Shown here: positions 1 through 64,000 of the stretch, piece after piece
Numbering within the stretch: position 1 is the stretch's first letter
Layout: the number at the start of each line of letters is the position of its first letter
Assembly (NCBI RefSeq): GCF_019402645.1
Contig: NZ_VKKS01000001.1
Span: forward strand, 3,205,787-3,269,786
Length of the DNA: 64,000 nt
Direction: 5' to 3'
Source of the DNA: Morganella morganii
GTDB taxonomy: Bacteria; Pseudomonadota; Gammaproteobacteria; Enterobacterales; Enterobacteriaceae
Notes under the pieces: generated by a model
The model's input: the letters and a program-made list of their open reading frames with translations, nothing else
The model's database searches: none
Told to the model about the DNA's origin: nothing
Program-made: the position numbers and the translations under genes

Positions 1-762
1 GCTGACGGCGGCTCGCTGTTTCTCGATGAAATCGGTGATATGCCGCTCGATATTCAGACCCGGCTGCTGCGCGTGCTGGCGGAAGGTCAGTTTTACCGCG
101 TCGGCGGCTATGCGCCGATAAAGGTGGATGTGAGAATTATTGCCGCAACCCATCAGGATCTGGAGCGGCTGGTGACGGAAGGCAAATTCCGTGAAGACCT
201 GTTTCACCGCCTGAATGTTATCCGCATGCAGTTGCCGCCGCTGCGGGAACGGCCGGGGGATATTCCGCGTCTGACCCGCCATTTTCTGCAAAAAACAGCA
301 AAAGAGCTGAGAACAGAAGCAAAAACCCTGCATCCGGAGACCGAAAAATTACTGATGCAGTTGCCATGGTCCGGTAACGTCCGCCAGCTGGAAAACGTCT
401 GCCGCTGGCTGACTGTGATGTCCGCCACTCAGGAAGTGCTGCCGCAGGATCTGCCTGCCGACCTGGCAATGACCGCGGCCGGAGAACACATCCGTTATGA
501 AAACAGTTATGACCCGGCCGCCGGCAGCTGGGACCAGCAGCTGGCGCAATGGGCGGATGCACAGTTACGGGCCGGAAAAACAGACCTGCTGGCGGACGCC
601 CTGCCGCTGTTTGAACGCACACTGTTACAGTGCGCGCTGAATTACAGTAGCGGACACAAACAGGATGCCGCACGCCTGCTGGGCTGGGGACGCAATACGC
701 TGACGCGGAAACTGAAAGAGGCCGGGATTGATGATACCGCATCAACCCCGGAAACAGATTAA
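1..762 (+). CDS. glnG: Nitrogen regulation response regulator NtrC, C-terminal part
   Basis: The gene is cut by the window start; the reading frame is open from base 1. The visible 253 residues begin inside the sigma-54 AAA+ domain, just at the Walker B stretch (SLFLDEIGDMP), continue through the sensor and arginine-finger region (VDVRIIAATH, FREDLFHRLNVI, WPGNVRQLEN-like PWSGNVRQLEN) and end in a Fis-type helix-turn-helix (KQDAARLLGWGRNTLTRKL). NtrC is the phosphorylated activator of glnA and other nitrogen-starvation promoters. The order glnG then hemN on the opposite strand is the usual enteric arrangement; the two stop codons overlap. The receiver domain and the GAFTGA loop lie outside the window. 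Confidence 0.95.
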   Translation, partial: ADGGSLFLDEIGDMPLDIQTRLLRVLAEGQFYRVGGYAPIKVDVRIIAATHQDLERLVTEGKFREDLFHRLNVIRMQLPPLRERPGDIPRLTRHFLQKTAKELRTEAKTLHPETEKLLMQLPWSGNVRQLENVCRWLTVMSATQEVLPQDLPADLAMTAAGEHIRYENSYDPAAGSWDQQLAQWADAQLRAGKTDLLADALPLFERTLLQCALNYSSGHKQDAARLLGWGRNTLTRKLKEAGIDDTASTPETD

Positions 763-2129
763 ATCACGCGGGAGAACTGACGCTGCCGCATCTGGTTGCG
801 CAGATAAGTATCAAAACACATACAGATATTACGGATAAGCAGGCGTCCGCGCGGCGTAACCACCAGGGCATCATCGCGGATCTCAACCAGACCGTCATCA
901 GCCATCGGCTGTAATAATTGCAGATCTTCGGCGAAATGAGTTTTAAAATTCAGGTTGTACTGCTTTTCAATCTGCGCATAATCCAGCCGGAAATTACAGA
1001 TCAGTGCCTTAATCACATCACGGCGCAGGCAATCTTCCTCAGTCAGCACCAGACCACGGCACAGCCCGTTACCGCGCTCTTCCACCTGAGCATACCAGGT
1101 TTTCAGGTCTTTCCGGTTCTGGGCATAGTGGTCACCCAGCATACTGATCGCAGAGACACCAAAGCCCAGTAAATCACACTCTTCATGGGTGGTGTACCCC
1201 TGGAAATTGCGGTGCAGGATTCCGTTATTCTGCGCGACAGCCAGCTCATCATCCGGTTTGGCAAAATGATCCATCCCGATAAACTGATAACCGCTGCCGG
1301 TCAGGTTTTCAATCGTCTGCTGTAAAATCGTCAGTTTCTGCTCTGCGGAAGGCAGATCCTCATCTTTGATTTTCCGCTGGGCGGCAAACAGGTTCGGCAG
1401 ATGGGCATAGTTAAAGACACTCAGGCGATCCGGCGACAACTCCGCCACCCGTTTCAGGGTAAAGGCAAAACTCTCCGGGGTCTGTTTCGGCAGCCCGTAA
1501 ATCAGGTCAATACTGACGGATTCAAACCCGGTCTCACGGGCGCGCTCCACCAGCGCAAAAATTGTGGCTTCATCCTGCTCACGGTTGACTAGGCGCTGCA
1601 CTTCTTTATTGAAATCCTGTACACCCATACTCAGGCGGTTAAATCCTTCCGTCCGCAGATGGTTGATAACATCCAATCCGATTTCACGCGGGTCGATTTC
1701 AATGGAAAGTTCGGCATCCGCCGCAAAATGAAAATGCTGACGCAGCATACCGGTCAGGCGGCTGATTTGTACTTTATCGAGATAGGTCGGCGTACCGCCG
1801 CCCCAGTGCATCTGATGCACTTCGCGTCCGGCAAACAGTGGCGCACGGGCGGCGATTTCTTTCTCCAGCACAGCCAGATATTCATTCGCTTTATGTTTCT
1901 GCCGGGTGACTAATTTATTACAGCCGCAGAAGTAACATAGTTTATGGCAGAACGGGATATGCACATATAACGACAGCGGGCGCTCCGGATAGCGGTTTGC
2001 TGAGGCGATAAAGTCACTGTCACTGTACTGCTGATTAAATTCCAGTGCGGTCGGATACGAGGTGTATCGCGGGCCGGAATGGTTATATTTCCGGATCAAT
2101 GCCAGATCCCAGATGATCGCGTCAGACAT
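759..2129 (-). CDS. hemN: Oxygen-independent coproporphyrinogen III oxidase
   Basis: Radical-SAM enzyme that decarboxylates coproporphyrinogen III to protoporphyrinogen IX when oxygen is absent, a cytoplasmic step of haem synthesis. The 456-residue protein has the usual full length. The cluster-binding motif is visible near residues 61-70 (CHKLCYFCGC, that is CxxxCxxC plus the extra Cys typical of HemN), followed by HWGGGTPTYL and a SAM-binding EIDPREIGLD stretch. It is convergent with glnG, with the stop codons overlapping by three bases, so no terminator fits between them. Confidence 0.97.
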   Translation of the reverse strand: MSDAIIWDLALIRKYNHSGPRYTSYPTALEFNQQYSDSDFIASANRYPERPLSLYVHIPFCHKLCYFCGCNKLVTRQKHKANEYLAVLEKEIAARAPLFAGREVHQMHWGGGTPTYLDKVQISRLTGMLRQHFHFAADAELSIEIDPREIGLDVINHLRTEGFNRLSMGVQDFNKEVQRLVNREQDEATIFALVERARETGFESVSIDLIYGLPKQTPESFAFTLKRVAELSPDRLSVFNYAHLPNLFAAQRKIKDEDLPSAEQKLTILQQTIENLTGSGYQFIGMDHFAKPDDELAVAQNNGILHRNFQGYTTHEECDLLGFGVSAISMLGDHYAQNRKDLKTWYAQVEERGNGLCRGLVLTEEDCLRRDVIKALICNFRLDYAQIEKQYNLNFKTHFAEDLQLLQPMADDGLVEIRDDALVVTPRGRLLIRNICMCFDTYLRNQMRQRQFSRVI

Positions 2130-2263
2130 GCTCTCCCCTTTGCTTCACCTTTGCAGAATTAATGTATTTCCGTTCTCTGACGGTTTAGTGTGCCGCACAG
2201 TTTATCGGATCTGCCGCCCGATTAACATGATCGTGCCACAGACGGATAATCCGGGGTGTATCA

Positions 2264-2542
2264 CTATAATGCGGTCAGCATTGCCGCTAATCCGAACAGA
2301 ACGCCGGGCGCATTGGCAACCGCAACCGGCAGATCTTTCACTTTAATGCCGTAAATTACCCAAAGCGTACAGTTAAATGCAGCAGCCAGCGGCTGTAAAG
2401 GTGACGTTTTATGTCCCGCCAGATTATCCATAATCTGAGGAATATAGGAGACATACATACAAAATGCCGTAAATGTTGCCACCCAGCCAAGGCAGCGGAT
2501 AAAGCGGCTGTGATCATGCGGCTGAGGTTTGGTATTACCCAT
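2264..2542 (-). CDS. SemiSWEET-type PQ-loop transporter
   Basis: A 92-residue hydrophobic protein with three predicted membrane helices (about residues 15-35, 45-65 and 70-90) and the PQ-loop signature YVSYIPQI near residue 30, followed by QPLAAAFNCTLWVIYG. This size and pattern match bacterial SemiSWEET proteins, which dimerise in the inner membrane to make a small sugar uniporter. The true substrate cannot be read from the sequence. It lies upstream of hemN on the same strand with 134 bases between, so cotranscription is possible but not shown. Confidence 0.8.
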   Translation of the reverse strand: MGNTKPQPHDHSRFIRCLGWVATFTAFCMYVSYIPQIMDNLAGHKTSPLQPLAAAFNCTLWVIYGIKVKDLPVAVANAPGVLFGLAAMLTAL

Positions 2543-2732
2543 CGATTTCTCCCGGAGAGCTGTATCAGCATAATCCTGTATTATTCTTCAGAATTATTTA
2601 TTATTTTCAGTAATATATCTGCCGTGACTGTCACAGAAAAACAGCGGGAATATTGCAGATAACAGTCGCCCGGGCAGTATTTAATCCGCCATTAAGGCAG
2701 ATAACAACGTAAACACGTAGGCTTAATATAAG

Positions 2733-2768
2733 AAAACCGGCATAACAGTCGCCCGTTATGCCGGTTTT
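2733..2768 (-). terminator. Terminator downstream of yihI
   Basis: A perfect 14-base-pair inverted repeat (arm AAAACCGGCATAAC, 8-base loop) flanked by A and T runs. It lies between yihI and the SemiSWEET-like gene and should end transcripts from yihI. Confidence 0.85.
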
Positions 2769-2804
2769 TACGCAGTGCCGCCGGTTCCGGTAAATGACCG
2801 GGGA

Positions 2805-3308
2805 TCAGCGCCCTTTCAGCAGTTGCATGATGTCGTCGGTTTTCTCTTCATCATCATCTTCATCAAGAGAAATACCGAGTTTTTCCATCAGCGCGTCGAT
2901 ACGTTCCAGCATGGTATCAACGTAAGTGTTCTCTTCTGCGGTCAGGGTCTCATTGTTCTCAAGGCGCAGCAATAATGCATCGAGACGCTCGTCGTTCTCG
3001 AGTTTTGCCAGTTCTTCTTCAGGAGATAATCTGGCTTTGACCGGCTCAGCCGGTTTTTTTACCGCCGGTTTGACAGAGGTTTTACCTTCCGCAAACAACG
3101 AAACCGGTTTTTTACTGCCGATACGCGGATCAGCAACCACATTTTCCGTACCACGGCCGGTCTTGCGGGCATCATCCTGCTGACGGACACCGGCCGGATT
3201 ACCGCGATGCTTTTTCTGCCGTTTGCGTTCACGGCCTTCCGCGTTGAGCTCTTCACGGCTTTTTTTCGGCGTCCGTGACCGGGATGGTTTTTTTGAAATA
3301 GCGGCCAT
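2805..3308 (-). CDS. yihI: Der GTPase-activating protein YihI
   Basis: The 167-residue protein has the typical YihI layout: a very basic N-terminus (SKKPSRSRTPKKSREELNAE, then RKRQKKHRGNPAG) and an acidic C-terminus with the conserved LENDERLDALLLRLE and ISLDEDDDEE stretches. In E. coli this protein stimulates GTP hydrolysis by the ribosome-assembly GTPase Der. It is expected to be cytoplasmic. In E. coli yihI also neighbours hemN; here a SemiSWEET-like gene sits between the two. Confidence 0.93.
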   Translation of the reverse strand: MAAISKKPSRSRTPKKSREELNAEGRERKRQKKHRGNPAGVRQQDDARKTGRGTENVVADPRIGSKKPVSLFAEGKTSVKPAVKKPAEPVKARLSPEEELAKLENDERLDALLLRLENNETLTAEENTYVDTMLERIDALMEKLGISLDEDDDEEKTDDIMQLLKGR

Positions 3309-3523
3309 ATACCTTACTCGCTTAAAAATAACTGATTAATTTGTGTTAACATTTATCACGTAAATGAACAGTACAAAACTATATTCACGGCTTCGGGACT
3401 ACCCGCAGCCACGACAATGATTCGCTGGCGGTTAGTTTACCCTGATTTCCGTCAAAACGATCCATCATTTCGCCTCCGGGTGAATAATGAACACTGCCAT
3501 TATTTTAACCAAGATATAGAATT

Positions 3524-4996
3524 ATGCACTTTTCACAACAAACGTCACATCGTCCCGTCTGGTTTTGGGTCGCAGCTTATGTCACACTCTGGATTATTAT
3601 CAGTTACGGATTGGATCCGACGGTACCATATGATGCTGTAGAAGCCCTGAACTGGGGAAAAACCGGTGAATGGGGTGCACCGAAAAACCCGTGGCTGGTC
3701 GGTATGCTGATGTACCCGGTCATCGCTTTCCCTGACCTGATTGCCGCCGATTTTTACTGGTATTTCATTCATTTCACCGGAACCGGCATCGGTATGCTCG
3801 GGGTATGGTATCTGACACACCGCCTCACGCAGCGTTCTGACTATGCCTGGCTGGCACTATTGTCGCTGAATCTGTCGGGGATTATTAATTTCGATTTAAT
3901 CCCTTATAATGATAACTATATTCTGGTCACCTTCTGGCCATGGGTGCTGTACTTTTTTGTCCGCGCTGTTTATGACAATCCCGCCTGGTGGATTGGTTTT
4001 GCACTGACTTCCGGACTGGCTACCATGGGGAAATATTCTACACTGGCGCTGGTCGGGATGGTTTTTCTGTTCACCCTGTTTGTACCAAAAGCGCGGGAAA
4101 GTTACCGCTCACCCTGGTTTTATGCCGCTATCGCCCTCTGGTTTGCGCTGATCATTCCGAATGTTATCTGGCTGGCGAATAATGATTTCGCCGCCTTTAA
4201 ATGGGTTGATTCACAGATTAAAACGGGTATAACCCTGAAGACCACCGGTTCACTGTTTACCGTTTTTTATCCGCTGATCATTATTGCTGTCATTATCCGC
4301 CTTAAAGGCGGTCGTTTCGGCTGGCCGAAAGAACAGGCACGGCGGCTTATCAATATTATGATTCTGGCACCGCTTGCGGTGATTTATATCTGGTTCACCT
4401 TCCATAAAGGCGGACGTATTACCGAGTGGCTGCAACCTTTTGTGCTGATCTGCATTCCCGCGCTGATCTGCTCTGTGGTCACGCCGCCGCTCAAACCACT
4501 GAAAAACGTAATGAACGGGCTGATGGTCTTTGCTGTCATCGTTATCGCGGGCTATGCCACGGTGATGGGTCTTAATATCCGTGATGCCGGACAGAAAAAT
4601 ACCGGGCTGAAAACCTTTACAACAGAGGCGGAAAGCTGGTGGGAACAGGAAACCGGAAAACCGCTGAAATACACCGGCGGGGAATATCTGCATGAGTGGG
4701 TGACGTTTTACGGCAAGCATCAGCCGGAAACTCTCCAGCCGTGGATCAATGAATTTGGCCATGACTACCGGGCAACCAATATTTATAATCTGCATGTCAC
4801 CCGTGATGACATCCGCCGTGACGGTGCTCTGCTTATCGGAAAATTGAATCGAGCCTGTGCAGATGAACCGTTTACCGGCGCACTGGAAGACTGGCCGGAT
4901 CTGGTTATCGCGAAGCGGAAACAGGTGGTATATCAGTCACAGCCCGGCGCAAAAGAAGAAGCCGTCTGTCTGGGGATTGTCTGGCCGGAACAATAA
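3524..4996 (+). CDS. GT39-type membrane glycosyltransferase
   Basis: A 490-residue integral membrane protein with about ten predicted helices and a soluble C-terminal part (about residues 355-490). The first extracytoplasmic loop carries an acidic stretch (PYDAVEALNW, about residues 36-45), as in ArnT/PMT-type enzymes that use polyprenyl-phosphate sugars, and the motif NDNYILVTFWPWVLYFF follows. It is therefore a likely lipid-linked sugar transferase, perhaps for a cell-surface glycan. Neither donor nor acceptor can be named. It stands alone between yihI, read the other way, and a strong bidirectional terminator. Confidence 0.75.
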   Translation: MHFSQQTSHRPVWFWVAAYVTLWIIISYGLDPTVPYDAVEALNWGKTGEWGAPKNPWLVGMLMYPVIAFPDLIAADFYWYFIHFTGTGIGMLGVWYLTHRLTQRSDYAWLALLSLNLSGIINFDLIPYNDNYILVTFWPWVLYFFVRAVYDNPAWWIGFALTSGLATMGKYSTLALVGMVFLFTLFVPKARESYRSPWFYAAIALWFALIIPNVIWLANNDFAAFKWVDSQIKTGITLKTTGSLFTVFYPLIIIAVIIRLKGGRFGWPKEQARRLINIMILAPLAVIYIWFTFHKGGRITEWLQPFVLICIPALICSVVTPPLKPLKNVMNGLMVFAVIVIAGYATVMGLNIRDAGQKNTGLKTFTTEAESWWEQETGKPLKYTGGEYLHEWVTFYGKHQPETLQPWINEFGHDYRATNIYNLHVTRDDIRRDGALLIGKLNRACADEPFTGALEDWPDLVIAKRKQVVYQSQPGAKEEAVCLGIVWPEQ

Positions 4997-5006
4997 AACG
5001 GATACA

Positions 5007-5040
5007 AAAAAACCGCGCCGGTATCACCGCGCGGTTTTTT
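5007..5040. terminator. Bidirectional terminator
   Basis: Inverted repeat AAAAAACCGCGC / GCGCGGTTTTTT with a 10-base loop, with A and T runs on the two sides. It serves the glycosyltransferase gene and the convergent adeP. Confidence 0.9.
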
Positions 5041-5061
5041 CACATCTTACCGGCGGCCTGA

Positions 5062-6396
5062 TCAGGCGTCCACAAACACCATTTTCAGAATAAACAGCAG
5101 TGATACCACCACCACACACAGGTTCAGCTCACGCCAGCGGCCGGTGCCCAGCTTCATAGCGCAGTAAGCAATAAACCCTAATGCAATCCCTTCGGTGATA
5201 GAGAAACTGAACGGCATCATCACGGCAGTCACAAACGCCGGAACAGATTCGGTCAGATCATTCCAGTTCACCCGCACCAGGCTGGAGGTCATCAGCACGC
5301 CGACATAAATCAGTGCCCCGGCGGTGGCATAAGCCGGCACCATCGCCGCCAGCGGCGAAATAAAGATAGCCGCGAGGAACAGCAGGCCGACCACAATGGC
5401 CGTCAGACCGGTACGCCCGCCGACAGAAACCCCGGAGGTACTTTCAATAAATGCGGTAACCGAGGATGTCCCCATCGCGGAACCGGCGACAGAGCTGATA
5501 CTGTCCACATACAGCGCTTTTTTCATGTTCGGGAAACGGCCTTTCTCATCCGCCAGCCCGGCCTTGTCTGTCACGCCGATCAGAGTGCCGGAGGAATCAA
5601 ACAGATTCACCAGCATAAACGAGAAGATAATCCCGGCAAGGGATAAATCCAGCGCGCCCATAATATCCACATGGCCGACAACAGACGTAATTCCCGGCGG
5701 CACATCAAATATGCCCTTATAGGTGACATCCCCGAGGAAAAGCCCGATGGAGGTTGTCACCACAATCGACACCAGCACAGCGGCATGAATATTACGCGCA
5801 GCCAGAATGGCGATAATAAAGAAGCCCAGAGCACCCAGCACCACATTGTGCTCAGTAAACTTACCGATAGTCACCAGCGTATCCGGATTCGGTATAATAA
5901 TACCGGCATTTTTCAGCCCCATCATGGCGATAAACAACCCGATACCGCTGGTGATCCCCACCCGCAGACTCAGCGGGATATGGGCGATCAGCCAGTAACG
6001 GATGCGCAGTAAAGTCAGGATAAACAGCCCGACCGCACCCCAGAAGATCGCGCCCATCGCCACTTCCCAGGAGTAGTGCATTGCACCCACCACCACAAAG
6101 GCGAAAAAGGCATTCAGCCCCATTGCCGGCGCAACCGCCACCGGCAGGTTAGCAAATAACCCCATCCCGATACTGCCGATGGCCGCAATCAGACAGGTGG
6201 TGACAAACACCGCTTTGATATCCATCCCGGCGAACGAGAGGATCTGCGGGTTTACAAAGATGATATACACCATGGTAAGGAAGGTGGTCAGCCCGGCAAT
6301 AATTTCTGTGCGGACAGTTGTGCCGTGTTCCTGTAATTTAAACACGCGCTGGAGCAGGCCCTGATGAGGATCAGTGCCGGAAGTCTGAGTAGTCAT
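5062..6396 (-). CDS. adeP: Adenine permease (NCS2/AzgA-type)
   Basis: The 444-residue inner-membrane protein matches E. coli AdeP (PurP/YieG) closely over its whole length: FKLQEHGTTVRTEIIAGLTTFL at the start, PAMGLNAFFAFVVV near residue 90, NLFDSSGTLIGVTDKAG and GTSSVTAFIESTSGVSVGG in the substrate-site region. It imports adenine with protons. Paralogues in the same family (AdeQ, GhxP, GhxQ) have different sequence at the N-terminus, so AdeP is preferred. A PurR-type operator lies 59 bases before the start codon. Confidence 0.9.
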   Translation of the reverse strand: MTTQTSGTDPHQGLLQRVFKLQEHGTTVRTEIIAGLTTFLTMVYIIFVNPQILSFAGMDIKAVFVTTCLIAAIGSIGMGLFANLPVAVAPAMGLNAFFAFVVVGAMHYSWEVAMGAIFWGAVGLFILTLLRIRYWLIAHIPLSLRVGITSGIGLFIAMMGLKNAGIIIPNPDTLVTIGKFTEHNVVLGALGFFIIAILAARNIHAAVLVSIVVTTSIGLFLGDVTYKGIFDVPPGITSVVGHVDIMGALDLSLAGIIFSFMLVNLFDSSGTLIGVTDKAGLADEKGRFPNMKKALYVDSISSVAGSAMGTSSVTAFIESTSGVSVGGRTGLTAIVVGLLFLAAIFISPLAAMVPAYATAGALIYVGVLMTSSLVRVNWNDLTESVPAFVTAVMMPFSFSITEGIALGFIAYCAMKLGTGRWRELNLCVVVVSLLFILKMVFVDA

Positions 6397-6454
6397 GAAT
6401 AAGGAGTCCCGGAAATTTGTTTTTTTCGGCTTATCCTACCGCATCGTTTTCAAA

Positions 6455-6470
6455 AAGAAAACGTTTGCGT
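6455..6470 (-). promoter_or_regulatory. PurR-type operator upstream of adeP
   Basis: AAGAAAACGTTTGCGT matches the purine-repressor consensus ACGCAAACGTTTGCGT at 14 of 16 positions. Its place before a purine permease gene fits repression by PurR with hypoxanthine or guanine. Confidence 0.7.
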
Positions 6471-6526
6471 TTCACCGGGGGGGAAATCCCGGCCATTAAC
6501 TGCACCGGGATTGTGGCTGATCAAAC

Positions 6527-7300
6527 TTATGATGAGCAGGATGCAGGCTTCTCTGACAACAGAACAGGTTTTTCCCTGCCGCAGCCTAACAGGCGGGAGA
6601 GCCACGACTGACGTGGCTGCCGCTGTAATGAATAGCGGCGCATCAGAGCATTCGCCCCCAGTTCCAGACCGGAGCACATCACAAAATAGATGAAGGCAAC
6701 AAACAGGAAAATCTCTGTCGGGTACACCATACTGCGGTTATTGACCTGAGACGCGAGGAATGAGAGTTCCCCCACACCCGCGATATAGGCCAGTGAAGTA
6801 TCTTTAATCAGCGCAATCCACTGATTAATAAAGGATGGGATCATCATCCGTAATGCCTGCGGCAACACAATGTGCCACAGCACTTCCCACCGGCTGAAGC
6901 CGAGAGACATCCCTGCCTGCCACTGTCCTTTACCGATCGCCAGAATACCGGCCTTCACGCCGTGGGCGATATAAGCAGAGGTGACCAGCGCCAGTGCGCA
7001 AACCACGGTGGTGATTTCCGGCACATCCACACCAAAGGCGATCGGCAGCAGGAAATAGACCCAAAATATCAGCATAATGATGGGAATGGCGCGGAAAAAC
7101 CCGAGAAATGCCGCAAACAGGTTTACCCACCAGCCGCGCAGCATCGCCAGCATCACACCGCCGATTGTTCCCAGCACCACTGAAACGGCACCGGCAATCA
7201 GGCTGATCACCAGCGTCAGTGCCGCGCCTTCAAGCGGGCCGTCAGGGAACGTGCCGAACAGCAGGTATTCCCAGTTGTCACGAATAACGGAAAAATCCAT
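6527..7300 (-). CDS. Polar amino acid ABC transporter permease (second gene)
   Basis: A 257-residue membrane protein of the HisM/GlnP type, with about five helices and the coupling-loop motif of amino acid permeases (GMSLGFSRWEVLWHIVLPQALRMMIPS, about residues 130-156; EAA loop). It would form the membrane channel with the adjacent permease. The start codon is one base past the stop codon of the upstream permease gene, so the two are cotranscribed. Substrate is not evident; family members import glutamate, glutamine, aspartate, histidine or arginine. No ATPase gene accompanies it. Confidence 0.85.
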   Translation of the reverse strand: MDFSVIRDNWEYLLFGTFPDGPLEGAALTLVISLIAGAVSVVLGTIGGVMLAMLRGWWVNLFAAFLGFFRAIPIIMLIFWVYFLLPIAFGVDVPEITTVVCALALVTSAYIAHGVKAGILAIGKGQWQAGMSLGFSRWEVLWHIVLPQALRMMIPSFINQWIALIKDTSLAYIAGVGELSFLASQVNNRSMVYPTEIFLFVAFIYFVMCSGLELGANALMRRYSLQRQPRQSWLSRLLGCGREKPVLLSEKPASCSS

Positions 7301-7301
7301 C

Positions 7302-8039
7302 TTAGTACCCCTGTACCAGTGCCCGCTGTGTCCGCCACTGCCCGAATGCTTCCATCACAGCGATAATGGCAATATAGAGGATCGTCGCGACCCCGAAGGC
7401 TTCAAAGGTTTGTAAGGACTGACTTTCTACCTGACGCGATGCGTAAGATAATTCAGCCACGCCGATCGCCATGGTCAGGGAAGAGTTTTTCACCACATTC
7501 ATATACTGCCCGAGCAGCGGCGGCATCGCGATTCTGACCGCCTGCGGCAGCACCACATAACGCATGGACTGCCATGGTGTCAGACCGAGAGCCAGCGCCG
7601 CTGATTTCTGCTGCCGCCCGATCCCGGCAATGCCCGCCCGTAGTTCTTCCGCAATAAACGGTGCAGAGTAGAGCGTCAGCCCGAACCACCCGGCGATAAA
7701 TTCAAATGACGGCCACGCGAGTGTCAGCCCGGCCAGTTCAATCTCATGCGGTGTATTCAGCCAGGTTTTCAGCGCCTGCGGCAGAATTTCCCCGGATGCG
7801 AAATACCAGAAAAACAGCTGCACCAGCAGTGGTGTGTTACGGAATATACTGGTGTAAGCACTAACTAACCAACGGATCAGTGCAAACTGACTGTCCCGCC
7901 CGGCCACCAGCAGAAAGCCCAGCAGTGTGGCCGCAAGGATCGTCCAGAATGAGATAAGCAGAGTGATCACAAACCCCTGCCCCAGCCATCCCAGATATTC
8001 CGGCGCAAGTAAGTGCGCACTTATAAATTGCTCAAACAT
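7302..8039 (-). CDS. Polar amino acid ABC transporter permease (first gene)
   Basis: A 245-residue HisQ/GltJ-type permease with five predicted helices. The motif SIFRNTPLLVQLFFWYFA is typical of glutamate/aspartate-type permeases, and the EAA coupling loop (ALALGLTPWQSMRYVVLPQAVRIAMP) is intact. It lies between the binding-protein gene (78 bases upstream) and the second permease gene. Confidence 0.87.
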   Translation of the reverse strand: MFEQFISAHLLAPEYLGWLGQGFVITLLISFWTILAATLLGFLLVAGRDSQFALIRWLVSAYTSIFRNTPLLVQLFFWYFASGEILPQALKTWLNTPHEIELAGLTLAWPSFEFIAGWFGLTLYSAPFIAEELRAGIAGIGRQQKSAALALGLTPWQSMRYVVLPQAVRIAMPPLLGQYMNVVKNSSLTMAIGVAELSYASRQVESQSLQTFEAFGVATILYIAIIAVMEAFGQWRTQRALVQGY

Positions 8040-8117
8040 CCGGTAATCCCGTTATATTGCCGCAGAAATGCAGGAAGCCTCACCGGAGTGAGGCCTGATT
8101 CAGATAACACAATCACA

Positions 8118-8951
8118 TTACTTCGGCTGGTCAGCCAGCGGGGCAAACTTAAATTCACCGCGCGGTTGTTCCGCTTTGGTGCCCGGACCAAACCACTGGT
8201 TATAAATTTGCTGTGATTTACCCTCACTTTCGAGTTTCAGCAGAGTTTTATTCACTGCCTCCACCAGACGGGTTTCCCCTTTTGGTGCTGCCAGTGCCTG
8301 ATATTCACGGGTCAGGCTGAACGGAGAGAGTTCAAACTCTGCTTTCACCGATTCCGGCAGATTACCCAGCAACCCGACCAGTTTGGCATCATCCTGAGTG
8401 ATAGCATCGACGTTACCATTACGCAGTGCCGCGAAGGCCAGCGGGGTATCATCATAAGAAATGACTTTAGTGCCGGGATATTTCTCACGCAGAGTCACTT
8501 CCTGAACGGTGCCTTTATCCGCACCGATGCGCAGTTTTGCCACATCTTCCGGCGTTTTCAGCACACCTTTGCGGGCAATAAATTTCTGTCCGGTCTGAAA
8601 ATCAGGAATGGAGAAGTCCACCTGTTTCGCACGCTCATCCGTAATGGTGAAGTTTGCTCCGATTAAATCCACTTTGCCGGAGACCAGCAGCGGAATGCGG
8701 TTTGCCGGGTTGGTCGGACGCAGTTCCAGCTTCACTCCCAGATCATCAGCGACAGCCTGTGCAATATCCGCATCATAACCGGCCAGTTTTTTGGTCTGCG
8801 GATCGATAAATCCGAATGGCGGGTTGCTGTCAAAAACCGAAATACGGATCACGCCGGCTTTCTGAATGTCATCAAGCTTATCAGCCTGTGCAGTACCACT
8901 TACTAACGCTAAACCGGCAAGCAGAGCCGGAACAAATAATGTCGGTTTCAT
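8118..8951 (-). CDS. Periplasmic amino acid-binding protein of an ABC importer
   Basis: A family-3 solute-binding protein of 277 residues. A Sec signal peptide is clear (MKPTLFVPALLAGLALVSGTAQA, cleaved before DKLDD), followed by VIRISVFDSNPPFGFID, GYDADIAQAVADDLG and the ligand-site region GKVDLIGANFTITDERAKQVDFS. The ATG at 8951 is chosen over an in-frame GTG six bases earlier because AGGGG lies at proper distance from it. It is first in a three-gene set with the two permeases. The ligand is probably a polar amino acid; the sequence does not decide which. Confidence 0.87.
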   Translation of the reverse strand: MKPTLFVPALLAGLALVSGTAQADKLDDIQKAGVIRISVFDSNPPFGFIDPQTKKLAGYDADIAQAVADDLGVKLELRPTNPANRIPLLVSGKVDLIGANFTITDERAKQVDFSIPDFQTGQKFIARKGVLKTPEDVAKLRIGADKGTVQEVTLREKYPGTKVISYDDTPLAFAALRNGNVDAITQDDAKLVGLLGNLPESVKAEFELSPFSLTREYQALAAPKGETRLVEAVNKTLLKLESEGKSQQIYNQWFGPGTKAEQPRGEFKFAPLADQPK

Positions 8952-9302
8952 ACACACCCCTGGAATTAGTCACAGAAAACGTCAATTTGTGTAAATCACA
9001 CTCTCACGCTACCAACTCCTGCTTAGTTCCTGAAATACTAAGAAAGAATAATTCCATAACTGATTGTTCTAAGATGAACACGGGGACAGGGCATCCTGCT
9101 GCAATAACAAGCTATTATCTTTAATTCCCGCATTTTTATTAAAAAAATTATGTCCGGACAGAAAAACGCTGAACTAAAAAGCCGGTCAGGATAAGATCGG
9201 CTTTATGTCTTACGGGGTCAGTGCATTACCGCACCTCTGGCAATATCCGGTGATATTCTGCGGGGTACTATTGCTGATCTGCTCCGGGAACACTGTTTTG
9301 TC
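8952..9302. other. Intergenic gap between phoU and the amino acid importer
   Basis: About 350 bases without a convincing gene. It holds the terminator of the pst operon at 9176-9204 and must contain the promoter of the importer genes. No strong operator match was seen. Confidence 0.6.
9176..9204 (-). terminator. Terminator of the pstSCAB-phoU operon
   Basis: A hairpin with 10-base arms (AAAGCCGGTC / GATCGGCTTT, one G-T pair) followed on the minus strand by a T run, 99 bases after the phoU stop codon. Confidence 0.75.
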
Positions 9303-10073
9303 TTATGCCGGGTCATTCCCTTTTTCGCTGTTATGACTGTGTGCGGAAACTTCAATCACATGCTCACCGAGCAGGATACGTTCAACATCATCCCCTTTCA
9401 CATGACGGAAGTCCTGTCCCTTCACATAATAGAAGATAAATTCACAGATATTCTGACAGCGGTCGCCGATACGCTCGATAGAGCGGGCACAAAACAGCGC
9501 GGTCAGGACACTCGGGATAGTGCGCGGATCTTCCATCATGTAGGTCATCAGCTGGCGGACAATCCCTTCATATTCCTGGTCAACTTTCTGGTCTTCACGG
9601 TAGATGCGGATAGCTTCCTGAATATCCATACGCGCAAAAGCATCCAGTACATCATGCAGCATCTGAATAGCATGGCGGCCGAGGGATTCCAGACTGACCA
9701 GCAGCGGCTGATGCTGCTGTGAAAATTTTTCCAGTGCGGTTTTGGCAATTTTATCCGCCACATCCCCGATACGCTCAAGTTCAGCGATAGTTTTGGAAAT
9801 TGCCATAATCAGGCGCAGGTCGCTCGCCGTCGGCTGGCGCTTGGCGATAATGCGGACACAGGCCTCATCAATCATCACTTCCATGATGTTGACCTGCTTA
9901 TCACCGGCGATAACTTCACGCGCCAGCTCTTCATCCTGGTTATGCATGGCAGTGATCGCTTTGCCGAGCTGCTCTTCCACCAGCCCGCCCATCGTCATCA
10001 TTTCTGTGCGGATATGCTCTAATTCAGCATTAAACTGCCCGGAAATATGTTTATTGTGATTCAGATTTTCCAT
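9303..10073 (-). CDS. phoU: Phosphate-specific transport system regulator PhoU
   Basis: PhoU links phosphate import by PstSCAB to repression of the PhoR-PhoB system. The 256-residue protein contains two PhoU helical repeats, each with a conserved E/DxxxD metal-binding stretch ([14 protein letters not shown] and [15 protein letters not shown]). The start at 10073 gives [22 protein letters not shown], matching E. coli PhoU, while longer in-frame starts would run into pstB. It is the last gene of the operon, 13 bases after pstB. Confidence 0.96.
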
Positions 10074-10086
10074 GATTGTCTCCGCA

Positions 10087-10872
<786 letters not shown>

Positions 10873-10894
10873 TCATTCATCCGCAGTCATTTAA

Positions 10895-11782
10895 TCAGTG
10901 CTTTTTCTTCGCAAACAGCACACGCGCCACGATATTAATTAACAGCACACACAGTGTGATCAGCAGGACACCCGCCCAGGCCAGACTCTGCCACTCCGCA
11001 AACGGGCTCATGGCAAACTTGAAGATGGTGACCGGCAGGTTGGCAATCGGCTGCATCAGATCCGTACTCCAGAACTGGTTGGAGAGGGAGGTAAAAAGCA
11101 GCGGTGCCGTTTCCCCGGCAATACGGGCAATCGCCAGCAGCACCCCGGTGATAATCCCGGAGACCGAGGCTTTCAGGGTAATCGCTGAAATCATTTTCCA
11201 TTTTGGTGTGCCGAGGGCATACGCCGCTTCGCGCAGGCTGTCCGGCACCAGACGCAGCATGTTTTCCGTGGTGCGGATAACAATCGGGATCTGTAACAGT
11301 GCCAGGGCAATCACCCCCGCCCAACCGGAGAAGTGCTGCATCTGTGTCACCACAATGGTGTAGACAAACAGCCCGACCACAATTGACGGTGCGGATAACA
11401 GAATATCGTTAATAAAACGGGTCACTTCCGCCAGCCAGGACTTACGGCCATATTCCGCCAGATAAATCCCGGCGAGGATCCCCAGCGGGGTTCCGATAAC
11501 TGTCGCCCATAAGATCAGCAGGCCGGAACCGACAATGGCGTTCGCCAGTCCCCCGCCTTCCGTGTTCGGCGGCGGTGTCATTTCGGTGAACAGCGCCGGC
11601 GACATGCCGTCTATCCCTTTGGTGACGGTCGAAAACAGGATCCAGATTAACCAGAACAGCCCGAAGGCCATCGTGGACATGGATAAGAACAGGGCAACGC
11701 GGTTTTTCTGACGGCGCCAGTACTGGCGCTTCTGCCGTGCGCTGATATCCACTTTCGGTTGTTGAATATTCATTTCAGCCAT
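10895..11782 (-). CDS. pstA: Phosphate ABC transporter permease PstA
   Basis: A 295-residue permease with about six helices and the coupling loop [22 protein letters not shown]. It pairs with PstC to form the phosphate channel. The gene begins one base after the pstC stop codon, so translation is probably coupled. Confidence 0.96.
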
Positions 11783-11783
11783 C

Positions 11784-12740
11784 TCAGCGCCCCTCTTTCT
11801 TATTCAGACGCATCACCATAAATTTGGAGATAGCAAGAACGATAAAGGTGATAACAAACAGAATCAGCCCCAGCTCCATCAGTGCTGCGGTATGCAGCCC
11901 GGATTCTGCTTCCGCGAATTCGTTCGCCAGCGCCGAGGTAATACTGTTGCCCGGCATATACAGTGAGAAGCTGTCCAGCTGATAAGTGTTACCGATGATA
12001 AAAGTCACCGCCATGGTCTCTCCCAGGGCGCGGCCCAGGCCCAGCATTACGCCGCCGATCACCCCGTTTTTGGTGTACGGCAGCACAATCCGCCAGATCA
12101 CCTCCCAGGTGGTACAGCCGATGCCGTAGGCAGATTCTTTCATCATCACCGGGGTTTGCTCGAACACATCGCGCATGACCGAGGCAATATAAGGAATGAT
12201 CATGATGGCGAGGATAACCCCCGCCGCCAGAATCCCGATACCGAATGCCGGACCGGAGAACAGCTCGCCGACAATCGGGATGCTCGACATCACCTCGCCG
12301 ACCGGCTGCTGGAAATAGGTGGCAAACAGCGGGGCAAACACGAACAGTCCCCACATGCCGTAAACGATACTCGGAATAGCGGCTAACAGCTCGATCGCAA
12401 TACCCAGCGGACGACGCAGCCAGTTCGGTGCCAATTCTGTCAGAAACAGGGCAATCCCGAAACTCACCGGAACGGCAATCAGCAGTGCGATAACCGAGGT
12501 CACGATGGTACCGTAAATCGGAACCAGTGCCCCGTACTCTTCCGCCGGCGGGTTCCACTCTTTATTCCATAAGAACCCTAAGCCAAATTTTTCAATACTC
12601 GGCCATGACGCAATAATCAGTGAAATAATAATTCCGCCCAGCAGCAACAGCGTAATCAGCGCCGCCAGTTTTACCAGGGCACTGAAAAGTTGGTCACCGC
12701 GTTTGCCGGGTGGTTTCATTGCCGTTTTCAATTCGGCCAT
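11784..12740 (-). CDS. pstC: Phosphate ABC transporter permease PstC
   Basis: A 318-residue permease with about six helices, the PstC-type motif [22 protein letters not shown] and the EAA loop [21 protein letters not shown]. The gene is separated from pstS by 80 bases that contain a strong hairpin. Confidence 0.96.
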
Positions 12741-12761
12741 AGTCGCTTCCGTTTTTACACA

Positions 12762-12784
12762 GATCCCCCCGGTACGGGGGGATC
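12762..12784 (-). promoter_or_regulatory. Hairpin between pstS and pstC
   Basis: A perfect 10-base-pair GC-rich stem (GATCCCCCCG / CGGGGGGATC) with a three-base loop lies 36 bases after the pstS stop codon. There is no long T run. It could partly end transcription or protect the pstS message 3' end, giving more binding protein than channel, as in other binding-protein operons. Confidence 0.65.
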
Positions 12785-12820
12785 AATTACTGATAAATCG
12801 TTACTTCATCATCTGCCGTA

Positions 12821-13861
12821 TCAGTACAGCGGTTTACCGCTGCTGTCTTTGACACTGGTTTTCCATGATGCCCGGATTTGTTCAATTACTTCCTGCGGCA
12901 GTAGTGCGTAATCCAGTTTCTCTGCCTGCTCACCGCCGTTCCTGTATGCCCAGTCAAAGAACTTCAGAACTTCCTGTCCTTTAGCGGCATCTTTCTGATT
13001 GGTGTGAACCAGGATAAAGGTGGTGGAGGTAATCGGCCATGCATCCGGACCCGGCTGGTTAGTCAGATCCTGTGCGAAACTTTTTGACCAGTCGGCTTTA
13101 CGTGCTGCGTTACTGAAGCTTTCGCCGGTCGGGGATACCGCATCGCCGTCCGCAGAAATCAGCTTGGTGTAAGCCAGTTTGTTCTGTTTGGCGTAGGCGT
13201 ATTCCACGTAACCGATAGAGCCGGGCAGACGCTGAACAAAGGCTGCGATACCGTCATTACCTTTACCGCCCAGGCCGACCGGCCAGTTAACAGTAGAACC
13301 TGCACCAACCTGCTCTTTCCAGTCAGGGCTGACTTTTGACAGGTAGCTGGTGAAGACGAAAGAAGTACCTGAACCATCCGCACGGCGGACAACCGCGATA
13401 TCCTGATCCGGCAGTTTAACTGACGGGTTCAGTTTAGTGATCGCCGGATCATTCCATTTTTTGATTTTACCCAGGTAAATATCACCCAGGGTTTTGCCGT
13501 CGAGCACCAGTTCACCGGACTTCAGACCCGGCAGGTTGACGGCCAGTACCACACCACCGATCACGGTCGGGAACTGGAATAAATTATCTGCGGCCAGTTT
13601 ATCTTCGGACAGCGGCGCATCTGATGCCCCGAAATCAACAGTATTAGCTACAATCTGCTTCACACCACCGGAGGAACCAATCCCCTGGTAGTTTACTTTA
13701 TTACCGGTTTCTTTCTGGTAAGTATCAGCCCATTGCGCATACACCGGCGCCGGGAATGTTGCACCCGCCCCGGTCAAACTGGTCGCGGCAAATGCAGAAA
13801 ATGCAGAGAGAGAAAGTGTCGCTGCCATAACAGTGGCTACTGCGGTACGCATCGGTTTCAT
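12821..13861 (-). CDS. pstS: Periplasmic phosphate-binding protein
   Basis: A 346-residue secreted protein with a signal peptide (about 25 residues, ending AFA) followed by the family start [17 protein letters not shown]. Phosphate-site residues appear in [23 protein letters not shown] and [17 protein letters not shown]. It is the first gene of the pst operon, preceded by a Pho box. Confidence 0.97.
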
Positions 13862-13969
13862 GATCCCTCCTGACGGGATTTATAGATAATGACGATAAAC
13901 GTTGTATCTGGTTAATGTCGGAACATGAGGGAAAATAGGACAATCTGGTGACAATAATATGTAGGTTAT

Positions 13970-13987
13970 ATGACAGTTTTATGACAT
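13970..13987 (-). promoter_or_regulatory. Pho box and promoter of pstS
   Basis: On the minus strand the sequence ATGTCATAAAACTGTCAT has two TGTCAT repeats 11 bases apart, as in the PhoB consensus. A -10-like TATTAT follows about 10 bases downstream, the normal spacing when PhoB replaces a -35 element. A second, weaker pair (CGTCAT and CTGTCAT) lies at 14117-14133, near the end of envZ. Confidence 0.88.
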
Positions 13988-14156
13988 TGCAGGTGCGGCA
14001 GGACACAAAACCGGAAAAATGACGTGAAAGAATAAAAACAAGAAATGTCAGTAATAATATGATTTTATTAAAATTTAAAATAAAACTCCCGAGATAATGG
14101 CTTACCGCAGGGGTTTATGACAGTCATATGACGATGACATGCTGCTGTCATAATAA

Positions 14157-15491
14157 TTAATCATCTCTGTCATCCGGCAGCGGCAGCATCACGCGGATAC
14201 GGAATCCGCCCCGCTGACTGCGGCCGACATCAATTTTGCCGTCATGCGCATCCACAATCCGGCGCAGAATAGCCAGCCCCAGTCCGGTGCCTTTATTACT
14301 GCGCGCTTTTTCGCCCTGCACAAACGGCTGGAACAGGTCCGGGATATCCGCTTCATCAATACCGTTGCCGTCATCTTCCACCTGAAACCAGGCAAAATGC
14401 TCATCTTTACCGCTGCTGACGCGGATCCAGCCGTTGCCGTAGCGGGTGGCATTAACCATCATATTGCCCAGTGCGCGTTTAATCGCAATCGGGTTACCGG
14501 TGAGATAAACCGGCGCCTGAATAGCATCATTCTGAATCGTAACATCTGCGTGGCTCTGCGCCTCAATCACTTCATTGAGAACGGATGTCAGTTCCAGATG
14601 CACCATCTCCATTTCACGGCCGGTGCGCAGATAAGCCATAAACTGCTCAATAATGCCGTCACACTCTTCAATATCATTGTTGATAGATTCCGCCAGATAA
14701 TCATCATCCGGGCTCATCATTTCTGTCGCCAGGCGGATGCGCGTCAGCGGTGTGCGCAAATCATGACTGACGCCGGCCATCAGTACAGTGCGATCCTGTT
14801 CCAGCGTTTTGATATCTCTGGACATCTGGTTAAACGAGCGGATCACCGAACGTACTTCTGCTGCCCCGGCTTCCCGTACCGGGATCAGCGGCCCGCCGGT
14901 CCCGATTTGCCGGGCTGCGGATTCCAGTTCTGTCAGCGGGCGGTTCTGATAGCGGATAAACACCCAGACCCCGGCAAAGACAGTCAGCAGAAAAGCAAAA
15001 ATATAACGGAAGACCGGCGAGAACTGATCCTGACCAATTTCGGTCAGCGGCACTCTCACCCAGACATCCGGTGCAATATAGGAATTCAGCCACAACACGG
15101 GGTAATCGCGGCTGACTTCCAGCCGGACATCCGCATAACCATCCAGATAATGACTCATTTGTTTGCTGAGGGATTCAAAATGACGCGCCCAGCGCAGTCC
15201 GCCCTCATCGGCTGTTTTCTCGGTAAAAAAGGTAATGCCCAGCTCTTCATAAATTTTCTTACGCAGCGCCGGAGAAACACGCACTGCGGTTCCGTCCTTC
15301 AGCACCATATCTTCACTCATCAGTGTGCGAACTTCATAGGCCAGCACCCGGTTAAACTGTTGCAGGCTGGGCATGACAATAAAGTTCACAACGGCCAGAT
15401 AACTTGTTGTTATGGTTGCAAACAACAGGAAAATGACCAGAAATAACGAACGCGAAAAGGTGCTCCTCGGCGAGAACCGCAGCCGCTTCAT
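14157..15491 (-). CDS. envZ: Osmosensor histidine kinase EnvZ
   Basis: Inner-membrane sensor kinase/phosphatase of OmpR. The 444-residue protein starts [17 protein letters not shown] as in E. coli EnvZ, with membrane helices at about residues 16-36 and 160-180, a HAMP domain, the phosphorylated His in [13 protein letters not shown], then N, G1 ([11 protein letters not shown]) and G2 (GTGLGLAI) boxes. Its start overlaps the ompR stop by four bases, so it is translated together with ompR. Its position next to pst could suggest PhoR, but the periplasmic domain and motif order are those of EnvZ. Confidence 0.96.
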
Positions 15492-16207
15492 GCTTTGTTG
15501 CCGTCCGGAACGAAGACGTAACCCAGTCCCCAGACGGTCTGGATATAACGCGGGTGTGTCGGATCTTCTTCAATCATGCGGCGCAGACGGGAAATCTGCA
15601 CGTCAATTGAACGTTCCATCGCGCTGTATTCACGGCCGCGCGCCAGGCTCATCAGCTTATCGCGGGACAGCGGTTCACGCGGGTGTGACACCAGCACTTT
15701 CAGCACGGCAAACTCACCGCTGGTCAGCGGCATGTTTTCATCTTCGTGGAACATCTCACGGGTGCCGAGGTTCAGTCTGAACTTACCGAACTGAATCACC
15801 GCATCATCCTGAGATGGTGCCCCCGGCAGTTCATTCGCCTGACGGCGCAGCACCGCACGGATACGCGCCAGCAGTTCGCGCGGGTTAAACGGCTTCGGAA
15901 TATAATCATCCGCACCAATTTCCAGCCCGACGATGCGATCCACTTCTTCCCCTTTCGCCGTCACCATAATGATCGGAATCGGGTTATTCTGACTTCTCAG
16001 ACGGCGGCAGATAGACAGCCCGTCTTCGCCCGGTAACATCAGATCCAGGACAATAAGATGGATAGATTCACGCGTCAGCAGGCGATCCATCTGTTCCGCG
16101 TTCGCGGCGGTACGGACCTGGAAACCCTGCTCACTCAGATAGCGCTCAAGCAGCGCACGCAGACGCATGTCATCATCAACGACAAGGACCTTATAACTTT
16201 CCTGCAT
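15488..16207 (-). CDS. ompR: Response regulator OmpR
   Basis: The 239-residue regulator controls porin and other envelope genes. The receiver domain has the acidic pair [16 protein letters not shown] and phosphoacceptor Asp in [10 protein letters not shown] (residue 55); the winged-helix output domain has [20 protein letters not shown]. It is nearly identical to E. coli OmpR in the receiver half. The gene is 50 bases after greB on the same strand. Confidence 0.98.
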
Positions 16208-16257
16208 GTTTGACTCCCGGGTTCATTTTTTCATGCAACTCTTCAGATTAATTGTGC

Positions 16258-16743
16258 CTATTCAGCAATCGGCTGATAGCGGATAGACAAAATGACATAA
16301 TTCACTTCACCATTTGGTGTTATTACCGTTACTTCATCATCCGCCTGTTTTCCGATTAGTGCCCGGGCCACAGGGGAATCAACTGAAATCCATTTCTTTG
16401 CCGGTGAAAATTCATCGGGTCCGACGATGCGAAAAGTCTGAATTTCTTCATCATCATTTTCCAGTTCCACCCACGCCCCGAAGAACACTTTTCCTTCCTG
16501 GCGGGGATCCGGCTCGACTATCTTTAAGTTATCCAGACGTTTTGAAAGAAACCGGACGCGTCTGTCAATTTCACGCAAACGTTTCTTTCCGTATATATAC
16601 TCGGCATTTTCCGAGCGATCCCCCTGTGCAGCGGCTTCTGACACTGCCTGAGTGACCTGCGGACGTTCTGTTTTCCAGAGATATTTTAACTCCTGATCCA
16701 GCGCATCCCATCCTTCACGGGTAATCAGGTTACTTTTTGCCAT
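16258..16743 (-). CDS. greB: Transcript cleavage factor GreB
   Basis: The 161-residue factor rescues backtracked RNA polymerase. The coiled-coil tip acidic residues are present (QGDRSENAEYIYGKKRLREIDRR) and the C-terminal FKBP-like domain ends in DEVTVITPNGEVNYVILSIRY. The Tyr-Gly-Lys-Lys stretch and length point to GreB rather than GreA. It is transcribed in the same direction as ompR, whereas in E. coli it is divergent from ompR. Confidence 0.95.
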   Translation of the reverse strand: MAKSNLITREGWDALDQELKYLWKTERPQVTQAVSEAAAQGDRSENAEYIYGKKRLREIDRRVRFLSKRLDNLKIVEPDPRQEGKVFFGAWVELENDDEEIQTFRIVGPDEFSPAKKWISVDSPVARALIGKQADDEVTVITPNGEVNYVILSIRYQPIAE

Positions 16744-16928
16744 ATGTTACCTAAACAAAAAATAAATTATTTAAATAAATTGTAATACTAAATGCATTTT
16801 CTGAAAGATAACAGCTATGCATAATTCATTTATATTACTTTATATCGGCTGGTAATTCCCGTTCTGAGCACGTATAACTGTCCCCTGAAATTTTTTTACA
16901 TCAATTTATCGCAGCCGGAAAGAATATC

Positions 16929-19250
16929 ATGATGAATGAATCTCTGAGCCAGATTATTGCCGGTGAACTGAATGCGCAAACCCGTCAGGTCACCGCCGCG
17001 ATTACCCTGCTGGATGAGGGAAATACCGTCCCTTTTATCGCCCGCTACCGGAAAGAAGTCACCGGCGGCCTGGATGATACTCAGCTGCGTCAGCTGGAAA
17101 CCCGTCTCAGCTACCTGCGCGAACTGAATGACCGCCGTCAGACCATCCTCAAATCCATTGAAGAACAGGGCAAACTGACCCCGGAACTGGCGGGAGCGAT
17201 TAACGGTACTCTCAGCAAAACAGAGCTGGAAGACCTCTACCTGCCTTACAAACCCAAGCGCCGCACACGCGGACAGATCGCGGCGGAAGCCGGTCTGGAA
17301 CCGCTGGCCGATACTTTGTGGCAGGAGCCATCGCAGGATCCGGAAATCCTCGCAGCCACCTATATTAACAGCGAAAAAGGCGTGGCAGACACCAAAGCCG
17401 CCCTCGACGGCGCCCGCTACATCCTGATGGAGCGTTTCGCGGAAGATGCCGGTCTGCTGGGGAAAGTCCGTGATTATCTGTGGCGCAATGCGCACCTGGT
17501 TTCCGTTGTTATCAGCGGAAAAGAAGCTGAGGGCGCTAAATTCAGTGATTATTTCGATCACCATGAACCGATTGCCAATGTCCCGTCACACCGCGCTCTG
17601 GCGATGTTTCGTGGCCGCAATGAAGGGATTTTACAGCTCTCTCTCAATGCCGATCCGCAGAGTGAGGAGCCGCCGAAAGAGAGCTATTGCGAAGAACTGA
17701 TCCGCGATTACCTCGGCGTCCGCTTTAACAATGCCCCGGCGGACAGCTGGCGCAAGGCAGTGGTGAGCTGGACATGGCGGGTGAAGGTGCTGCTGCACCT
17801 GGAAACCGAACTGATGGCCGCGCTGCGCGAGAAAGCAGAAGATGAAGCCATCAATGTCTTCGCCCGTAACCTCAGTGATTTACTGATGGCGGCACCGGCC
17901 GGCATGCGTGCCACCATGGGACTGGATCCGGGTCTGCGTACCGGGGTGAAAGTCGCGGTGGCCGATGCCACCGGTAAAGTGCTGGCCACCGACACCATTT
18001 ATCCGCACACCGGACAGGCCGCCAAAGCCGCAGCATCAGTGGCAGCGCTCTGCCTGAAATACCATGTGGAACTGGTGGCGATCGGTAACGGGACAGCATC
18101 CCGCGAAACCGAGCGTTTCTTTGCCGGTGTGCAGAAACAGTTCCCGGATATTAAAGCGCAGAAAGTGATCGTCAGCGAAGCCGGGGCATCGGTTTACTCC
18201 GCATCAGAACTGGCAGCAGCAGAATTCCCGGATCTGGATGTCTCACTGCGCGGCGCTGTTTCTATCGCCCGCCGGTTACAGGATCCGCTGGCCGAACTGG
18301 TAAAAATCGACCCGAAATCCATCGGCGTCGGCCAGTATCAGCATGATGTCAGCCAGACACAACTCGCCCGCAAACTGGATGCGGTAGTGGAAGACTGTGT
18401 AAACGCCGTCGGCGTTGACCTCAACACCGCTTCTGTCGCCCTGCTGACCCGCGTCGCCGGGCTGAGCAAAGTGATCGCGCAGAATATTGTTGACTGGCGT
18501 GATGAAAACGGCCGTTTTGCTGATCGCAAACAGCTGCTGAAAGTCGCGCGTCTCGGCCCGAAAGCCTTTGAACAGTGTGCCGGGTTCCTGCGTATCGCAG
18601 GCGGAAAAAACGCACTGGATGCCTCCACTGTTCACCCGGAAGCCTATCCGGTAGTGGAAAAAATTCTTCAGGCCACAGAGAAAACCCTCAGCGACCTGAT
18701 GGGCAACAGTGATGTGCTGCGCAACCTGAAAGTACAGGACTTTGTCACTGAGCAATTTGGTGTGCCGACGGTTTCCGACATCCTCAAAGAGCTGCAAAAA
18801 CCCGGCCGTGACCCGCGTCCGGAGTTTAAAACCGCCACCTTTGCCGATGGTATTGAAACCATGAATGATCTGCGTCCCGGCATGGTACTGGAAGGTGCGG
18901 TCACCAACGTTACCAATTTCGGCGCCTTTGTGGATATCGGCGTTCATCAGGACGGGCTGGTGCATATCTCCTCACTGGCAAACCGCTATGTGGAAGATCC
19001 GCATACCGTGGTCAAAGCCGGAGATATCGTCAGTGTCAAAGTGCTGGATGTGGATATTGCCCGCAAACGTATCGCCCTGACCATGCGGATGGATGAAGAG
19101 CCGGAAACGGCAGCACGCCGCAGTGGCGGCGGCAGCAAAAAACCACGGGCGGAGAAACGTCAGAACAACCGCCCTGCCCGCAATGATACCTCTGCCGGAA
19201 ACAGCGTAATGGGTGATGCCCTCGCCGCCGCACTCGGCAAACGCAAGTAA
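16929..19250 (+). CDS. tex: Tex-family RNA-binding transcription accessory protein
   Basis: A 773-residue protein with the standard Tex layout: N-terminal helical region, YqgF-like RNase H fold ([17 protein letters not shown], about residues 328-344), helix-hairpin-helix repeats ([40 protein letters not shown]) and a C-terminal S1 domain ([23 protein letters not shown]). The last 60 residues are basic and low in complexity. ATG codons at 16929 and 16932 are both possible starts; the first gives the usual MMN start. Confidence 0.95.
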
Positions 19251-19264
19251 TTCTCCTGTTATAA

Positions 19265-19293
19265 TGTACGCGGCAGCCCCGGCTGCCCGTACA
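19265..19293 (+). terminator. Hairpin downstream of tex
   Basis: Inverted repeat with arms TGTACG and GGCAGCC paired to GGCTGCC and CGTACA. Its T run is poor (ATTCCTCT), so it may be a weak terminator. Confidence 0.55.
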
Positions 19294-19400
19294 TTCCTCT
19301 CCTGTCAGTTGTATATTGCGTTAACCAGTCGTAAAAATTGTTATTAACGTAAATCAATACGTAAAATATCTGCTCTCAATTGTTTTATACGCCTGATATC

Positions 19401-19414
19401 TTGATATATATCAA
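19401..19414. promoter_or_regulatory. FNR box upstream of feoA
   Basis: TTGATATATATCAA is a perfect match to the FNR consensus TTGATNNNNATCAA, 163 bases before feoA. It fits anaerobic activation of ferrous iron uptake, as known for enteric feo operons. Confidence 0.8.
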
Positions 19415-19526
19415 ACTTTGCTGGTTAATTTTCGGGCTAAATAGGTAAAACATTGTTGGTTATGATTTGCATTTACAGTATCAATTATATTTGTAAGGGA
19501 TATTTTTCTGGTCAAACTGTTCGTGC

Positions 19527-19545
19527 GATAATCATTTGTAATATC
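19527..19545. promoter_or_regulatory. Fur box upstream of feoA
   Basis: A 19-base site GATAATCATTTGTAATATC agrees with the Fur consensus at about 13 of 19 positions and lies 31 bases before the feoA start. It fits iron repression of feo. Confidence 0.65.
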
Positions 19546-19576
19546 ATTCCTGTTTGCATGGTTAACCGGAGCCTTT

Positions 19577-19804
19577 ATGACACTTCAGCCACAACACAGT
19601 TATAAAATTCTGGGCTTTTCCGGGCAAATCAGCCCGGCATACCGTCAGAAATTATTGTCTCTGGGCATGCTGCCCGGCTCTGTTTTCCGGGTGATCCGCA
19701 GCGCTCCGCTGGGCGATCCGGTCCAAATCGAAACCCGGCACGTCAACCTGATGCTCAGAAGAAAAGACCTGGCGCTGCTGATGCTTGATGACGTGCGGGC
19801 ATAA
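19577..19804 (+). CDS. feoA: Ferrous iron transport protein FeoA
   Basis: A 75-residue SH3-like cytoplasmic protein ([25 protein letters not shown], then [20 protein letters not shown]). FeoA assists FeoB in Fe(II) import. GGAG lies six bases before the start. First gene of feoABC. Confidence 0.95.
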
Positions 19805-19888
19805 CCGGCCGCACATCCTGCGCTGACTCACTCTTTTCCCTCTGCCGCCGGCAGAGGGGTTTGTATTTATTGATTGGCATACGACACT

Positions 19889-22207
19889 ATGAAAGCACTC
19901 ACCCTGGGACTCATCGGTAATCCCAATTCAGGGAAGACCACGCTGTTTAACCAGTTAACCGGATCCAGACAACGCGTCGGCAACTGGGCCGGTGTGACCG
20001 TGGAACGGAAAATCGGTTATTTCACCACGCCGGAACACAAGATTGAGCTGGTGGATTTGCCCGGCACCTATTCACTGACCACCATCTCCGAACAGACGTC
20101 CTTAGACGAACAGATTGCCTGTCACTTTATCCTCAGCGGTGAAGCGGACATGCTGATTAACGTCGTCGACGCGTCCAACCCGGAACGCAACCTCTACCTG
20201 ACGCTGCAACTGCTGGAATTGGGTGTTCCCTGCATTATTGCCCTCAATATGCTGGATATCGCCGATAAAGCGAATATCAATATTGATATCAAAGCACTGT
20301 CAGAGCGCCTCGGCTGTCCGGTCATCCCGCTGGTATCCACCCGCGCGTCCGGTATCTGTGAGCTGAAAGCCGCGATCGACAAACACACGATGACACCGCA
20401 TGAAGTGCTGGTGAACTATCCTGCCGCCCTGATCGACAGCATGAATACCCTCGCACAGTCGATCCCTGCGGAGGAATTCAGTGCCACACAGCGCCGCTGG
20501 CTGGCACTGCAAAGCCTGGAAGGGGATATCTACAGCCAGGCCCGCGCCGGTTTCACACCGGAGCATATGCAGTCTGTCCGCGATACTATGCAGGCACAGC
20601 AGCAGGAAGAGCCGGAACTGGTGATTGCGGATGCCCGTTACCAGACGATCGCGGATATCTGCGAAAAAACCATTGATAACAGCCATTCCGAGCCGAATAA
20701 ACTGACCGCTGCGATGGACAGAATTGTCCTGAACCGCTGGCTGGGTGTGCCGGTATTTCTGTTTGTGATGTATCTGATGTTTGTGCTCGCCATCAATATC
20801 GGCGGGGCATTGCAGCCGCTGTTTGAAGGTGTTTCGGAAGCCATTTTCATTAACGGGACACAATGGCTGGGGATCACTCTCGGCTTCCCGGACTGGCTGA
20901 CCATTTTCCTCGCCCAGGGGGTCGGCGGCGGTATCAACACCGTGCTGCCGCTGGTACCGCAAATCGGGATGATGTACCTGTTCCTCTCCTTCCTGGAAGA
21001 CTCCGGTTATATGGCCCGCGCCGCGTTTGTGATGGACAGGCTGATGCAGGCGCTCGGACTGCCGGGTAAATCCTTTGTACCGCTGATTGTCGGTTTCGGC
21101 TGTAACGTGCCGTCCATTATGGGTGCCAGAACCCTGGATGCACCGCGTGAACGCCTGATCACCGTCCTGATGGCACCGTTTATGTCCTGCGGGGCACGGC
21201 TGGCTATTTTCGCGGTTTTCGCCGCCGCCTTCTTCGGCAAAAACGGCGCAAGTATTGTATTTTCCCTGTATATCCTCGGGATTGTGGTGGCTATCCTCAC
21301 CGGTCTGCTGCTCAAGCACACTATCATGCGCGGGGAAGCCTCACCGTTTGTGATGGAACTGCCGGTGTACCATGTGCCGCATATGAAAACGCTGTTTATG
21401 CAGACCTGGCAGCGTCTGAAAGGCTTTGTGGTGCGTGCCGGTAAAGTAATTATTATCGCCAGTATGGTGATCGGCGCGCTGAACAGCTTCAGCTTCTCCG
21501 GTAAACCGGCGGACAGCATCAATGATTCCGCGCTGGCCTCTGTCAGTAAAGTGGTCACCCCGCTGCTCAGCCCGATTGGTGTAACCAATGATAACTGGCA
21601 GGCAACTGTCGGCCTGATCACCGGCGCCATGGCGAAAGAAGTGGTAGTCGGGACACTGAATACCCTTTACACCGCCGAGAGCATCATCAACGAGCCGTTT
21701 GATCCGGAAGCCTTTGATTTATGGGATGAACTGGGTGATGCGGTCAATGAAACCCTGGATTCTCTGGCAGAGACCTTCACTTTCGCGGCATTATCCAACC
21801 CGATTGAAGCCAGCAAAGGCGACGGTGAAATGGATGGCGGCACCATGGGTACCATGGCCGCGAAATTTGGTTCTGGTGTTGCAGCCTACAGCTATCTGAT
21901 CTTTGTACTGCTGTATGTACCGTGTGTTTCTGTGATGGGGGCTGTTGCCCGTGAAACCAGCCGCGGCTGGATGACCTTCTCCATCCTGTGGGGTCTGAAC
22001 GTGGCTTACTCACTGGCCGCCCTGTTCTACCAGGCGGCAACGTTCAGCGCTCATCCCGGCAGCAGTTCAGTGATTATCGCCGTAGTGGTGATTTTCAACC
22101 TGATCCTGTTTGCGCTTCTGCGCCGTACCCGCAGCCGTGTGAATCTGAGCTTCAGCCGTGATGCACACAGCCGCTGTGGTGGCTGCTCCGGCAACGAGTG
22201 CCACTGA
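19889..22207 (+). CDS. feoB: Ferrous iron permease FeoB
   Basis: The 772-residue protein has an N-terminal G domain with G1 GNPNSGKTT, G3 DLPGTYSL, G4 NMLD and then Gate-type membrane helices with conserved Cys (GFGCNVPSIMGARTLDAPRER; APFMSCGARLAIFA). It ends with a short Cys-containing tail. The ATG at 19889 gives MKALTLGLIGNPNSG, matching enteric FeoB; an upstream in-frame TTG at 19874 is not needed. Confidence 0.97.
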   Translation: MKALTLGLIGNPNSGKTTLFNQLTGSRQRVGNWAGVTVERKIGYFTTPEHKIELVDLPGTYSLTTISEQTSLDEQIACHFILSGEADMLINVVDASNPERNLYLTLQLLELGVPCIIALNMLDIADKANINIDIKALSERLGCPVIPLVSTRASGICELKAAIDKHTMTPHEVLVNYPAALIDSMNTLAQSIPAEEFSATQRRWLALQSLEGDIYSQARAGFTPEHMQSVRDTMQAQQQEEPELVIADARYQTIADICEKTIDNSHSEPNKLTAAMDRIVLNRWLGVPVFLFVMYLMFVLAINIGGALQPLFEGVSEAIFINGTQWLGITLGFPDWLTIFLAQGVGGGINTVLPLVPQIGMMYLFLSFLEDSGYMARAAFVMDRLMQALGLPGKSFVPLIVGFGCNVPSIMGARTLDAPRERLITVLMAPFMSCGARLAIFAVFAAAFFGKNGASIVFSLYILGIVVAILTGLLLKHTIMRGEASPFVMELPVYHVPHMKTLFMQTWQRLKGFVVRAGKVIIIASMVIGALNSFSFSGKPADSINDSALASVSKVVTPLLSPIGVTNDNWQATVGLITGAMAKEVVVGTLNTLYTAESIINEPFDPEAFDLWDELGDAVNETLDSLAETFTFAALSNPIEASKGDGEMDGGTMGTMAAKFGSGVAAYSYLIFVLLYVPCVSVMGAVARETSRGWMTFSILWGLNVAYSLAALFYQAATFSAHPGSSSVIIAVVVIFNLILFALLRRTRSRVNLSFSRDAHSRCGGCSGNECH

Positions 22208-22220
22208 GAAGGACACGGAC

Positions 22221-22454
22221 ATGATCAGCCTGATCGCAGTACGTGACGCCATTGCACTGAACGGCCGGGCAGACGCCCGGCTTCTCAGCCACCAGCTGAA
22301 TGCCCCGGAAACTCTGGTACAGGTCATTATGGAAAAGCTGGCCGCCATGGGAAAAATCGAGGCCGTGGATGTCAGCAGCTGCCTGAGCAGCAGCTGCAAA
22401 CAATGCCCGGAAAGTCAGGGCTGCGACACAAAGGTGTACCAGATCCATTCATGA
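22221..22454 (+). CDS. feoC: FeoC, Fe-S winged-helix protein
   Basis: A small winged-helix protein of 77 residues with the four-Cys pattern CLSSSCKQCPESQGC near its end, which can bind an oxygen-sensitive Fe-S cluster. FeoC of enteric bacteria protects or regulates FeoB. It starts 13 bases after the feoB stop codon. An in-frame longer start inside feoB is rejected. Confidence 0.93.
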   Translation: MISLIAVRDAIALNGRADARLLSHQLNAPETLVQVIMEKLAAMGKIEAVDVSSCLSSSCKQCPESQGCDTKVYQIHS

Positions 22455-22455
22455 A

Positions 22456-22481
22456 AAATACCCGCCGTTATGCGGGTATTT
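22456..22481. terminator. Bidirectional terminator between feoC and bioH
   Basis: Ten-base arms (AAATACCCGC / GCGGGTATTT) with a six-base loop between two convergent genes. Confidence 0.85.
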
Positions 22482-22486
22482 CTTTA

Positions 22487-23257
22487 TTATTTAACAAACC
22501 CCGTCAACGTCTCACAAAACTCATCCGGATGTGAAATAAATGGTGCGTGGGCGCTGTTACGCATAATAACGGATGACGATGATGGCAATTGCTCATCCAG
22601 CAGTGACGCGACTTTGCGCGGTACCAGCCCGTCGAGATAGCCGTAGATACGCAGGAACGGCATCTTCAGGGACGACAGTCCGCTGCGCAGATCAGCCGTT
22701 CTCAGAATCTCCAGCCCGGCATTCAGTACCGCCGCATCCGGCATCGGTTGTTCCAATACCACAGACTTCAGTGTGCGGGCATCCTGACGGGCACTTGCGG
22801 TACCCAGTGTCTGCAATGCCAGAAAACGCTCCGCCGTGCGCTGAAAATCCGTTGCAAGCTGATGCTGAAAACCGCTCAGTACAGTAGGTTTAATCCCCGG
22901 CCAGCCTTCCTCTTCCTGTGCGCCAAAGCTGGGGGAAGAACAAATCGTCACCAGATGACTCACCGCCTGCGGGTAGCGCAGCGCAATATCCGTTGCCACC
23001 AGTCCGCCCAGCGACCAGCCTGCCAGTACCGCATTTTCCGGCATCTGTGCAAATACAGTATCTGACATCTCCGTCAACGGCATTTCACCAAATTCCTGAC
23101 TGCGTCCGTAACCCGGTAAGTCAACCTTGTGAATACGGAAATGCGGGGCGAGCCGCATTTCAATGCTGTTCCACACTTCGCTGTTCAGTCCCCAGCCGTG
23201 TAACAGCACAAGATCGCGCGGCCCCTGTCCGCTCTGCTGCCAAAAAAGCGTTGCCAT
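22487..23257 (-). CDS. bioH: Pimeloyl-ACP methyl ester carboxylesterase BioH
   Basis: The 256-residue alpha/beta hydrolase frees pimeloyl-ACP for biotin synthesis. It shows [12 protein letters not shown], the nucleophile elbow GWSLGG (Ser near 82), and the catalytic Asp and His in [11 protein letters not shown] and [10 protein letters not shown]. The start at 23257 ([12 protein letters not shown]) agrees with E. coli BioH in length. A longer in-frame start would overlap gntX and adds no family sequence. Confidence 0.94.
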
Positions 23258-23293
23258 AGTTATTGTTTCCTTATTTATCCGGAGGGAAGACGG

Positions 23294-23977
23294 ATGGTTA
23301 TTATTGAGAATTACTGCCTGCTGTGCAATCAGCCGCTGGCAATTGCTGCACACGGTATCTGCGGATTCTGTGAACGGGGGCTGCCGGAGATGCCTCCGGT
23401 CTGCCGGCGCTGCGGCCTGCCGCTGGTGACACCGGAACCGGAATGCGGCCGCTGTCTGCAATCCCCGCCGCCATGGCAGAGCCTGCTGGCCGTGACCGGC
23501 TATCAGCCGCCGCTGGCCACCCTGGTTCACCACCTCAAATACAGCGGGCAGACCCACGTTGCCCGGACGCTGGCAAGACTGCTGCTGCGCCGGGTTCTGG
23601 CAGCTTACCGCGCAGGGGAATTTCCGAAACCGGATCTGCTGCTCAGTGTGCCGCTTTACCGTTACCGGCAATGGCAGCGAGGCTTTAACCAGAGTGATCT
23701 TATCACCCGCCCGCTGGCAAAATGGCTGCGCTGCCCTTATGACAGTTCCGGCCTTATCCGCACCCGTGCTACACTGAGCCAGCGGATGCTGTCCCGCCGG
23801 CAGCGCATGACAAACCTGTCTTCTGCTTTTGCTTTAACCCGTGATGTCCGCGGACTGCACATTGCACTGACCGATGATGTCATCACAACAGGAGCGACCA
23901 TGACAGCGCTGTCTGAATTGCTCATTCGTGCGGGTGCGGCGGCAGTCCGGGTGTGGTGCCTTTGCCGCACCTTGTAG
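23294..23977 (+). CDS. gntX: ComF/GntX-family phosphoribosyltransferase-like protein
   Basis: A 227-residue protein with an N-terminal Cys-rich zinc ribbon ([24 protein letters not shown]) and a C-terminal phosphoribosyltransferase fold with the PRPP-loop motif [12 protein letters not shown]. The family is linked to use of external DNA as nutrient in E. coli and to competence elsewhere. It is divergent from bioH, with GGAGGG before the start. Confidence 0.92.
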
Positions 23978-24038
23978 TGCACCCGCAAATGGGCGTATTA
24001 TAACCAACCGGAACAGTCAACTATTTTTGGGCAATGTT

Positions 24039-24617
24039 ATGATTACTATTACTGACGCTGCGCAGGCACATTTTTCCAAACTGCTTGCCAACCAGGAACC
24101 CGGCACACAAATCCGTGTTTTTGTTATTAACCCGGGCACTCCCAATGCGGAATGCGGAGTCTCTTATTGTCCGCCTGATGCTGTGGAAGCGACCGATACC
24201 GCGCTGCCGTTTGAGCAACTGACCGCCTATGTTGATGAACTGAGCGCACCGTTCCTTGAAGAAGCCGTGATCGACTTCGTGACCGATCAGCTCGGCTCTC
24301 AGCTCACCTTAAAAGCCCCGAACGCCAAAATGCGTAAAGTGGCTGATGATGCCCCGCTGATCGAGCGTGTCGAGTATGTTCTGCAATCTCAGATCAACCC
24401 GCAGCTGGCCAGTCACGGCGGCCGTGTTTCCCTGATGGAAATCACGGATGAAGGCTATGCCATCCTCCAGTTCGGCGGTGGCTGTAACGGCTGCTCTATG
24501 GTGGATGTCACCCTGAAAGAAGGGATCGAAAAAGAGTTACTGAATATGTTTGCCGGTGAACTGAAAGGCGTTAAAGACCTGACTGAACATCAGCGCGGCG
24601 AACACTCTTATTACTGA
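24039..24617 (+). CDS. nfuA: Fe-S cluster carrier protein NfuA
   Basis: The 192-residue protein has a degenerate A-type domain (residues 1-95) and a Nfu domain with the cluster-binding CxxC in [14 protein letters not shown] (about residues 147-160). It delivers 4Fe-4S clusters to apo-proteins under oxidative stress or iron limitation. The ATG at 24039 gives [16 protein letters not shown]; the longer frame overlaps gntX and is rejected. Confidence 0.96.
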
Positions 24618-24736
24618 TAATGCTGTACCGGCCGGATATCGCGCGGCCGTGATAATATACTGCCCGGTTATCCGCCGGGCAGGTTTCCGGCGGTGCTCTG
24701 TCACCGCTGATATTCACCTGCATACGAAAAATCATT

Positions 24737-25063
24737 ATGGAACAAATCCGCTTAATCTCACCGGATACGGCGTATGAACTCTGGCAGCAGAAAGGGGCTG
24801 TTCTGGTTGATATCCGTGATCCGCAAAGCTTCCGCGCCGGGCACACTGACGGCGCCTTCCACCTGACAAACGACACCGTGAATGCCTTCATGGATCAGAC
24901 AGATTATGAGCAGCCGGTTATGGTCATGTGTTACCATGGACACAGCAGTCAGGGCGCGGCTCAGTATCTGCTTAATGTCGGCTATGAAACGGTATACAGT
25001 ATCAACGGCGGCTTTGAAGCCTGGTTGCGAAACTACCCGGACACAGTCAGGTCACTCGCTTAA
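24737..25063 (+). CDS. glpE: Thiosulfate sulfurtransferase GlpE
   Basis: A single-domain rhodanese of 108 residues with active-site Cys in [12 protein letters not shown] (about residue 65) and the family motif [22 protein letters not shown]. It transfers sulfur from thiosulfate to cyanide or thiols. First gene of glpEGR, with 14 bases before glpG. Confidence 0.94.
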
Positions 25064-25077
25064 CAACGGACAGCTAT

Positions 25078-25911
25078 ATGGTTTATCTGATCACCATCGC
25101 CAACCCGCGGATTGCCCAGTCATTTATCGATTATATGGCGTCCAGGGATATTGAGCTTACCATGCGTGCCACCCGCGAAGGGCGCGGCGCGGAACTGTGG
25201 CTCGGCGACGAAAGCAAGCTGGCACAGACTCAGGCTGAGCTGGAAACTTTTATGCGTGACCCGATGAATAAACGCTACCTCGCGGCCAGCTGGGAATCCG
25301 GTGAAACCGACTCCCCGTTCCGCTATCCGGCCTCCCGTGTCTTCAGTAATCTGGTGACTCCGGCGGGGCCGCTGACCATCACTATCACGGTACTGTGTGC
25401 ACTGGTATTTTTGTGGATGCAGATAAGCGGTACCGGCGCGGTGATGGCATATCTGGCATGGCCGCAGCCTGACCGGCAGGGCGAACTGTGGCGGTGGGTA
25501 AGCCCGGTTTTCCTGCATTTCGGCCTGACCCATATTCTGATGAACCTGGCGCTGTGGTGGTATCTCGCCGGTCAGGTGGAAAAACAGCTCGGCAGCGGAC
25601 GGCTGCTGGTGATCACGCTTATCTCTGCCCTGGTCAGTTGCTGGTCGCAATCCTTTTTCAGCGGCTCATCCTTCGGCGGCTTGTCCGGCGTGGTTTTCGC
25701 GCTGATCGGTTATGTCTGGTACACCGGCGCACGCAATCCGTCCGCCGGTATTTATCTGCCCGCCGCCATGATGGTGTTCTCGGTATTGTGGCTGGTTATC
25801 GGTTATTTCGATTTATTTGGTACAATACCGATCGCAAATATGGCTCATGCATCCGGTCTGGCGACCGGCCTGCTGATGGCTGTATGGGATAACCGCCGCC
25901 GGGCGGCCTGA
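25078..25911 (+). CDS. glpG: Rhomboid intramembrane protease GlpG
   Basis: The 277-residue protein has a cytoplasmic N-terminal domain and six membrane helices. The catalytic Ser is in GLSGVVFALIGY (about residue 204) and the His in ANMAHASGLATGLLM (about residue 260); HILMNLALWWYLAG forms the oxyanion region. It cleaves membrane proteins within their helices. Confidence 0.95.
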   Translation: MVYLITIANPRIAQSFIDYMASRDIELTMRATREGRGAELWLGDESKLAQTQAELETFMRDPMNKRYLAASWESGETDSPFRYPASRVFSNLVTPAGPLTITITVLCALVFLWMQISGTGAVMAYLAWPQPDRQGELWRWVSPVFLHFGLTHILMNLALWWYLAGQVEKQLGSGRLLVITLISALVSCWSQSFFSGSSFGGLSGVVFALIGYVWYTGARNPSAGIYLPAAMMVFSVLWLVIGYFDLFGTIPIANMAHASGLATGLLMAVWDNRRRAA

Positions 25912-25995
25912 ATAATAATGAAAATATGACACCGCCGCCGCATATAACGGCACAATCCTGAATGTGCGGTGGTACTGATCTGACCGGGGGATTTT

Positions 25996-26754
25996 GTGAA
26001 ACAAACACAGCGTCATGATGCTATCGTTGAATTAGTCAGTAAACAGGGCTATGTCAGCACAGAAGAGCTGGTTGAGCACTTTAAGGTCAGTCCGCAGACC
26101 ATCCGCCGTGATCTTAATGAGCTGGCAGAGCAGAATAAAATCCACCGTCACCACGGCGGCGCAGCACAGCCGTCCAGCTCGGTGAACGCCGCCTATCATG
26201 AACGTAAAAGCATGTGGTCGGATGAAAAACGCCGGATTGCCCGCCGTGTCGCGGCGCTGATCCCGGATGGTGCCACTCTGTTTATTGATATCGGCACCAC
26301 ACCGGAAGCTGTTGCGCATGAACTGCTGGAACATAAAAATCTGCGTATTGTCACCAATAACCTCAATGTCGCCACCCTGCTGATGGCAAAAGACGATTTC
26401 CGTCTGATCCTGGCCGGTGGTGAAGTCCGTTCCCGTGACGGCGGAATTGTCGGTGAAGCCACACTCGATTTTATCTCTCAGTTCCGCCTGGATTTCGGTA
26501 TTCTCGGGATCAGCGGCATTGATACTGACGGCTCCCTGCTGGAGTTTGATTATCATGAAGTCCGCACCAAACGGGCGATCATTGAAAACTCCCGCTGTGT
26601 GATGCTCGTTACCGACCATTCTAAATTCGGCCGCAACGCGATGGTCAACCTCGGTAATATGGGGCTGATTGATTGCCTGTTTACCGACAAACGCCCGCCG
26701 GAAAGCATCATCAAAATCCTGGACGAACAACAGGTTCAGCTCGAAGTCTGCTGA
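25996..26754 (+). CDS. glpR: Glycerol-3-phosphate regulon repressor GlpR
   Basis: A DeoR-family repressor of 252 residues. The N-terminal helix-turn-helix reads VSTEELVEHFKVSPQTIRRDLNEL and the sugar-phosphate sensor domain contains DIGTTPEAVAHEL and LEFDYHEVRTKRAII. It should repress glp genes until glycerol 3-phosphate is present. It lies 84 bases after glpG and directly upstream of glpD. Confidence 0.95.
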   Translation: MKQTQRHDAIVELVSKQGYVSTEELVEHFKVSPQTIRRDLNELAEQNKIHRHHGGAAQPSSSVNAAYHERKSMWSDEKRRIARRVAALIPDGATLFIDIGTTPEAVAHELLEHKNLRIVTNNLNVATLLMAKDDFRLILAGGEVRSRDGGIVGEATLDFISQFRLDFGILGISGIDTDGSLLEFDYHEVRTKRAIIENSRCVMLVTDHSKFGRNAMVNLGNMGLIDCLFTDKRPPESIIKILDEQQVQLEVC

Positions 26755-26918
26755 TTATCTCTGCCCGCGTCACCGCCCGGTGGCGCGGTATTTCACCGTC
26801 TTTTCACGCCGCCTTAATCCACCACTCTTTGTATGGATATGCTAACGAATTGTTACCCATGTCACGGAGAACGTTTTTTTATGTCCGGAATGTTGGAATA
26901 TCGTTCATATTGAACTAT

Positions 26919-26938
26919 TATGAGCGATAACGAACATT
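26919..26938. promoter_or_regulatory. GlpR operator upstream of glpD
   Basis: TATGAGCGATAACGAACATT agrees at about 17 of 20 positions with the palindromic GlpR consensus. A further half-site (CGTTCATA) lies at 26902-26909. The operator ends 31 bases before the glpD start codon. Confidence 0.75.
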
Positions 26939-26969
26939 AAAGAACAAATGTGGTCATGCGGGAGTGAGG

Positions 26970-28457
26970 ATGGAAACGAAAGACTTGATCGTTATCGGAG
27001 GCGGAATCAACGGTGCGGGCATTGCCGCAGATGCAGCAGGACGCGGGCTGTCTGTGCTGATGCTGGAAGCACGGGATCTGGCCTGTGCCACCTCATCAGC
27101 CAGTTCAAAACTGATCCACGGCGGATTGCGCTATCTCGAACATTATGAGTTTCGTTTGGTGAGCGAAGCGCTGGCTGAACGCGAAGTTTTATTAAAAATG
27201 GCGCCGCATATCGCCTTCCCGATGCGTTTCCGTCTGCCGCATCAGCCGCATCTGCGCCCGGCATGGATGATCCGTGCAGGGCTGTTTCTGTATGACCATC
27301 TTGGTAAACGCACCACACTACCGGGCAGCCGTGGCCTGACCTTCAGCAGCGCTTCCCCGCTGAAAGCAGAATTCAGAAAAGGGTTTGAATATTCCGACAG
27401 CTGGGTGGACGATGCCCGCCTGGTGGTTCTGAATGCACAGGAAGTCGTGCGGCAGGGCGGCGAAGTCCGCACACGGACAAAAGTCACCCGAGCATGGCGC
27501 GAAAACGGTTTATGGCAGGTGGAAGCTGAAAATACCCTGACCGGCGAAACCCTGCGCCGGCAGGCAAAAGGGCTGGTCAATGCCGCCGGTCCGTGGGTGA
27601 AAACCTTCTTTGATGACGGATTACAGCTCAAATCCCCTTACGGCATCCGTCTCATCAAAGGCAGCCACATTGTGGTACCGCGCGTTCACAACGAGCCGCA
27701 GGCCTATATCCTGCAAAACGAAGATCATCGTATTGTGTTTGTCATCCCGTGGATGGATGAATTTTCAATTATCGGCACCACTGACGTGGAATATCACGGT
27801 GATCCGGCGGACGTTAAAATTGATGATAACGAAATTAATTATCTGCTGGATGTCTATAACGAGCACTTCCGCAAAACCCTGACACGTGAGGATATCCGCT
27901 GGACATACTCCGGCGTCCGTCCGCTGTGTGATGATGAATCTGATTCACCACAGGCAATCACCCGCGATTACACACTCGATTTGCATGATGATAACGGGCA
28001 GACACCGCTGTTGTCCGTCTTCGGCGGCAAACTCACCACTTACCGCAAGCTCGGCGAACACGCACTGGATAAACTGGCGGAATACTATCCGCAGGCCGGG
28101 AAAGCATGGACAAAACAGGCGGTACTGACCGGCGGTGAACTGAACGGCCGGACCCGTGATGATTATGCCCGGGTGCTGACAGCACGCTGGTCATGGCTGC
28201 CGAACGGCCTGGCACTGCGCCTTGCCCGTACCTACGGCAGTCAGACAGAAAAAATCATCGGTGATGCACAGTCCCTCAGCGATCTCGGGCAGTTATTCGG
28301 CCATAACCTGTATGAAGCCGAACTGCGCTACCTGGTACAGAACGAATGGGTGATCACCGCAGAAGATGCGCTCTGGCGCAGAACCAAGCTGGGAATGTGG
28401 CTCACACAGGAAGAACAGCTTCAGGTGGAGCAGTGGCTCCGCCGGGCAGAACAGTAA
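26970..28457 (+). CDS. glpD: Aerobic glycerol-3-phosphate dehydrogenase
   Basis: A membrane-associated flavoenzyme of 495 residues that oxidises glycerol 3-phosphate to dihydroxyacetone phosphate and reduces quinone. The FAD-binding motif is at the N-terminus (LIVIGGGINGAGIAADAAGRG), followed by SSKLIHGGLRYLEHYEFRLV and SIIGTTDVEY. ATG 26970 is preferred over a GTG six bases earlier because GGAG lies at the right distance. It is preceded by a GlpR operator. Confidence 0.96.
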   Translation: METKDLIVIGGGINGAGIAADAAGRGLSVLMLEARDLACATSSASSKLIHGGLRYLEHYEFRLVSEALAEREVLLKMAPHIAFPMRFRLPHQPHLRPAWMIRAGLFLYDHLGKRTTLPGSRGLTFSSASPLKAEFRKGFEYSDSWVDDARLVVLNAQEVVRQGGEVRTRTKVTRAWRENGLWQVEAENTLTGETLRRQAKGLVNAAGPWVKTFFDDGLQLKSPYGIRLIKGSHIVVPRVHNEPQAYILQNEDHRIVFVIPWMDEFSIIGTTDVEYHGDPADVKIDDNEINYLLDVYNEHFRKTLTREDIRWTYSGVRPLCDDESDSPQAITRDYTLDLHDDNGQTPLLSVFGGKLTTYRKLGEHALDKLAEYYPQAGKAWTKQAVLTGGELNGRTRDDYARVLTARWSWLPNGLALRLARTYGSQTEKIIGDAQSLSDLGQLFGHNLYEAELRYLVQNEWVITAEDALWRRTKLGMWLTQEEQLQVEQWLRRAEQ

Positions 28458-28469
28458 CGATAACAACAC

Positions 28470-28492
28470 AGACCGGCTCAGAATGCCGGTCT
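28470..28492 (+). terminator. Terminator of glpD
   Basis: Eight-base arms AGACCGGC / GCCGGTCT with a 7-base loop, followed by GGTTCTTTA. Confidence 0.75.
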
Positions 28493-28498
28493 GGTTCT

Positions 28499-28690
28499 TT
28501 ATGACCTCAGCGCCGGAGATTGCACCAGTACGCTGCCGTTTCCGGGCACAATAAACTGCGGCAGCAGAGATAAATACATCATCACCATTTTCGGTCTTGC
28601 CAGACTGGCCAGAAACCTCATGGTGAACAGTTTTTCCGGCTTATCTTCCGGTAAATCCCTGCACCGGAAATGCAAAGCACCCGCCCGATT
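28499..28690 (-). pseudogene. Fragment of a LysE/RhtB-type amino acid exporter
   Basis: On the minus strand a 59-residue stretch reads LFTMRFLASLARPKMVMMYL, then SLLPQFIVPGNGSVLVQ, and stops (TAA at 28499-28501). The LARPK...YLSLLPQF pattern is that of the central membrane segment of LysE-family exporters (usual form NLLNPKTxLFxLAFLPQF). No start codon region, N-terminal helices or C-terminal helices are found, so this is a remnant of a roughly 200-residue protein. Confidence 0.55.
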
Positions 28691-28732
28691 TCCCTGACAA
28701 AGTGAACGGGAAATCAGATAGGGGTTCTGCGC

Positions 28733-28777
28733 CGAAATTTCCGAAATCGGATTTTTAATGATCTTTTCGGAATTTCG
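28733..28777. repeat. Imperfect inverted repeat
   Basis: CGAAATTTCCGAAA is repeated in inverse form as TTTTCGGAATTTCG, 17 bases away, with a one-base shift. A shorter inverted pair (GATTTCCC / GGGAAATC) lies at 28687-28715. There is no T run that would mark a terminator. Function is unknown; it may be an end of a lost element or an operator. Confidence 0.5.
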
Positions 28778-28813
28778 ATCATGCTATCAGCAATAGTCTT
28801 AGCCAGTTGCCCC

Positions 28814-28885
28814 CTATTTATCAATAGTGTAAATATCCCGGATATTGCAGTATATGTAATCCATCACTGGTTTAAACGCTTCCAT
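28814..28885 (-). pseudogene. Possible AraC-type regulator fragment
   Basis: A 23-residue minus-strand frame reads MEAFKPVMDYIYCNIRDIYT and then ends. The pattern KPVxDYIxxNI....TID resembles the first helix of AraC-type DNA-binding domains. It is too short to be firm. Confidence 0.25.
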
Positions 28886-29121
28886 ATAAGGGGGAGCCGG
28901 GAACCACTAAAATTTTGCGGGACAGTTGACGAAAAATATTAATCGGTGGTGATGCCACTACTGGCGAGCTTTTCCGATCAATCATGTCTGCTTCTGATAC
29001 CTGAGCTTACCTTTTACAGAACTGAGAGCCGTAACGTAAAGGGGGCATCACTTATTCGTATATATAAATTATTCTTGGCAGAATGCTCTGTGCAGAGAAA
29101 GGAAAATTCAGGACATGTTAA

Positions 29122-29229
29122 TTGTATCAGGAGGCAAGACGGCGGGACAGAACGATTCCGATGCTGAAAACGTTCACTGTGTTTAATGTTGAGCAGATCG
29201 ACGGATTGACACTGACGGGAGAAAAATAG
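29122..29229 (+). pseudogene. Fragment of an ArdC-type antirestriction protein
   Basis: The frame reads RDRTIPMLKTFTVFNVEQID and GL before stopping at TAG. This is the conserved end of the N-terminal ssDNA-binding domain of ArdC/DUF1738 proteins (usual form LK.YTVFNVEQ..GL), which are carried by plasmids and integrative elements. Neither the preceding part nor the metallopeptidase domain is present. It marks a past conjugative-element insertion. Confidence 0.65.
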
Positions 29230-29259
29230 TGTTATATAAAATAAATCTCAGAGGTTCGT

Positions 29260-29586
29260 ATGTTTGAGTTAAATTTTTTACGTGAATTGCTGATAGAGAG
29301 TGTTCAGTTTTTACAGCTATTACTGGAAACCATCTCGGTCATTTGTGTTGTTACCGGATTAGGTAAGACGCTGATTGTGTTATGTCAGCTAAAGGGCGAA
29401 AGAACAGCCCGTTACTGCTTTGGTAACTGGCTTGCTATGGCATTAGAGTTTCAGCTGGCTGCCGATATCTTAGCCACAACAGTGGACCCGGATTTGGACA
29501 GTCTCATCAAACTTGGCGTCATTGCAGTAATCAGAACCTTTTTAAATTACTTTTTAGCGAAAGAACTTGAGCATCACACCAAATAG
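29260..29586 (+). CDS. DUF1622 family membrane protein
   Basis: A 108-residue protein with two or three predicted membrane helices and the DUF1622 signature: LLLETISVICVVTGLGKTL near the start and ALEFQLAADILATTVDP, then IAVIRTFLNYFLAKEL. The function of this family is unknown. CAGAGGT precedes the ATG at good distance, so it appears intact in a region of broken genes. Confidence 0.8.
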   Translation: MFELNFLRELLIESVQFLQLLLETISVICVVTGLGKTLIVLCQLKGERTARYCFGNWLAMALEFQLAADILATTVDPDLDSLIKLGVIAVIRTFLNYFLAKELEHHTK

Positions 29587-29657
29587 CCATCTGTAAATGT
29601 AATGTTGCATATAACATGATTGGCTTAAATTGTCTGCCGGTGTACGGAAAGGTTCGG

Positions 29658-29689
29658 TTGCGTACACCGCTCAGGCAGGGTGTACGCAA
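29658..29689. repeat. Perfect 11-bp inverted repeat with a third copy
   Basis: TTGCGTACACC and GGTGTACGCAA face each other over 10 bases, and a related copy CGGTGTACGGAA lies just before at 29638-29649. With no T run it is not a plain terminator for the DUF1622 gene. It could be a protein-binding or recombination site. Confidence 0.6.
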
Positions 29690-29875
29690 GTAAACAATAT
29701 GATAGACGGATAATTAAATCTCACCGTACATCCTTTATTCACGATTAACTAATGCTTTCTTGGGTTATTATTCAAAAGATTACCGCACAATCGGGATCGC
29801 ACTTCACTCCATGCCCGGTTGACGGAAGACTTTGCCAGCAACAGGCTTCGTGCCACAAAACTGATGCCTGATTAA

Positions 29876-29995
29876 AATTTTCAGATCGTTCAGCTGTGGC
29901 TGCCTGCTCAGCGACAGCCCGGCATTGCCCGCTCCACAGTTTATAAAATCCTGAAAGACAAAAATGCCGGGAAACACAACCTAAAAAATATATGA
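29876..29995 (+). pseudogene. Remnant of a serine recombinase C-terminal helix-turn-helix
   Basis: The frame after a stop reads QPGIARSTVYKILKDKNAGK and ends at TGA. GIARSTVYKIL is typical of the recognition helix at the C-terminus of resolvases and DNA invertases. No catalytic domain (YxRVS motif) is found upstream. Confidence 0.5.
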
Positions 29996-30041
29996 TTAAC
30001 TGAATAATTTAGACACTATATACAATAGTGCCGTTATTTGT

Positions 30042-30773
30042 TTATTCATAATTCAGACGGATGACCTTCCCTGGTGTGTAATCAAAATTAATTGCACGGG
30101 CGATAGCCCGTCCCTGCTCCTGAGAAAATGCCGGATTCGTTACCGGACTGAACATATCCGCATAATCCAAACTTATTTTACCGTAAATAAATCCACCAAC
30201 CAGCGGCTCATTCACCGCATACATTTGAGGCAGCATTGCCATCATACTCGATACCGGCACGCCAATAAGATGCTTTTCCAGATCACCTTCCTGTATTGTA
30301 TCCTGCGGGTAAAACCATAATGGCGTACTGATAAAAAAGCGGGCATTGTCATTCATATTAGCCAGGATATATCTGACAAGCTCAATGGCGATATCTCTGT
30401 CCAGGTGCTCAATCACATCCAGCAGACAGATAACATCATATTTGGCAAATAATTCCTGCGGAATATCCTGTGCCAGTCCGTGCCAGATATTCCGGTAAAT
30501 ATCATCATTAAATAATGTCTGGTTATAACAGTTAGGTTCAAATCCATCCACACCATCCACAGACCAGTAAAAGGTATCCGGATTTGCTTTTATCATACGG
30601 CCTAACGTTCCGACACCAAAACCGATATCCAGTACATTGACGGAAAGCTGCATCATCAGGTCAGACAACTGAAAGATCAAGTGACGGGGGGATGCGGAAT
30701 AACCAGCACTGACACCCTGAAACTCTTTTTTATTGCCTGAAAAATGGTAATCTTTTACTGTCTGTACCAACAT
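30042..30773 (-). CDS. Class I SAM-dependent methyltransferase
   Basis: A 243-residue protein with motif I VLDIGFGVGTLGRMI (about residues 48-62), an acidic motif II region (WSVDGVDGFEPN) and motif IV-like YDVICLLDVIEHL, typical of small-molecule or sugar methyltransferases. The ATG at 30773 is preceded by GAGG; a GTG 63 bases earlier lacks a ribosome-binding site. Base composition is lower in GC than neighbouring core genes and the surrounding DNA is decayed, which suggests horizontal transfer. The substrate is unknown. Confidence 0.75.
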   Translation of the reverse strand: MLVQTVKDYHFSGNKKEFQGVSAGYSASPRHLIFQLSDLMMQLSVNVLDIGFGVGTLGRMIKANPDTFYWSVDGVDGFEPNCYNQTLFNDDIYRNIWHGLAQDIPQELFAKYDVICLLDVIEHLDRDIAIELVRYILANMNDNARFFISTPLWFYPQDTIQEGDLEKHLIGVPVSSMMAMLPQMYAVNEPLVGGFIYGKISLDYADMFSPVTNPAFSQEQGRAIARAINFDYTPGKVIRLNYE

Positions 30774-30900
30774 AATGTCCTCACTAATCAACAATGTTTT
30801 CTTACAAAGAATTTCCCTATTGTTACTTGAATCCACATAAGAAAAATATAGGAATCACAGACATCCTCATGGTAAATAATTCTGAACAGTCAGAGTGGCA

Positions 30901-30914
30901 GGCACTGTTGCAAA
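30901..30914. mobile_element. Solo IS26/IS6-family terminal repeat
   Basis: GGCACTGTTGCAAA equals the 14-base terminal inverted repeat of IS26 and close IS6-family elements. The sequence to its right does not continue as IS26, no transposase is present, and no second copy was seen nearby. It is probably the relic of an IS6-family element. Confidence 0.55.
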
Positions 30915-30966
30915 TAACATAGTGGGTTTAATTTTTTCACTCAATGTCAGATTAGTGGGGGGAGCA

Positions 30967-31089
30967 ATGGAAAACTTTATTTCCCGCGATGATCCTTTAT
31001 TTATTGAAATCTGTGATGAAACAATGAAAATTATGTCTGAACTATCTCTTCCCGTTGTGTACAGGCTGCAATCAGGAAAACAGGATTAA
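30967..31089 (+). CDS. Hypothetical 40-residue protein
   Basis: A short frame (MENFISRDDPLFIEICDETM...) preceded by an unusually strong ribosome-binding site (GGGGGGAG, five bases before ATG). No family is recognised. It could be a small gene or the start of a truncated one. Confidence 0.3.
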   Translation: MENFISRDDPLFIEICDETMKIMSELSLPVVYRLQSGKQD

Positions 31090-31188
31090 TGCCGGATATA
31101 TTATTTGATTGTACCTGTGAAAAACAGCAGTGACATAATTCAGAACGCATTAATAACGTAGGTTACTGCACAAAATGACGGAAACAAA

Positions 31189-31210
31189 AAAAGCGCCTTT
31201 CAGCGCTTTT
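31189..31210. terminator. Terminator of the DUF4026 gene
   Basis: AAAAGCGC / GCGCTTTT arms with a six-base loop, 18 bases after the stop codon of the minus-strand gene, with A and T runs on both sides. Confidence 0.8.
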
Positions 31211-31227
31211 CCCGGAACAGGCTGTTA

Positions 31228-32763
31228 TCAGTGAACCTGTGACGGGCTGAGCAGCTGATAGATGGTGTCCGGGGTGTATTTTTCGCCGGAAAAATAGATA
31301 TTCCAGTCAGTCAGCATCGCCGTATTCAGCGGATACACACCACCCTCTTCCATCTCTTTCGCATAGAACGGCTGATTGATCAGCTTTCCGGTAAACACAT
31401 CATTATCCAGTGTTTCCGGGATAAACCACATGTGTTCCAGTTCATCTTCATCCCCGTAGGGCATACCGCATTTGACCATAAACGCCCACGGATGTTCATC
31501 CTCATCATCACGGGATTTTTTACCGAATAACCCGCCAAGCAGACCTTTTTTCGTTTTAACCACCGGCTGTCCGTATTCCGTAAACATCTGGGCAAAATAG
31601 TGCCAGCGCAGCCGTGCTTTTACTGCCATTTCATGGGTTTCACTATTCGGGCGGTAAAACATAATGGCAGTATCGTCGTCGAAACCACGGAAAAATGTCT
31701 GTAACACAGGTGAATTCTCATTTACCCGGAACAACATGCAGGACGGATGGTCATGCTGATCATCACGATCCCCGCGATCGCCGAGAAATTCATTTTCCGG
31801 CATATTATCGTGCGAATAATCAATATCTTCCAAAGATTTCAGCTGGTCGATTGGCGTATTTTTGTTTATCTGGCGGATCCCTTCCTGATAAGGCAGTGCC
31901 ACAATGTATTCCAGTTGTTTTTCGGTCTGGCCGCAGAGCATCGGCTCATTGAACAGCACTTTACCTTCATTAAGACTTTGTCCGATAAAGCTGCGGAGCA
32001 GATCCGGAATACCGTAGTACGCATTAATGGTATGCGGCAGCAGCAGTTCCGCTTCCGGGATCCCGCAGCGCAGCAGACCATGTGTATGGAACCAGTACAT
32101 GGTCGGCGGGGAGTTTTCCGTATCATAAATTGCATGAATGGTATAAAGAGATTCAATGTTCAGTTGCACATCATTTTCCAGCTGAAAATTGAGCCACTCA
32201 CGGGTAAACCCGCGTCCGGCCGCCGAAATATCGATACCCAACAGTAAATCCGGCACCAGAATCTGTACCATTTTCAGCTGATAGCGGTAACTTCTCAGCA
32301 CATCATTCTGCAAAAGACACTCAACATAAATATCCTGCCCGGTCTGGTTGACTTCAGCCAGTAATCCGGCGGAAAGCGGATCAGTTGAGTAGTAAGGATT
32401 AATTTCCAGCGCCGGTGCCCGCGGTGCCAGTGATACCAGAAACAGCAGTTCTTCATCACCATAACAACAACTGTAATAAAAACTGTTTTCATCATGTTCC
32501 GCGTATTCAATATCACCCTGTGTGAAAAAGGTTTGTGATGCCAGACGCTCTTCTAACTCTGCCAGGTTGAGCCGCGAGGGAGGGAATGCCACTACCTCCG
32601 ACGTCATCCTCTTACCTTTACCTTCCGCAACCTCAAGGTAATATTGTTTTATATCCATCGGTAATGCCTTTATCCGCTCTGAGTTGTGCTGCTGTACTGT
32701 AACAGTCTCCGGCTGAATCTCCCTCCGGGGAACATAAGAACTTCGGGCGTCAATTATATGCAT
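31228..32763 (-). CDS. DUF4026 domain-containing protein
   Basis: A 511-residue soluble-looking protein without signal peptide or membrane helices, acidic, with many Asp, Glu and Tyr residues. The central part contains YWFHTHGLLRCGIPEAELL, and the C-terminal 120 residues (FMVKCGMPYGDEDELEHMWF, then YPLNTAMLTDWNIYF) resemble the DUF2314 fold seen in such proteins. A GLLGGLFGKKSRDDEDE linker precedes that part. Function is unknown. The start is uncertain: the first ATG is used, but later Met codons at residues 35 and 53 are possible. It is divergent from the AlkA-like gene. Confidence 0.7.
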   Translation of the reverse strand: MHIIDARSSYVPRREIQPETVTVQQHNSERIKALPMDIKQYYLEVAEGKGKRMTSEVVAFPPSRLNLAELEERLASQTFFTQGDIEYAEHDENSFYYSCCYGDEELLFLVSLAPRAPALEINPYYSTDPLSAGLLAEVNQTGQDIYVECLLQNDVLRSYRYQLKMVQILVPDLLLGIDISAAGRGFTREWLNFQLENDVQLNIESLYTIHAIYDTENSPPTMYWFHTHGLLRCGIPEAELLLPHTINAYYGIPDLLRSFIGQSLNEGKVLFNEPMLCGQTEKQLEYIVALPYQEGIRQINKNTPIDQLKSLEDIDYSHDNMPENEFLGDRGDRDDQHDHPSCMLFRVNENSPVLQTFFRGFDDDTAIMFYRPNSETHEMAVKARLRWHYFAQMFTEYGQPVVKTKKGLLGGLFGKKSRDDEDEHPWAFMVKCGMPYGDEDELEHMWFIPETLDNDVFTGKLINQPFYAKEMEEGGVYPLNTAMLTDWNIYFSGEKYTPDTIYQLLSPSQVH

Positions 32764-33003
32764 TGTGGCAACAATAACCTCTGCTTTTGTCAGGGTTATG
32801 CCAAACGTACCACTGCAAAAAAGGAATATGCTGAAATTAAACTTATTTGTTCATACGTATAAGTACCACATTTTATACGCGGACTTCATTCAGAATAATC
32901 CACCTATTATTCTGTAAATATACATTATGGACAAAATTACATGTCCGGGAACAAAAACAGCTATAATCCGGTCAGTTGACAGCCCTGTCTGAGGTATGAG
33001 AAA

Positions 33004-33915
33004 TTGAGTAATAACAAAAAGTTAACGATTACTGTTCCGTTACCCGAGCCCTATCATACAGCGGATTTCCTCGCATTTCATTTACGTGATAATCACCATG
33101 TGGCCGAACAGGTCACGGAAAACCGGGTGCTGAAAGGCATTTGCCTGCATGGCCATCCTGCTCTGCTGACACTCGAAATCTGTACCGGAGAAGCCCGTGT
33201 CACCCTCAGCACTGACGGCCCGGAACCCCTGCCGGAAGACGAAGCCCGGATGCATTATCTCGCCCGGCATATGCTCGGTCTGATCCAGCCGGTTGAAAAA
33301 TTTGAAGAACAGTATCAGGATCATCCGCTGGCCGGGCCGTTGATCCGGCGGCAAAAAGGACTGCGGATTTACCAGTCCGCCACGCCGTTTGAAGCGATTA
33401 ACCGGGCGATTATCGGACAACAGATTAGTGTGCAGGCTGCAATTTCCATCCGCCGCCGTCTGATTCAGCATATCAGCCTTCGTCACTCTTCCGGGCTGTG
33501 GTGCTATCCGGATGCGGCACATATTTTACAGACCGATTTTGACGGGCTGCGCAGCTGCGGTTTTTCTGTCGGCAAAGCCAATGCTCTGCTGACACTGAGT
33601 GAACAACTGGAAAGCGGGGCGCTGGTACTGCCGGATGTGGTCACACCGGATAATGCGGATGCAGTTTCCGCCTCGCTGACGGCGATTAAAGGCATCGGCA
33701 CCTGGACAGTCAGTTATGCCCTGCTGCGCGGCTTTAACTATCTGAACGGCTCACTGCATGGTGATGTCGCGGTACGGCGTAATCTGCAGCGCCTGCTGGC
33801 GCGGGATGAGAAAATAACCGCGGATGAAACTCAGGTATGGCTGGCGGATTTCGCCCCCTGGAAGGCCCTGATGGCCGCTCATCTGTGGCGGCTGGAGTCC
33901 GCTGCCGGGTACTGA
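33004..33915 (+). CDS. AlkA-like DNA-3-methyladenine glycosylase
   Basis: A 303-residue HhH-GPD base-excision glycosylase. The hairpin GIGTWTVSYALLRG (about residues 229-242) and the catalytic Asp in GDVAVRRNLQRLL (about residue 254) are present, as is FEAINRAIIGQQISVQAA in the domain core. It removes alkylated purines from DNA. It reads like AlkA without the Ada part. The start is a TTG preceded by TGAGG; no in-frame ATG lies near. Confidence 0.82.
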   Translation: MSNNKKLTITVPLPEPYHTADFLAFHLRDNHHVAEQVTENRVLKGICLHGHPALLTLEICTGEARVTLSTDGPEPLPEDEARMHYLARHMLGLIQPVEKFEEQYQDHPLAGPLIRRQKGLRIYQSATPFEAINRAIIGQQISVQAAISIRRRLIQHISLRHSSGLWCYPDAAHILQTDFDGLRSCGFSVGKANALLTLSEQLESGALVLPDVVTPDNADAVSASLTAIKGIGTWTVSYALLRGFNYLNGSLHGDVAVRRNLQRLLARDEKITADETQVWLADFAPWKALMAAHLWRLESAAGY

Positions 33916-33917
33916 GC

Positions 33918-33945
33918 AAAAAATGCCGCAAATGCGGCATTTTTT
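33918..33945. terminator. Bidirectional terminator
   Basis: AAAAAATGCCGCA / TGCGGCATTTTTT stem-loop between the convergent glycosylase gene and poxB. Confidence 0.9.
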
Positions 33946-33957
33946 CTCTCTGCTGAC

Positions 33958-35679
33958 TCAGCGCAGCCAGTTGGTTTTTGCCAGTTCCACAATCTCATCA
34001 CCGCGCCCGTTAATAATCGCACGCAGCATATACAGACTGAAGCCTTTGGCCTGTTCAAACTTAATTTCCGGCGGCATTGCCAGCTCCTGTTTGGCTGTCA
34101 CCACATCCACCAGTACCGGACCATCATGAGCAAACGCGGTTTTCAGTGCATCATCCAGTGATTCGCTGTCTTCAACACGGATCCCTTTGATACCCATAGC
34201 ATTGGCCATCGCGGCAAAATCCGGGTTGTGAAGATCCGTTCCGTCAGTCAGGTATCCGCCCGCTTTCATCTCCATAGCAACAAATCCCAGCACACTGTTG
34301 TTAAAGATGACAATTTTTACCGGCAGCTGCATCTGCGCCAGGGAAATAAAATCACCCATCAGCATACTGAATCCGCCATCACCGCACATTGCCACCACCT
34401 GACGTTTACGATCCGGCGCCTGAGCGCCGATAGCCTGCGCCATGGCATTTGCCATCGAACCGTGGTTAAAGGAGCCGATCAGCCTCCGTTTGCCGTTCAT
34501 GGTGAGATAACGCGCCGCCCAGACGGTCGGGGTGCCTACATCACAGGTGAAAACTGTATCATCATCCGCCAGCTCACTGATTTTCTTCGCCAGATACTGC
34601 GGATGAATCAGTTCCCGTTTACTTGCCGTTGCCAGTGCATCGAGGTCACTGCGGGCGGTCTGATAATGCTTCAGTGCGGCGTCCAGGTGAGTACGGTCAT
34701 CTTTTACCTGTAAACGCGGCTGAATGGCATTAAGTGTGGCTTTGATATCCCCGATAACCGCCATATCCACTGCGCAGTGCGCGCCGAGGCTGCCCGGATT
34801 AATATCCACCTGAATAGTTTTTGCCCCGGCCGGGTAAAACGCGCGGTACGGGAAGTGCGTGCCGAGCAGCACCAGGGTATCCGCATTCTCCATGGCATAA
34901 TAACCGGAAGAGAAGCCGATAAGCCCGGTCATCCCGACACTGTACGGGTTATCATATTCAATATGCTCTTTTCCGCGCAGCGCATGCACCACCGGCGCTT
35001 TCAGGGTTTCCGCCAGTTTGATGACCTCATCATGCGCCCCGGCACATCCGGCTCCGCACATCAGCGTGATGTTTTTCGCACCGTTGAGAGCATCTGCCAG
35101 TTTCACCAGCTCATCCCGCTGCGGCATCACCAGCGGCAGAGACGGCTCATACCAGACATTTCGGGCCGATTCCGGTGCCGGTCTTAACGCCACATCCCCC
35201 GGGATGACCACCACGGCCACGCCGCGCTCCAGAATCGCTTTGCGCATGGCGATACCCAACACCTGCTGGATCTGCTCCGGATTAGATACCAGTTCACAAT
35301 AGACACTGCACTCGCGGAACAGCTCCTGCGGATGTGTTTCCTGGAAGTAGTGACTGCCGATTTCACCGGAAGGAATATGCGCGGCAATCGCCAGCACCGG
35401 CACACGGTTGCGCTGGCAATCGAATAGTCCGTTGATTAAGTGAAGGTTACCAGGCCCGCATGAACCGGCGCACACCGCCAGCCGGCCGGTCAGATGGGCT
35501 TCCGCTCCGGCGGCAAACGCGGCCACTTCCTCATGCCGGGTGCCCATCCATTCAATACTGCCCAGTTTACGTAAGCTGTCACTTAACCCGTTCAGTGAGT
35601 CTCCGGTGACACCCCAGATACGGTTGATTCCTGCATCCGCTAACATTTTTGCGATATAACCCGCTACAGTCTGCTTCAT
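33958..35679 (-). CDS. poxB: Pyruvate dehydrogenase (ubiquinone)
   Basis: The 573-residue thiamine-diphosphate flavoenzyme decarboxylates pyruvate to acetate and CO2, passing electrons to ubiquinone at the membrane. It has the PoxB start [29 protein letters not shown], the catalytic Glu in [16 protein letters not shown] and the ThDP motif [29 protein letters not shown]. The C-terminal amphipathic tail is present ([20 protein letters not shown]). Length equals that of E. coli PoxB. Confidence 0.94.
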
Positions 35680-36353
35680 CGTAAATCTTCCCTCTTACTG
35701 GTGATAAATCTGATTCGCAATAAGATGCTGCACAGAACAATACCGGCCTGCTCTGTGTGTTAATCCTGTCAATCCAGTGTAGCCCGGGCTTGCCGCAGAT
35801 AAAACCACCGGTAATAAGGTAAATTCTCAGTACTAATTCAGGATATTGCCGGAGATCCGGCGGAATAATACAAAAATAACCGTAATGATATATAAGTACA
35901 CTTTTCTTGATTTCTGTTTAATAATATTAATATTATCTTTGTTTCGGAGAATAAATTTATATCCCGCCAGAGTCGACATGAAAAATAAGAAATAAAATTT
36001 AAATTAACCAATTGATATTAATCAATAAAATAATAATCCCCACCGTATCAATATTATTTTTTACGAATATCATCCTTATTATTCATGCACCATGAAATAC
36101 TGATATGATATAAACACGATCTCTGTCACGCTCACTTTTTTAATACTGACGTTAAAATCCCTCCTGCAAATAATAACGAAAACAGCTGCTGACAGAAACC
36201 CGCCGGTTCCGGAAGGCAGACGTTTTACCGTAAAAATAAAATGTACTCATGTTGCACCGGCGCTGTGGTATGACCGGTTTCCGGTCATACCCGCGCTTAC
36301 ATCAGGGATTCTTTATCAGCACACAAACCGGTTTCAGTTACGGGGTAAATGTA
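35680..36353. other. AT-rich divergent intergenic region of poxB and the M20 gene
   Basis: 674 bases with no convincing gene. The sequence is strongly AT-rich between 35860 and 36180 and contains a perfect FNR box at 36012-36025. A frame continuing the M20 gene upstream to 36249 is not supported by a start site. Confidence 0.7.
36012..36025. promoter_or_regulatory. FNR box between poxB and the M20 amidohydrolase gene
   Basis: TTGATATTAATCAA matches TTGATNNNNATCAA at every fixed position. It lies about 330 bases from both start codons, so the target gene is not clear. Confidence 0.6.
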
Positions 36354-37532
36354 ATGACCAATAAATACAATATCAGTGAAAAACTCTTTGCGCTTGAGGC
36401 GTTCAGCAAGAAAACGCGCCGGGATTTACATAAAATCCCTGAGCTGTCCGGTGAAGAATATAAAACCTCAAAATACTGCCGTGAACTGATGGAAAGCTTC
36501 GGCTATACCATTCGTCAGTTTGAGGGATACACCGGTTTTACCGCTGAACTGACGATAGATCCGGCATACCGCCTGATTGCTTACCGCACCGACATCGACG
36601 GCCTGGAAATGCCGGACATGACCTGCAACGAGCACAGTTCCGTACATGAAGGCTGTGCCCATAACTGTGGTCACGACACCCATATGACCATCGCGCTGAC
36701 TGCGGCAAAATACCTCAGCGAACACCGTGATGAACTGACACACAACGTCCGTTTTGTCTTCCAGATGGCGGAAGAAGACATGCGAGTGCCGGGGGCGGAC
36801 AAAATGGTGGAAATGGGCTGCATGGACGGCGTGGATGAAGTCTACGGGCTGCACAATGACGCTGCGATTGAAACCGGCTGCATCCGTTTTAACGCCGGGG
36901 TCATGTCCTCATACGGCTCCGCCTGGACTTTGGATGTACACGGTGTTTCCGCGCACGGTTCCACGCCGCACAAAGGGCTGGATGCTATCCGTGAAGCCAC
37001 CCGTATCATTGATTATATGGATTATATCGTCGCCAAGAAAACTGATCCTTTCAGCCCGGCGGTCTTCGGCTGCGGTATGATCAACGGCGGTACGATTCCG
37101 AATGCACTGGCCGATTATGTGCAGGCACGCGGCACCATTCGTTCTATGGATGAAGAAACCGATAAGATCTTAAAAGCCAGCTTTAAAGAGATTGTTGCCC
37201 GCAGTGAAGCAGGTGGTTTTAAAACCACGCTGGAGGCCTGCGGTTACCCGGCCGTGATTAACCATCCGAAAGCAGCAGAAGTCATTAAAAACGCGGCAGC
37301 GGCCTTCTTACCGGCTGAAAATATTGATTCAAACGGTAAGCCGATGACCGGCAGTGAAGATTTCAGCTATATGATTAATGCCACCAAAGATAAATCGGGT
37401 GCCATGTATTTCCTCGGCAGCGGTAATAAAGCTAAAGGAATTAATAACTATCTGCATGCCAATCCGTATTTTGTTGATGACGATTGCCTGCTGATCGGTG
37501 CGCAAATCTTTATTAATATTGCCACCCGTTAA
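36354..37532 (+). CDS. M20-family amidohydrolase
   Basis: A 392-residue metal hydrolase of the aminoacylase/hippurate hydrolase type. Metal ligands are visible: HNCGHDTHM (His and Asp region), the Glu pair in FQMAEEDMRVPGAD, GLHNDAAIETG and a late His in LHANPYFVDDD. The dimerisation domain begins at SYGSAWTLDVHGVSAHGSTPH. The ATG at 36354 with GGGGTA upstream gives MTNKYNISEKLF. Such enzymes remove acyl groups from amino acids or related amides; the natural substrate is not evident. It is convergent with a CysB-like regulator gene. Confidence 0.82.
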   Translation: MTNKYNISEKLFALEAFSKKTRRDLHKIPELSGEEYKTSKYCRELMESFGYTIRQFEGYTGFTAELTIDPAYRLIAYRTDIDGLEMPDMTCNEHSSVHEGCAHNCGHDTHMTIALTAAKYLSEHRDELTHNVRFVFQMAEEDMRVPGADKMVEMGCMDGVDEVYGLHNDAAIETGCIRFNAGVMSSYGSAWTLDVHGVSAHGSTPHKGLDAIREATRIIDYMDYIVAKKTDPFSPAVFGCGMINGGTIPNALADYVQARGTIRSMDEETDKILKASFKEIVARSEAGGFKTTLEACGYPAVINHPKAAEVIKNAAAAFLPAENIDSNGKPMTGSEDFSYMINATKDKSGAMYFLGSGNKAKGINNYLHANPYFVDDDCLLIGAQIFINIATR

Positions 37533-37558
37533 AAAAGATGGCACACAGCAAACACAAA

Positions 37559-37589
37559 GCCCGGTAACAGATGTTACCGGGCGTTTTTT
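37559..37589. terminator. Terminator of the M20 gene
   Basis: GCCCGGTAAC / GTTACCGGGC with a four-base loop and a following T run, between two convergent genes. Confidence 0.9.
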
Positions 37590-37606
37590 ATCAGAAATAC
37601 AAAAAA

Positions 37607-38584
37607 TCAGAGTTCAGGTAATGCGCGGTAAAGCCGATCACGGGCTTTCGGATCAACCGGAAGCCACTGTTCCGGCTGGTGAATATAATTCAGGTCAAGA
37701 TGCGGTGCATAACAGGAAATAAAGTCATACATATAATCCTTCAGATGTGTATGACGGCTGATACAAATATGGGTATAGCTTGGTTTCACCAGGTTGCCGA
37801 TATTAATACAGCGCAGCGAATCACTGTCTTCCGCCGGATCAAAAGCCACGGATGAAATAACACCAACACCTGCTCCGCGCTTCACATAGAATTTAATAAT
37901 TTCTGTATCAACGGCGGTTAATACCACATTCGGCGTCAGGTGATTCTGATAAAAAACCTGATCCAGCTTGGAACGTCCGGTAAATCCGAATACATAGGTG
38001 ATCAGAGGATAATGGGCCAGTTCCTGAATCGTCAGCTGCTCATTTTGTGCCAGCGGATGATCATGCGGCACAATCGCGCTGCGGGACCACTGATAGCAGG
38101 GCAGTGTCAGTAAGTCGTCATAAAGATGCAGGGATTCGGTGGCAATCGCAAAATCCACATCCCCGTTTTTCACCATTTCCGCCAGCTGCGCCGGTGCGCC
38201 CTGATGGAAATGCAGAGAAATATTCGGGTAGCGCGTATTAAAGCGTTCGATAACTTGCGGTAATTTATAACGGATCTGCGTGTGCGTGGTGGCAATACGA
38301 AGATTCTGTTTTGTGGTGGTATCTTCGTGTGACACCAGACTTTTAATTTTATCAAACTGCGCAAGAATATCGCAGGCAACACGATGAACTTCTTCACCAA
38401 TCGGACTGAGCGATAATAAGTTATTATTTTTCCGGTTGAATAAAGAAACGTTCAGTTCATCTTCAAGAATTTTAAGCTGCTTACTCACCGTCGGTTGTGA
38501 GGTATACAGCTTCTCGGCAGCATTCGTGATATTAAAATCACTCCTGACCACCTCAACAAAACTTTTGAGCTGATTAATGTTCAT
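37607..38584 (-). CDS. CysB/Cbl-type LysR-family regulator
   Basis: A 325-residue LysR regulator that aligns with CysB from end to end: helix-turn-helix NITNAAEKLYTSQPTVSKQLKILEDEL, then IATTHTQIRYKLP, FHQGAPAQLAEMVKNGDVDFAIATESLHLYDDL and TYVFGFTGRSKLDQVF, the inducer-binding core. CysB and Cbl control sulfur assimilation in response to acetylserine or adenosine phosphosulfate. The differences from E. coli CysB are many, so this is probably a paralogue rather than CysB itself. It may control the M20 gene or the sulfur genes nearby. Confidence 0.85.
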   Translation of the reverse strand: MNINQLKSFVEVVRSDFNITNAAEKLYTSQPTVSKQLKILEDELNVSLFNRKNNNLLSLSPIGEEVHRVACDILAQFDKIKSLVSHEDTTTKQNLRIATTHTQIRYKLPQVIERFNTRYPNISLHFHQGAPAQLAEMVKNGDVDFAIATESLHLYDDLLTLPCYQWSRSAIVPHDHPLAQNEQLTIQELAHYPLITYVFGFTGRSKLDQVFYQNHLTPNVVLTAVDTEIIKFYVKRGAGVGVISSVAFDPAEDSDSLRCINIGNLVKPSYTHICISRHTHLKDYMYDFISCYAPHLDLNYIHQPEQWLPVDPKARDRLYRALPEL

Positions 38585-38728
38585 TGCTTATTTATCCAGT
38601 TATAAAACGGATTAAAAATATTAAAATTATTAATAAACAGGGTTATAAGAGTAATACAACATGCTGTGTATCAGAATGATAGCACAAGGCGGATGATGTA
38701 GAAATAAACGCATCCTGCAAAAAGCGGT

Positions 38729-38756
38729 ATCCGTTATTAGCGGGCTAATAACGGAT
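38729..38756. terminator. Perfect inverted repeat, probable terminator
   Basis: ATCCGTTATTAG / CTAATAACGGAT with a CGGG loop; T run on the plus side, a shorter one on the minus side. It follows the MrpJ-type regulator gene. Confidence 0.65.
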
Positions 38757-38794
38757 TTTTGAGATGAGATTCAGTATCACTCAATATCACGAAA

Positions 38795-39106
38795 TTACAT
38801 CAGTTCAGATTCGACCGGCAAAATAACGGTTTCTGCTTTCCAGGATTCCCGTTCATTTCCGCTGTCGCGCTTACTCCGGCCTTCAATCCCGGTGAAGAAC
38901 CAGCCAACCGGTACTTCAAAGATATCCGCAATACGGACTAAACAATCCACATCCACACGGTTTACACCACGTTCATAACGTGACATCTGCTGCTGGCTGA
39001 TTTCAATCATTTCAGCCAGTCTTGCTGCGGTAATACCGTGATCTTTCCGTAACACCTGAATTTTTTGCCCGACAGCACGCGCTATCGAGTTTTTTGCTTT
39101 GGTCAT
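38795..39106 (-). CDS. MrpJ-type XRE-family transcription regulator
   Basis: A 103-residue protein with one helix-turn-helix: ARLAEMIEISQQQMSRYERG, followed by VNRVDVDCLVRIADIFEVPVGWFF. The SQQQxSRYERG recognition sequence is the hallmark of MrpJ-type regulators, which in Proteus mirabilis repress flagella and tune fimbriae. No fimbrial genes are nearby. ATG 39106, with GAGGG upstream, is chosen over a GTG 15 bases earlier. Confidence 0.8.
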   Translation of the reverse strand: MTKAKNSIARAVGQKIQVLRKDHGITAARLAEMIEISQQQMSRYERGVNRVDVDCLVRIADIFEVPVGWFFTGIEGRSKRDSGNERESWKAETVILPVESELM

Positions 39107-40307
39107 GTCGCTATCCCTCACATATGGCTGTGATAATCATCAGATTTTTCTCTGAAAACTAACAAAAATATGCGTTTATTAAAGAAAGTGGACCAATTGA
39201 TATTCACAAAGTTTTACTCTTTGTTGTTGTTTTAACTGCCACATGAATGCACTTATACAAACCTGACCAGTACACATGTTGAAACACATATTACATATTC
39301 ATTTACCAAATTGAAACCGGCCGTCCCGGCACTTAACGGTTTGTAAAAAAAAGAATTATTCGGTGTGCGAAAGAGTGATAACCCTATGTATTATAGTATA
39401 TTTATCTTTTCAATTACCACATAGATAAGTATAAACCACTAAAAATAAAATGACTCTTTAGTGGTATAAAATAGTAATTATTTAGCTTTAATGGAGTAAC
39501 AAACCACAATTAAATAGAAAAAAAACGATATATCTTGAAACATTTGTGTCTTTCTTAAATTGTCATTGGCAGATATCACTGCCTGATTTACATATTTAGC
39601 ATATAACGCCAAAGTTTATCTTATTATTACGTAAAGAAATCATCATGGGTTGTAATTATGCGTTAATTACAGGTGACGTCATTATCAGAAAAATTCATAC
39701 AGAAAATTGAGAAATCAGGTGAAACATACTGATAACATTGCCCGTTTTCTTAAATCACCCTATATTTTGCTTACATTTAAATATTTTTCATTACTATCTC
39801 ACTGATAATTAAAAATATATCAGTTTCTGATGTTGTTTTATATATTTTATATGCAATAAAATATACCGGAAATCAGCAGGTTAAGACTTATTCTTTTCAG
39901 AAAAAGAAGTCTTAACCGTTTCGTGATAACAAGAAGTTAAATACCAAATACCTGATGTTAATCAGTACAAAAAACCATATATTTTACAAAAAATACGATT
40001 TATGCTAAATTAGGTGACCTCGTTTCAAAACAAAGGTGCTTTTTTTGGTTATTACAACACAATACTTTCCTATTCTTCCTGTCCTGTCTGCGGTTTCCTG
40101 TACCGTCTGCCGTTAGCGGTGTTATACCGAACAATCCATCTATATTAACGGGAAACATGAATACGGAAAAACCAAGCATTTATACTTATAAATTTAGTAT
40201 TAAATATCTTCCGCTACCGATGAATTCACTATCATACAAAAAGTCGTTGTGGGTTTGGGTGAATCTCAGTCACGTGAATCCCCGTCATAAAACAAAAGGA
40301 TACAACG
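39107..40307. other. 1.2 kb AT-rich gene-free region upstream of proP
   Basis: No frame with a sound start and coding character was found. The region is far richer in A and T than its surroundings. It contains an inverted repeat at 39437-39467 (ACCACTAAA / TTTAGTGGT) and the promoters of the MrpJ-type gene and proP. A 64-residue frame at 40157 overlaps proP and is rejected. It may bind nucleoid proteins such as H-NS, or hold an unrecognised RNA. Confidence 0.5.
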
Positions 40308-41810
40308 ATGAGACGCAAAAAAACAAAACAAAAACCTTTAAATATCAATGATATTACTATTATTGATGATGGAAAATTAAAGAAAGCCATCACTGCTGCC
40401 TCACTGGGTAATGCTATGGAGTGGTTTGACTTCGGGGTCTACGGCTTCCTGGCGTATGTACTGGGCCAGGTCTTCTTCCCTTCCGCCTCTCCGGGCATAC
40501 AGATGATCGCGGCACTAGCCACCTTCTCCGTACCGTTTCTGGTACGTCCGCTGGGCGGGGTATTTTTCGGCATCATGGGCGATAAATTCGGCCGCCAGAA
40601 AGTGCTTTCCGTAACTATCATTATTATGGCGGTCAGTACCTTCTGTATCGGTCTGATTCCGTCTTATGCAAGTATCGGGATCTGGGCGCCGGTTCTGTTA
40701 CTGCTGGCAAAACTGGCTCAGGGTTTCTCCGTGGGCGGCGAGTATTCCGGTGCAGCTATCTTTGTAGCGGAATATTCACCGGATCGTAAACGCGGATTTA
40801 TGGGCAGCTGGCTGGACTTCGGCTCAATTGCCGGTTTCGTCTGCGGTGCCGGTGTGGTGGTTCTGATTTCCAGTATTCTCGGTGAAGAAACATTCCGTGA
40901 ATGGGGTTGGCGTATCCCGTTCTTCCTGGCGCTGCCGCTGGGGATTATCGGCCTGTATCTGCGTAATGCTCTGGAGGAAACACCAGCTTTCCAGCAGCAT
41001 GTTGAGGATATGAAAAATGCCAACCCTGAAACCGGCGAAGATAAGCCCCGCGTTTCACTGCGCAGCATTGCCTCACAATACGGCAAGAGCCTGATGATTT
41101 GTGTCGGGCTGGTGATTGCCACCAACGTCACGTATTACATGCTGCTGACCTATATGCCGAGTTATCTGTCACATAACCTGAATTACAGTGCGGATCACGG
41201 TGTGCTGATTATTATCGCGATTATGATTGGTATGCTGTTTGTGCAGCCGCTGATCGGGATGATGAGTGACCGTATCGGCCGTAAACCGTTCGTTCTCGCG
41301 GGCAGTATCGGGTTATTTGTGCTGGCCATTCCGGCATTTATGCTGATTAACAGTGGTGTCATCGGCCTGATTTTCTTAGGGTTGCTGATCCTGGCGGTTC
41401 TGCTGAACTGCTTTACCGGTGTGATGGCTTCCATTTTACCGGCTATTTTCCCGACAAAAATCCGCTACAGTGCGCTGGCTATCTCATTTAATATTTCCGT
41501 ACTGATTGCAGGTGCCACCCCGACAGCCGCAGCCTGGCTGGTCGAAGTGACCAACAACCTGTATATGCCGGCTTATTATCTGATGGTCATTGCCGTTATT
41601 GGGATGATTACCGCAATTGTCATGAAAGAAACTGCCAATAAGCCGCTGCGCGGTGCCACACCGGCGGCGTCTGACAGGGCAGAAGCCAAAGAGATTTTGC
41701 TCGAGCATTACGATAATATTGAACACAAAATTGAGGCGATTGATGAGGAGATTACCGCGTTGCAGAAACGCCGTCAGTCACTGATTGATCAGCATCCTAA
41801 GCTGGACTGA
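40308..41810 (+). CDS. proP: Osmosensing proline/betaine symporter ProP
   Basis: The 500-residue MFS protein matches E. coli ProP throughout: TIIDDGKLKKAITAASLGNAMEWFDFGVYGF at the start, GDKFGRQKVL in loop 2-3, and AEYSPDRKRGFMGSWLDFGS. The C-terminal antiparallel coiled-coil is present (EHYDNIEHKIEAIDEEITAL), which tunes osmotic activation. It imports proline, betaine and ectoine with protons. AAGGA precedes the ATG. Confidence 0.95.
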   Translation: MRRKKTKQKPLNINDITIIDDGKLKKAITAASLGNAMEWFDFGVYGFLAYVLGQVFFPSASPGIQMIAALATFSVPFLVRPLGGVFFGIMGDKFGRQKVLSVTIIIMAVSTFCIGLIPSYASIGIWAPVLLLLAKLAQGFSVGGEYSGAAIFVAEYSPDRKRGFMGSWLDFGSIAGFVCGAGVVVLISSILGEETFREWGWRIPFFLALPLGIIGLYLRNALEETPAFQQHVEDMKNANPETGEDKPRVSLRSIASQYGKSLMICVGLVIATNVTYYMLLTYMPSYLSHNLNYSADHGVLIIIAIMIGMLFVQPLIGMMSDRIGRKPFVLAGSIGLFVLAIPAFMLINSGVIGLIFLGLLILAVLLNCFTGVMASILPAIFPTKIRYSALAISFNISVLIAGATPTAAAWLVEVTNNLYMPAYYLMVIAVIGMITAIVMKETANKPLRGATPAASDRAEAKEILLEHYDNIEHKIEAIDEEITALQKRRQSLIDQHPKLD

Positions 41811-41820
41811 TGTCCTGCTC

Positions 41821-41850
41821 AGGCCCGCCTCTCCGGACGCGGGCCTTTTT
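41821..41850 (+). terminator. Terminator of proP
   Basis: AGGCCCGC / GCGGGCCT arms followed by TTTTT, 11 bases after the stop codon. Confidence 0.9.
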
Positions 41851-41874
41851 ACTGTTTATGCGGGAGGTAAGACT

Positions 41875-43314
41875 ATGACGGACTCAGCACCGGCCGTTGT
41901 CTGGCTGCGGCAGGATCTGCGGCTGACGGATAATACGGCGCTTTACGCCGCCTGTCAGGCACACCGGCAGGTAAAACTGATTTTTACACTCACGCCGGGA
42001 CAGTGGAAGCAGCACGCCGTGTCCCCGTCACAGCAGGCGCTGGTTTTCTGCCAGCTGCATGCCCTGAATAAATCTGCTGCCGCACTCGGGATCACCCTGC
42101 ATGTGCAGCCGTGCAATACGTTTGAGGATGCCGCTGACTGGCTGGCGGTATGGTGCCGGAAGCATCACATCCCCGCAGTGTATATCAATAAACAGTACGG
42201 GCTGAATGAACAGCACCGTGATACCCGTTTTGCTGCCCGCCTGCCGGAAAGTTGCCGTTTTTATGCCTTTGACGACAGTGTACTGCTGCCGCCGGGCAGT
42301 GTGAGTACACAGCAGGGCGGACTCTACAAAGTATTCACCCCGTTCCGCCGCGCCTTTCTCACCGCACTGAGACAAACCACAACCCGTGTCTTACCGGCAC
42401 CCGACTCCAAAGGGACGCCGGTTCCCCCGGCGCCTCTTAATCTGCCCCGGCAGGAACATGTGCTTTTCCCTTCCGGAGAAGAAGCCGCACTGCAACGGCT
42501 GGCGGATTTCTGTCAGAAACATGCTGCGGATTACAAAACAGAGCGGGATTTCCCGGCTATTGACGGCACCAGCCGGATCTCCGCGTATCTCGCGATCGGA
42601 GTTCTGTCCCCCCGCCAGTGCCTGAGCCGCCTGCGTCTGCATTTTCCGATGGTCACCGATGAACCGGAAAGCGGCGCTTATACCTGGCTCAGTGAGCTTA
42701 TCTGGCGTGAATTTTATCTGCATCAGCTGGCACATCACCCGGATATCAGCCGTCACCGCCCGATGCAGCGCTGGACAGAGGCCATTATCTGGTCACCGGA
42801 CAGTGACGGACTGCTCGCCTGGCAACAGGGAAAGACCGGATTTCCGCTGGTTGATGCGGCCATGCGTCAGCTGAATGAGACCGGCTGGATGCATAACCGT
42901 CTGCGGATGATTACAGCCGGTTTTCTGGTCAAAGATTTATTAACTGACTGGCGGCACGGCGAACACTATTTTATGTCACGACTGATTGATGGTGAGTTTG
43001 CCGCCAATAACGGCGGCTGGCAGTGGGCGGCTTCCACCGGTCACGATTCGGTGCCGTATTTCCGGATTTTCAACCCGGTCACGCAGGGAAAACGGTTTGA
43101 CCCGGACGGCAGTTTTATCCGCCGCTGGCTGCCGGAGCTGGCTGAAGTCCCGGCAAAATACATCCATACCCCCCATGAATGGGCGGAAAAAAATCATCGG
43201 GAGCTTTACTATCCGAAACCGGTGGTTGATCACCGGATGGCAAGGGTCAGAGCAATCGATGCTTATGAAACCGCCCGCCGGACGGCTGCCGGCGGGGATG
43301 AGAATCCGTATTAG
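41875..43314 (+). CDS. phrB: Deoxyribodipyrimidine photolyase
   Basis: A 479-residue class I CPD photolyase that repairs pyrimidine dimers using blue light. The N-terminal antenna domain begins VVWLRQDLRLTDNTALYAAC; the FAD domain contains ELIWREFYLHQL, GFPLVDAAMRQLNETGWMHNR and NGGWQWAASTGHDSVPYFRIFNP. The ATG at 41875 has GGGAGG upstream; a longer frame reaching into proP is rejected. Its stop codon overlaps that of the convergent sigma-54 regulator by four bases. Confidence 0.94.
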   Translation: MTDSAPAVVWLRQDLRLTDNTALYAACQAHRQVKLIFTLTPGQWKQHAVSPSQQALVFCQLHALNKSAAALGITLHVQPCNTFEDAADWLAVWCRKHHIPAVYINKQYGLNEQHRDTRFAARLPESCRFYAFDDSVLLPPGSVSTQQGGLYKVFTPFRRAFLTALRQTTTRVLPAPDSKGTPVPPAPLNLPRQEHVLFPSGEEAALQRLADFCQKHAADYKTERDFPAIDGTSRISAYLAIGVLSPRQCLSRLRLHFPMVTDEPESGAYTWLSELIWREFYLHQLAHHPDISRHRPMQRWTEAIIWSPDSDGLLAWQQGKTGFPLVDAAMRQLNETGWMHNRLRMITAGFLVKDLLTDWRHGEHYFMSRLIDGEFAANNGGWQWAASTGHDSVPYFRIFNPVTQGKRFDPDGSFIRRWLPELAEVPAKYIHTPHEWAEKNHRELYYPKPVVDHRMARVRAIDAYETARRTAAGGDENPY

Positions 43315-44972
43315 TCTGTTTTATCTGCTGACCGGCGCACGGTGCTGTAGGTCAGCAGATGCTCCAGATCATAATAACGGGCTTTATTCAGTACAGTGGT
43401 ATGGGACATCCCGATTTCACGTGACACTTTACGGGCTGAACCATAGCGGCGCAGATAATCCTCCAGCAGATTTTTTTCCTGCCGTGCGAGGGACTCTTTC
43501 AGGTTGATATCTTCCTGCACCGGCGGCGGTACCGCAGGCAGAACCTCTGTTCTCTGTACTGCCTGAGGCCGCTGTACCGGAGATACCATCACTTCCTCAT
43601 GCGGCAGCCATAGATCCCCGACAGTAATTTCCCGGCCGGAAGCCAGGTGAATAGCCCGCAGAATCACGTTTTGCAGTTCCCGCACGTTGCCCGGCCATGA
43701 ATAGGCCATTAACTGATGATAAGCATCCTGAGACAAGCTGAGCTGTTTATTCAGCTCTGTTGTGTATTTACTGATAAAACGCTGTAATAACAGTGGGATA
43801 TCTGTTTTCCGCTCTTTCAGAGGCGGGATGTTAATCGGGATCACGTTGATCCGGTAATAGAGATCTTCACGGAACGATTTGTTCTCGATCATCTCTTCCA
43901 GATTCCGGTTGGTGGCCACAATGATCCGCACATCCACCGGGATCTCTTTGTGCCCGCCGACCCGGCGGATCACGCCTTCCTGTAGCACCCGCAGTAATTT
44001 ACTTTGCAGGATAAGAGAAAGCTCGCCGAATTCATCCAGAAACACAGTACCGTGGTTGGCAGATTCAAACAACCCCATCTTCCCGCCTTTGCTGGCACCA
44101 CTGAATGCACCGCCCTCATAACCGAATAATTCACTCTCAATCAGGTTTTCCGGCAGTGCCGCGCAGTTAATCGGCGCAAACGGGTGTGCGCTGCGGTCAC
44201 TGGCATTGTGGATGGCGCGGGCAAACAGTTCTTTACCTGTCCCGGTTTCACCGCGGATCAGTACCGTATACGGACTTATTGATATTTTTTTAGCAAAATC
44301 AATCAGGTTCATCATGATTTCGCTTTCACAGATAATGTCATCAAAGCTGAACGGCAGACTTTTATTAACCGAAGACGCCATCTGCTGTACAGAACGCAGG
44401 CTTTTGAAGGTGATCACCGCCCCCATAACCTGGGACTCTTCACTCAGAATCGGACGACCGGAGCAGATATAATACAATTCTCCTTTCGGGGTACTGGTCA
44501 CCATCTGGTAGTGATCGAAACTGTTGCCGCCGAGTAGTTTGGTGAGCACAGCCTGGTTTTTGCCGCTGAGAATTTTACTGATATTCACGCCGACAATATT
44601 TTCCCGCGATATCGAGAAAAAATCTTCCGCCACTTTATTAAAGTAGTTGATATTGCCCTGGTTATTGATGCCGATAATACCGTCAGTGGTAGATTCCAGA
44701 ATAGCCTGTAATTCTTTTTCTTTACGTTCGTAGGGCTGTAATTTGGAACGGGTGACACTGATAACATCAGGATTAAGCAGGAGTTTGCTCAGCAGCAGCT
44801 TAACATCCCGCTCGCACTCAGCATTGAATTTGACATAAATTTTGCACGGAAAAACTTCCATGGAATTAATGCTGATTTCGGAGGCCGAAAACTCATTGAT
44901 GACTTCTTCCACCATGGCGACGCGGTCAATGGTATTAATTAACCATCTATATGCAGACATGTGATTAGTCAC
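43311..44972 (-). CDS. TyrR-like sigma-54 transcriptional activator
   Basis: The 553-residue protein has an ACT-like N-terminal domain (about 1-78), a PAS domain (about 84-190: ILESTTDGIIGINNQGNINYFN), an AAA+ domain with Walker A GETGTGKE (241-248), GAFSGA loop (288-293) and Walker B TVFLDEFGE (309-317), and a TyrR-like helix-turn-helix (ARKVSREIGMSHTTVLNKAR, about 513-532). The GAFSGA loop (Thr to Ser) suggests real sigma-54 contact, unlike TyrR itself, which lacks it. It is divergent from megL, whose upstream region has a consensus -24/-12 promoter, so megL is the likely target. The ACT or PAS domain could sense an amino acid. Confidence 0.85.
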   Translation of the reverse strand: MTNHMSAYRWLINTIDRVAMVEEVINEFSASEISINSMEVFPCKIYVKFNAECERDVKLLLSKLLLNPDVISVTRSKLQPYERKEKELQAILESTTDGIIGINNQGNINYFNKVAEDFFSISRENIVGVNISKILSGKNQAVLTKLLGGNSFDHYQMVTSTPKGELYYICSGRPILSEESQVMGAVITFKSLRSVQQMASSVNKSLPFSFDDIICESEIMMNLIDFAKKISISPYTVLIRGETGTGKELFARAIHNASDRSAHPFAPINCAALPENLIESELFGYEGGAFSGASKGGKMGLFESANHGTVFLDEFGELSLILQSKLLRVLQEGVIRRVGGHKEIPVDVRIIVATNRNLEEMIENKSFREDLYYRINVIPINIPPLKERKTDIPLLLQRFISKYTTELNKQLSLSQDAYHQLMAYSWPGNVRELQNVILRAIHLASGREITVGDLWLPHEEVMVSPVQRPQAVQRTEVLPAVPPPVQEDINLKESLARQEKNLLEDYLRRYGSARKVSREIGMSHTTVLNKARYYDLEHLLTYSTVRRSADKTD

Positions 44973-45055
44973 TCCCGGTTAGTGTATGTAGTGCTCATTT
45001 TTCATCCACCTTACCAGGGTTAACCTATCCTAGGTACTCATTGAGAGGTGAACAA

Positions 45056-45268
45056 ATGGCGAAATACAACAAAATAGTGCGCAATAAAAAAAACCATATG
45101 ACAAGCAGCCTTATCATACAGAGTGTAATTGTTATTTTGGGTTCTGTTACGCTGCTTACTATAAACAAGTTCAACTGGCTTGTACCCGCCAGATATCTCA
45201 ATTCCATCAAAAAAAGCCGGAATATTGTCAGGTTTACACCTGAATTCATCGGTGTGGCAACCCATTAA
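45056..45268 (+). CDS. Small single-pass membrane protein candidate
   Basis: A 70-residue frame starting MAKYNKIVRNKKNHMTSSLI with one predicted membrane helix (about 17-36), a basic N-terminus and basic C-terminal part. GAGAGGTG lies five bases before ATG, a strong ribosome-binding site. No family is recognised. It lies in the regulatory gap between the TyrR-like activator and megL. A frame on the opposite strand lacks a ribosome-binding site. Confidence 0.4.
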   Translation: MAKYNKIVRNKKNHMTSSLIIQSVIVILGSVTLLTINKFNWLVPARYLNSIKKSRNIVRFTPEFIGVATH

Positions 45269-45304
45269 AAATACGGTAATTAATGAAATTGATTATTTCT
45301 GATC

Positions 45305-45318
45305 TTGATCATTATCAA
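45305..45318. promoter_or_regulatory. FNR box upstream of megL
   Basis: TTGATCATTATCAA matches TTGATNNNNATCAA at all fixed positions. It lies 272 bases upstream of the sigma-54 promoter, too far for class II activation there, but it could act on another promoter or on the divergent regulator gene. Confidence 0.55.
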
Positions 45319-45464
45319 CCGCCAGACGTATCGATTCAGGAAAAAATATAAAAAGAGATCTGGATCACCCTTCCCTTTTGGGGCTATAATGTGACGCAAG
45401 TCCGGTTTTATCCCCCTATGTGATTAACCTCACTATCAGAAAGTGGCAACTTACTGTCAATTTT

Positions 45465-45506
45465 CTTTCCACTTTGTCATTTTTACTTACACTCTGCTTT
45501 CCACTT
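45465..45506. promoter_or_regulatory. Tandem CTTTCCACTT repeats, likely activator sites for megL
   Basis: Two exact 10-base copies at 45465-45474 and 45497-45506 are 32 bases apart, about three helix turns, and 84-125 bases upstream of the -24 element. An inverse half-copy (AAGTGG) lies at 45441-45446. This is the usual distance for activator sites of sigma-54 promoters. A likely IHF site (ATTCAATGTGTTA, 45559-45571) lies between. Confidence 0.55.
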
Positions 45507-45589
45507 CTTCTGCGCTGACTTTGTCTAAGCTATGTCTTAAAATTATTTATCTCTTTTAATTCAATGTGTTATAAAAATAACTCCTGAGT

Positions 45590-45605
45590 TGGCACGGCTA
45601 TTGCT
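45590..45605 (+). promoter_or_regulatory. Sigma-54 promoter of megL
   Basis: TGGCACGGCTATTGCT matches the -24/-12 consensus TGGCACGNNNNTTGCW at every fixed position, with GG and GC separated by 10 bases. It lies 57 bases before the megL start codon. Confidence 0.9.
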
Positions 45606-45661
45606 TTTATTACTGCAACAACACATGTTGGCATAATAAAAAATTATTCTTTGGAGGATTT

Positions 45662-46858
45662 ATGCACGATTATACGAATAAAGGTTATGACACTAAGATT
45701 GTTCACGCTGGCCAGCAGGCTGATCCACTGACTGGTGCGTTATCAACCCCAATCTATCAGACCTCTACATTCGTCTTCGACAGCGCAGCACAAGGGGCAG
45801 CACGTTTCGCATTAGAAGAAGAAGGTTATATCTACTCACGTTTAGGTAACCCGACTAACGCAGCATTAGAAGAAAAAATGCGTGTACTGGAAAACGGTGA
45901 AGCAGCTCTGGCGACGTCTTCCGGTATCGCCGCTATCTCTACCACTATCCTGACTATGTGCGGCCAGGGCGACCATATTGTTGCTTCTGACACACTGTAC
46001 GGCTGTACTTATGCTCTGCTGTCTCACACCCTGCCTAAATTCGGTATCGAAGTCACTTTCGTTCGCGCAAATGACCCTGCGAACATCAAAGCGGCAATGA
46101 AACCAAACACCAAAATGGTTTACGTCGAAACCCCGGCTAACCCGACTCTGGCAATGATCGACCTTGAAGCAGCGGCAAATGTTGCTCACGAAGGCGGCGC
46201 AATGCTGGTTGTGGATAACACCTTTATGTCTCCGTACTGCCAGCGTCCTCTGGAATTAGGTGCGGACATCGTGGTTCACAGTGTGACCAAATACATCAAC
46301 GGCCACGGCGACGTTATCGGTGGTGTGATTGTCGGTCCTGCTGACTTCCTGGTTCCTGCCCGTCTGGTTGGTGTTAAAGACATCACCGGTGGTGTAATGA
46401 GCCCGTTCAACGCATGGTTAACCCTGCGTGGTCTGAAAACACTGCACGTCCGTATGGAACGTCACTGCTCTAACGCCATGAAAGTGGATAAATATCTGGA
46501 ATCTAACCCGAACGTAGAAGCTGTATTCTACCCTGGTCTGCCATCTCACCCGCAGCACGAGTTAGCGAAAAAACAGATGAGCAACTTCGGCGGTATGATC
46601 AGCTTTGAAATCAAAGGCGGTATCGAAGCAGGCCGTAAAGTGATGGACTCTGTTGAGTTATGCATGCTGGCAGTAAGCCTGGGCGATACTGAAACTCTGA
46701 TTCAGCACCCTGCATCAATGACCCACTCTCCGGTTCCGGCTGAAGAGCGTCTGAAAGCAGGTATCACCGATGGTCTGATTCGTATTTCTGTCGGTCTGGA
46801 AACACCTGAAGATATCATTGCTGACCTGGAGCAGGCTATTGCGAAAGCAGTTGCTTAA
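45662..46858 (+). CDS. megL: L-methionine gamma-lyase
   Basis: PLP enzyme of 398 residues that splits methionine to methanethiol, 2-oxobutyrate and ammonia. PLP-binding Lys210 lies in [11 protein letters not shown]; the active-site Tyr113 and Cys115 are in [10 protein letters not shown], the Cys being typical of methionine gamma-lyases rather than cystathionine enzymes. SRLGNPT and PASMTHS are further family motifs. GGAGG precedes the ATG. Arg codons are almost all CGT, a sign of high expression. The gene follows a sigma-54 promoter and is followed by a permease gene. Confidence 0.93.
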
Positions 46859-46888
46859 GACCAGAGCGGAAAATTAAGTCTTGCAGTA

Positions 46889-46991
46889 TGTACTCACCTC
46901 ATTTGCCGTTAACACACAAACGGGGTGAGTACACGAAGCACGCGGAAAAATTCATTGAGAGCCACTCTGAATTCTCTCCGGCGTGCTTTTT
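46889..46991 (+). promoter_or_regulatory. Two hairpins between megL and the permease gene
   Basis: A first hairpin (46889-46933) has 10-base arms TGTACTCACC / GGTGAGTACA with an inner CCGTT/AACGG stem. A second (46936-46991) has arms AAGCACGC / GCGTGCTT, inner AATTCA/TGAATT, and a T run. The second may end part of the transcripts after megL, lowering permease expression. Confidence 0.6.
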
Positions 46992-47100
46992 AAGTATTTA
47001 ACAGGTTATTTTTAGCGGTAACAACAAGAACAACGCAGTGCTGAAATTTTTTAGAAACCATAATCACAATAAATTATTATGAAAACCAAGGGGGCTTAGT

Positions 47101-48384
47101 ATGGCGGACATGACCTCAACCGAGAATTCCGCGAAAGCGCTGGGCAAAATACCATTTACAATGTATGACGCCGGCTGGGTAGTGCTTTGTATTGGTATGG
47201 CGATTGGTGCCGGGACCGTTGTAATGCCGATTCAGATCGGTCTGAAAGGTATTTGGGTATTTATTTTAGCTTTCATGATTGCGTATCCGGCAACGTATAT
47301 GTTGCAGAAGTTGTACATGAATACGTTATCTGAAAGTGAAGAATGTGAAGACTACACAAACATAATCACACAGTATCTGGGCAGTAACTGGGGTGTGGCA
47401 CTGGGGGTTATTTACTTCCTGATGCTTATCCACGGTATCTTTATTTACTCTCTCTCTGTTATTTTCGACAGTGCCTCTTATCTCCATACTTTCGGCGTCA
47501 CAGAAGGCGTACTTTCAAGCTCACTGATCTATCGTGTGGTAGTCTTTGCCGCGCTGATTTTCATTGCCTCCAAGGGCGAGAAACTGCTGTTCAAAATCTC
47601 CGGTCCGATGGTTATCGTGAAAGTGGGTATCATTGTATCGCTGGGTCTGGTGATGATCCCTCACTGGGATTTCAATAACATCACGGCATTCCCGCCGATT
47701 GCTGACTTTACCCGTGACGTGCTGCTGACTGTACCGTTTGCCTTCTTCTCTGCGGTTTTTGTTCAGATCCTGAACCCGATGAACATCGCGTACCGCAAAC
47801 TGGAATCAGACAAACGTGTGGCCACCTACCGTGCTATCCGCGCTCACCGCGTGGCGTATATCACCCTGGTGACTATCATTCTGTTCTTCTCATTCTCCTT
47901 TACGTTCTCTATCAGTCATGAGCAGGCCGTATCCGCGTTTGAACAGAATATCTCTGCACTGGCAATTGCTGCTCAGGTTATTCCGGGCGCAGTGGTGAGT
48001 GTGATGACAACTGTTCTGAATATTTTTGCGGTTCTGACAGCATTCTTCGGTATCTATCTGGGCTTCCAGGAATCAGTGAAAGGCCTTGCGGTTAACATCC
48101 TTTCCCGTTTCATGGATAAAGAAAAAATCAACCACACTGTATTAAACATCTGTATCTCTGTCTTCATCGTTGCATTACTGACAGCATGGGTGTCTACAGG
48201 GTTCTCCGTGGTTGTCTTCTTCCAGATCGGCAGCCCGTTATACGCTATCGTCTCCTGCTTAATTCCTGTTTACCTGGTGTTCCGTGTCGCGAAACTGAAA
48301 AAATTCAAAGACTGGAAAGCCTGGTGTGTTATGGGCTTCGGTATCCTGCTGCTCATCGCACCGTTCTTCAAATACCTTGAGTGA
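47101..48384 (+). CDS. HAAAP-family amino acid permease
   Basis: A 427-residue inner-membrane protein with about eleven helices of the hydroxy/aromatic amino acid permease family (SdaC, YhaO, TdcC type): [22 protein letters not shown] near residue 25, then [29 protein letters not shown]. It would import an amino acid with protons or sodium. Placed after megL and probably under the same promoter, its likely substrate is methionine or a related sulfur amino acid; this is inference from context only. Confidence 0.85.
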
Positions 48385-48443
48385 CGGGTAAAATTAAACA
48401 GGCTATTCGTCAGTGTCCGCACTGACTGAAATAATGTAAAACC

Positions 48444-48588
48444 CCGGAACCGGTCACAGCACCGGTTCCGGAAAGTTAAAAAACTCAGCACCGCAGTCTG
48501 AATAAAAAAACCTCTGTCCTTCTAACCATATTATTAAGTTCCTTGATTGGTTAGCATATTGCGGGAGATATTATCTCCCGTTTTTTTT
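48444..48588 (+). terminator. Two stem-loops ending the megL operon
   Basis: The first, 48444-48471, has 11-base arms (CCGGAACCGGT / ACCGGTTCCGG). The second, 48562-48588, has arms CGGGAGA / TCTCCCG and eight T residues, a clear intrinsic terminator. Confidence 0.85.
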
Positions 48589-48732
48589 CGTCTGAAATCT
48601 GTTCCTGAACAGCTATATCATGCGTATCACCATTTTATTTTGCCGGTGTACCGGACACGGCAAACCCGTACAGTAATCCGTCAATCAGCTGTACTGGTCT
48701 GTCTTTTTATTTAAAAACAGAAATTGTGGTAA

Positions 48733-49065
48733 TTAAAAATCGCGCGGAGAAATAATACTGTCCGCAATAAGGCTCATCCGGATTTCCTGAATATCTCCTT
48801 CTTCATTTTCATAAAGAATTTCATCCAGTCCGGTTCCGGTCATATTCATTTCCTCAAAGAAACGACCCGGTGTGAGTTTGAAAGCCAGACTGACACGCAA
48901 CAGCGTATCCACATCAATACGGTTGACTCCCCGCTCATAACGTGAGAGCTGCTGCTGGCTAATCCCTATTTTGTATGCCAGTTGCTTTGTGGTTAAGCCT
49001 GCATTGGTCCGGTATTGTCTGATAACCTGTCCGATAGCTTCGGATATCGCATATTTCTTCATCAT
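48733..49065 (-). CDS. MrpJ-type XRE-family transcription regulator (second)
   Basis: A 110-residue protein with helix-turn-helix TKQLAYKIGISQQQLSRYERGVNRIDVDTLL. The SQQQLSRYERG core is the MrpJ signature, and it resembles the regulator at 38.8 kb. The C-terminal tail (about 40 residues) differs from that one. No fimbrial operon is near. Two adjacent Met codons are possible starts. Confidence 0.8.
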   Translation of the reverse strand: MMKKYAISEAIGQVIRQYRTNAGLTTKQLAYKIGISQQQLSRYERGVNRIDVDTLLRVSLAFKLTPGRFFEEMNMTGTGLDEILYENEEGDIQEIRMSLIADSIISPRDF

Positions 49066-49561
49066 TAATCAATAACCCTATAAAGACCATCACTAAAATT
49101 CCTTATTTAGCTCACTGATCATAGAAAAAACACTTAAAACTATAAGTAGTTTATCGTAGATAGGGGCGTTTTTGAAAAACCAAAGGATATGCTGTTTGTG
49201 AGTACATGAGGGGGTAAATGAGACGGAATGTTTCGATATATTTCGCCTTTAAAATCATAGTGTAACGGGATAATATTGCAAAATATAAATCGAATGAAAG
49301 TGCAATGAATTAGTATAATAAGTTTTATACACCAAATAATTAGGAAAAAAACATGTTTTCACTTCATTCGAATGTAAATTCCGAGTTTTTACAGGATGTG
49401 AAAAAGTGTGTTCGATCCCATACATCAGATTTTAGCATAATAGATCGATAACTCATCTTAATATGAGCAACAAACAGCACTTAATAAATTAAATTAATGT
49501 AAATATTTTACATGAAAAATTAACTTACTTCGGATTTTGTCAAAAGTACAGAAACCGGCAC
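49066..49561. other. AT-rich gap between the MrpJ-type gene and atoB
   Basis: About 500 bases without a convincing gene. It contains a near-perfect distant inverted repeat (TCGAATGAAAGTG at 49290-49302 and CACTTCATTCGA at 49360-49371). No known regulatory consensus was recognised. Confidence 0.5.
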
Positions 49562-49596
49562 AAAAAAGCCGGTGGCTGTCATACCTGCCACCGGCT
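49562..49596 (-). terminator. Terminator of atoDAEB
   Basis: AGCCGGTGGC / GCCACCGGCT stem-loop followed on the minus strand by a T run, 27 bases after the atoB stop codon. Confidence 0.9.
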
Positions 49597-49622
49597 GAAT
49601 ACACAGACAGGATTGCACCGGA

Positions 49623-50804
49623 TTACAGACGTTCAATCACCATCGCAATCCCCTGCCCGCCGCCGATACACAGCGTCGCCAGTCCGGTGGTTTTGTTCTG
49701 TGCCTGTAACGCATGCAGCAGCGTCACCAAAATACGGGCGCCGCTCGCACCAATCGGGTGACCAAGCGCAATCGCCCCGCCGTTAACGTTTACTTTTTCA
49801 GGATCAAAACCCAGGTCACGGCCGACTGCGAGGAACTGGGAGGCAAATGCCTCGTTGGCTTCGATAAGATCGATATCCTTCAGTGACAGCCCCGTTTTTT
49901 CCAGCACTTTCCGCGTAGCCGGAACCGGCCCCAGCCCCATCATTGAAGGTGAAACACCGCCGGAGGCATAACCCCGGATGCGGGCAAGCGGCATCAATCC
50001 CAGCGATTTTGCACGGGTTTCTGTCATCAGCATCAGAGCTGCGGCGCCGTCATTGATACCGGACGCATTACCGGCAGTGACCGTACCGGCTTTATCAAAG
50101 GCCGGACGCAGTTTTGCCAGCCCTTCTGCGGTTGAACCGGCTTTCGGGAATTCATCGGTATCCACCACAATCTCACCTTTACGGCTTTTCACCGCCACCG
50201 GCACGATTTCAGCCTTAAATGCCCCGCGCTCAATGGCACTGACGGCTTTCTGCTGTGATGACAGTGCCAGTGCATCCTGCTCTTCGCGGGTCAGGTTATA
50301 GGCTCCGGCAATGTTCTCCGCCGTGATCCCCATGTGATAGTTATTTTCGGCACACAGCAGCCCGTCGCGCAGAATCACATCATGCACCACGCCGTCACCC
50401 AGCCGGTAACCCCGGCGGGCTCTGCTGTCCAGCAGATACGGCGCCAGGCTCATATTTTCTGTGCCGCCCGCAATAATAATGTCTGCGTCACCGCTGCTGA
50501 TCGCCTGTGCACCCAGCGCAACACTCTTCAGGCCTGAACCACACACTTTATTGACGGTGAAGGCACAGGCGCTTTCAGGTATACCGCTGCGCAGCAGGAT
50601 CTGACGCGCGGGGTTCTGCCCCAGCCCTGCCTGCAACACGTTCCCCATAATGACTTCATCCACCAGACCCGGCTCCAGCTGCGTTTTTTTCAGTAACGCG
50701 CTGACCACGGCTGAACCGAGATCCACTGCACTGACATCCGCCAGAGCACCGTTAAAATTACCAATCGCTGTGCGCAGAGCACTGACAATAACGATATTTT
50801 CCAT
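49623..50804 (-). CDS. atoB: Acetyl-CoA acetyltransferase
   Basis: A 393-residue thiolase that splits acetoacetyl-CoA into two acetyl-CoA. The acylated Cys is in [16 protein letters not shown] (about residue 88); His and the second Cys are in [16 protein letters not shown] and [13 protein letters not shown]. Last gene of atoDAEB. Confidence 0.95.
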
Positions 50805-50831
50805 TGCGAAATCCTTACTGTTTATTATCTG

Positions 50832-52154
50832 TCAGAAGAAAACGAGGCCGAGAATGAAAATCGGTGCCGAGAGCAGCAGGGCAGTGATGCAGTACCCCAT
50901 AATGTCCCTGACCCCCAGCCCGGCAATCGCCAGTGCCGGCAGAGCCCAGAACGGCTGCGCCATGTTCATCCATTGCTCACCGTAGGCAATCGCCATCACA
51001 GATTTACCGAGATCAGCCCCCAGTGCCTGGGCCGCCGGGATCACAAACGGCCCCTGAATCACCCAGTGACCGCCGCCTGACGGCACGGCAAAGTTGATCA
51101 GCGCAGAGCTGAAGAAGGTCATGAGCGGGAAGGTTTCTTTGTTGGCGACGTTGATGAAAAATTCAGTGATAAGCCCGCCCAGTCCGGAGCCTTCCATCAT
51201 GAGCTGGATACCGGCATAGAACGGGAACTGCACGAGGATCCCGGCAGTACTGCGGGCGGCGGCACTGACGGCTCGCATATACGCCATCGGGGTTTTATGC
51301 AGCAGCAGGCCGGTCAGCAGGAAAATCATATTCACGGTGTTAATGGTGATATTGAAACCGTTTTTGATGAAATACATGCCGAGGAACGTAAAGCCCAGAA
51401 TCCCGATAATCCACGCAATAAGACGGCTCTCTTCCATCCGGAGGGAAACCGGCGCATCTTCCGGTAATTTTTTCTGAAAATCCGGCTCTTCTTCGAGCAG
51501 TGCCGGGTCGATCATCATAATGTCGTCTTTGCGCGGCATCATCATGCGGGTGACAAACGGCATCACCAGAATCAGTGTCAGGGTGATAAACAGGTTATAA
51601 CCGGTAAACATGGTCTGGCTGACAGGAATAAGCCCGGCGATATGCTCGACAGGATTACCCGGTGTGGCGGCCAGCAGCGGCATAGAGCCTGAAAAACCGC
51701 CGCCCCAGGTCATAAACCCGATATAAGCACAGGCGATCAGCAGCGGATAGTCAGAGCCCGGCACGCGGCGGGCTACTTCGCGGGCAAACATTGCCCCGAC
51801 CACCAGCCCGAAGCCCCAGTTAATAACACAGGCGACCGAGCCGAAAAAGGTCACCAGCATGACCCCCTGAACAGGGGTCTTTGCCAGTGAGGCGGTCAGC
51901 CTCAGAATACGCTTAACCGGCGGTGAGCTGGCCAGCGCGTGACCGGTCACGATGATCAGCGCCATCTGCATCCCGAACGCCAGCAGGTTCCAGAATCCGT
52001 TCCCCCATAAATTCACCAGATCCATCGGTGTGCTTGGTGTGAGTGCCAGTGCGATGACAAACGTCAGCATGGTCAGCAGCATTGCAAAGATCAACGGATC
52101 CGGCAGATAGCGGCTCACCACACGGGTCATGACTCGTGAGATGCGTCCTATCAT
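50832..52154 (-). CDS. atoE: Short-chain fatty acid transporter AtoE
   Basis: A 440-residue membrane protein with about twelve helices of the AtoE family (MIGRISRVMTRVVSRYLPDPLIFAMLLT; FAVPSGGGHWVIQGPFVIPAA). It imports short-chain fatty acids such as acetoacetate or butyrate. Its start overlaps the atoA stop by four bases. Confidence 0.93.
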   Translation of the reverse strand: MIGRISRVMTRVVSRYLPDPLIFAMLLTMLTFVIALALTPSTPMDLVNLWGNGFWNLLAFGMQMALIIVTGHALASSPPVKRILRLTASLAKTPVQGVMLVTFFGSVACVINWGFGLVVGAMFAREVARRVPGSDYPLLIACAYIGFMTWGGGFSGSMPLLAATPGNPVEHIAGLIPVSQTMFTGYNLFITLTLILVMPFVTRMMMPRKDDIMMIDPALLEEEPDFQKKLPEDAPVSLRMEESRLIAWIIGILGFTFLGMYFIKNGFNITINTVNMIFLLTGLLLHKTPMAYMRAVSAAARSTAGILVQFPFYAGIQLMMEGSGLGGLITEFFINVANKETFPLMTFFSSALINFAVPSGGGHWVIQGPFVIPAAQALGADLGKSVMAIAYGEQWMNMAQPFWALPALAIAGLGVRDIMGYCITALLLSAPIFILGLVFF

Positions 52155-52816
52155 ACGGCTTCCCCCGCAGTCACTAACGGCATTTCACAGATATCCGGTG
52201 AAACAATAAAATGCGCGGCGGTTTTTTCGCGGATAGTGTCGATATCCGTGCCCGGCGCGTATTCACACAGCACCATCTGATCATTTTCAAAACGGAATAA
52301 CGCCAGTTCGGTTACCAGCACATCCACCGCTTTCACTGCGGTCAGCGGCATAGTGCACGCCGGCAGGATTTTGGCGGAACCGTCTTTTGCACAGTGTTCC
52401 ATTGCAATGATTACTTTGCGTGCACCGGTCACGAGATCCATCGCACCGCCCATACCCGGCACCATTTTGCCCGGCACCACCCAGTTAGCGAGGTTGGCCT
52501 GCTCATCCACCTGTAAGCCGCCAAGTACGCTGGCATCCACATGACCGCCGCGGATCAGGGCGAAGGAGAAAGCACTGTCAAACATCGATGCCCCCGGCAG
52601 AATACCGCACGGCTGACCGCCGGCATTGACCAGATTCTTATCCGGCGTGGTCACCGGCCCGAGGCCGAGAAAGCCGTTTTCTGACTGTAATGTGATATGC
52701 ACACCTTCCGGCAGATAGTTCGCCACCTGTGTCGGCAGCCCGATCCCGAGGTTCACCACATCACCGTCATTCAGTTCCAGTGCCACACGGCGGGCGATTA
52801 ATTCTTTTGCATTCAT
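52151..52816 (-). CDS. atoA: Acetate CoA-transferase beta subunit
   Basis: A 221-residue CoA-transferase subunit. The catalytic Glu is in SENGFLGLGP (about residue 46). With AtoD it moves CoA from acetyl-CoA to acetoacetate or other short-chain acids. ATG 52816 with GGAAAA upstream gives MNAKELIARRVA; a longer frame into atoD is rejected. Confidence 0.94.
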   Translation of the reverse strand: MNAKELIARRVALELNDGDVVNLGIGLPTQVANYLPEGVHITLQSENGFLGLGPVTTPDKNLVNAGGQPCGILPGASMFDSAFSFALIRGGHVDASVLGGLQVDEQANLANWVVPGKMVPGMGGAMDLVTGARKVIIAMEHCAKDGSAKILPACTMPLTAVKAVDVLVTELALFRFENDQMVLCEYAPGTDIDTIREKTAAHFIVSPDICEMPLVTAGEAV

Positions 52817-52826
52817 GATGTTTTCC

Positions 52827-53477
52827 TTATTCTGCAATCAGCCAGTCAATTATTGCCCCTGGTGTGGCAACACAATCCGGGTCGATATCACCCACAGCGA
52901 CCATCTCATCCGGCTCTGCAATGGTAATATCCGCCGCCAGCGCCATCAGCGGATTAAAGTTACGGGCACTGAGGTCATAAGTGAGGTTACCGAGCGGATC
53001 GGCTTTCTGCGCCTGAATCAGCGCCAGGTCGGCGCGCAGGGGAAGTTCGATGAGGTAATCGCGGCCATCGAGGGTTATTTTCTGTTTGCCTTCTTCCACG
53101 ACCGTACCGACACCAGTCGGTGTGAGGAACCCGCCCAGTCCGGCACCGCCGCAGCGGATTTGCTCTGCCAGTGTGCCCTGCGGGATCAGCTGAACCTCCA
53201 TTTCACCGGCGATCATGCGACGCCCGGTTTCCGGATTTGTCCCGATATGGGAAGCAATCACTTTTTTCACCCGGCCGTTCACAATCAGCGGGCCCAGGCC
53301 GGTATCCACAAATGCAGTATCATTGGCGATAATGGTTAATTCTTTTACGCCGGATTCTAATAATTCAGTCATTAAACGCGGCGGCGTACCGACACCCATA
53401 AATCCGCCAACCATAATTGTCATGCCGTCACGAAAAAATTCACCGGCTTTTTTCACCGTTATTTGTTTATTCTTCAT
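52827..53477 (-). CDS. atoD: Acetate CoA-transferase alpha subunit
   Basis: A 216-residue subunit with the CoA-transferase family signature [19 protein letters not shown] near the N-terminus and [16 protein letters not shown]. First gene of atoDAEB, 42 bases from a sigma-54 promoter. Confidence 0.94.
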
Positions 53478-53518
53478 AGCACTTCCCTTTTATAAAAAAA
53501 TATAGACGAAAGGGTAAT

Positions 53519-53534
53519 AGCAAGGGCTATGCCA
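53519..53534 (-). promoter_or_regulatory. Sigma-54 promoter of atoDAEB
   Basis: On the minus strand TGGCATAGCCCTTGCT fits the -24/-12 consensus, with GG and GC 10 bases apart. It fits the known AtoC and sigma-54 control of ato in E. coli. Confidence 0.85.
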
Positions 53535-53652
53535 ATAATAAATCTCATTTTATGTTAAAATAAAAACACCACAACAAACTGATATTAATCATTTTTATAA
53601 TTTACAAAATAAAACAATTAACATATAAAAAATAAAATTATAATTAATGACC

Positions 53653-53687
53653 GTGAAATAAAATGCACAGTGTGAAAAATTATTCAC
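53653..53687. promoter_or_regulatory. Candidate AtoC activator sites
   Basis: GTGAAATAAAATGCAC (53653-53668) and the palindrome GTGAAAAATTATTCAC (53672-53687) are similar, 19 bases apart and about 120-155 bases upstream of the -24 element. AtoC in E. coli binds inverted repeats more than 100 bases upstream. The assignment is inferred. Confidence 0.5.
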
Positions 53688-53697
53688 AGCAAAAAAA

Positions 53698-53728
53698 CAC
53701 GGTGAAATTATTTTCACCGTGTTTTTTT
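53698..53728. terminator. Terminator of atoSC
   Basis: A perfect palindrome (arms CACGGTGAAA... / ...TTTCACCGTG) flanked by seven A and seven T residues, 44 bases after the atoC stop. Its core GTGAAATTATTTTCAC resembles the two sites beside it. Confidence 0.8.
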
Positions 53729-53771
53729 AAATCATTTTTAATTATCTATAGAAAATTATTACTAATACCGA

Positions 53772-55157
53772 TTATTCAATATCATATTCCTGCAATTTAT
53801 ACATTAATGCCCGGCGGCTGATCCCCAGCGCGGATGCAGTATGGGTTTTGTTGTTCTGAAACTCCGCCAGTGCAGAAATAATCAGTTCTTTTTCATAGGC
53901 CTTAATATTATCTTTCAGGTTCAGCCCGGGTTCCTGCGCAACCGGAATCAGCGCTACCGGCTGGCTGCGGACCTGTGCCAGTAACTGCTCCGGCAGATCT
54001 TCCGGGAAAATGACATAACCGGTGCTCATAATCACCGCCCGTTCAATCACGTTGGAAATTTCCCGCACATTTCCCGGCCACTGGTAGTTCATCAGCAATG
54101 CCAGGGTTTCCGGTGCCAGCTCCACAATATCGCGGTTATTTTCCTGACTGAATTTCTGCAGAAAATGGGAAGCCAGCAGGCCCACATCCTCCGGCCGCTC
54201 ACGAAGCGGCGGTAAATTCAGGTGAATAACATTCAGGCGGTAAAACAGATCCTGACGGAAGTGGCCTTCCCGCACCCGTTCATTCATATCGCGGTTAGTC
54301 GCAGCAATAATACGGATATCCACACGGATGGTTTTACTGCCGCCGACCCGTTCAAACTCTTTTTCCTGCACTACCCGCAGCAGTTTAACCTGCAAATCCG
54401 CCGGCATCTCGCCGACCTCATCAAGCAGCAATGTGCCGCCGCTGGCGCGTTCAAACAATCCCTGACGCTGCACCTGCGCCCCGGTGAACGCCCCTTTTTC
54501 ATGGCCGAACAGTTCACTTTCCAGCAGCGAGCCGGGCAGCGCCCCGCAGTTCACTTTAATAAAGGGGCCGTTAGCTCTCCCGCTGTTGTAATGAATGGCC
54601 CGCGCCACCACTTCCTTTCCGGTACCGCTTTCCCCTGTGATCAGCACCGTTGCCTGGCTGCGCGAGACTTTGGCGATATCACGGCAGATTTCCATCATTT
54701 TCGGGTTACGGGTCAGCACACGTCCCCATTGGTAGCTGTCGCTCAGTTCCCGGTGCAACAGATTGATTTCCTGTTTCATCTCCTGCAACTGTAATGCGCG
54801 GGAGATAAGCAGCTTCAGTTCCGTCAGGTCGAAGGGTTTTATCACATAATCAAATGCCCCCAGACGCAGCGCATCTACCGCCGTTTCCACAGCAGCATAG
54901 GCGGTCATCAGGATCACCGGCACTTCCGGGTTCAGTTCGCGCATCCGTTTGAGAGCCTCAATGCCGTCCAGTTTCGGCATGCGGATATCCATCAGCACCA
55001 CATCCGGTTTATCCTGCACAAAACTTATCAGCGCGGCTTCGCCATCCTCCGCTACCCGGGTTTCATGGCCATCAATGGAAAATGCGGTCTGTAACATCCG
55101 GCTGAGATTCTTTTCATCATCCGCGATAAGAAGCCGGTACGATTTATGTGTAATCAT
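53772..55157 (-). CDS. atoC: Response regulator AtoC (sigma-54 activator)
   Basis: The 461-residue regulator has a receiver domain (Asp57 in [10 protein letters not shown]), an AAA+ domain with Walker A GESGTGKE (176-183) and GAFTGA (223-228), and a Fis-type helix-turn-helix at the end ([19 protein letters not shown]). It activates atoDAEB. It overlaps atoS by 14 bases. Confidence 0.95.
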
Positions 55158-56967
55158 TTTTTTTACTCTGCATTATCGGCAACGTTATGGTGAACGTCGT
55201 TCCGTGATTTTCCTGACTTTCAAGGAAAATATCACCGCCGTGGCCGGCGATGATTCGCTGGCTGATAGCCAGTCCCAGCCCGGTTCCCGAGGCTTTGGTG
55301 GTAAAAAACGGATCAAAAATTTTCTTTTGCAGCGCCGCCGGAATCCCGGTGCCGTCATCACGGATCACCACCATGACCCGCTGCTCCTCCATATAGCAGG
55401 TGGAGATAAAGAGATTGCCTCTGGCCGGAATCGACTGCACGGCGTTTATCATAATATTGAGCAGCACCTGACGCAGCAGCTCGCTGTTGGCCTCAATCAG
55501 CGGCAGTGTTTCATCCGGCACCCAGGTGAACGTGACCCGCGCTTCCACGCCTTTGGTTTTAACCAGCACCAGCGCTTCTTCAATCAGCCGGTTGACGCTG
55601 ATCGGGCGGAATGTACCGGTCTGCGGCCGGGAAAAATCAAGCAGTTGACGGATGATCCGGTCAATGGAATCCACTTCCTTGAGAATAATACTGATGTATT
55701 CCAGTTTATCCGGGTGATTTTCAAGTTCTTTGAGGATCTGCACGAAACCGCTGATCGCCGTCAGCGGGTTGCGCACCTCATGCGCCACCCCGGCCATCAG
55801 CTCGCCGAGTGTGGCGAGTTTTTCCGCCTGCTGCATGCGGCGCTGAACCTCTTTCTGTGCAGTGAGATCTTTAAATATCACCAGTGCACCGATAAGCTCC
55901 CCGCCTGCATTACGGATGCGGCTGGTGCTGACATTTATCTGAATAGTGCGGTCACGGGCAGGATACTCAATTTCCAGGCTGACGTGCTCGATACCGCGCG
56001 TCAGGGTATCCAGAACCGGGCTGGAAAAACTGCGTCCGGCAAAGACATCGCCGTAATATTTGCCGTGCAAATCCCGTTCCAGATAGCCGGTTATCTCTTC
56101 CGCCGCCGGGTTAATCATGGTGACGCAGCCATTGATATCCACTGCTATCACGCCGTCCGCCGCACTTTCAATAATCAGCTCGTTGAGGGTTTTCATCTCC
56201 CGCAGTGTCTGTGCCAGAGCGTTTACGCTGTCGCTGATTTCCCCCATTTCTCCTTTCATCATCGGCAGATGGATATTGAGGTCATGAGAGAGGTCACTCA
56301 GGCCGCTTTTAATCGCGCCGATATCACGGCTGAAATGACGGGAAAAAACAATAATAATCAGCAGACTGAACAGGATACCCAGCGCGATGACTACAATGAT
56401 TCTGATGTCCATCGCCAGTGCCTGACGGTCAATATCATCCGTCAGTTCATTCGCCCAGATATAACCGGCGACCTCGCCACCGCGTCTGACAGGGATCATC
56501 GCATTCATAATATTGCCGCGTACCTGTGTTCCCCAGCCGACTTCAGCTTCTCCCGTTGCCATCACATGACGGCCGGGGTGATCCTCACTGATTCGTGTGC
56601 CGGTTTTGTTGCCGTAACGGGCACGCGGGGAATAGGTCACAATACCGTCAAGGTCACGGTGGTAATATCCGGCACCGACACCCGGGAATGTGGAGGTGAT
56701 AATTTCAGCCGCCGGATACAGCTTTTCACTGATCAGCGCCAGACGCTGCTCCCGCGGCAGGGATGCCGCAAGCTCATATTCATTATTCAGCGCCTGCTCC
56801 AGCAAACCGGCGACAGAATAGAGTTTGTTCCGTTTTTCCTGCAACAAGGCGGAACGTCCCTCGGTTTCCACAAAATAACCGATGATAAGTGTCGGGACTG
56901 TGACCAGCAGAATGGCCATCAGTATGAGTTTGTCACGCAGACCGAAGGGATAATATTTATGCAACAC
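55144..56967 (-). CDS. atoS: Sensor histidine kinase AtoS
   Basis: A 607-residue membrane kinase with helices at about 13-33 and 188-208 around a periplasmic sensor domain, then HAMP, PAS (LIIESAADGVIAVDINGCVTMIN), the His box AGVAHEVRNPLTAISG and the ATPase domain ([19 protein letters not shown]). With AtoC it responds to acetoacetate and related compounds. Confidence 0.94.
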   Translation of the reverse strand: MLHKYYPFGLRDKLILMAILLVTVPTLIIGYFVETEGRSALLQEKRNKLYSVAGLLEQALNNEYELAASLPREQRLALISEKLYPAAEIITSTFPGVGAGYYHRDLDGIVTYSPRARYGNKTGTRISEDHPGRHVMATGEAEVGWGTQVRGNIMNAMIPVRRGGEVAGYIWANELTDDIDRQALAMDIRIIVVIALGILFSLLIIIVFSRHFSRDIGAIKSGLSDLSHDLNIHLPMMKGEMGEISDSVNALAQTLREMKTLNELIIESAADGVIAVDINGCVTMINPAAEEITGYLERDLHGKYYGDVFAGRSFSSPVLDTLTRGIEHVSLEIEYPARDRTIQINVSTSRIRNAGGELIGALVIFKDLTAQKEVQRRMQQAEKLATLGELMAGVAHEVRNPLTAISGFVQILKELENHPDKLEYISIILKEVDSIDRIIRQLLDFSRPQTGTFRPISVNRLIEEALVLVKTKGVEARVTFTWVPDETLPLIEANSELLRQVLLNIMINAVQSIPARGNLFISTCYMEEQRVMVVIRDDGTGIPAALQKKIFDPFFTTKASGTGLGLAISQRIIAGHGGDIFLESQENHGTTFTITLPIMQSKKNDYT

Positions 56968-57117
56968 AGAAGGCCCGTCTGAAAAGCAATATGATTCATC
57001 AGCATATACAACTGATTAAAAAATATCTTTGCGAACGGTCATAGATCCGGAATCTCTGTAAAAACAACAGGATAATTGATGATTAAGAATATTACCGGCA
57101 GGGAAAAGCAAAGAATA

Positions 57118-57144
57118 CGGCAGCAGAGACAGGATCTGCTGCCG
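57118..57144 (-). terminator. Terminator of the glucuronate operon
   Basis: CGGCAGCAGA / TCTGCTGCCG stem-loop 17 bases after the eda stop codon, followed on the minus strand by a T-rich stretch. Confidence 0.8.
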
Positions 57145-57160
57145 GAACGATAAAAAATCC

Positions 57161-57796
57161 TTACTTCACAAACTCACTGGCTTCACGCGCCAGTTTGCCG
57201 ATGGCTGCCCAGTCTTTTGCTTTGATAAGCGAAGCCGGTACCATCCAGGAGCCGCCGCAGGCCACAATCTGCGGGATAGCCAGATAGTCGCGGATATTGT
57301 TCAGCCCGATGCCGCCGGTCGGCATCACCTGTAACTGGTGATACGGCGCCAGCATAGCTTTGATCATCGGAATACCGCCTGACGGCTCTGCCGGGAAGAA
57401 CTTCACAAAATCGATACCCAGCTCCAGCGCCTGCTCAACCGCGCTTGGATTGTTGATCCCCGGCACAATCGGGATATCAATCTGCTGACACGCCTGAACA
57501 GTATTCGGGTTCAGACCGGGAGAAACAACAAACTGCGCACCGGCAGCTTTCGCCTGACGCACCTGCTCGCGGTTAATCACGGTTCCCGCGCCCACCAACA
57601 TATCCGGACGGGCTTCACGCAGCAGTTTGATGGCTTCCGCCGCACAATCGGTACGGAAAGTGATCTCCGCCACCGGCAGACCATTGTCCGCCAGCGCCTG
57701 ACCTAACGGGATAATATCTTCCGCGTTATCCACGGCGATCACCGGCACAATCTTCAGCTGCCGGAAACGGGTAATCATTGCCTGTAATTCGGACAT
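57161..57796 (-). CDS. eda: KHG/KDPG aldolase
   Basis: A 211-residue class I aldolase that splits 2-keto-3-deoxy-6-phosphogluconate into pyruvate and glyceraldehyde 3-phosphate. Schiff-base Lys lies in FVKFFPAE (about residue 133), with catalytic Glu in AEITFRTDCA. Last gene of the glucuronate operon. Confidence 0.95.
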   Translation of the reverse strand: MSELQAMITRFRQLKIVPVIAVDNAEDIIPLGQALADNGLPVAEITFRTDCAAEAIKLLREARPDMLVGAGTVINREQVRQAKAAGAQFVVSPGLNPNTVQACQQIDIPIVPGINNPSAVEQALELGIDFVKFFPAEPSGGIPMIKAMLAPYHQLQVMPTGGIGLNNIRDYLAIPQIVACGGSWMVPASLIKAKDWAAIGKLAREASEFVK

Positions 57797-57816
57797 CTCG
57801 TTCTCCTCTTTTCCCG

Positions 57817-58779
57817 TTAAAACGTGTTATTCAGTAAAGTATCGGTGACCTGGCGGGTCGCCGCCTGCGGGATTATCGCCCCTTTGTGCTGAATCACCAC
57901 ACCCGCGAGCCGGTGACCCATACGGGCAGCGCATTCAATATCCGCCCCGGTAAGCCAGCCCGCCAGGAAACCGGCGTTGAATGCATCGCCGGCAGACGTG
58001 GTATCAACCACCTGTGCCACCGGGGTGGTGGCAATATTGATGACCGGCGCGTCAGTGCGCAGATCACGGTAGTCACATCCCTGCGCACCCGCTTTGATAA
58101 TCGCCTGCTTTACCCCGGCGTTTGCCAGGCGGGAAAAGGTGGCATTACGGTCGCTGTCACCCCACAGCCGCGCTTCGTCATCATCAGTAACCAGCGCCAT
58201 GTCTGTCAGTGCATACATCGCCTGATAACAGTCACGGGTTTCATTTTCATCCGCCCACAGCGCCGGGCGGTAATTGCTGTCAAACAGAATAGTTTTTCCC
58301 TGCTGTGACAGTGTTTTCAAATCAGCCAGCAACCGCAGCCGGTCTTCCGGCGGCAGAATGGCGAGGCTGATCCCGCTGAGATAGATGGCATCCATCTGCG
58401 CCAGTTGTGCCAGCAGCGCCGGGTAATCCGGATGGCGGACAAGATAACGCGCCGCCGAATCATTACGCCAGTAAAGGAACGTGCGCTCGCCCTGCTCATC
58501 CAGCTGAATAAGGTATAACCCCGGCTGATGATGCGGATCGATCAGTACATGCGCGGTATTCACGCCTTCTGCCTGCCAGCGGCTGATCATGCCTTTACTG
58601 AGCGGATCTGTTCCCATGGCAGAGATAAAATTCACCTCAACAGCATCTCCGGCCGCGCGGGCCAGATAAACCGCGCTGTTCAGTGCATCACCGCCGTAAC
58701 GCTGAACCATTTCCCCGAACGGCGCGCCGTTGAGTTCAATCATGCACTCGCCGATCAGACCAATGCGTTTCACTGTCAT
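57817..58779 (-). CDS. kdgK: 2-dehydro-3-deoxygluconate kinase
   Basis: A 320-residue PfkB-family kinase. The family motif DTTSAGDAFNAGFLAG holds the catalytic Asp, and the N-terminal motif IGECMIELNG is present. It phosphorylates KDG from the uronate pathway. Its ATG shares one base with the uxaC stop codon. Confidence 0.93.
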   Translation of the reverse strand: MTVKRIGLIGECMIELNGAPFGEMVQRYGGDALNSAVYLARAAGDAVEVNFISAMGTDPLSKGMISRWQAEGVNTAHVLIDPHHQPGLYLIQLDEQGERTFLYWRNDSAARYLVRHPDYPALLAQLAQMDAIYLSGISLAILPPEDRLRLLADLKTLSQQGKTILFDSNYRPALWADENETRDCYQAMYALTDMALVTDDDEARLWGDSDRNATFSRLANAGVKQAIIKAGAQGCDYRDLRTDAPVINIATTPVAQVVDTTSAGDAFNAGFLAGWLTGADIECAARMGHRLAGVVIQHKGAIIPQAATRQVTDTLLNNTF

Positions 58780-60200
58780 TATTCACCTTTCACTGCGGAA
58801 AAATAACGCTGTGCATTATTGAAACAGATATCACGCACCATCTGCCCCAGCATGGTTTCATCCGCCGGAATTTCGCCGTTTACCGCCAGCGTGCCGAGCA
58901 TATTGCACAGAATGCGGCGGAAGTATTCATGACGAGTATAGGACAGGAAACTGCGTGAATCTGTCAGCATACCGACAAACTGACTTAACAGCCCGAGCTG
59001 TGACAACTGTTCCAGCTGACGCTGCATACCGTCTTTCTGGTCATTGAACCACCAGCCGGAACCAAACTGAATTTTTCCTGCGATTCCGCCGCCCTGGAAG
59101 TTGCCGATCATGGTCGCCAGTACTTCATTATCACGCGGATTCAGGCAATAAAGGATGGTGCGCGGCAGCTCATCGGTTTTATCCATTTCATCGAGCAGAC
59201 GCGAGAGCGGATAGGCCACCGGCGCATCACCGATGGAATCAAAACCGCTGTCTGCACCGAGCAGATTAAACATACGCGTGTTATTGTTGCGCAGTGCACC
59301 AATGTGCAGCTGCATCACCCAGCCGCGTTTCGCATACTGCTTTCCGAGCCAGACCAGCACTGCCGTTGCAAACTGCGCGGTGGCGGTTTCATCCGGGATT
59401 TCCCCGGCGAGGCGTTTCTGCAGAATCGCATCCAGCACGGATTCATCCGGCACCGGTGCATAACGCAGAATTTCAATACCGTGGTCAGAGGCAACACAGC
59501 CGTGCTGCGCAAAGTGCCCCAGACGGCGATCCAGCGCGGTCAGCAGGTCACTGAAACGGCGGATATCCACATCGGCACTCTGTCCGAGCTTCGCGATGTA
59601 ATCCGTGAAGCCGTCCAGCTCAATTTTAAAGGCACGATCCGGACGCCAGCTCGGACGCACTTCAACAGCAAAACTGTCATCCTGCGCAATCTGCCGGTGG
59701 TATTCCAGTGAGTCCGCCGGGTCATCCGTTGTGCCGACCATATGCACATTCATCTGCTGCATAATGCCGCGCGCGAAAAATTCCGGCTGCGTCAGTTTTT
59801 CATTAGCATCATCCCAGATGCTCTGTGCCGTTTCCGGGCCGAACACTTTGCCGGTGATACCGAACGGGCGGCGCAGTTCCAGATGTGTCCAGTGATAGAG
59901 CGGGTTGCCCAATGTCATCGGCACGGTTTTTGCCCACGCCTGATATTTTTCATAATCACTGCTGTCACGCCCGGTAATAAGCGATTCCGGGATCCCCGCT
60001 GAACGCATGCCGCGCCATTTATAGTGATCCCCTTCCAGCCAGATTTGCCCGAGGTTATCAAAACGGCGGTTTTCCGCGATTTCACGCGGATTCAGGTGGC
60101 AGTGATAGTCATAAACTGGCATGTCCGCCGCGTAGTCGTGATAAAGACGGCGGGCAATGTCGCTGTGCAGTAAAAAGTCTTCGCAAAGAAACTGTTTCAT
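58779..60200 (-). CDS. uxaC: Uronate isomerase
   Basis: A 473-residue amidohydrolase-superfamily isomerase that converts glucuronate to fructuronate and galacturonate to tagaturonate. The metal site motif [16 protein letters not shown] and later [13 protein letters not shown] are visible. ATG 60200 gives [20 protein letters not shown]; the longer frame enters uxuB. Confidence 0.95.
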
Positions 60201-60213
60201 AAAATCTCCGGGA

Positions 60214-61680
60214 TTACAGCGCGGCAACGGCCTGACGGGCACCGACATCAAGTAACTGCTGATACGCGCGTTTCACCGCATCAGCGAAACCCTGCTGCTT
60301 AGGCAGGTTGTCACCGAAAATGGATTCAATCGCCAGCAGTTCATCCACAACCGCGACAGACAGGCCGTGTTTTGCATAAATTGCCGCAAAAGTCTCTGCC
60401 AGCGGGTCACGCACATCAATTTTATTGCCCTGTTCATCCGTGCCGCTGACATAACGCATCCAGCCCGCCACACCCAGAGCCAGGTGACGATAGTCGCTGC
60501 CGTCCGCAATATGCTGCGCGACCGGATCCAGCAGGCGCTGCGGGAGCTTCTGGCTGCCGTCCATGGCAATCTGCCATGTCTGGTGTTTCAGGGACGGGTT
60601 GGTAAAGCGGTCAACCAGGTTATCCGCATAGGCGACCAGATCAGTTTCTTCCGGCATGGTAAGGGTCGGTGCCTGTTCATCCAGCATCAGTGCCCGCGCA
60701 GCTTTGCGGTAATCCGGGTTGGTCATGGTATCGGAAATATGGGCATAACCGCCGAGATAGCCGAGGTATGCCAGGAAGGAATGGCTGCCGTTGAGCATCC
60801 GCAGCTTCATTAATTCAAAAGGCACCACATCCTGCACAAACTGTGCACCTGCACAGTCCCACTCCGGACGACCGTTAACAAAGTTATCTTCAATCACCCA
60901 CTGACGGAACGGCTCACAGGCGATAGCACAATTATCTTCCGTTCCCAGCAGTTGCGCGATTTCCGCCAGCGTTTCCGGTGTGGCGGCCGGGACAATCCGG
61001 TCAACCATGGTACACGGGAAGGAGACACCGGATTCAATCCACGCCGCCAGGGCAGGATCCTGTAACCAGGCCAGGCCGAGGACCGCTTCGCGGGCAACAT
61101 GACCATTCTCACGGACGTTATCACAGGAGAGCACAGTAAACGGCGGCAGGCCGCGCTCATGACGGCGTTTCAGCGCCGCAGTGATGTAGCCGATAGCGGA
61201 GCGGGGTGTCTCCGGCGTGGCCAGATCCTGTTTAATCAGGGCATTTTCCGGATCAAGCTGCCCGGTGGCCGGGTCAGTGCAGTAGCCTTTTTCGGTCACG
61301 GTCAGGGAAACAATACTGACATCCGGGGAAGCCATTTTCTCAATCACCGCATCAATGCCATCGATCAGTGGGTGCATGGCTTCTTTCACCGAGCCGATAA
61401 TTTTCAGCTCTGTTTTATCCGCCCCTTTCTCTGCCACGGTATACAGCATGGACTGTGCTTTCAGCCCTTCAATCAGTGCCGCATCCTGCGCTGACATCAG
61501 GTTAACTTCGCAGTAACCCCAGTCGCTGTCTGTTTTTTCTAATACGTGATGGGTGTACAGCGCCTGATGTGCGCGGTGAAAAGCGCCGCAGCCAAGGTGA
61601 ATAATACGGGTGGTGAGACGATCAGTCGTCCAGTCAGGACGCGTTGCGGTGATCTCCGCAGTGACAAGATTCTTTTCCAT
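60214..61680 (-). CDS. uxuB: Fructuronate reductase (mannonate oxidoreductase)
   Basis: A 488-residue NAD-dependent polyol dehydrogenase with [26 protein letters not shown] and [16 protein letters not shown], matching E. coli UxuB over its length. It reduces fructuronate to mannonate. UxaB has a different C-terminal part, so UxuB is preferred. Confidence 0.94.
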
Positions 61681-61747
61681 TACAGGCTCCCCGGGAGCGG
61701 GCTGCGGGAGAGATCCCGCAGCCCGGCAGGTACAAAGGTATGAGATA

Positions 61748-62932
61748 TTATTTTGTATAGAATGCGCGGTGAATACCCATTTCCAGACCCCGGATTTCAG
61801 CCAGCCCTTTCAGGCGGCCGATAGCAGAATAGCCCGGGTTGGTTTTCTTCTTCAGGTCATCCAGCATCTGATGGCCGTGATCCGGACGCATCGGGATCAG
61901 AGACTCTTCCCCGCTCTCGCGGCGGCGGTTCTCTTCGGCGGCAACTGCGCTTATCACATTATACATATCCACATCACCGGCCAGATGCGCCGCTTCGTGG
62001 AAGGTATTCGGGTTTTCTTCGCGCATGGTTGAACGCAGATGCAGGAAGTAAATCCGCGGACCAAAAGTCTTAATCATATTGACCAGGTCGTTGTCAGCAC
62101 GTACCCCGTAAGAACCGGTACACATGGTATAACCGTTGGCATCACTGTTGACGGTATCCGCCATCCACTGCATATCTTCAATCGTGGAGACAATACGCGG
62201 CAGACCAAGGATAGGACGCGGAGGATCATCAGGATGCACAGCCATTTTCAGGCCGCACTCTTCTGCAACCGGAATGATTTTATTCAGGAAATACGCAAAA
62301 TTCTCACGTAATTTCGCTTTATCGATACCGGCGTAACGTTTCAGGTGTTGGCGGAATTGTTCAAGTGTATAGCCTTCTTCCGCACCCGGAAGACCGGCAA
62401 TAATATTTTTTATCAGTTTTTGTTTTTCATCATCCCGCATGGTTTCAAAGCGGGTTTTGGCCTGCGCCAGTTCTGTTACTGTATAGTCCTGCTCAGCCCC
62501 TTCACGCTGTAAGAGGTAAATCTCGAACACCGCGAATTCAATCTGATCAAAACGCAATGCTTTTGAGCCGTCCGGCAGCTCATATTCCAGGTCAGTACGG
62601 GTCCAGTCGAGAACCGGCATAAAGTTGTAACAGACAGTATAAATACCACAGGCGGCGAGGTTACGCAGGGATTGCTGATAGTTGGCAATCCATTTTTCAT
62701 AATCACCGGTCTGTGTTTTGATGTCTTCGTGGATCGGTACACTTTCAACCACCGTCCATTCCAGATGATTAGCTTCAATCAGCGCTTTACGCTTCTGAAT
62801 TTCTTCTGTGCTCCAGACTTCACCGTTCGGGATATGGTGCAGCGCTGTCACGATACCGGTTGCGCCTGCCTGACGAATATCAGATAAAGTAACCGGATCT
62901 GCCGGTCCGTACCAACGCCAAGTTTGTTTCAT
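61748..62932 (-). CDS. uxuA: Mannonate dehydratase
   Basis: A 394-residue metal-dependent TIM-barrel enzyme that turns mannonate into 2-keto-3-deoxygluconate. Typical stretches are [28 protein letters not shown] at the start, [17 protein letters not shown] and [11 protein letters not shown]. First gene of the five-gene operon. Confidence 0.96.
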
Positions 62933-63090
62933 ACTAAACCTCGTTTATGCTCCGTAAAGATAACCGGATAACCTTGTTCAGCAGGTGATACTGCCTGTTT
63001 TATTTCGCCGCCCCGGTTTTGCGAACCGGGAAACACGTCAGCAGGTTTCCGGAACGGTATAGTGACATACAACATCATAGCAAACCATTC

Positions 63091-63259
63091 TGGTCAACCA
63101 ATTTGGTTAACCAGATCACAATAAGGCGATCATTTTGGGCGACCAATATAAAACCAAGAGTTTGATCACATAATGATGCCTACCTTTTATGCAGAATCCC
63201 ATTGAATCAGTAAGAAAATAAGTTAACAGCGATGGATCGCCCATAAATTTGGTTAACCA
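63091..63259. promoter_or_regulatory. Four UxuR/ExuR-type operators
   Basis: TGGTCAACCA (63091-63100), TGGTTAACCA (63104-63113), TGGGCGACCA (63136-63145, two central-adjacent changes) and TGGTTAACCA (63250-63259) fit the TGGTNNACCA core of UxuR/ExuR sites. They lie between divergent uxuA and exuT, so a uronate-responsive GntR-type repressor probably controls both. No such regulator gene is inside the window. Confidence 0.75.
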
Positions 63260-63333
63260 ATAATCAAAGCCGGTTTAACCATTCTGAAAGACAGGGTTGA
63301 CGGAAAAACAGCATAAAATTCAAAAGGCTGACT

Positions 63334-64000
63334 ATGAAAACAATTAAACATTACAGATGGCATATGATTCTGCTGGTATGCTTCATAACCATCATTAACT
63401 ACCTTGATCGTACCGCATTAGGTGTTGCAGCACCGACAATTATGAATGACCTGGGGATCACCAAAGAACAGTATTCCTGGGTTGTCAGCGCATTCCAGCT
63501 GGCATACACCATCGGTCAGCCAATCATGGGTTTCTTTATTGATACGATTGGTCTGAAACTCGGTTTCTTTATCTGTGCCATCATCTGGGGTCTTGCCACC
63601 ATGGCTCACGCACTGACCGGCTCCTGGCAGGGTCTGGCCTTTATGCGCGGGATCATGGGTTTCAGTGAAGCCTCCGCCATTCCTGCCGGTGTAAAAACCG
63701 CCGCTACCTGGTTCCCGGCAAAAGAGCGCGGGATCGCCACCGGTGTGTTTAACATGGGGACATCTTTCGGTGCGATGCTGGCTCCGCCGCTGATCGCCTG
63801 GTGTATCATGTTCCACAGCTGGCAGTTCGCCTTTATTGTTGCCGGTGCGCTGGCCATTGTCGCCGCCTTTGTCTGGTTCTTCTTTTATAAAGATCCGAAA
63901 GATGCAAAACGCCTGTCTGATGAAGAACGTGCCTATATTGAAAACGGCCAGGAAAAACACCTCAAATCAACAAAGAAAGAAAAAACTTCTGTTATCAATA
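63334..64000 (+). CDS. exuT: Hexuronate transporter, N-terminal part
   Basis: The first 222 residues of an MFS permease of the anion:cation symporter group; the gene runs past the window end. Six helices are visible, with INYLDRTALGVAAPTIMNDL in helix 1 and TWFPAKERGIATGVFNMGTSFGAM after helix 4. Position, divergent from the uronate operon and sharing its operators, supports ExuT-type glucuronate import. Confidence 0.85.
   Translation, partial: MKTIKHYRWHMILLVCFITIINYLDRTALGVAAPTIMNDLGITKEQYSWVVSAFQLAYTIGQPIMGFFIDTIGLKLGFFICAIIWGLATMAHALTGSWQGLAFMRGIMGFSEASAIPAGVKTAATWFPAKERGIATGVFNMGTSFGAMLAPPLIAWCIMFHSWQFAFIVAGALAIVAAFVWFFFYKDPKDAKRLSDEERAYIENGQEKHLKSTKKEKTSVIN

Follow-up and report, generated by a model that had tools for sequence, protein, structure and literature searches.

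Two of the three related palindromes in the atoC-atoD gap of Morganella morganii, P1 and P2, very probably make up the AtoC enhancer of the atoDAEB operon, and the third, P3, forms the tip of the intrinsic terminator of atoSC, with a likeness to AtoC dyads that is most likely coincidental or a remnant. The three had originally been predicted to be equivalent, which was not borne out. In the window (the whole stretch of 64,000 nucleotides that we analysed) the order on the minus strand is atoS, atoC, a 294-nt gap (53478-53771), atoD, atoA, atoE and atoB; in the direction of the operon, the gap contains a hairpin with T7, followed by P2, P1, an IHF consensus and a sigma-54 box. The features are listed below; the names of atoA, atoE and atoB were assigned from the gene order in E. 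coli (L118) and from broader family matches.

55144..56967, minus strand: atoS, sensor kinase (NCBIfam NF008468.0 equivalog, 772 bits, cut-off 646)
53772..55157, minus strand: atoC, response regulator (NCBIfam NF008469.0 equivalog, 744.3 bits, cut-off 714)
53691..53728, minus strand: intrinsic terminator of atoSC, with a 17-bp stem, a 4-nt loop and T7 on both strands (hairpin at the same position in 5/5 Morganella gaps)
53702..53717, no strand assigned: P3, GTGAAATTATTTTCAC, exact GTGAA-N6-TTCAC at the terminator tip (profile score 11.1), possibly an auxiliary dyad for AtoC, in M. morganii only
53650..53690, minus strand: predicted AtoC enhancer (UAS), a 41-bp site holding P2 and P1 as 16-bp dyads 19 bp apart, by homology to the E. 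coli 40-bp AtoC palindrome
53672..53687, no strand assigned: P2, GTGAAAAATTATTCAC, promoter-distal dyad, exact GTGAA-N6-TTCAC (profile score 10.6)
53653..53668, no strand assigned: P1, GTGAAATAAAATGCAC, promoter-proximal dyad GTGAA-N6-TGCAC, one mismatch to GTGAA-N6-TTCAC (profile score 10.1)
53572..53584, minus strand: putative IHF site, consensus WATCARNNNNTTR (TATCAGTTTGTTG), 13/13 match, from sequence only
53518..53535, minus strand: sigma-54 -24/-12 box of atoDAEB, TTGGCATAGCCCTTGCTA (full score in 43/44 gaps, lower in L157)
52827..53477, minus strand: atoD, first gene of the controlled operon (NCBIfam NF007394.0 equivalog, 400.8 bits, cut-off 315)
52151-52837, minus strand: atoA
50832-52154, minus strand: atoE
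49623-50804, minus strand: atoB

All three palindromes were located where the original prediction had placed them, P2 and P3 as exact copies and P1 with its single mismatch. Two exact copies of GTGAA-N6-TTCAC were obtained in 0/20,000 dinucleotide shuffles of the 294-nt gap and at least one copy in 2/20,000; for the gap without the terminator and everything before it, one exact copy was obtained in 0/20,000 shuffles. The exact pattern occurs at 11 places in the 3.79-Mb genome, compared with 3 for the reversed control pattern, and P2 and P3, which lie 30 bp apart, account for two of them. Eight of the other nine copies are inside open frames of 118-205 codons (616-nt stretches were read), and the ninth (L180, own genome C1:2792304-2792319) is the tip of a terminator-like hairpin. 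The double dyad of P1 and P2, searched with a looser pattern, has one zero-mismatch place in the genome and one other place with 2 mismatches, compared with 0 for the control. We also scored the gap with an AtoC dyad profile built from non-Morganella sites only. P1, P2 and P3 all exceeded 8.9, the 99th percentile of the top scores from 1000 shuffled gaps, and no other place in the gap scored above -3.3. The scores of P1 and P2 are, at the same time, far under those of the E. coli-type profile dyads (median 21.0, minimum 14.6), and their predicted affinity for AtoC is therefore uncertain.

By alignment to the E. coli 40-bp palindrome, which they match at the 19-bp spacing, P1 and P2 are one unit and not separate palindromes. 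The E. coli AtoC site upstream of atoDAEB is described as a 40-bp inverted palindrome in the accessible text of PMC3118216, which cites the original work. In the E. coli locus (L118) the gap is 195 nt long and the 41-mer begins 11 nt behind the atoC stop, that is 184 nt before atoD, in agreement with the -184 to -165 half-site given in the same text. The Morganella site resembles that of E. coli in its locus, its ungapped 41-bp frame with two dyads 19 bp apart, its side of the sigma-54 promoter, and its regulator family with an unchanged recognition helix. It differs in that the half-sites in the window are mostly GAA/TTC instead of GCA/TGC, that the outer arms are too little complementary for a strong hairpin (of the long palindrome, 12/20 pairs are present in the window and 18/20 in E. 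coli, although the two 16-bp dyads stand at the right spacing), that the centre of the site is 136 nt from the conserved -24 box, compared with 103 nt in E. coli, and that atoC and the site have a separate terminator between them.

To place the site among relatives, we used 54 loci collected in several searches, of which 44 had atoD directly downstream and 10 did not; two of these ten (L183 and L184) were followed to atoD. An AtoC match at the threshold used was present in 48 of 392 family genomes. One search returned 80 loci, from which only L009, L010, L011 and L075 were used, the rest being more distant proteins or genomes; further genus searches gave duplicates plus 9 new loci of one genus, and a second family draw gave one locus. 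With a 41-bp frame seeded by the site of E. coli and that of the window, a homologous AtoC site was found in 43 of the 44 atoC-atoD gaps. It fitted the 41-mer without gaps in 36/44 (scores 38.6-59.4; 34/42 once two duplicates were removed), and seven sites (L119, L120, L123, L126, L128, L129 and L133) scored 18.3-29.4, their centre being one base longer by reading. In L157 the 41-mer profile detected no site, though the locus contains an exact GTGCA-N6-TGCAC dyad. The best-kept half-site letters across relatives were G.A and T.C, with C or A (G or T) in the middle, and GTGAA is therefore a normal variant of GTGCA. This gives a cross-genus AtoC consensus of GTG(C/A)A-N6-T(G/T)CAC, with two dyads per site, and locates the probable enhancer in Morganella; the accessible text of PMC3118216 calls a strict consensus of the E. 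coli AtoC target sites elusive.

The AtoC recognition helix was identical in 44/44 rows, including the window orthologue (above the cut-off of NF008469.0), and the residue preceding it differed in L144 only. Identical columns made up 36/41 of the site in three genomes of the M. morganii group and 32/41 in five Morganella, compared with 39/65 and 21/65, respectively, in the next stretch downstream. In L183 and L184, where another gene stands between atoC and atoD, the AtoC site and the sigma-54 box stay with atoD. The intervening gene has about 335 codons (L183 644-1669, L184 644-1651, in reverse-complement coordinates and as limits of the open frame). The presence and position of the site, its homology to the verified E. 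coli site, its conservation and the unchanged recognition helix, all of which we observed directly, bear out the prediction of an AtoC-type enhancer upstream of the sigma-54 promoter.

P2 can also be read as TGTGA-N8-TCACA, which is superficially CRP-like. The half-sites of CRP are spaced by 6 bp, and the CRP reading of P2 was rejected for its spacing of 8 bp. More generally, we regard it as highly improbable that P1 and P2 belong to a regulator other than AtoC, for example CRP or an NtrC/TyrR-like protein, as the homologous site tracks the atoC-atoD locus (43/44 gaps) and goes with the atoD promoter in both examined genomes that have an intervening gene, and as binding of E. coli AtoC to the homologous site is reported in the accessible text of PMC3118216.

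The promoter box TTGGCATAGCCCTTGCTA has the form TGGCAY-N5-TTGC, its GG and GC standing at the -24/-12 spacing of sigma-54 promoters. Between it and the enhancer, 5/5 Morganella gaps have a perfect WATCARNNNNTTR, 50-51 nt upstream of the -24 box; shuffling each gap 2000 times produced a perfect match 69-93 times. In the 41 gaps that we compared (the 44 minus L157 and minus L091 and L092, duplicates of L009 and L010), the best IHF match reached 12 or 13 of 13 in 36, as against 26.5% of shuffles, and its distance to the -24 box was 38-41 nt in 24 gaps and 50-53 nt in 10, related genomes not being independent. Strand agreement was not counted, because ties in the scan favoured the plus strand. 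By sequence, an IHF site probably lies between the enhancer and the promoter, and IHF would probably bend the loop. At sigma-54 promoters, NtrC-type enhancers act through looping that is assisted by IHF. The ato region has the same order of enhancer, IHF consensus and -24/-12 box, and differs from this general scheme in that IHF action at ato is deduced from sequence. A shallow literature search returned no report of IHF action at ato; one paper in its results, PMC3162934, names AtoC as well as IHF, and the accessible main text of PMC7618054 does not contain the term IHF.

By analogy with E. coli and with sigma-54 systems in general, AtoC binding, looping, IHF action and termination in Morganella may proceed as follows. 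AtoS would phosphorylate AtoC on the acetoacetate signal, and AtoC dimers would occupy the two GTG(C/A)A-N6-T(G/T)CAC dyads 19 bp apart and then oligomerise. Through a DNA loop, which IHF at 53572-53584 would probably bend, the oligomer would contact the sigma-54 polymerase at 53518-53535, and the P3 terminator would end atoSC just ahead of the enhancer.

The claim that the last palindrome is the core of the atoSC terminator was confirmed at the level of sequence. P3 lies at the centre of the inverted repeat 53691-53728, whose 17-nt arms are 100% complementary and which is terminator-like in the hairpin list, with the stable hairpin and U-tract after the gene that define an intrinsic terminator. 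It resembles other Rho-independent terminators in its 17-bp stem, 4-nt loop, T7 at the stem foot and position directly after atoC, and differs from the usual ones in that its tip resembles the neighbouring AtoC dyads. An Rfam search of 53300-54000 gave 12 matches up to E = 1, all under the gathering scores, which we took as chance.

The further suggestion, that the terminator palindrome binds AtoC, was not supported by the comparison with other Morganella. The profile score of P3, 11.1 in the window, falls to 5.2 in the two sister genomes L089 and L090, and in M. psychrotolerans (L009 and L010) the best profile match between atoC and the site scores -4.4 and -5.5. There the hairpin tip differs and is without GTGAA...TTCAC, although the outer stem (GCACGG/CCGTGC or close to it) and P1 and P2 are kept; the automatic terminator scan chose other hairpins in these two gaps, and the hairpin at the P3 position was seen in the folds. 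In five Morganella, 8/16 columns of P3 are identical, compared with 13/16 for P2 and 14/16 for P1. P3 was therefore rejected as a conserved AtoC site. Loss of the palindromes among relatives had been named beforehand as the outcome that would speak against the prediction; the enhancer pair was kept in the Morganella gaps, and P3 was lost beyond the M. morganii group.

P3 is most likely not a required third site, its likeness to an AtoC dyad being coincidental or a remnant. Coincidence is not a comfortable explanation, since P3 equals P1 and P2 in score, and a score of at least 10 is rare among random symmetric 16-mers (272-409 of 200,000, or 0.14-0.20%). Alternatively, P3 may be a true third AtoC dyad of M. 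morganii inside the atoSC terminator, the DNA binding AtoC and the transcript terminating; such a dyad could have been favoured by the weakness of P1 and P2. We consider this quite unlikely. In its favour, P3 is level with P1 and P2 on a profile free of Morganella sequence and is well separated from the next place in the gap, of the 13 terminator-like hairpins called on both strands of the window only P3 itself, counted once per strand, scores at least 5, and 15/16 of its columns are identical in the three genomes of the M. morganii group, as for P1 and P2. The hairpin constraint by itself can, however, keep P3 within this group, and P3 weakens in L089 and L090 and disappears in L009 and L010, where a terminator hairpin and the site for AtoC persist. 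The likeness is also a post-hoc observation, the 30 bp between P3 and P2 differ from the 19 bp between P1 and P2, and no third dyad was noted when the other atoC-atoD gaps were read by eye. Coincidence is favoured by a second terminator-like hairpin of the same genome that has a GTGAA-N6-TTCAC tip (L180), although it scores only 5.8 as an AtoC dyad.

The idea that one DNA segment both ends atoSC and binds AtoC fits the window less well than other enterobacteria, where the AtoC site is a long hairpin directly behind atoC. In 27 of the 41 gaps the site starts 5-21 nt after the atoC stop, so that there is no room for another terminator before it. These near sites form a long hairpin, with z < -3 in 36/36 distinct near loci (mean -6.84), compared with -0.4 to -2.7 in the five Morganella. 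E. coli (L118 5243-5437) and 35 other E. coli-type loci have this arrangement, with the enhancer directly behind the atoC stop and arms that covary. The inner core is nearly fixed, and the outer arms differ between lineages and remain complementary. Since the recognition helix is constant, we rejected a changed specificity of AtoC as an explanation for why the arms differ.

The complementarity of the arms was measured in several ways. In a fixed register, which misses some arm pairs of sites with a one-base-longer centre (L133, 5/13, and six far sites), 285/338 arm cells were paired, compared with 208.9 (sd 8.9) when the right arms were shuffled (0/10,000), and the seven arm types alone gave 74/91 compared with 49.9 (sd 5.4; 5/20,000). 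For the gene tree we took 60 loci with the gap, 52 of them distinct, and used the 39 with a TTGC...GCAA core (the 13 without it were L001, L009, L010, L089, L090, L119, L120, L123, L126, L128, L129, L147 and L157). Arm cells were Watson-Crick in 415/468 cells in these 39 loci, as against 104-123 in registers slid by 1-3, and one parsimony reconstruction on the AtoC gene tree gave 25 double replacements of Watson-Crick pairs, as against 4, 1 and 2 in the slid registers. An independent pair count on 25 distinct near sites, with L133 left out, found 91.4% paired (35-50% when slid) and a covariation of 0.529 compared with 0.219 after shuffling (0/500). Two of its five measures were less striking, namely pairs changed on both sides (10 compared with 7.7; 27/500 shuffles) and further pair types (96/500).

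Pairing also depended on the position of the site. We took the best of nine registers per site for the 41 sites plus L183 and L184, with the same result as in the fixed register. The 27 near sites had 8-12 of 12 arm pairs and the 16 farther sites 5-9, although the near sites L095 (8), L132 and L152 (9) overlap the far range. The near sites together had 292/324 pairs, compared with 216.7 (sd 8.5) when the right flanks were dealt out among them (0/2000), whereas the 16 farther sites showed no excess pairing (100/192 compared with 106.5, sd 5.0; 1830/2000). The correlation of arm pairing with distance from atoC was rho -0.65, with relatedness ignored and few independent shifts. L148, L153 and L156, the only clade in the near group whose site has moved away, had 6, 8 and 9 of 12 arm pairs; GC-rich, hairpin-folding sequence lies between atoC and the AtoC site in these three loci.

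One explanation of the complementary arms is selection on the 3' hairpin of the atoSC mRNA, for example for protection of the end, possibly after Rho-dependent termination. Under this explanation enhancer and mRNA end would share one segment in the relatives, and Morganella would split the two jobs between P1 and P2 on one side and the P3 terminator on the other. We hold it tentatively, as a possibility on the doubtful side. The Watson-Crick cells and double replacements, the covariation, the strong hairpins of near sites beside the weak ones of Morganella, the near-far difference and its correlation with distance, and the unchanged recognition helix all argue for it, as do the position behind atoC and the weaker pairing wherever the site is elsewhere (Morganella; L148, L153 and L156; L183 and L184). 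Against it, 0/36 tails behind near sites had at least 5 T in 8, and a classical U-tract terminator at the E. coli-type sites was rejected on this count. G.U and A.C intermediates were found in 6 and 4 cells, respectively, of 22 distinct arm pairs, with no clear preference. The downstream tract is C-rich and G-poor, but about as strongly so in the non-Morganella far set: C was at least twice G in 24/27 near and 7/9 non-Morganella far sites, and with frequencies of C 0.278 and G 0.085 in the near and C 0.273 and G 0.118 in the non-Morganella far sites, a Rho-type signature specific to near sites was rejected. The overlap of L095, L132 and L152 with the far range also weighs against it, as do the dependence of the distance correlation on a few shifts, the near and far classes following phylogeny, and another terminator-like hairpin behind the site in L137. 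This hairpin, which has a T-rich tail, immediately follows the AtoC site and spans about 49-90 nt past the atoC stop.

A further point against selection on the mRNA hairpin comes from the site core, which occurs in two forms, TTGCACAGTGCGCAA in 14/39 and TTGCGCACTGTGCAA in 9/39 loci, that are reverse complements of each other. This suggests a spacer inversion, which template switching makes. The arms may therefore be complementary through template switching during replication, which would homogenise quasi-palindromes without any RNA function. Such switching is described as fixing stems and inverting spacers in the accessible texts of PMC8794818 and PMC8604942, the latter reporting that spacer inversion and arm homogenisation are made together. 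Given the two inverted core forms and a mechanism that inverts spacers, template switching is a serious rival, and we give it not quite even credence. It would be expected at any near-palindrome, yet at the 16 farther sites the arms show no more pairing than dealt-out flanks give.

Taken with the enhancer and terminator of the window, the mRNA-hairpin explanation would mean that the E. coli-type AtoC enhancer is also the 3'-end hairpin of the AtoC-encoding mRNA and that Morganella represents a split state, with a terminator tip that echoes the AtoC dyad; as a whole we judge this rather unlikely. If it were true, a protein would read one 40-bp segment as DNA, through its fixed core, and the machinery of decay or termination would read it as RNA, through arms that change yet almost always pair. 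None of the titles and abstract openings that we checked for it describes the AtoC site as a hairpin or terminator in mRNA, and no word beginning with "terminat" occurs in the accessible text of PMC3118216. The window site itself is the orthologue of a known enhancer, and the open question concerns its relatives: why do the outer arms change between genera and yet stay complementary behind the atoC stop? This question is testable, and either answer, an enhancer that doubles as an mRNA end or template switching that shapes regulatory palindromes, would alter how covariation in operators is read. The two core forms, finally, also split close relatives (L134 and L151).
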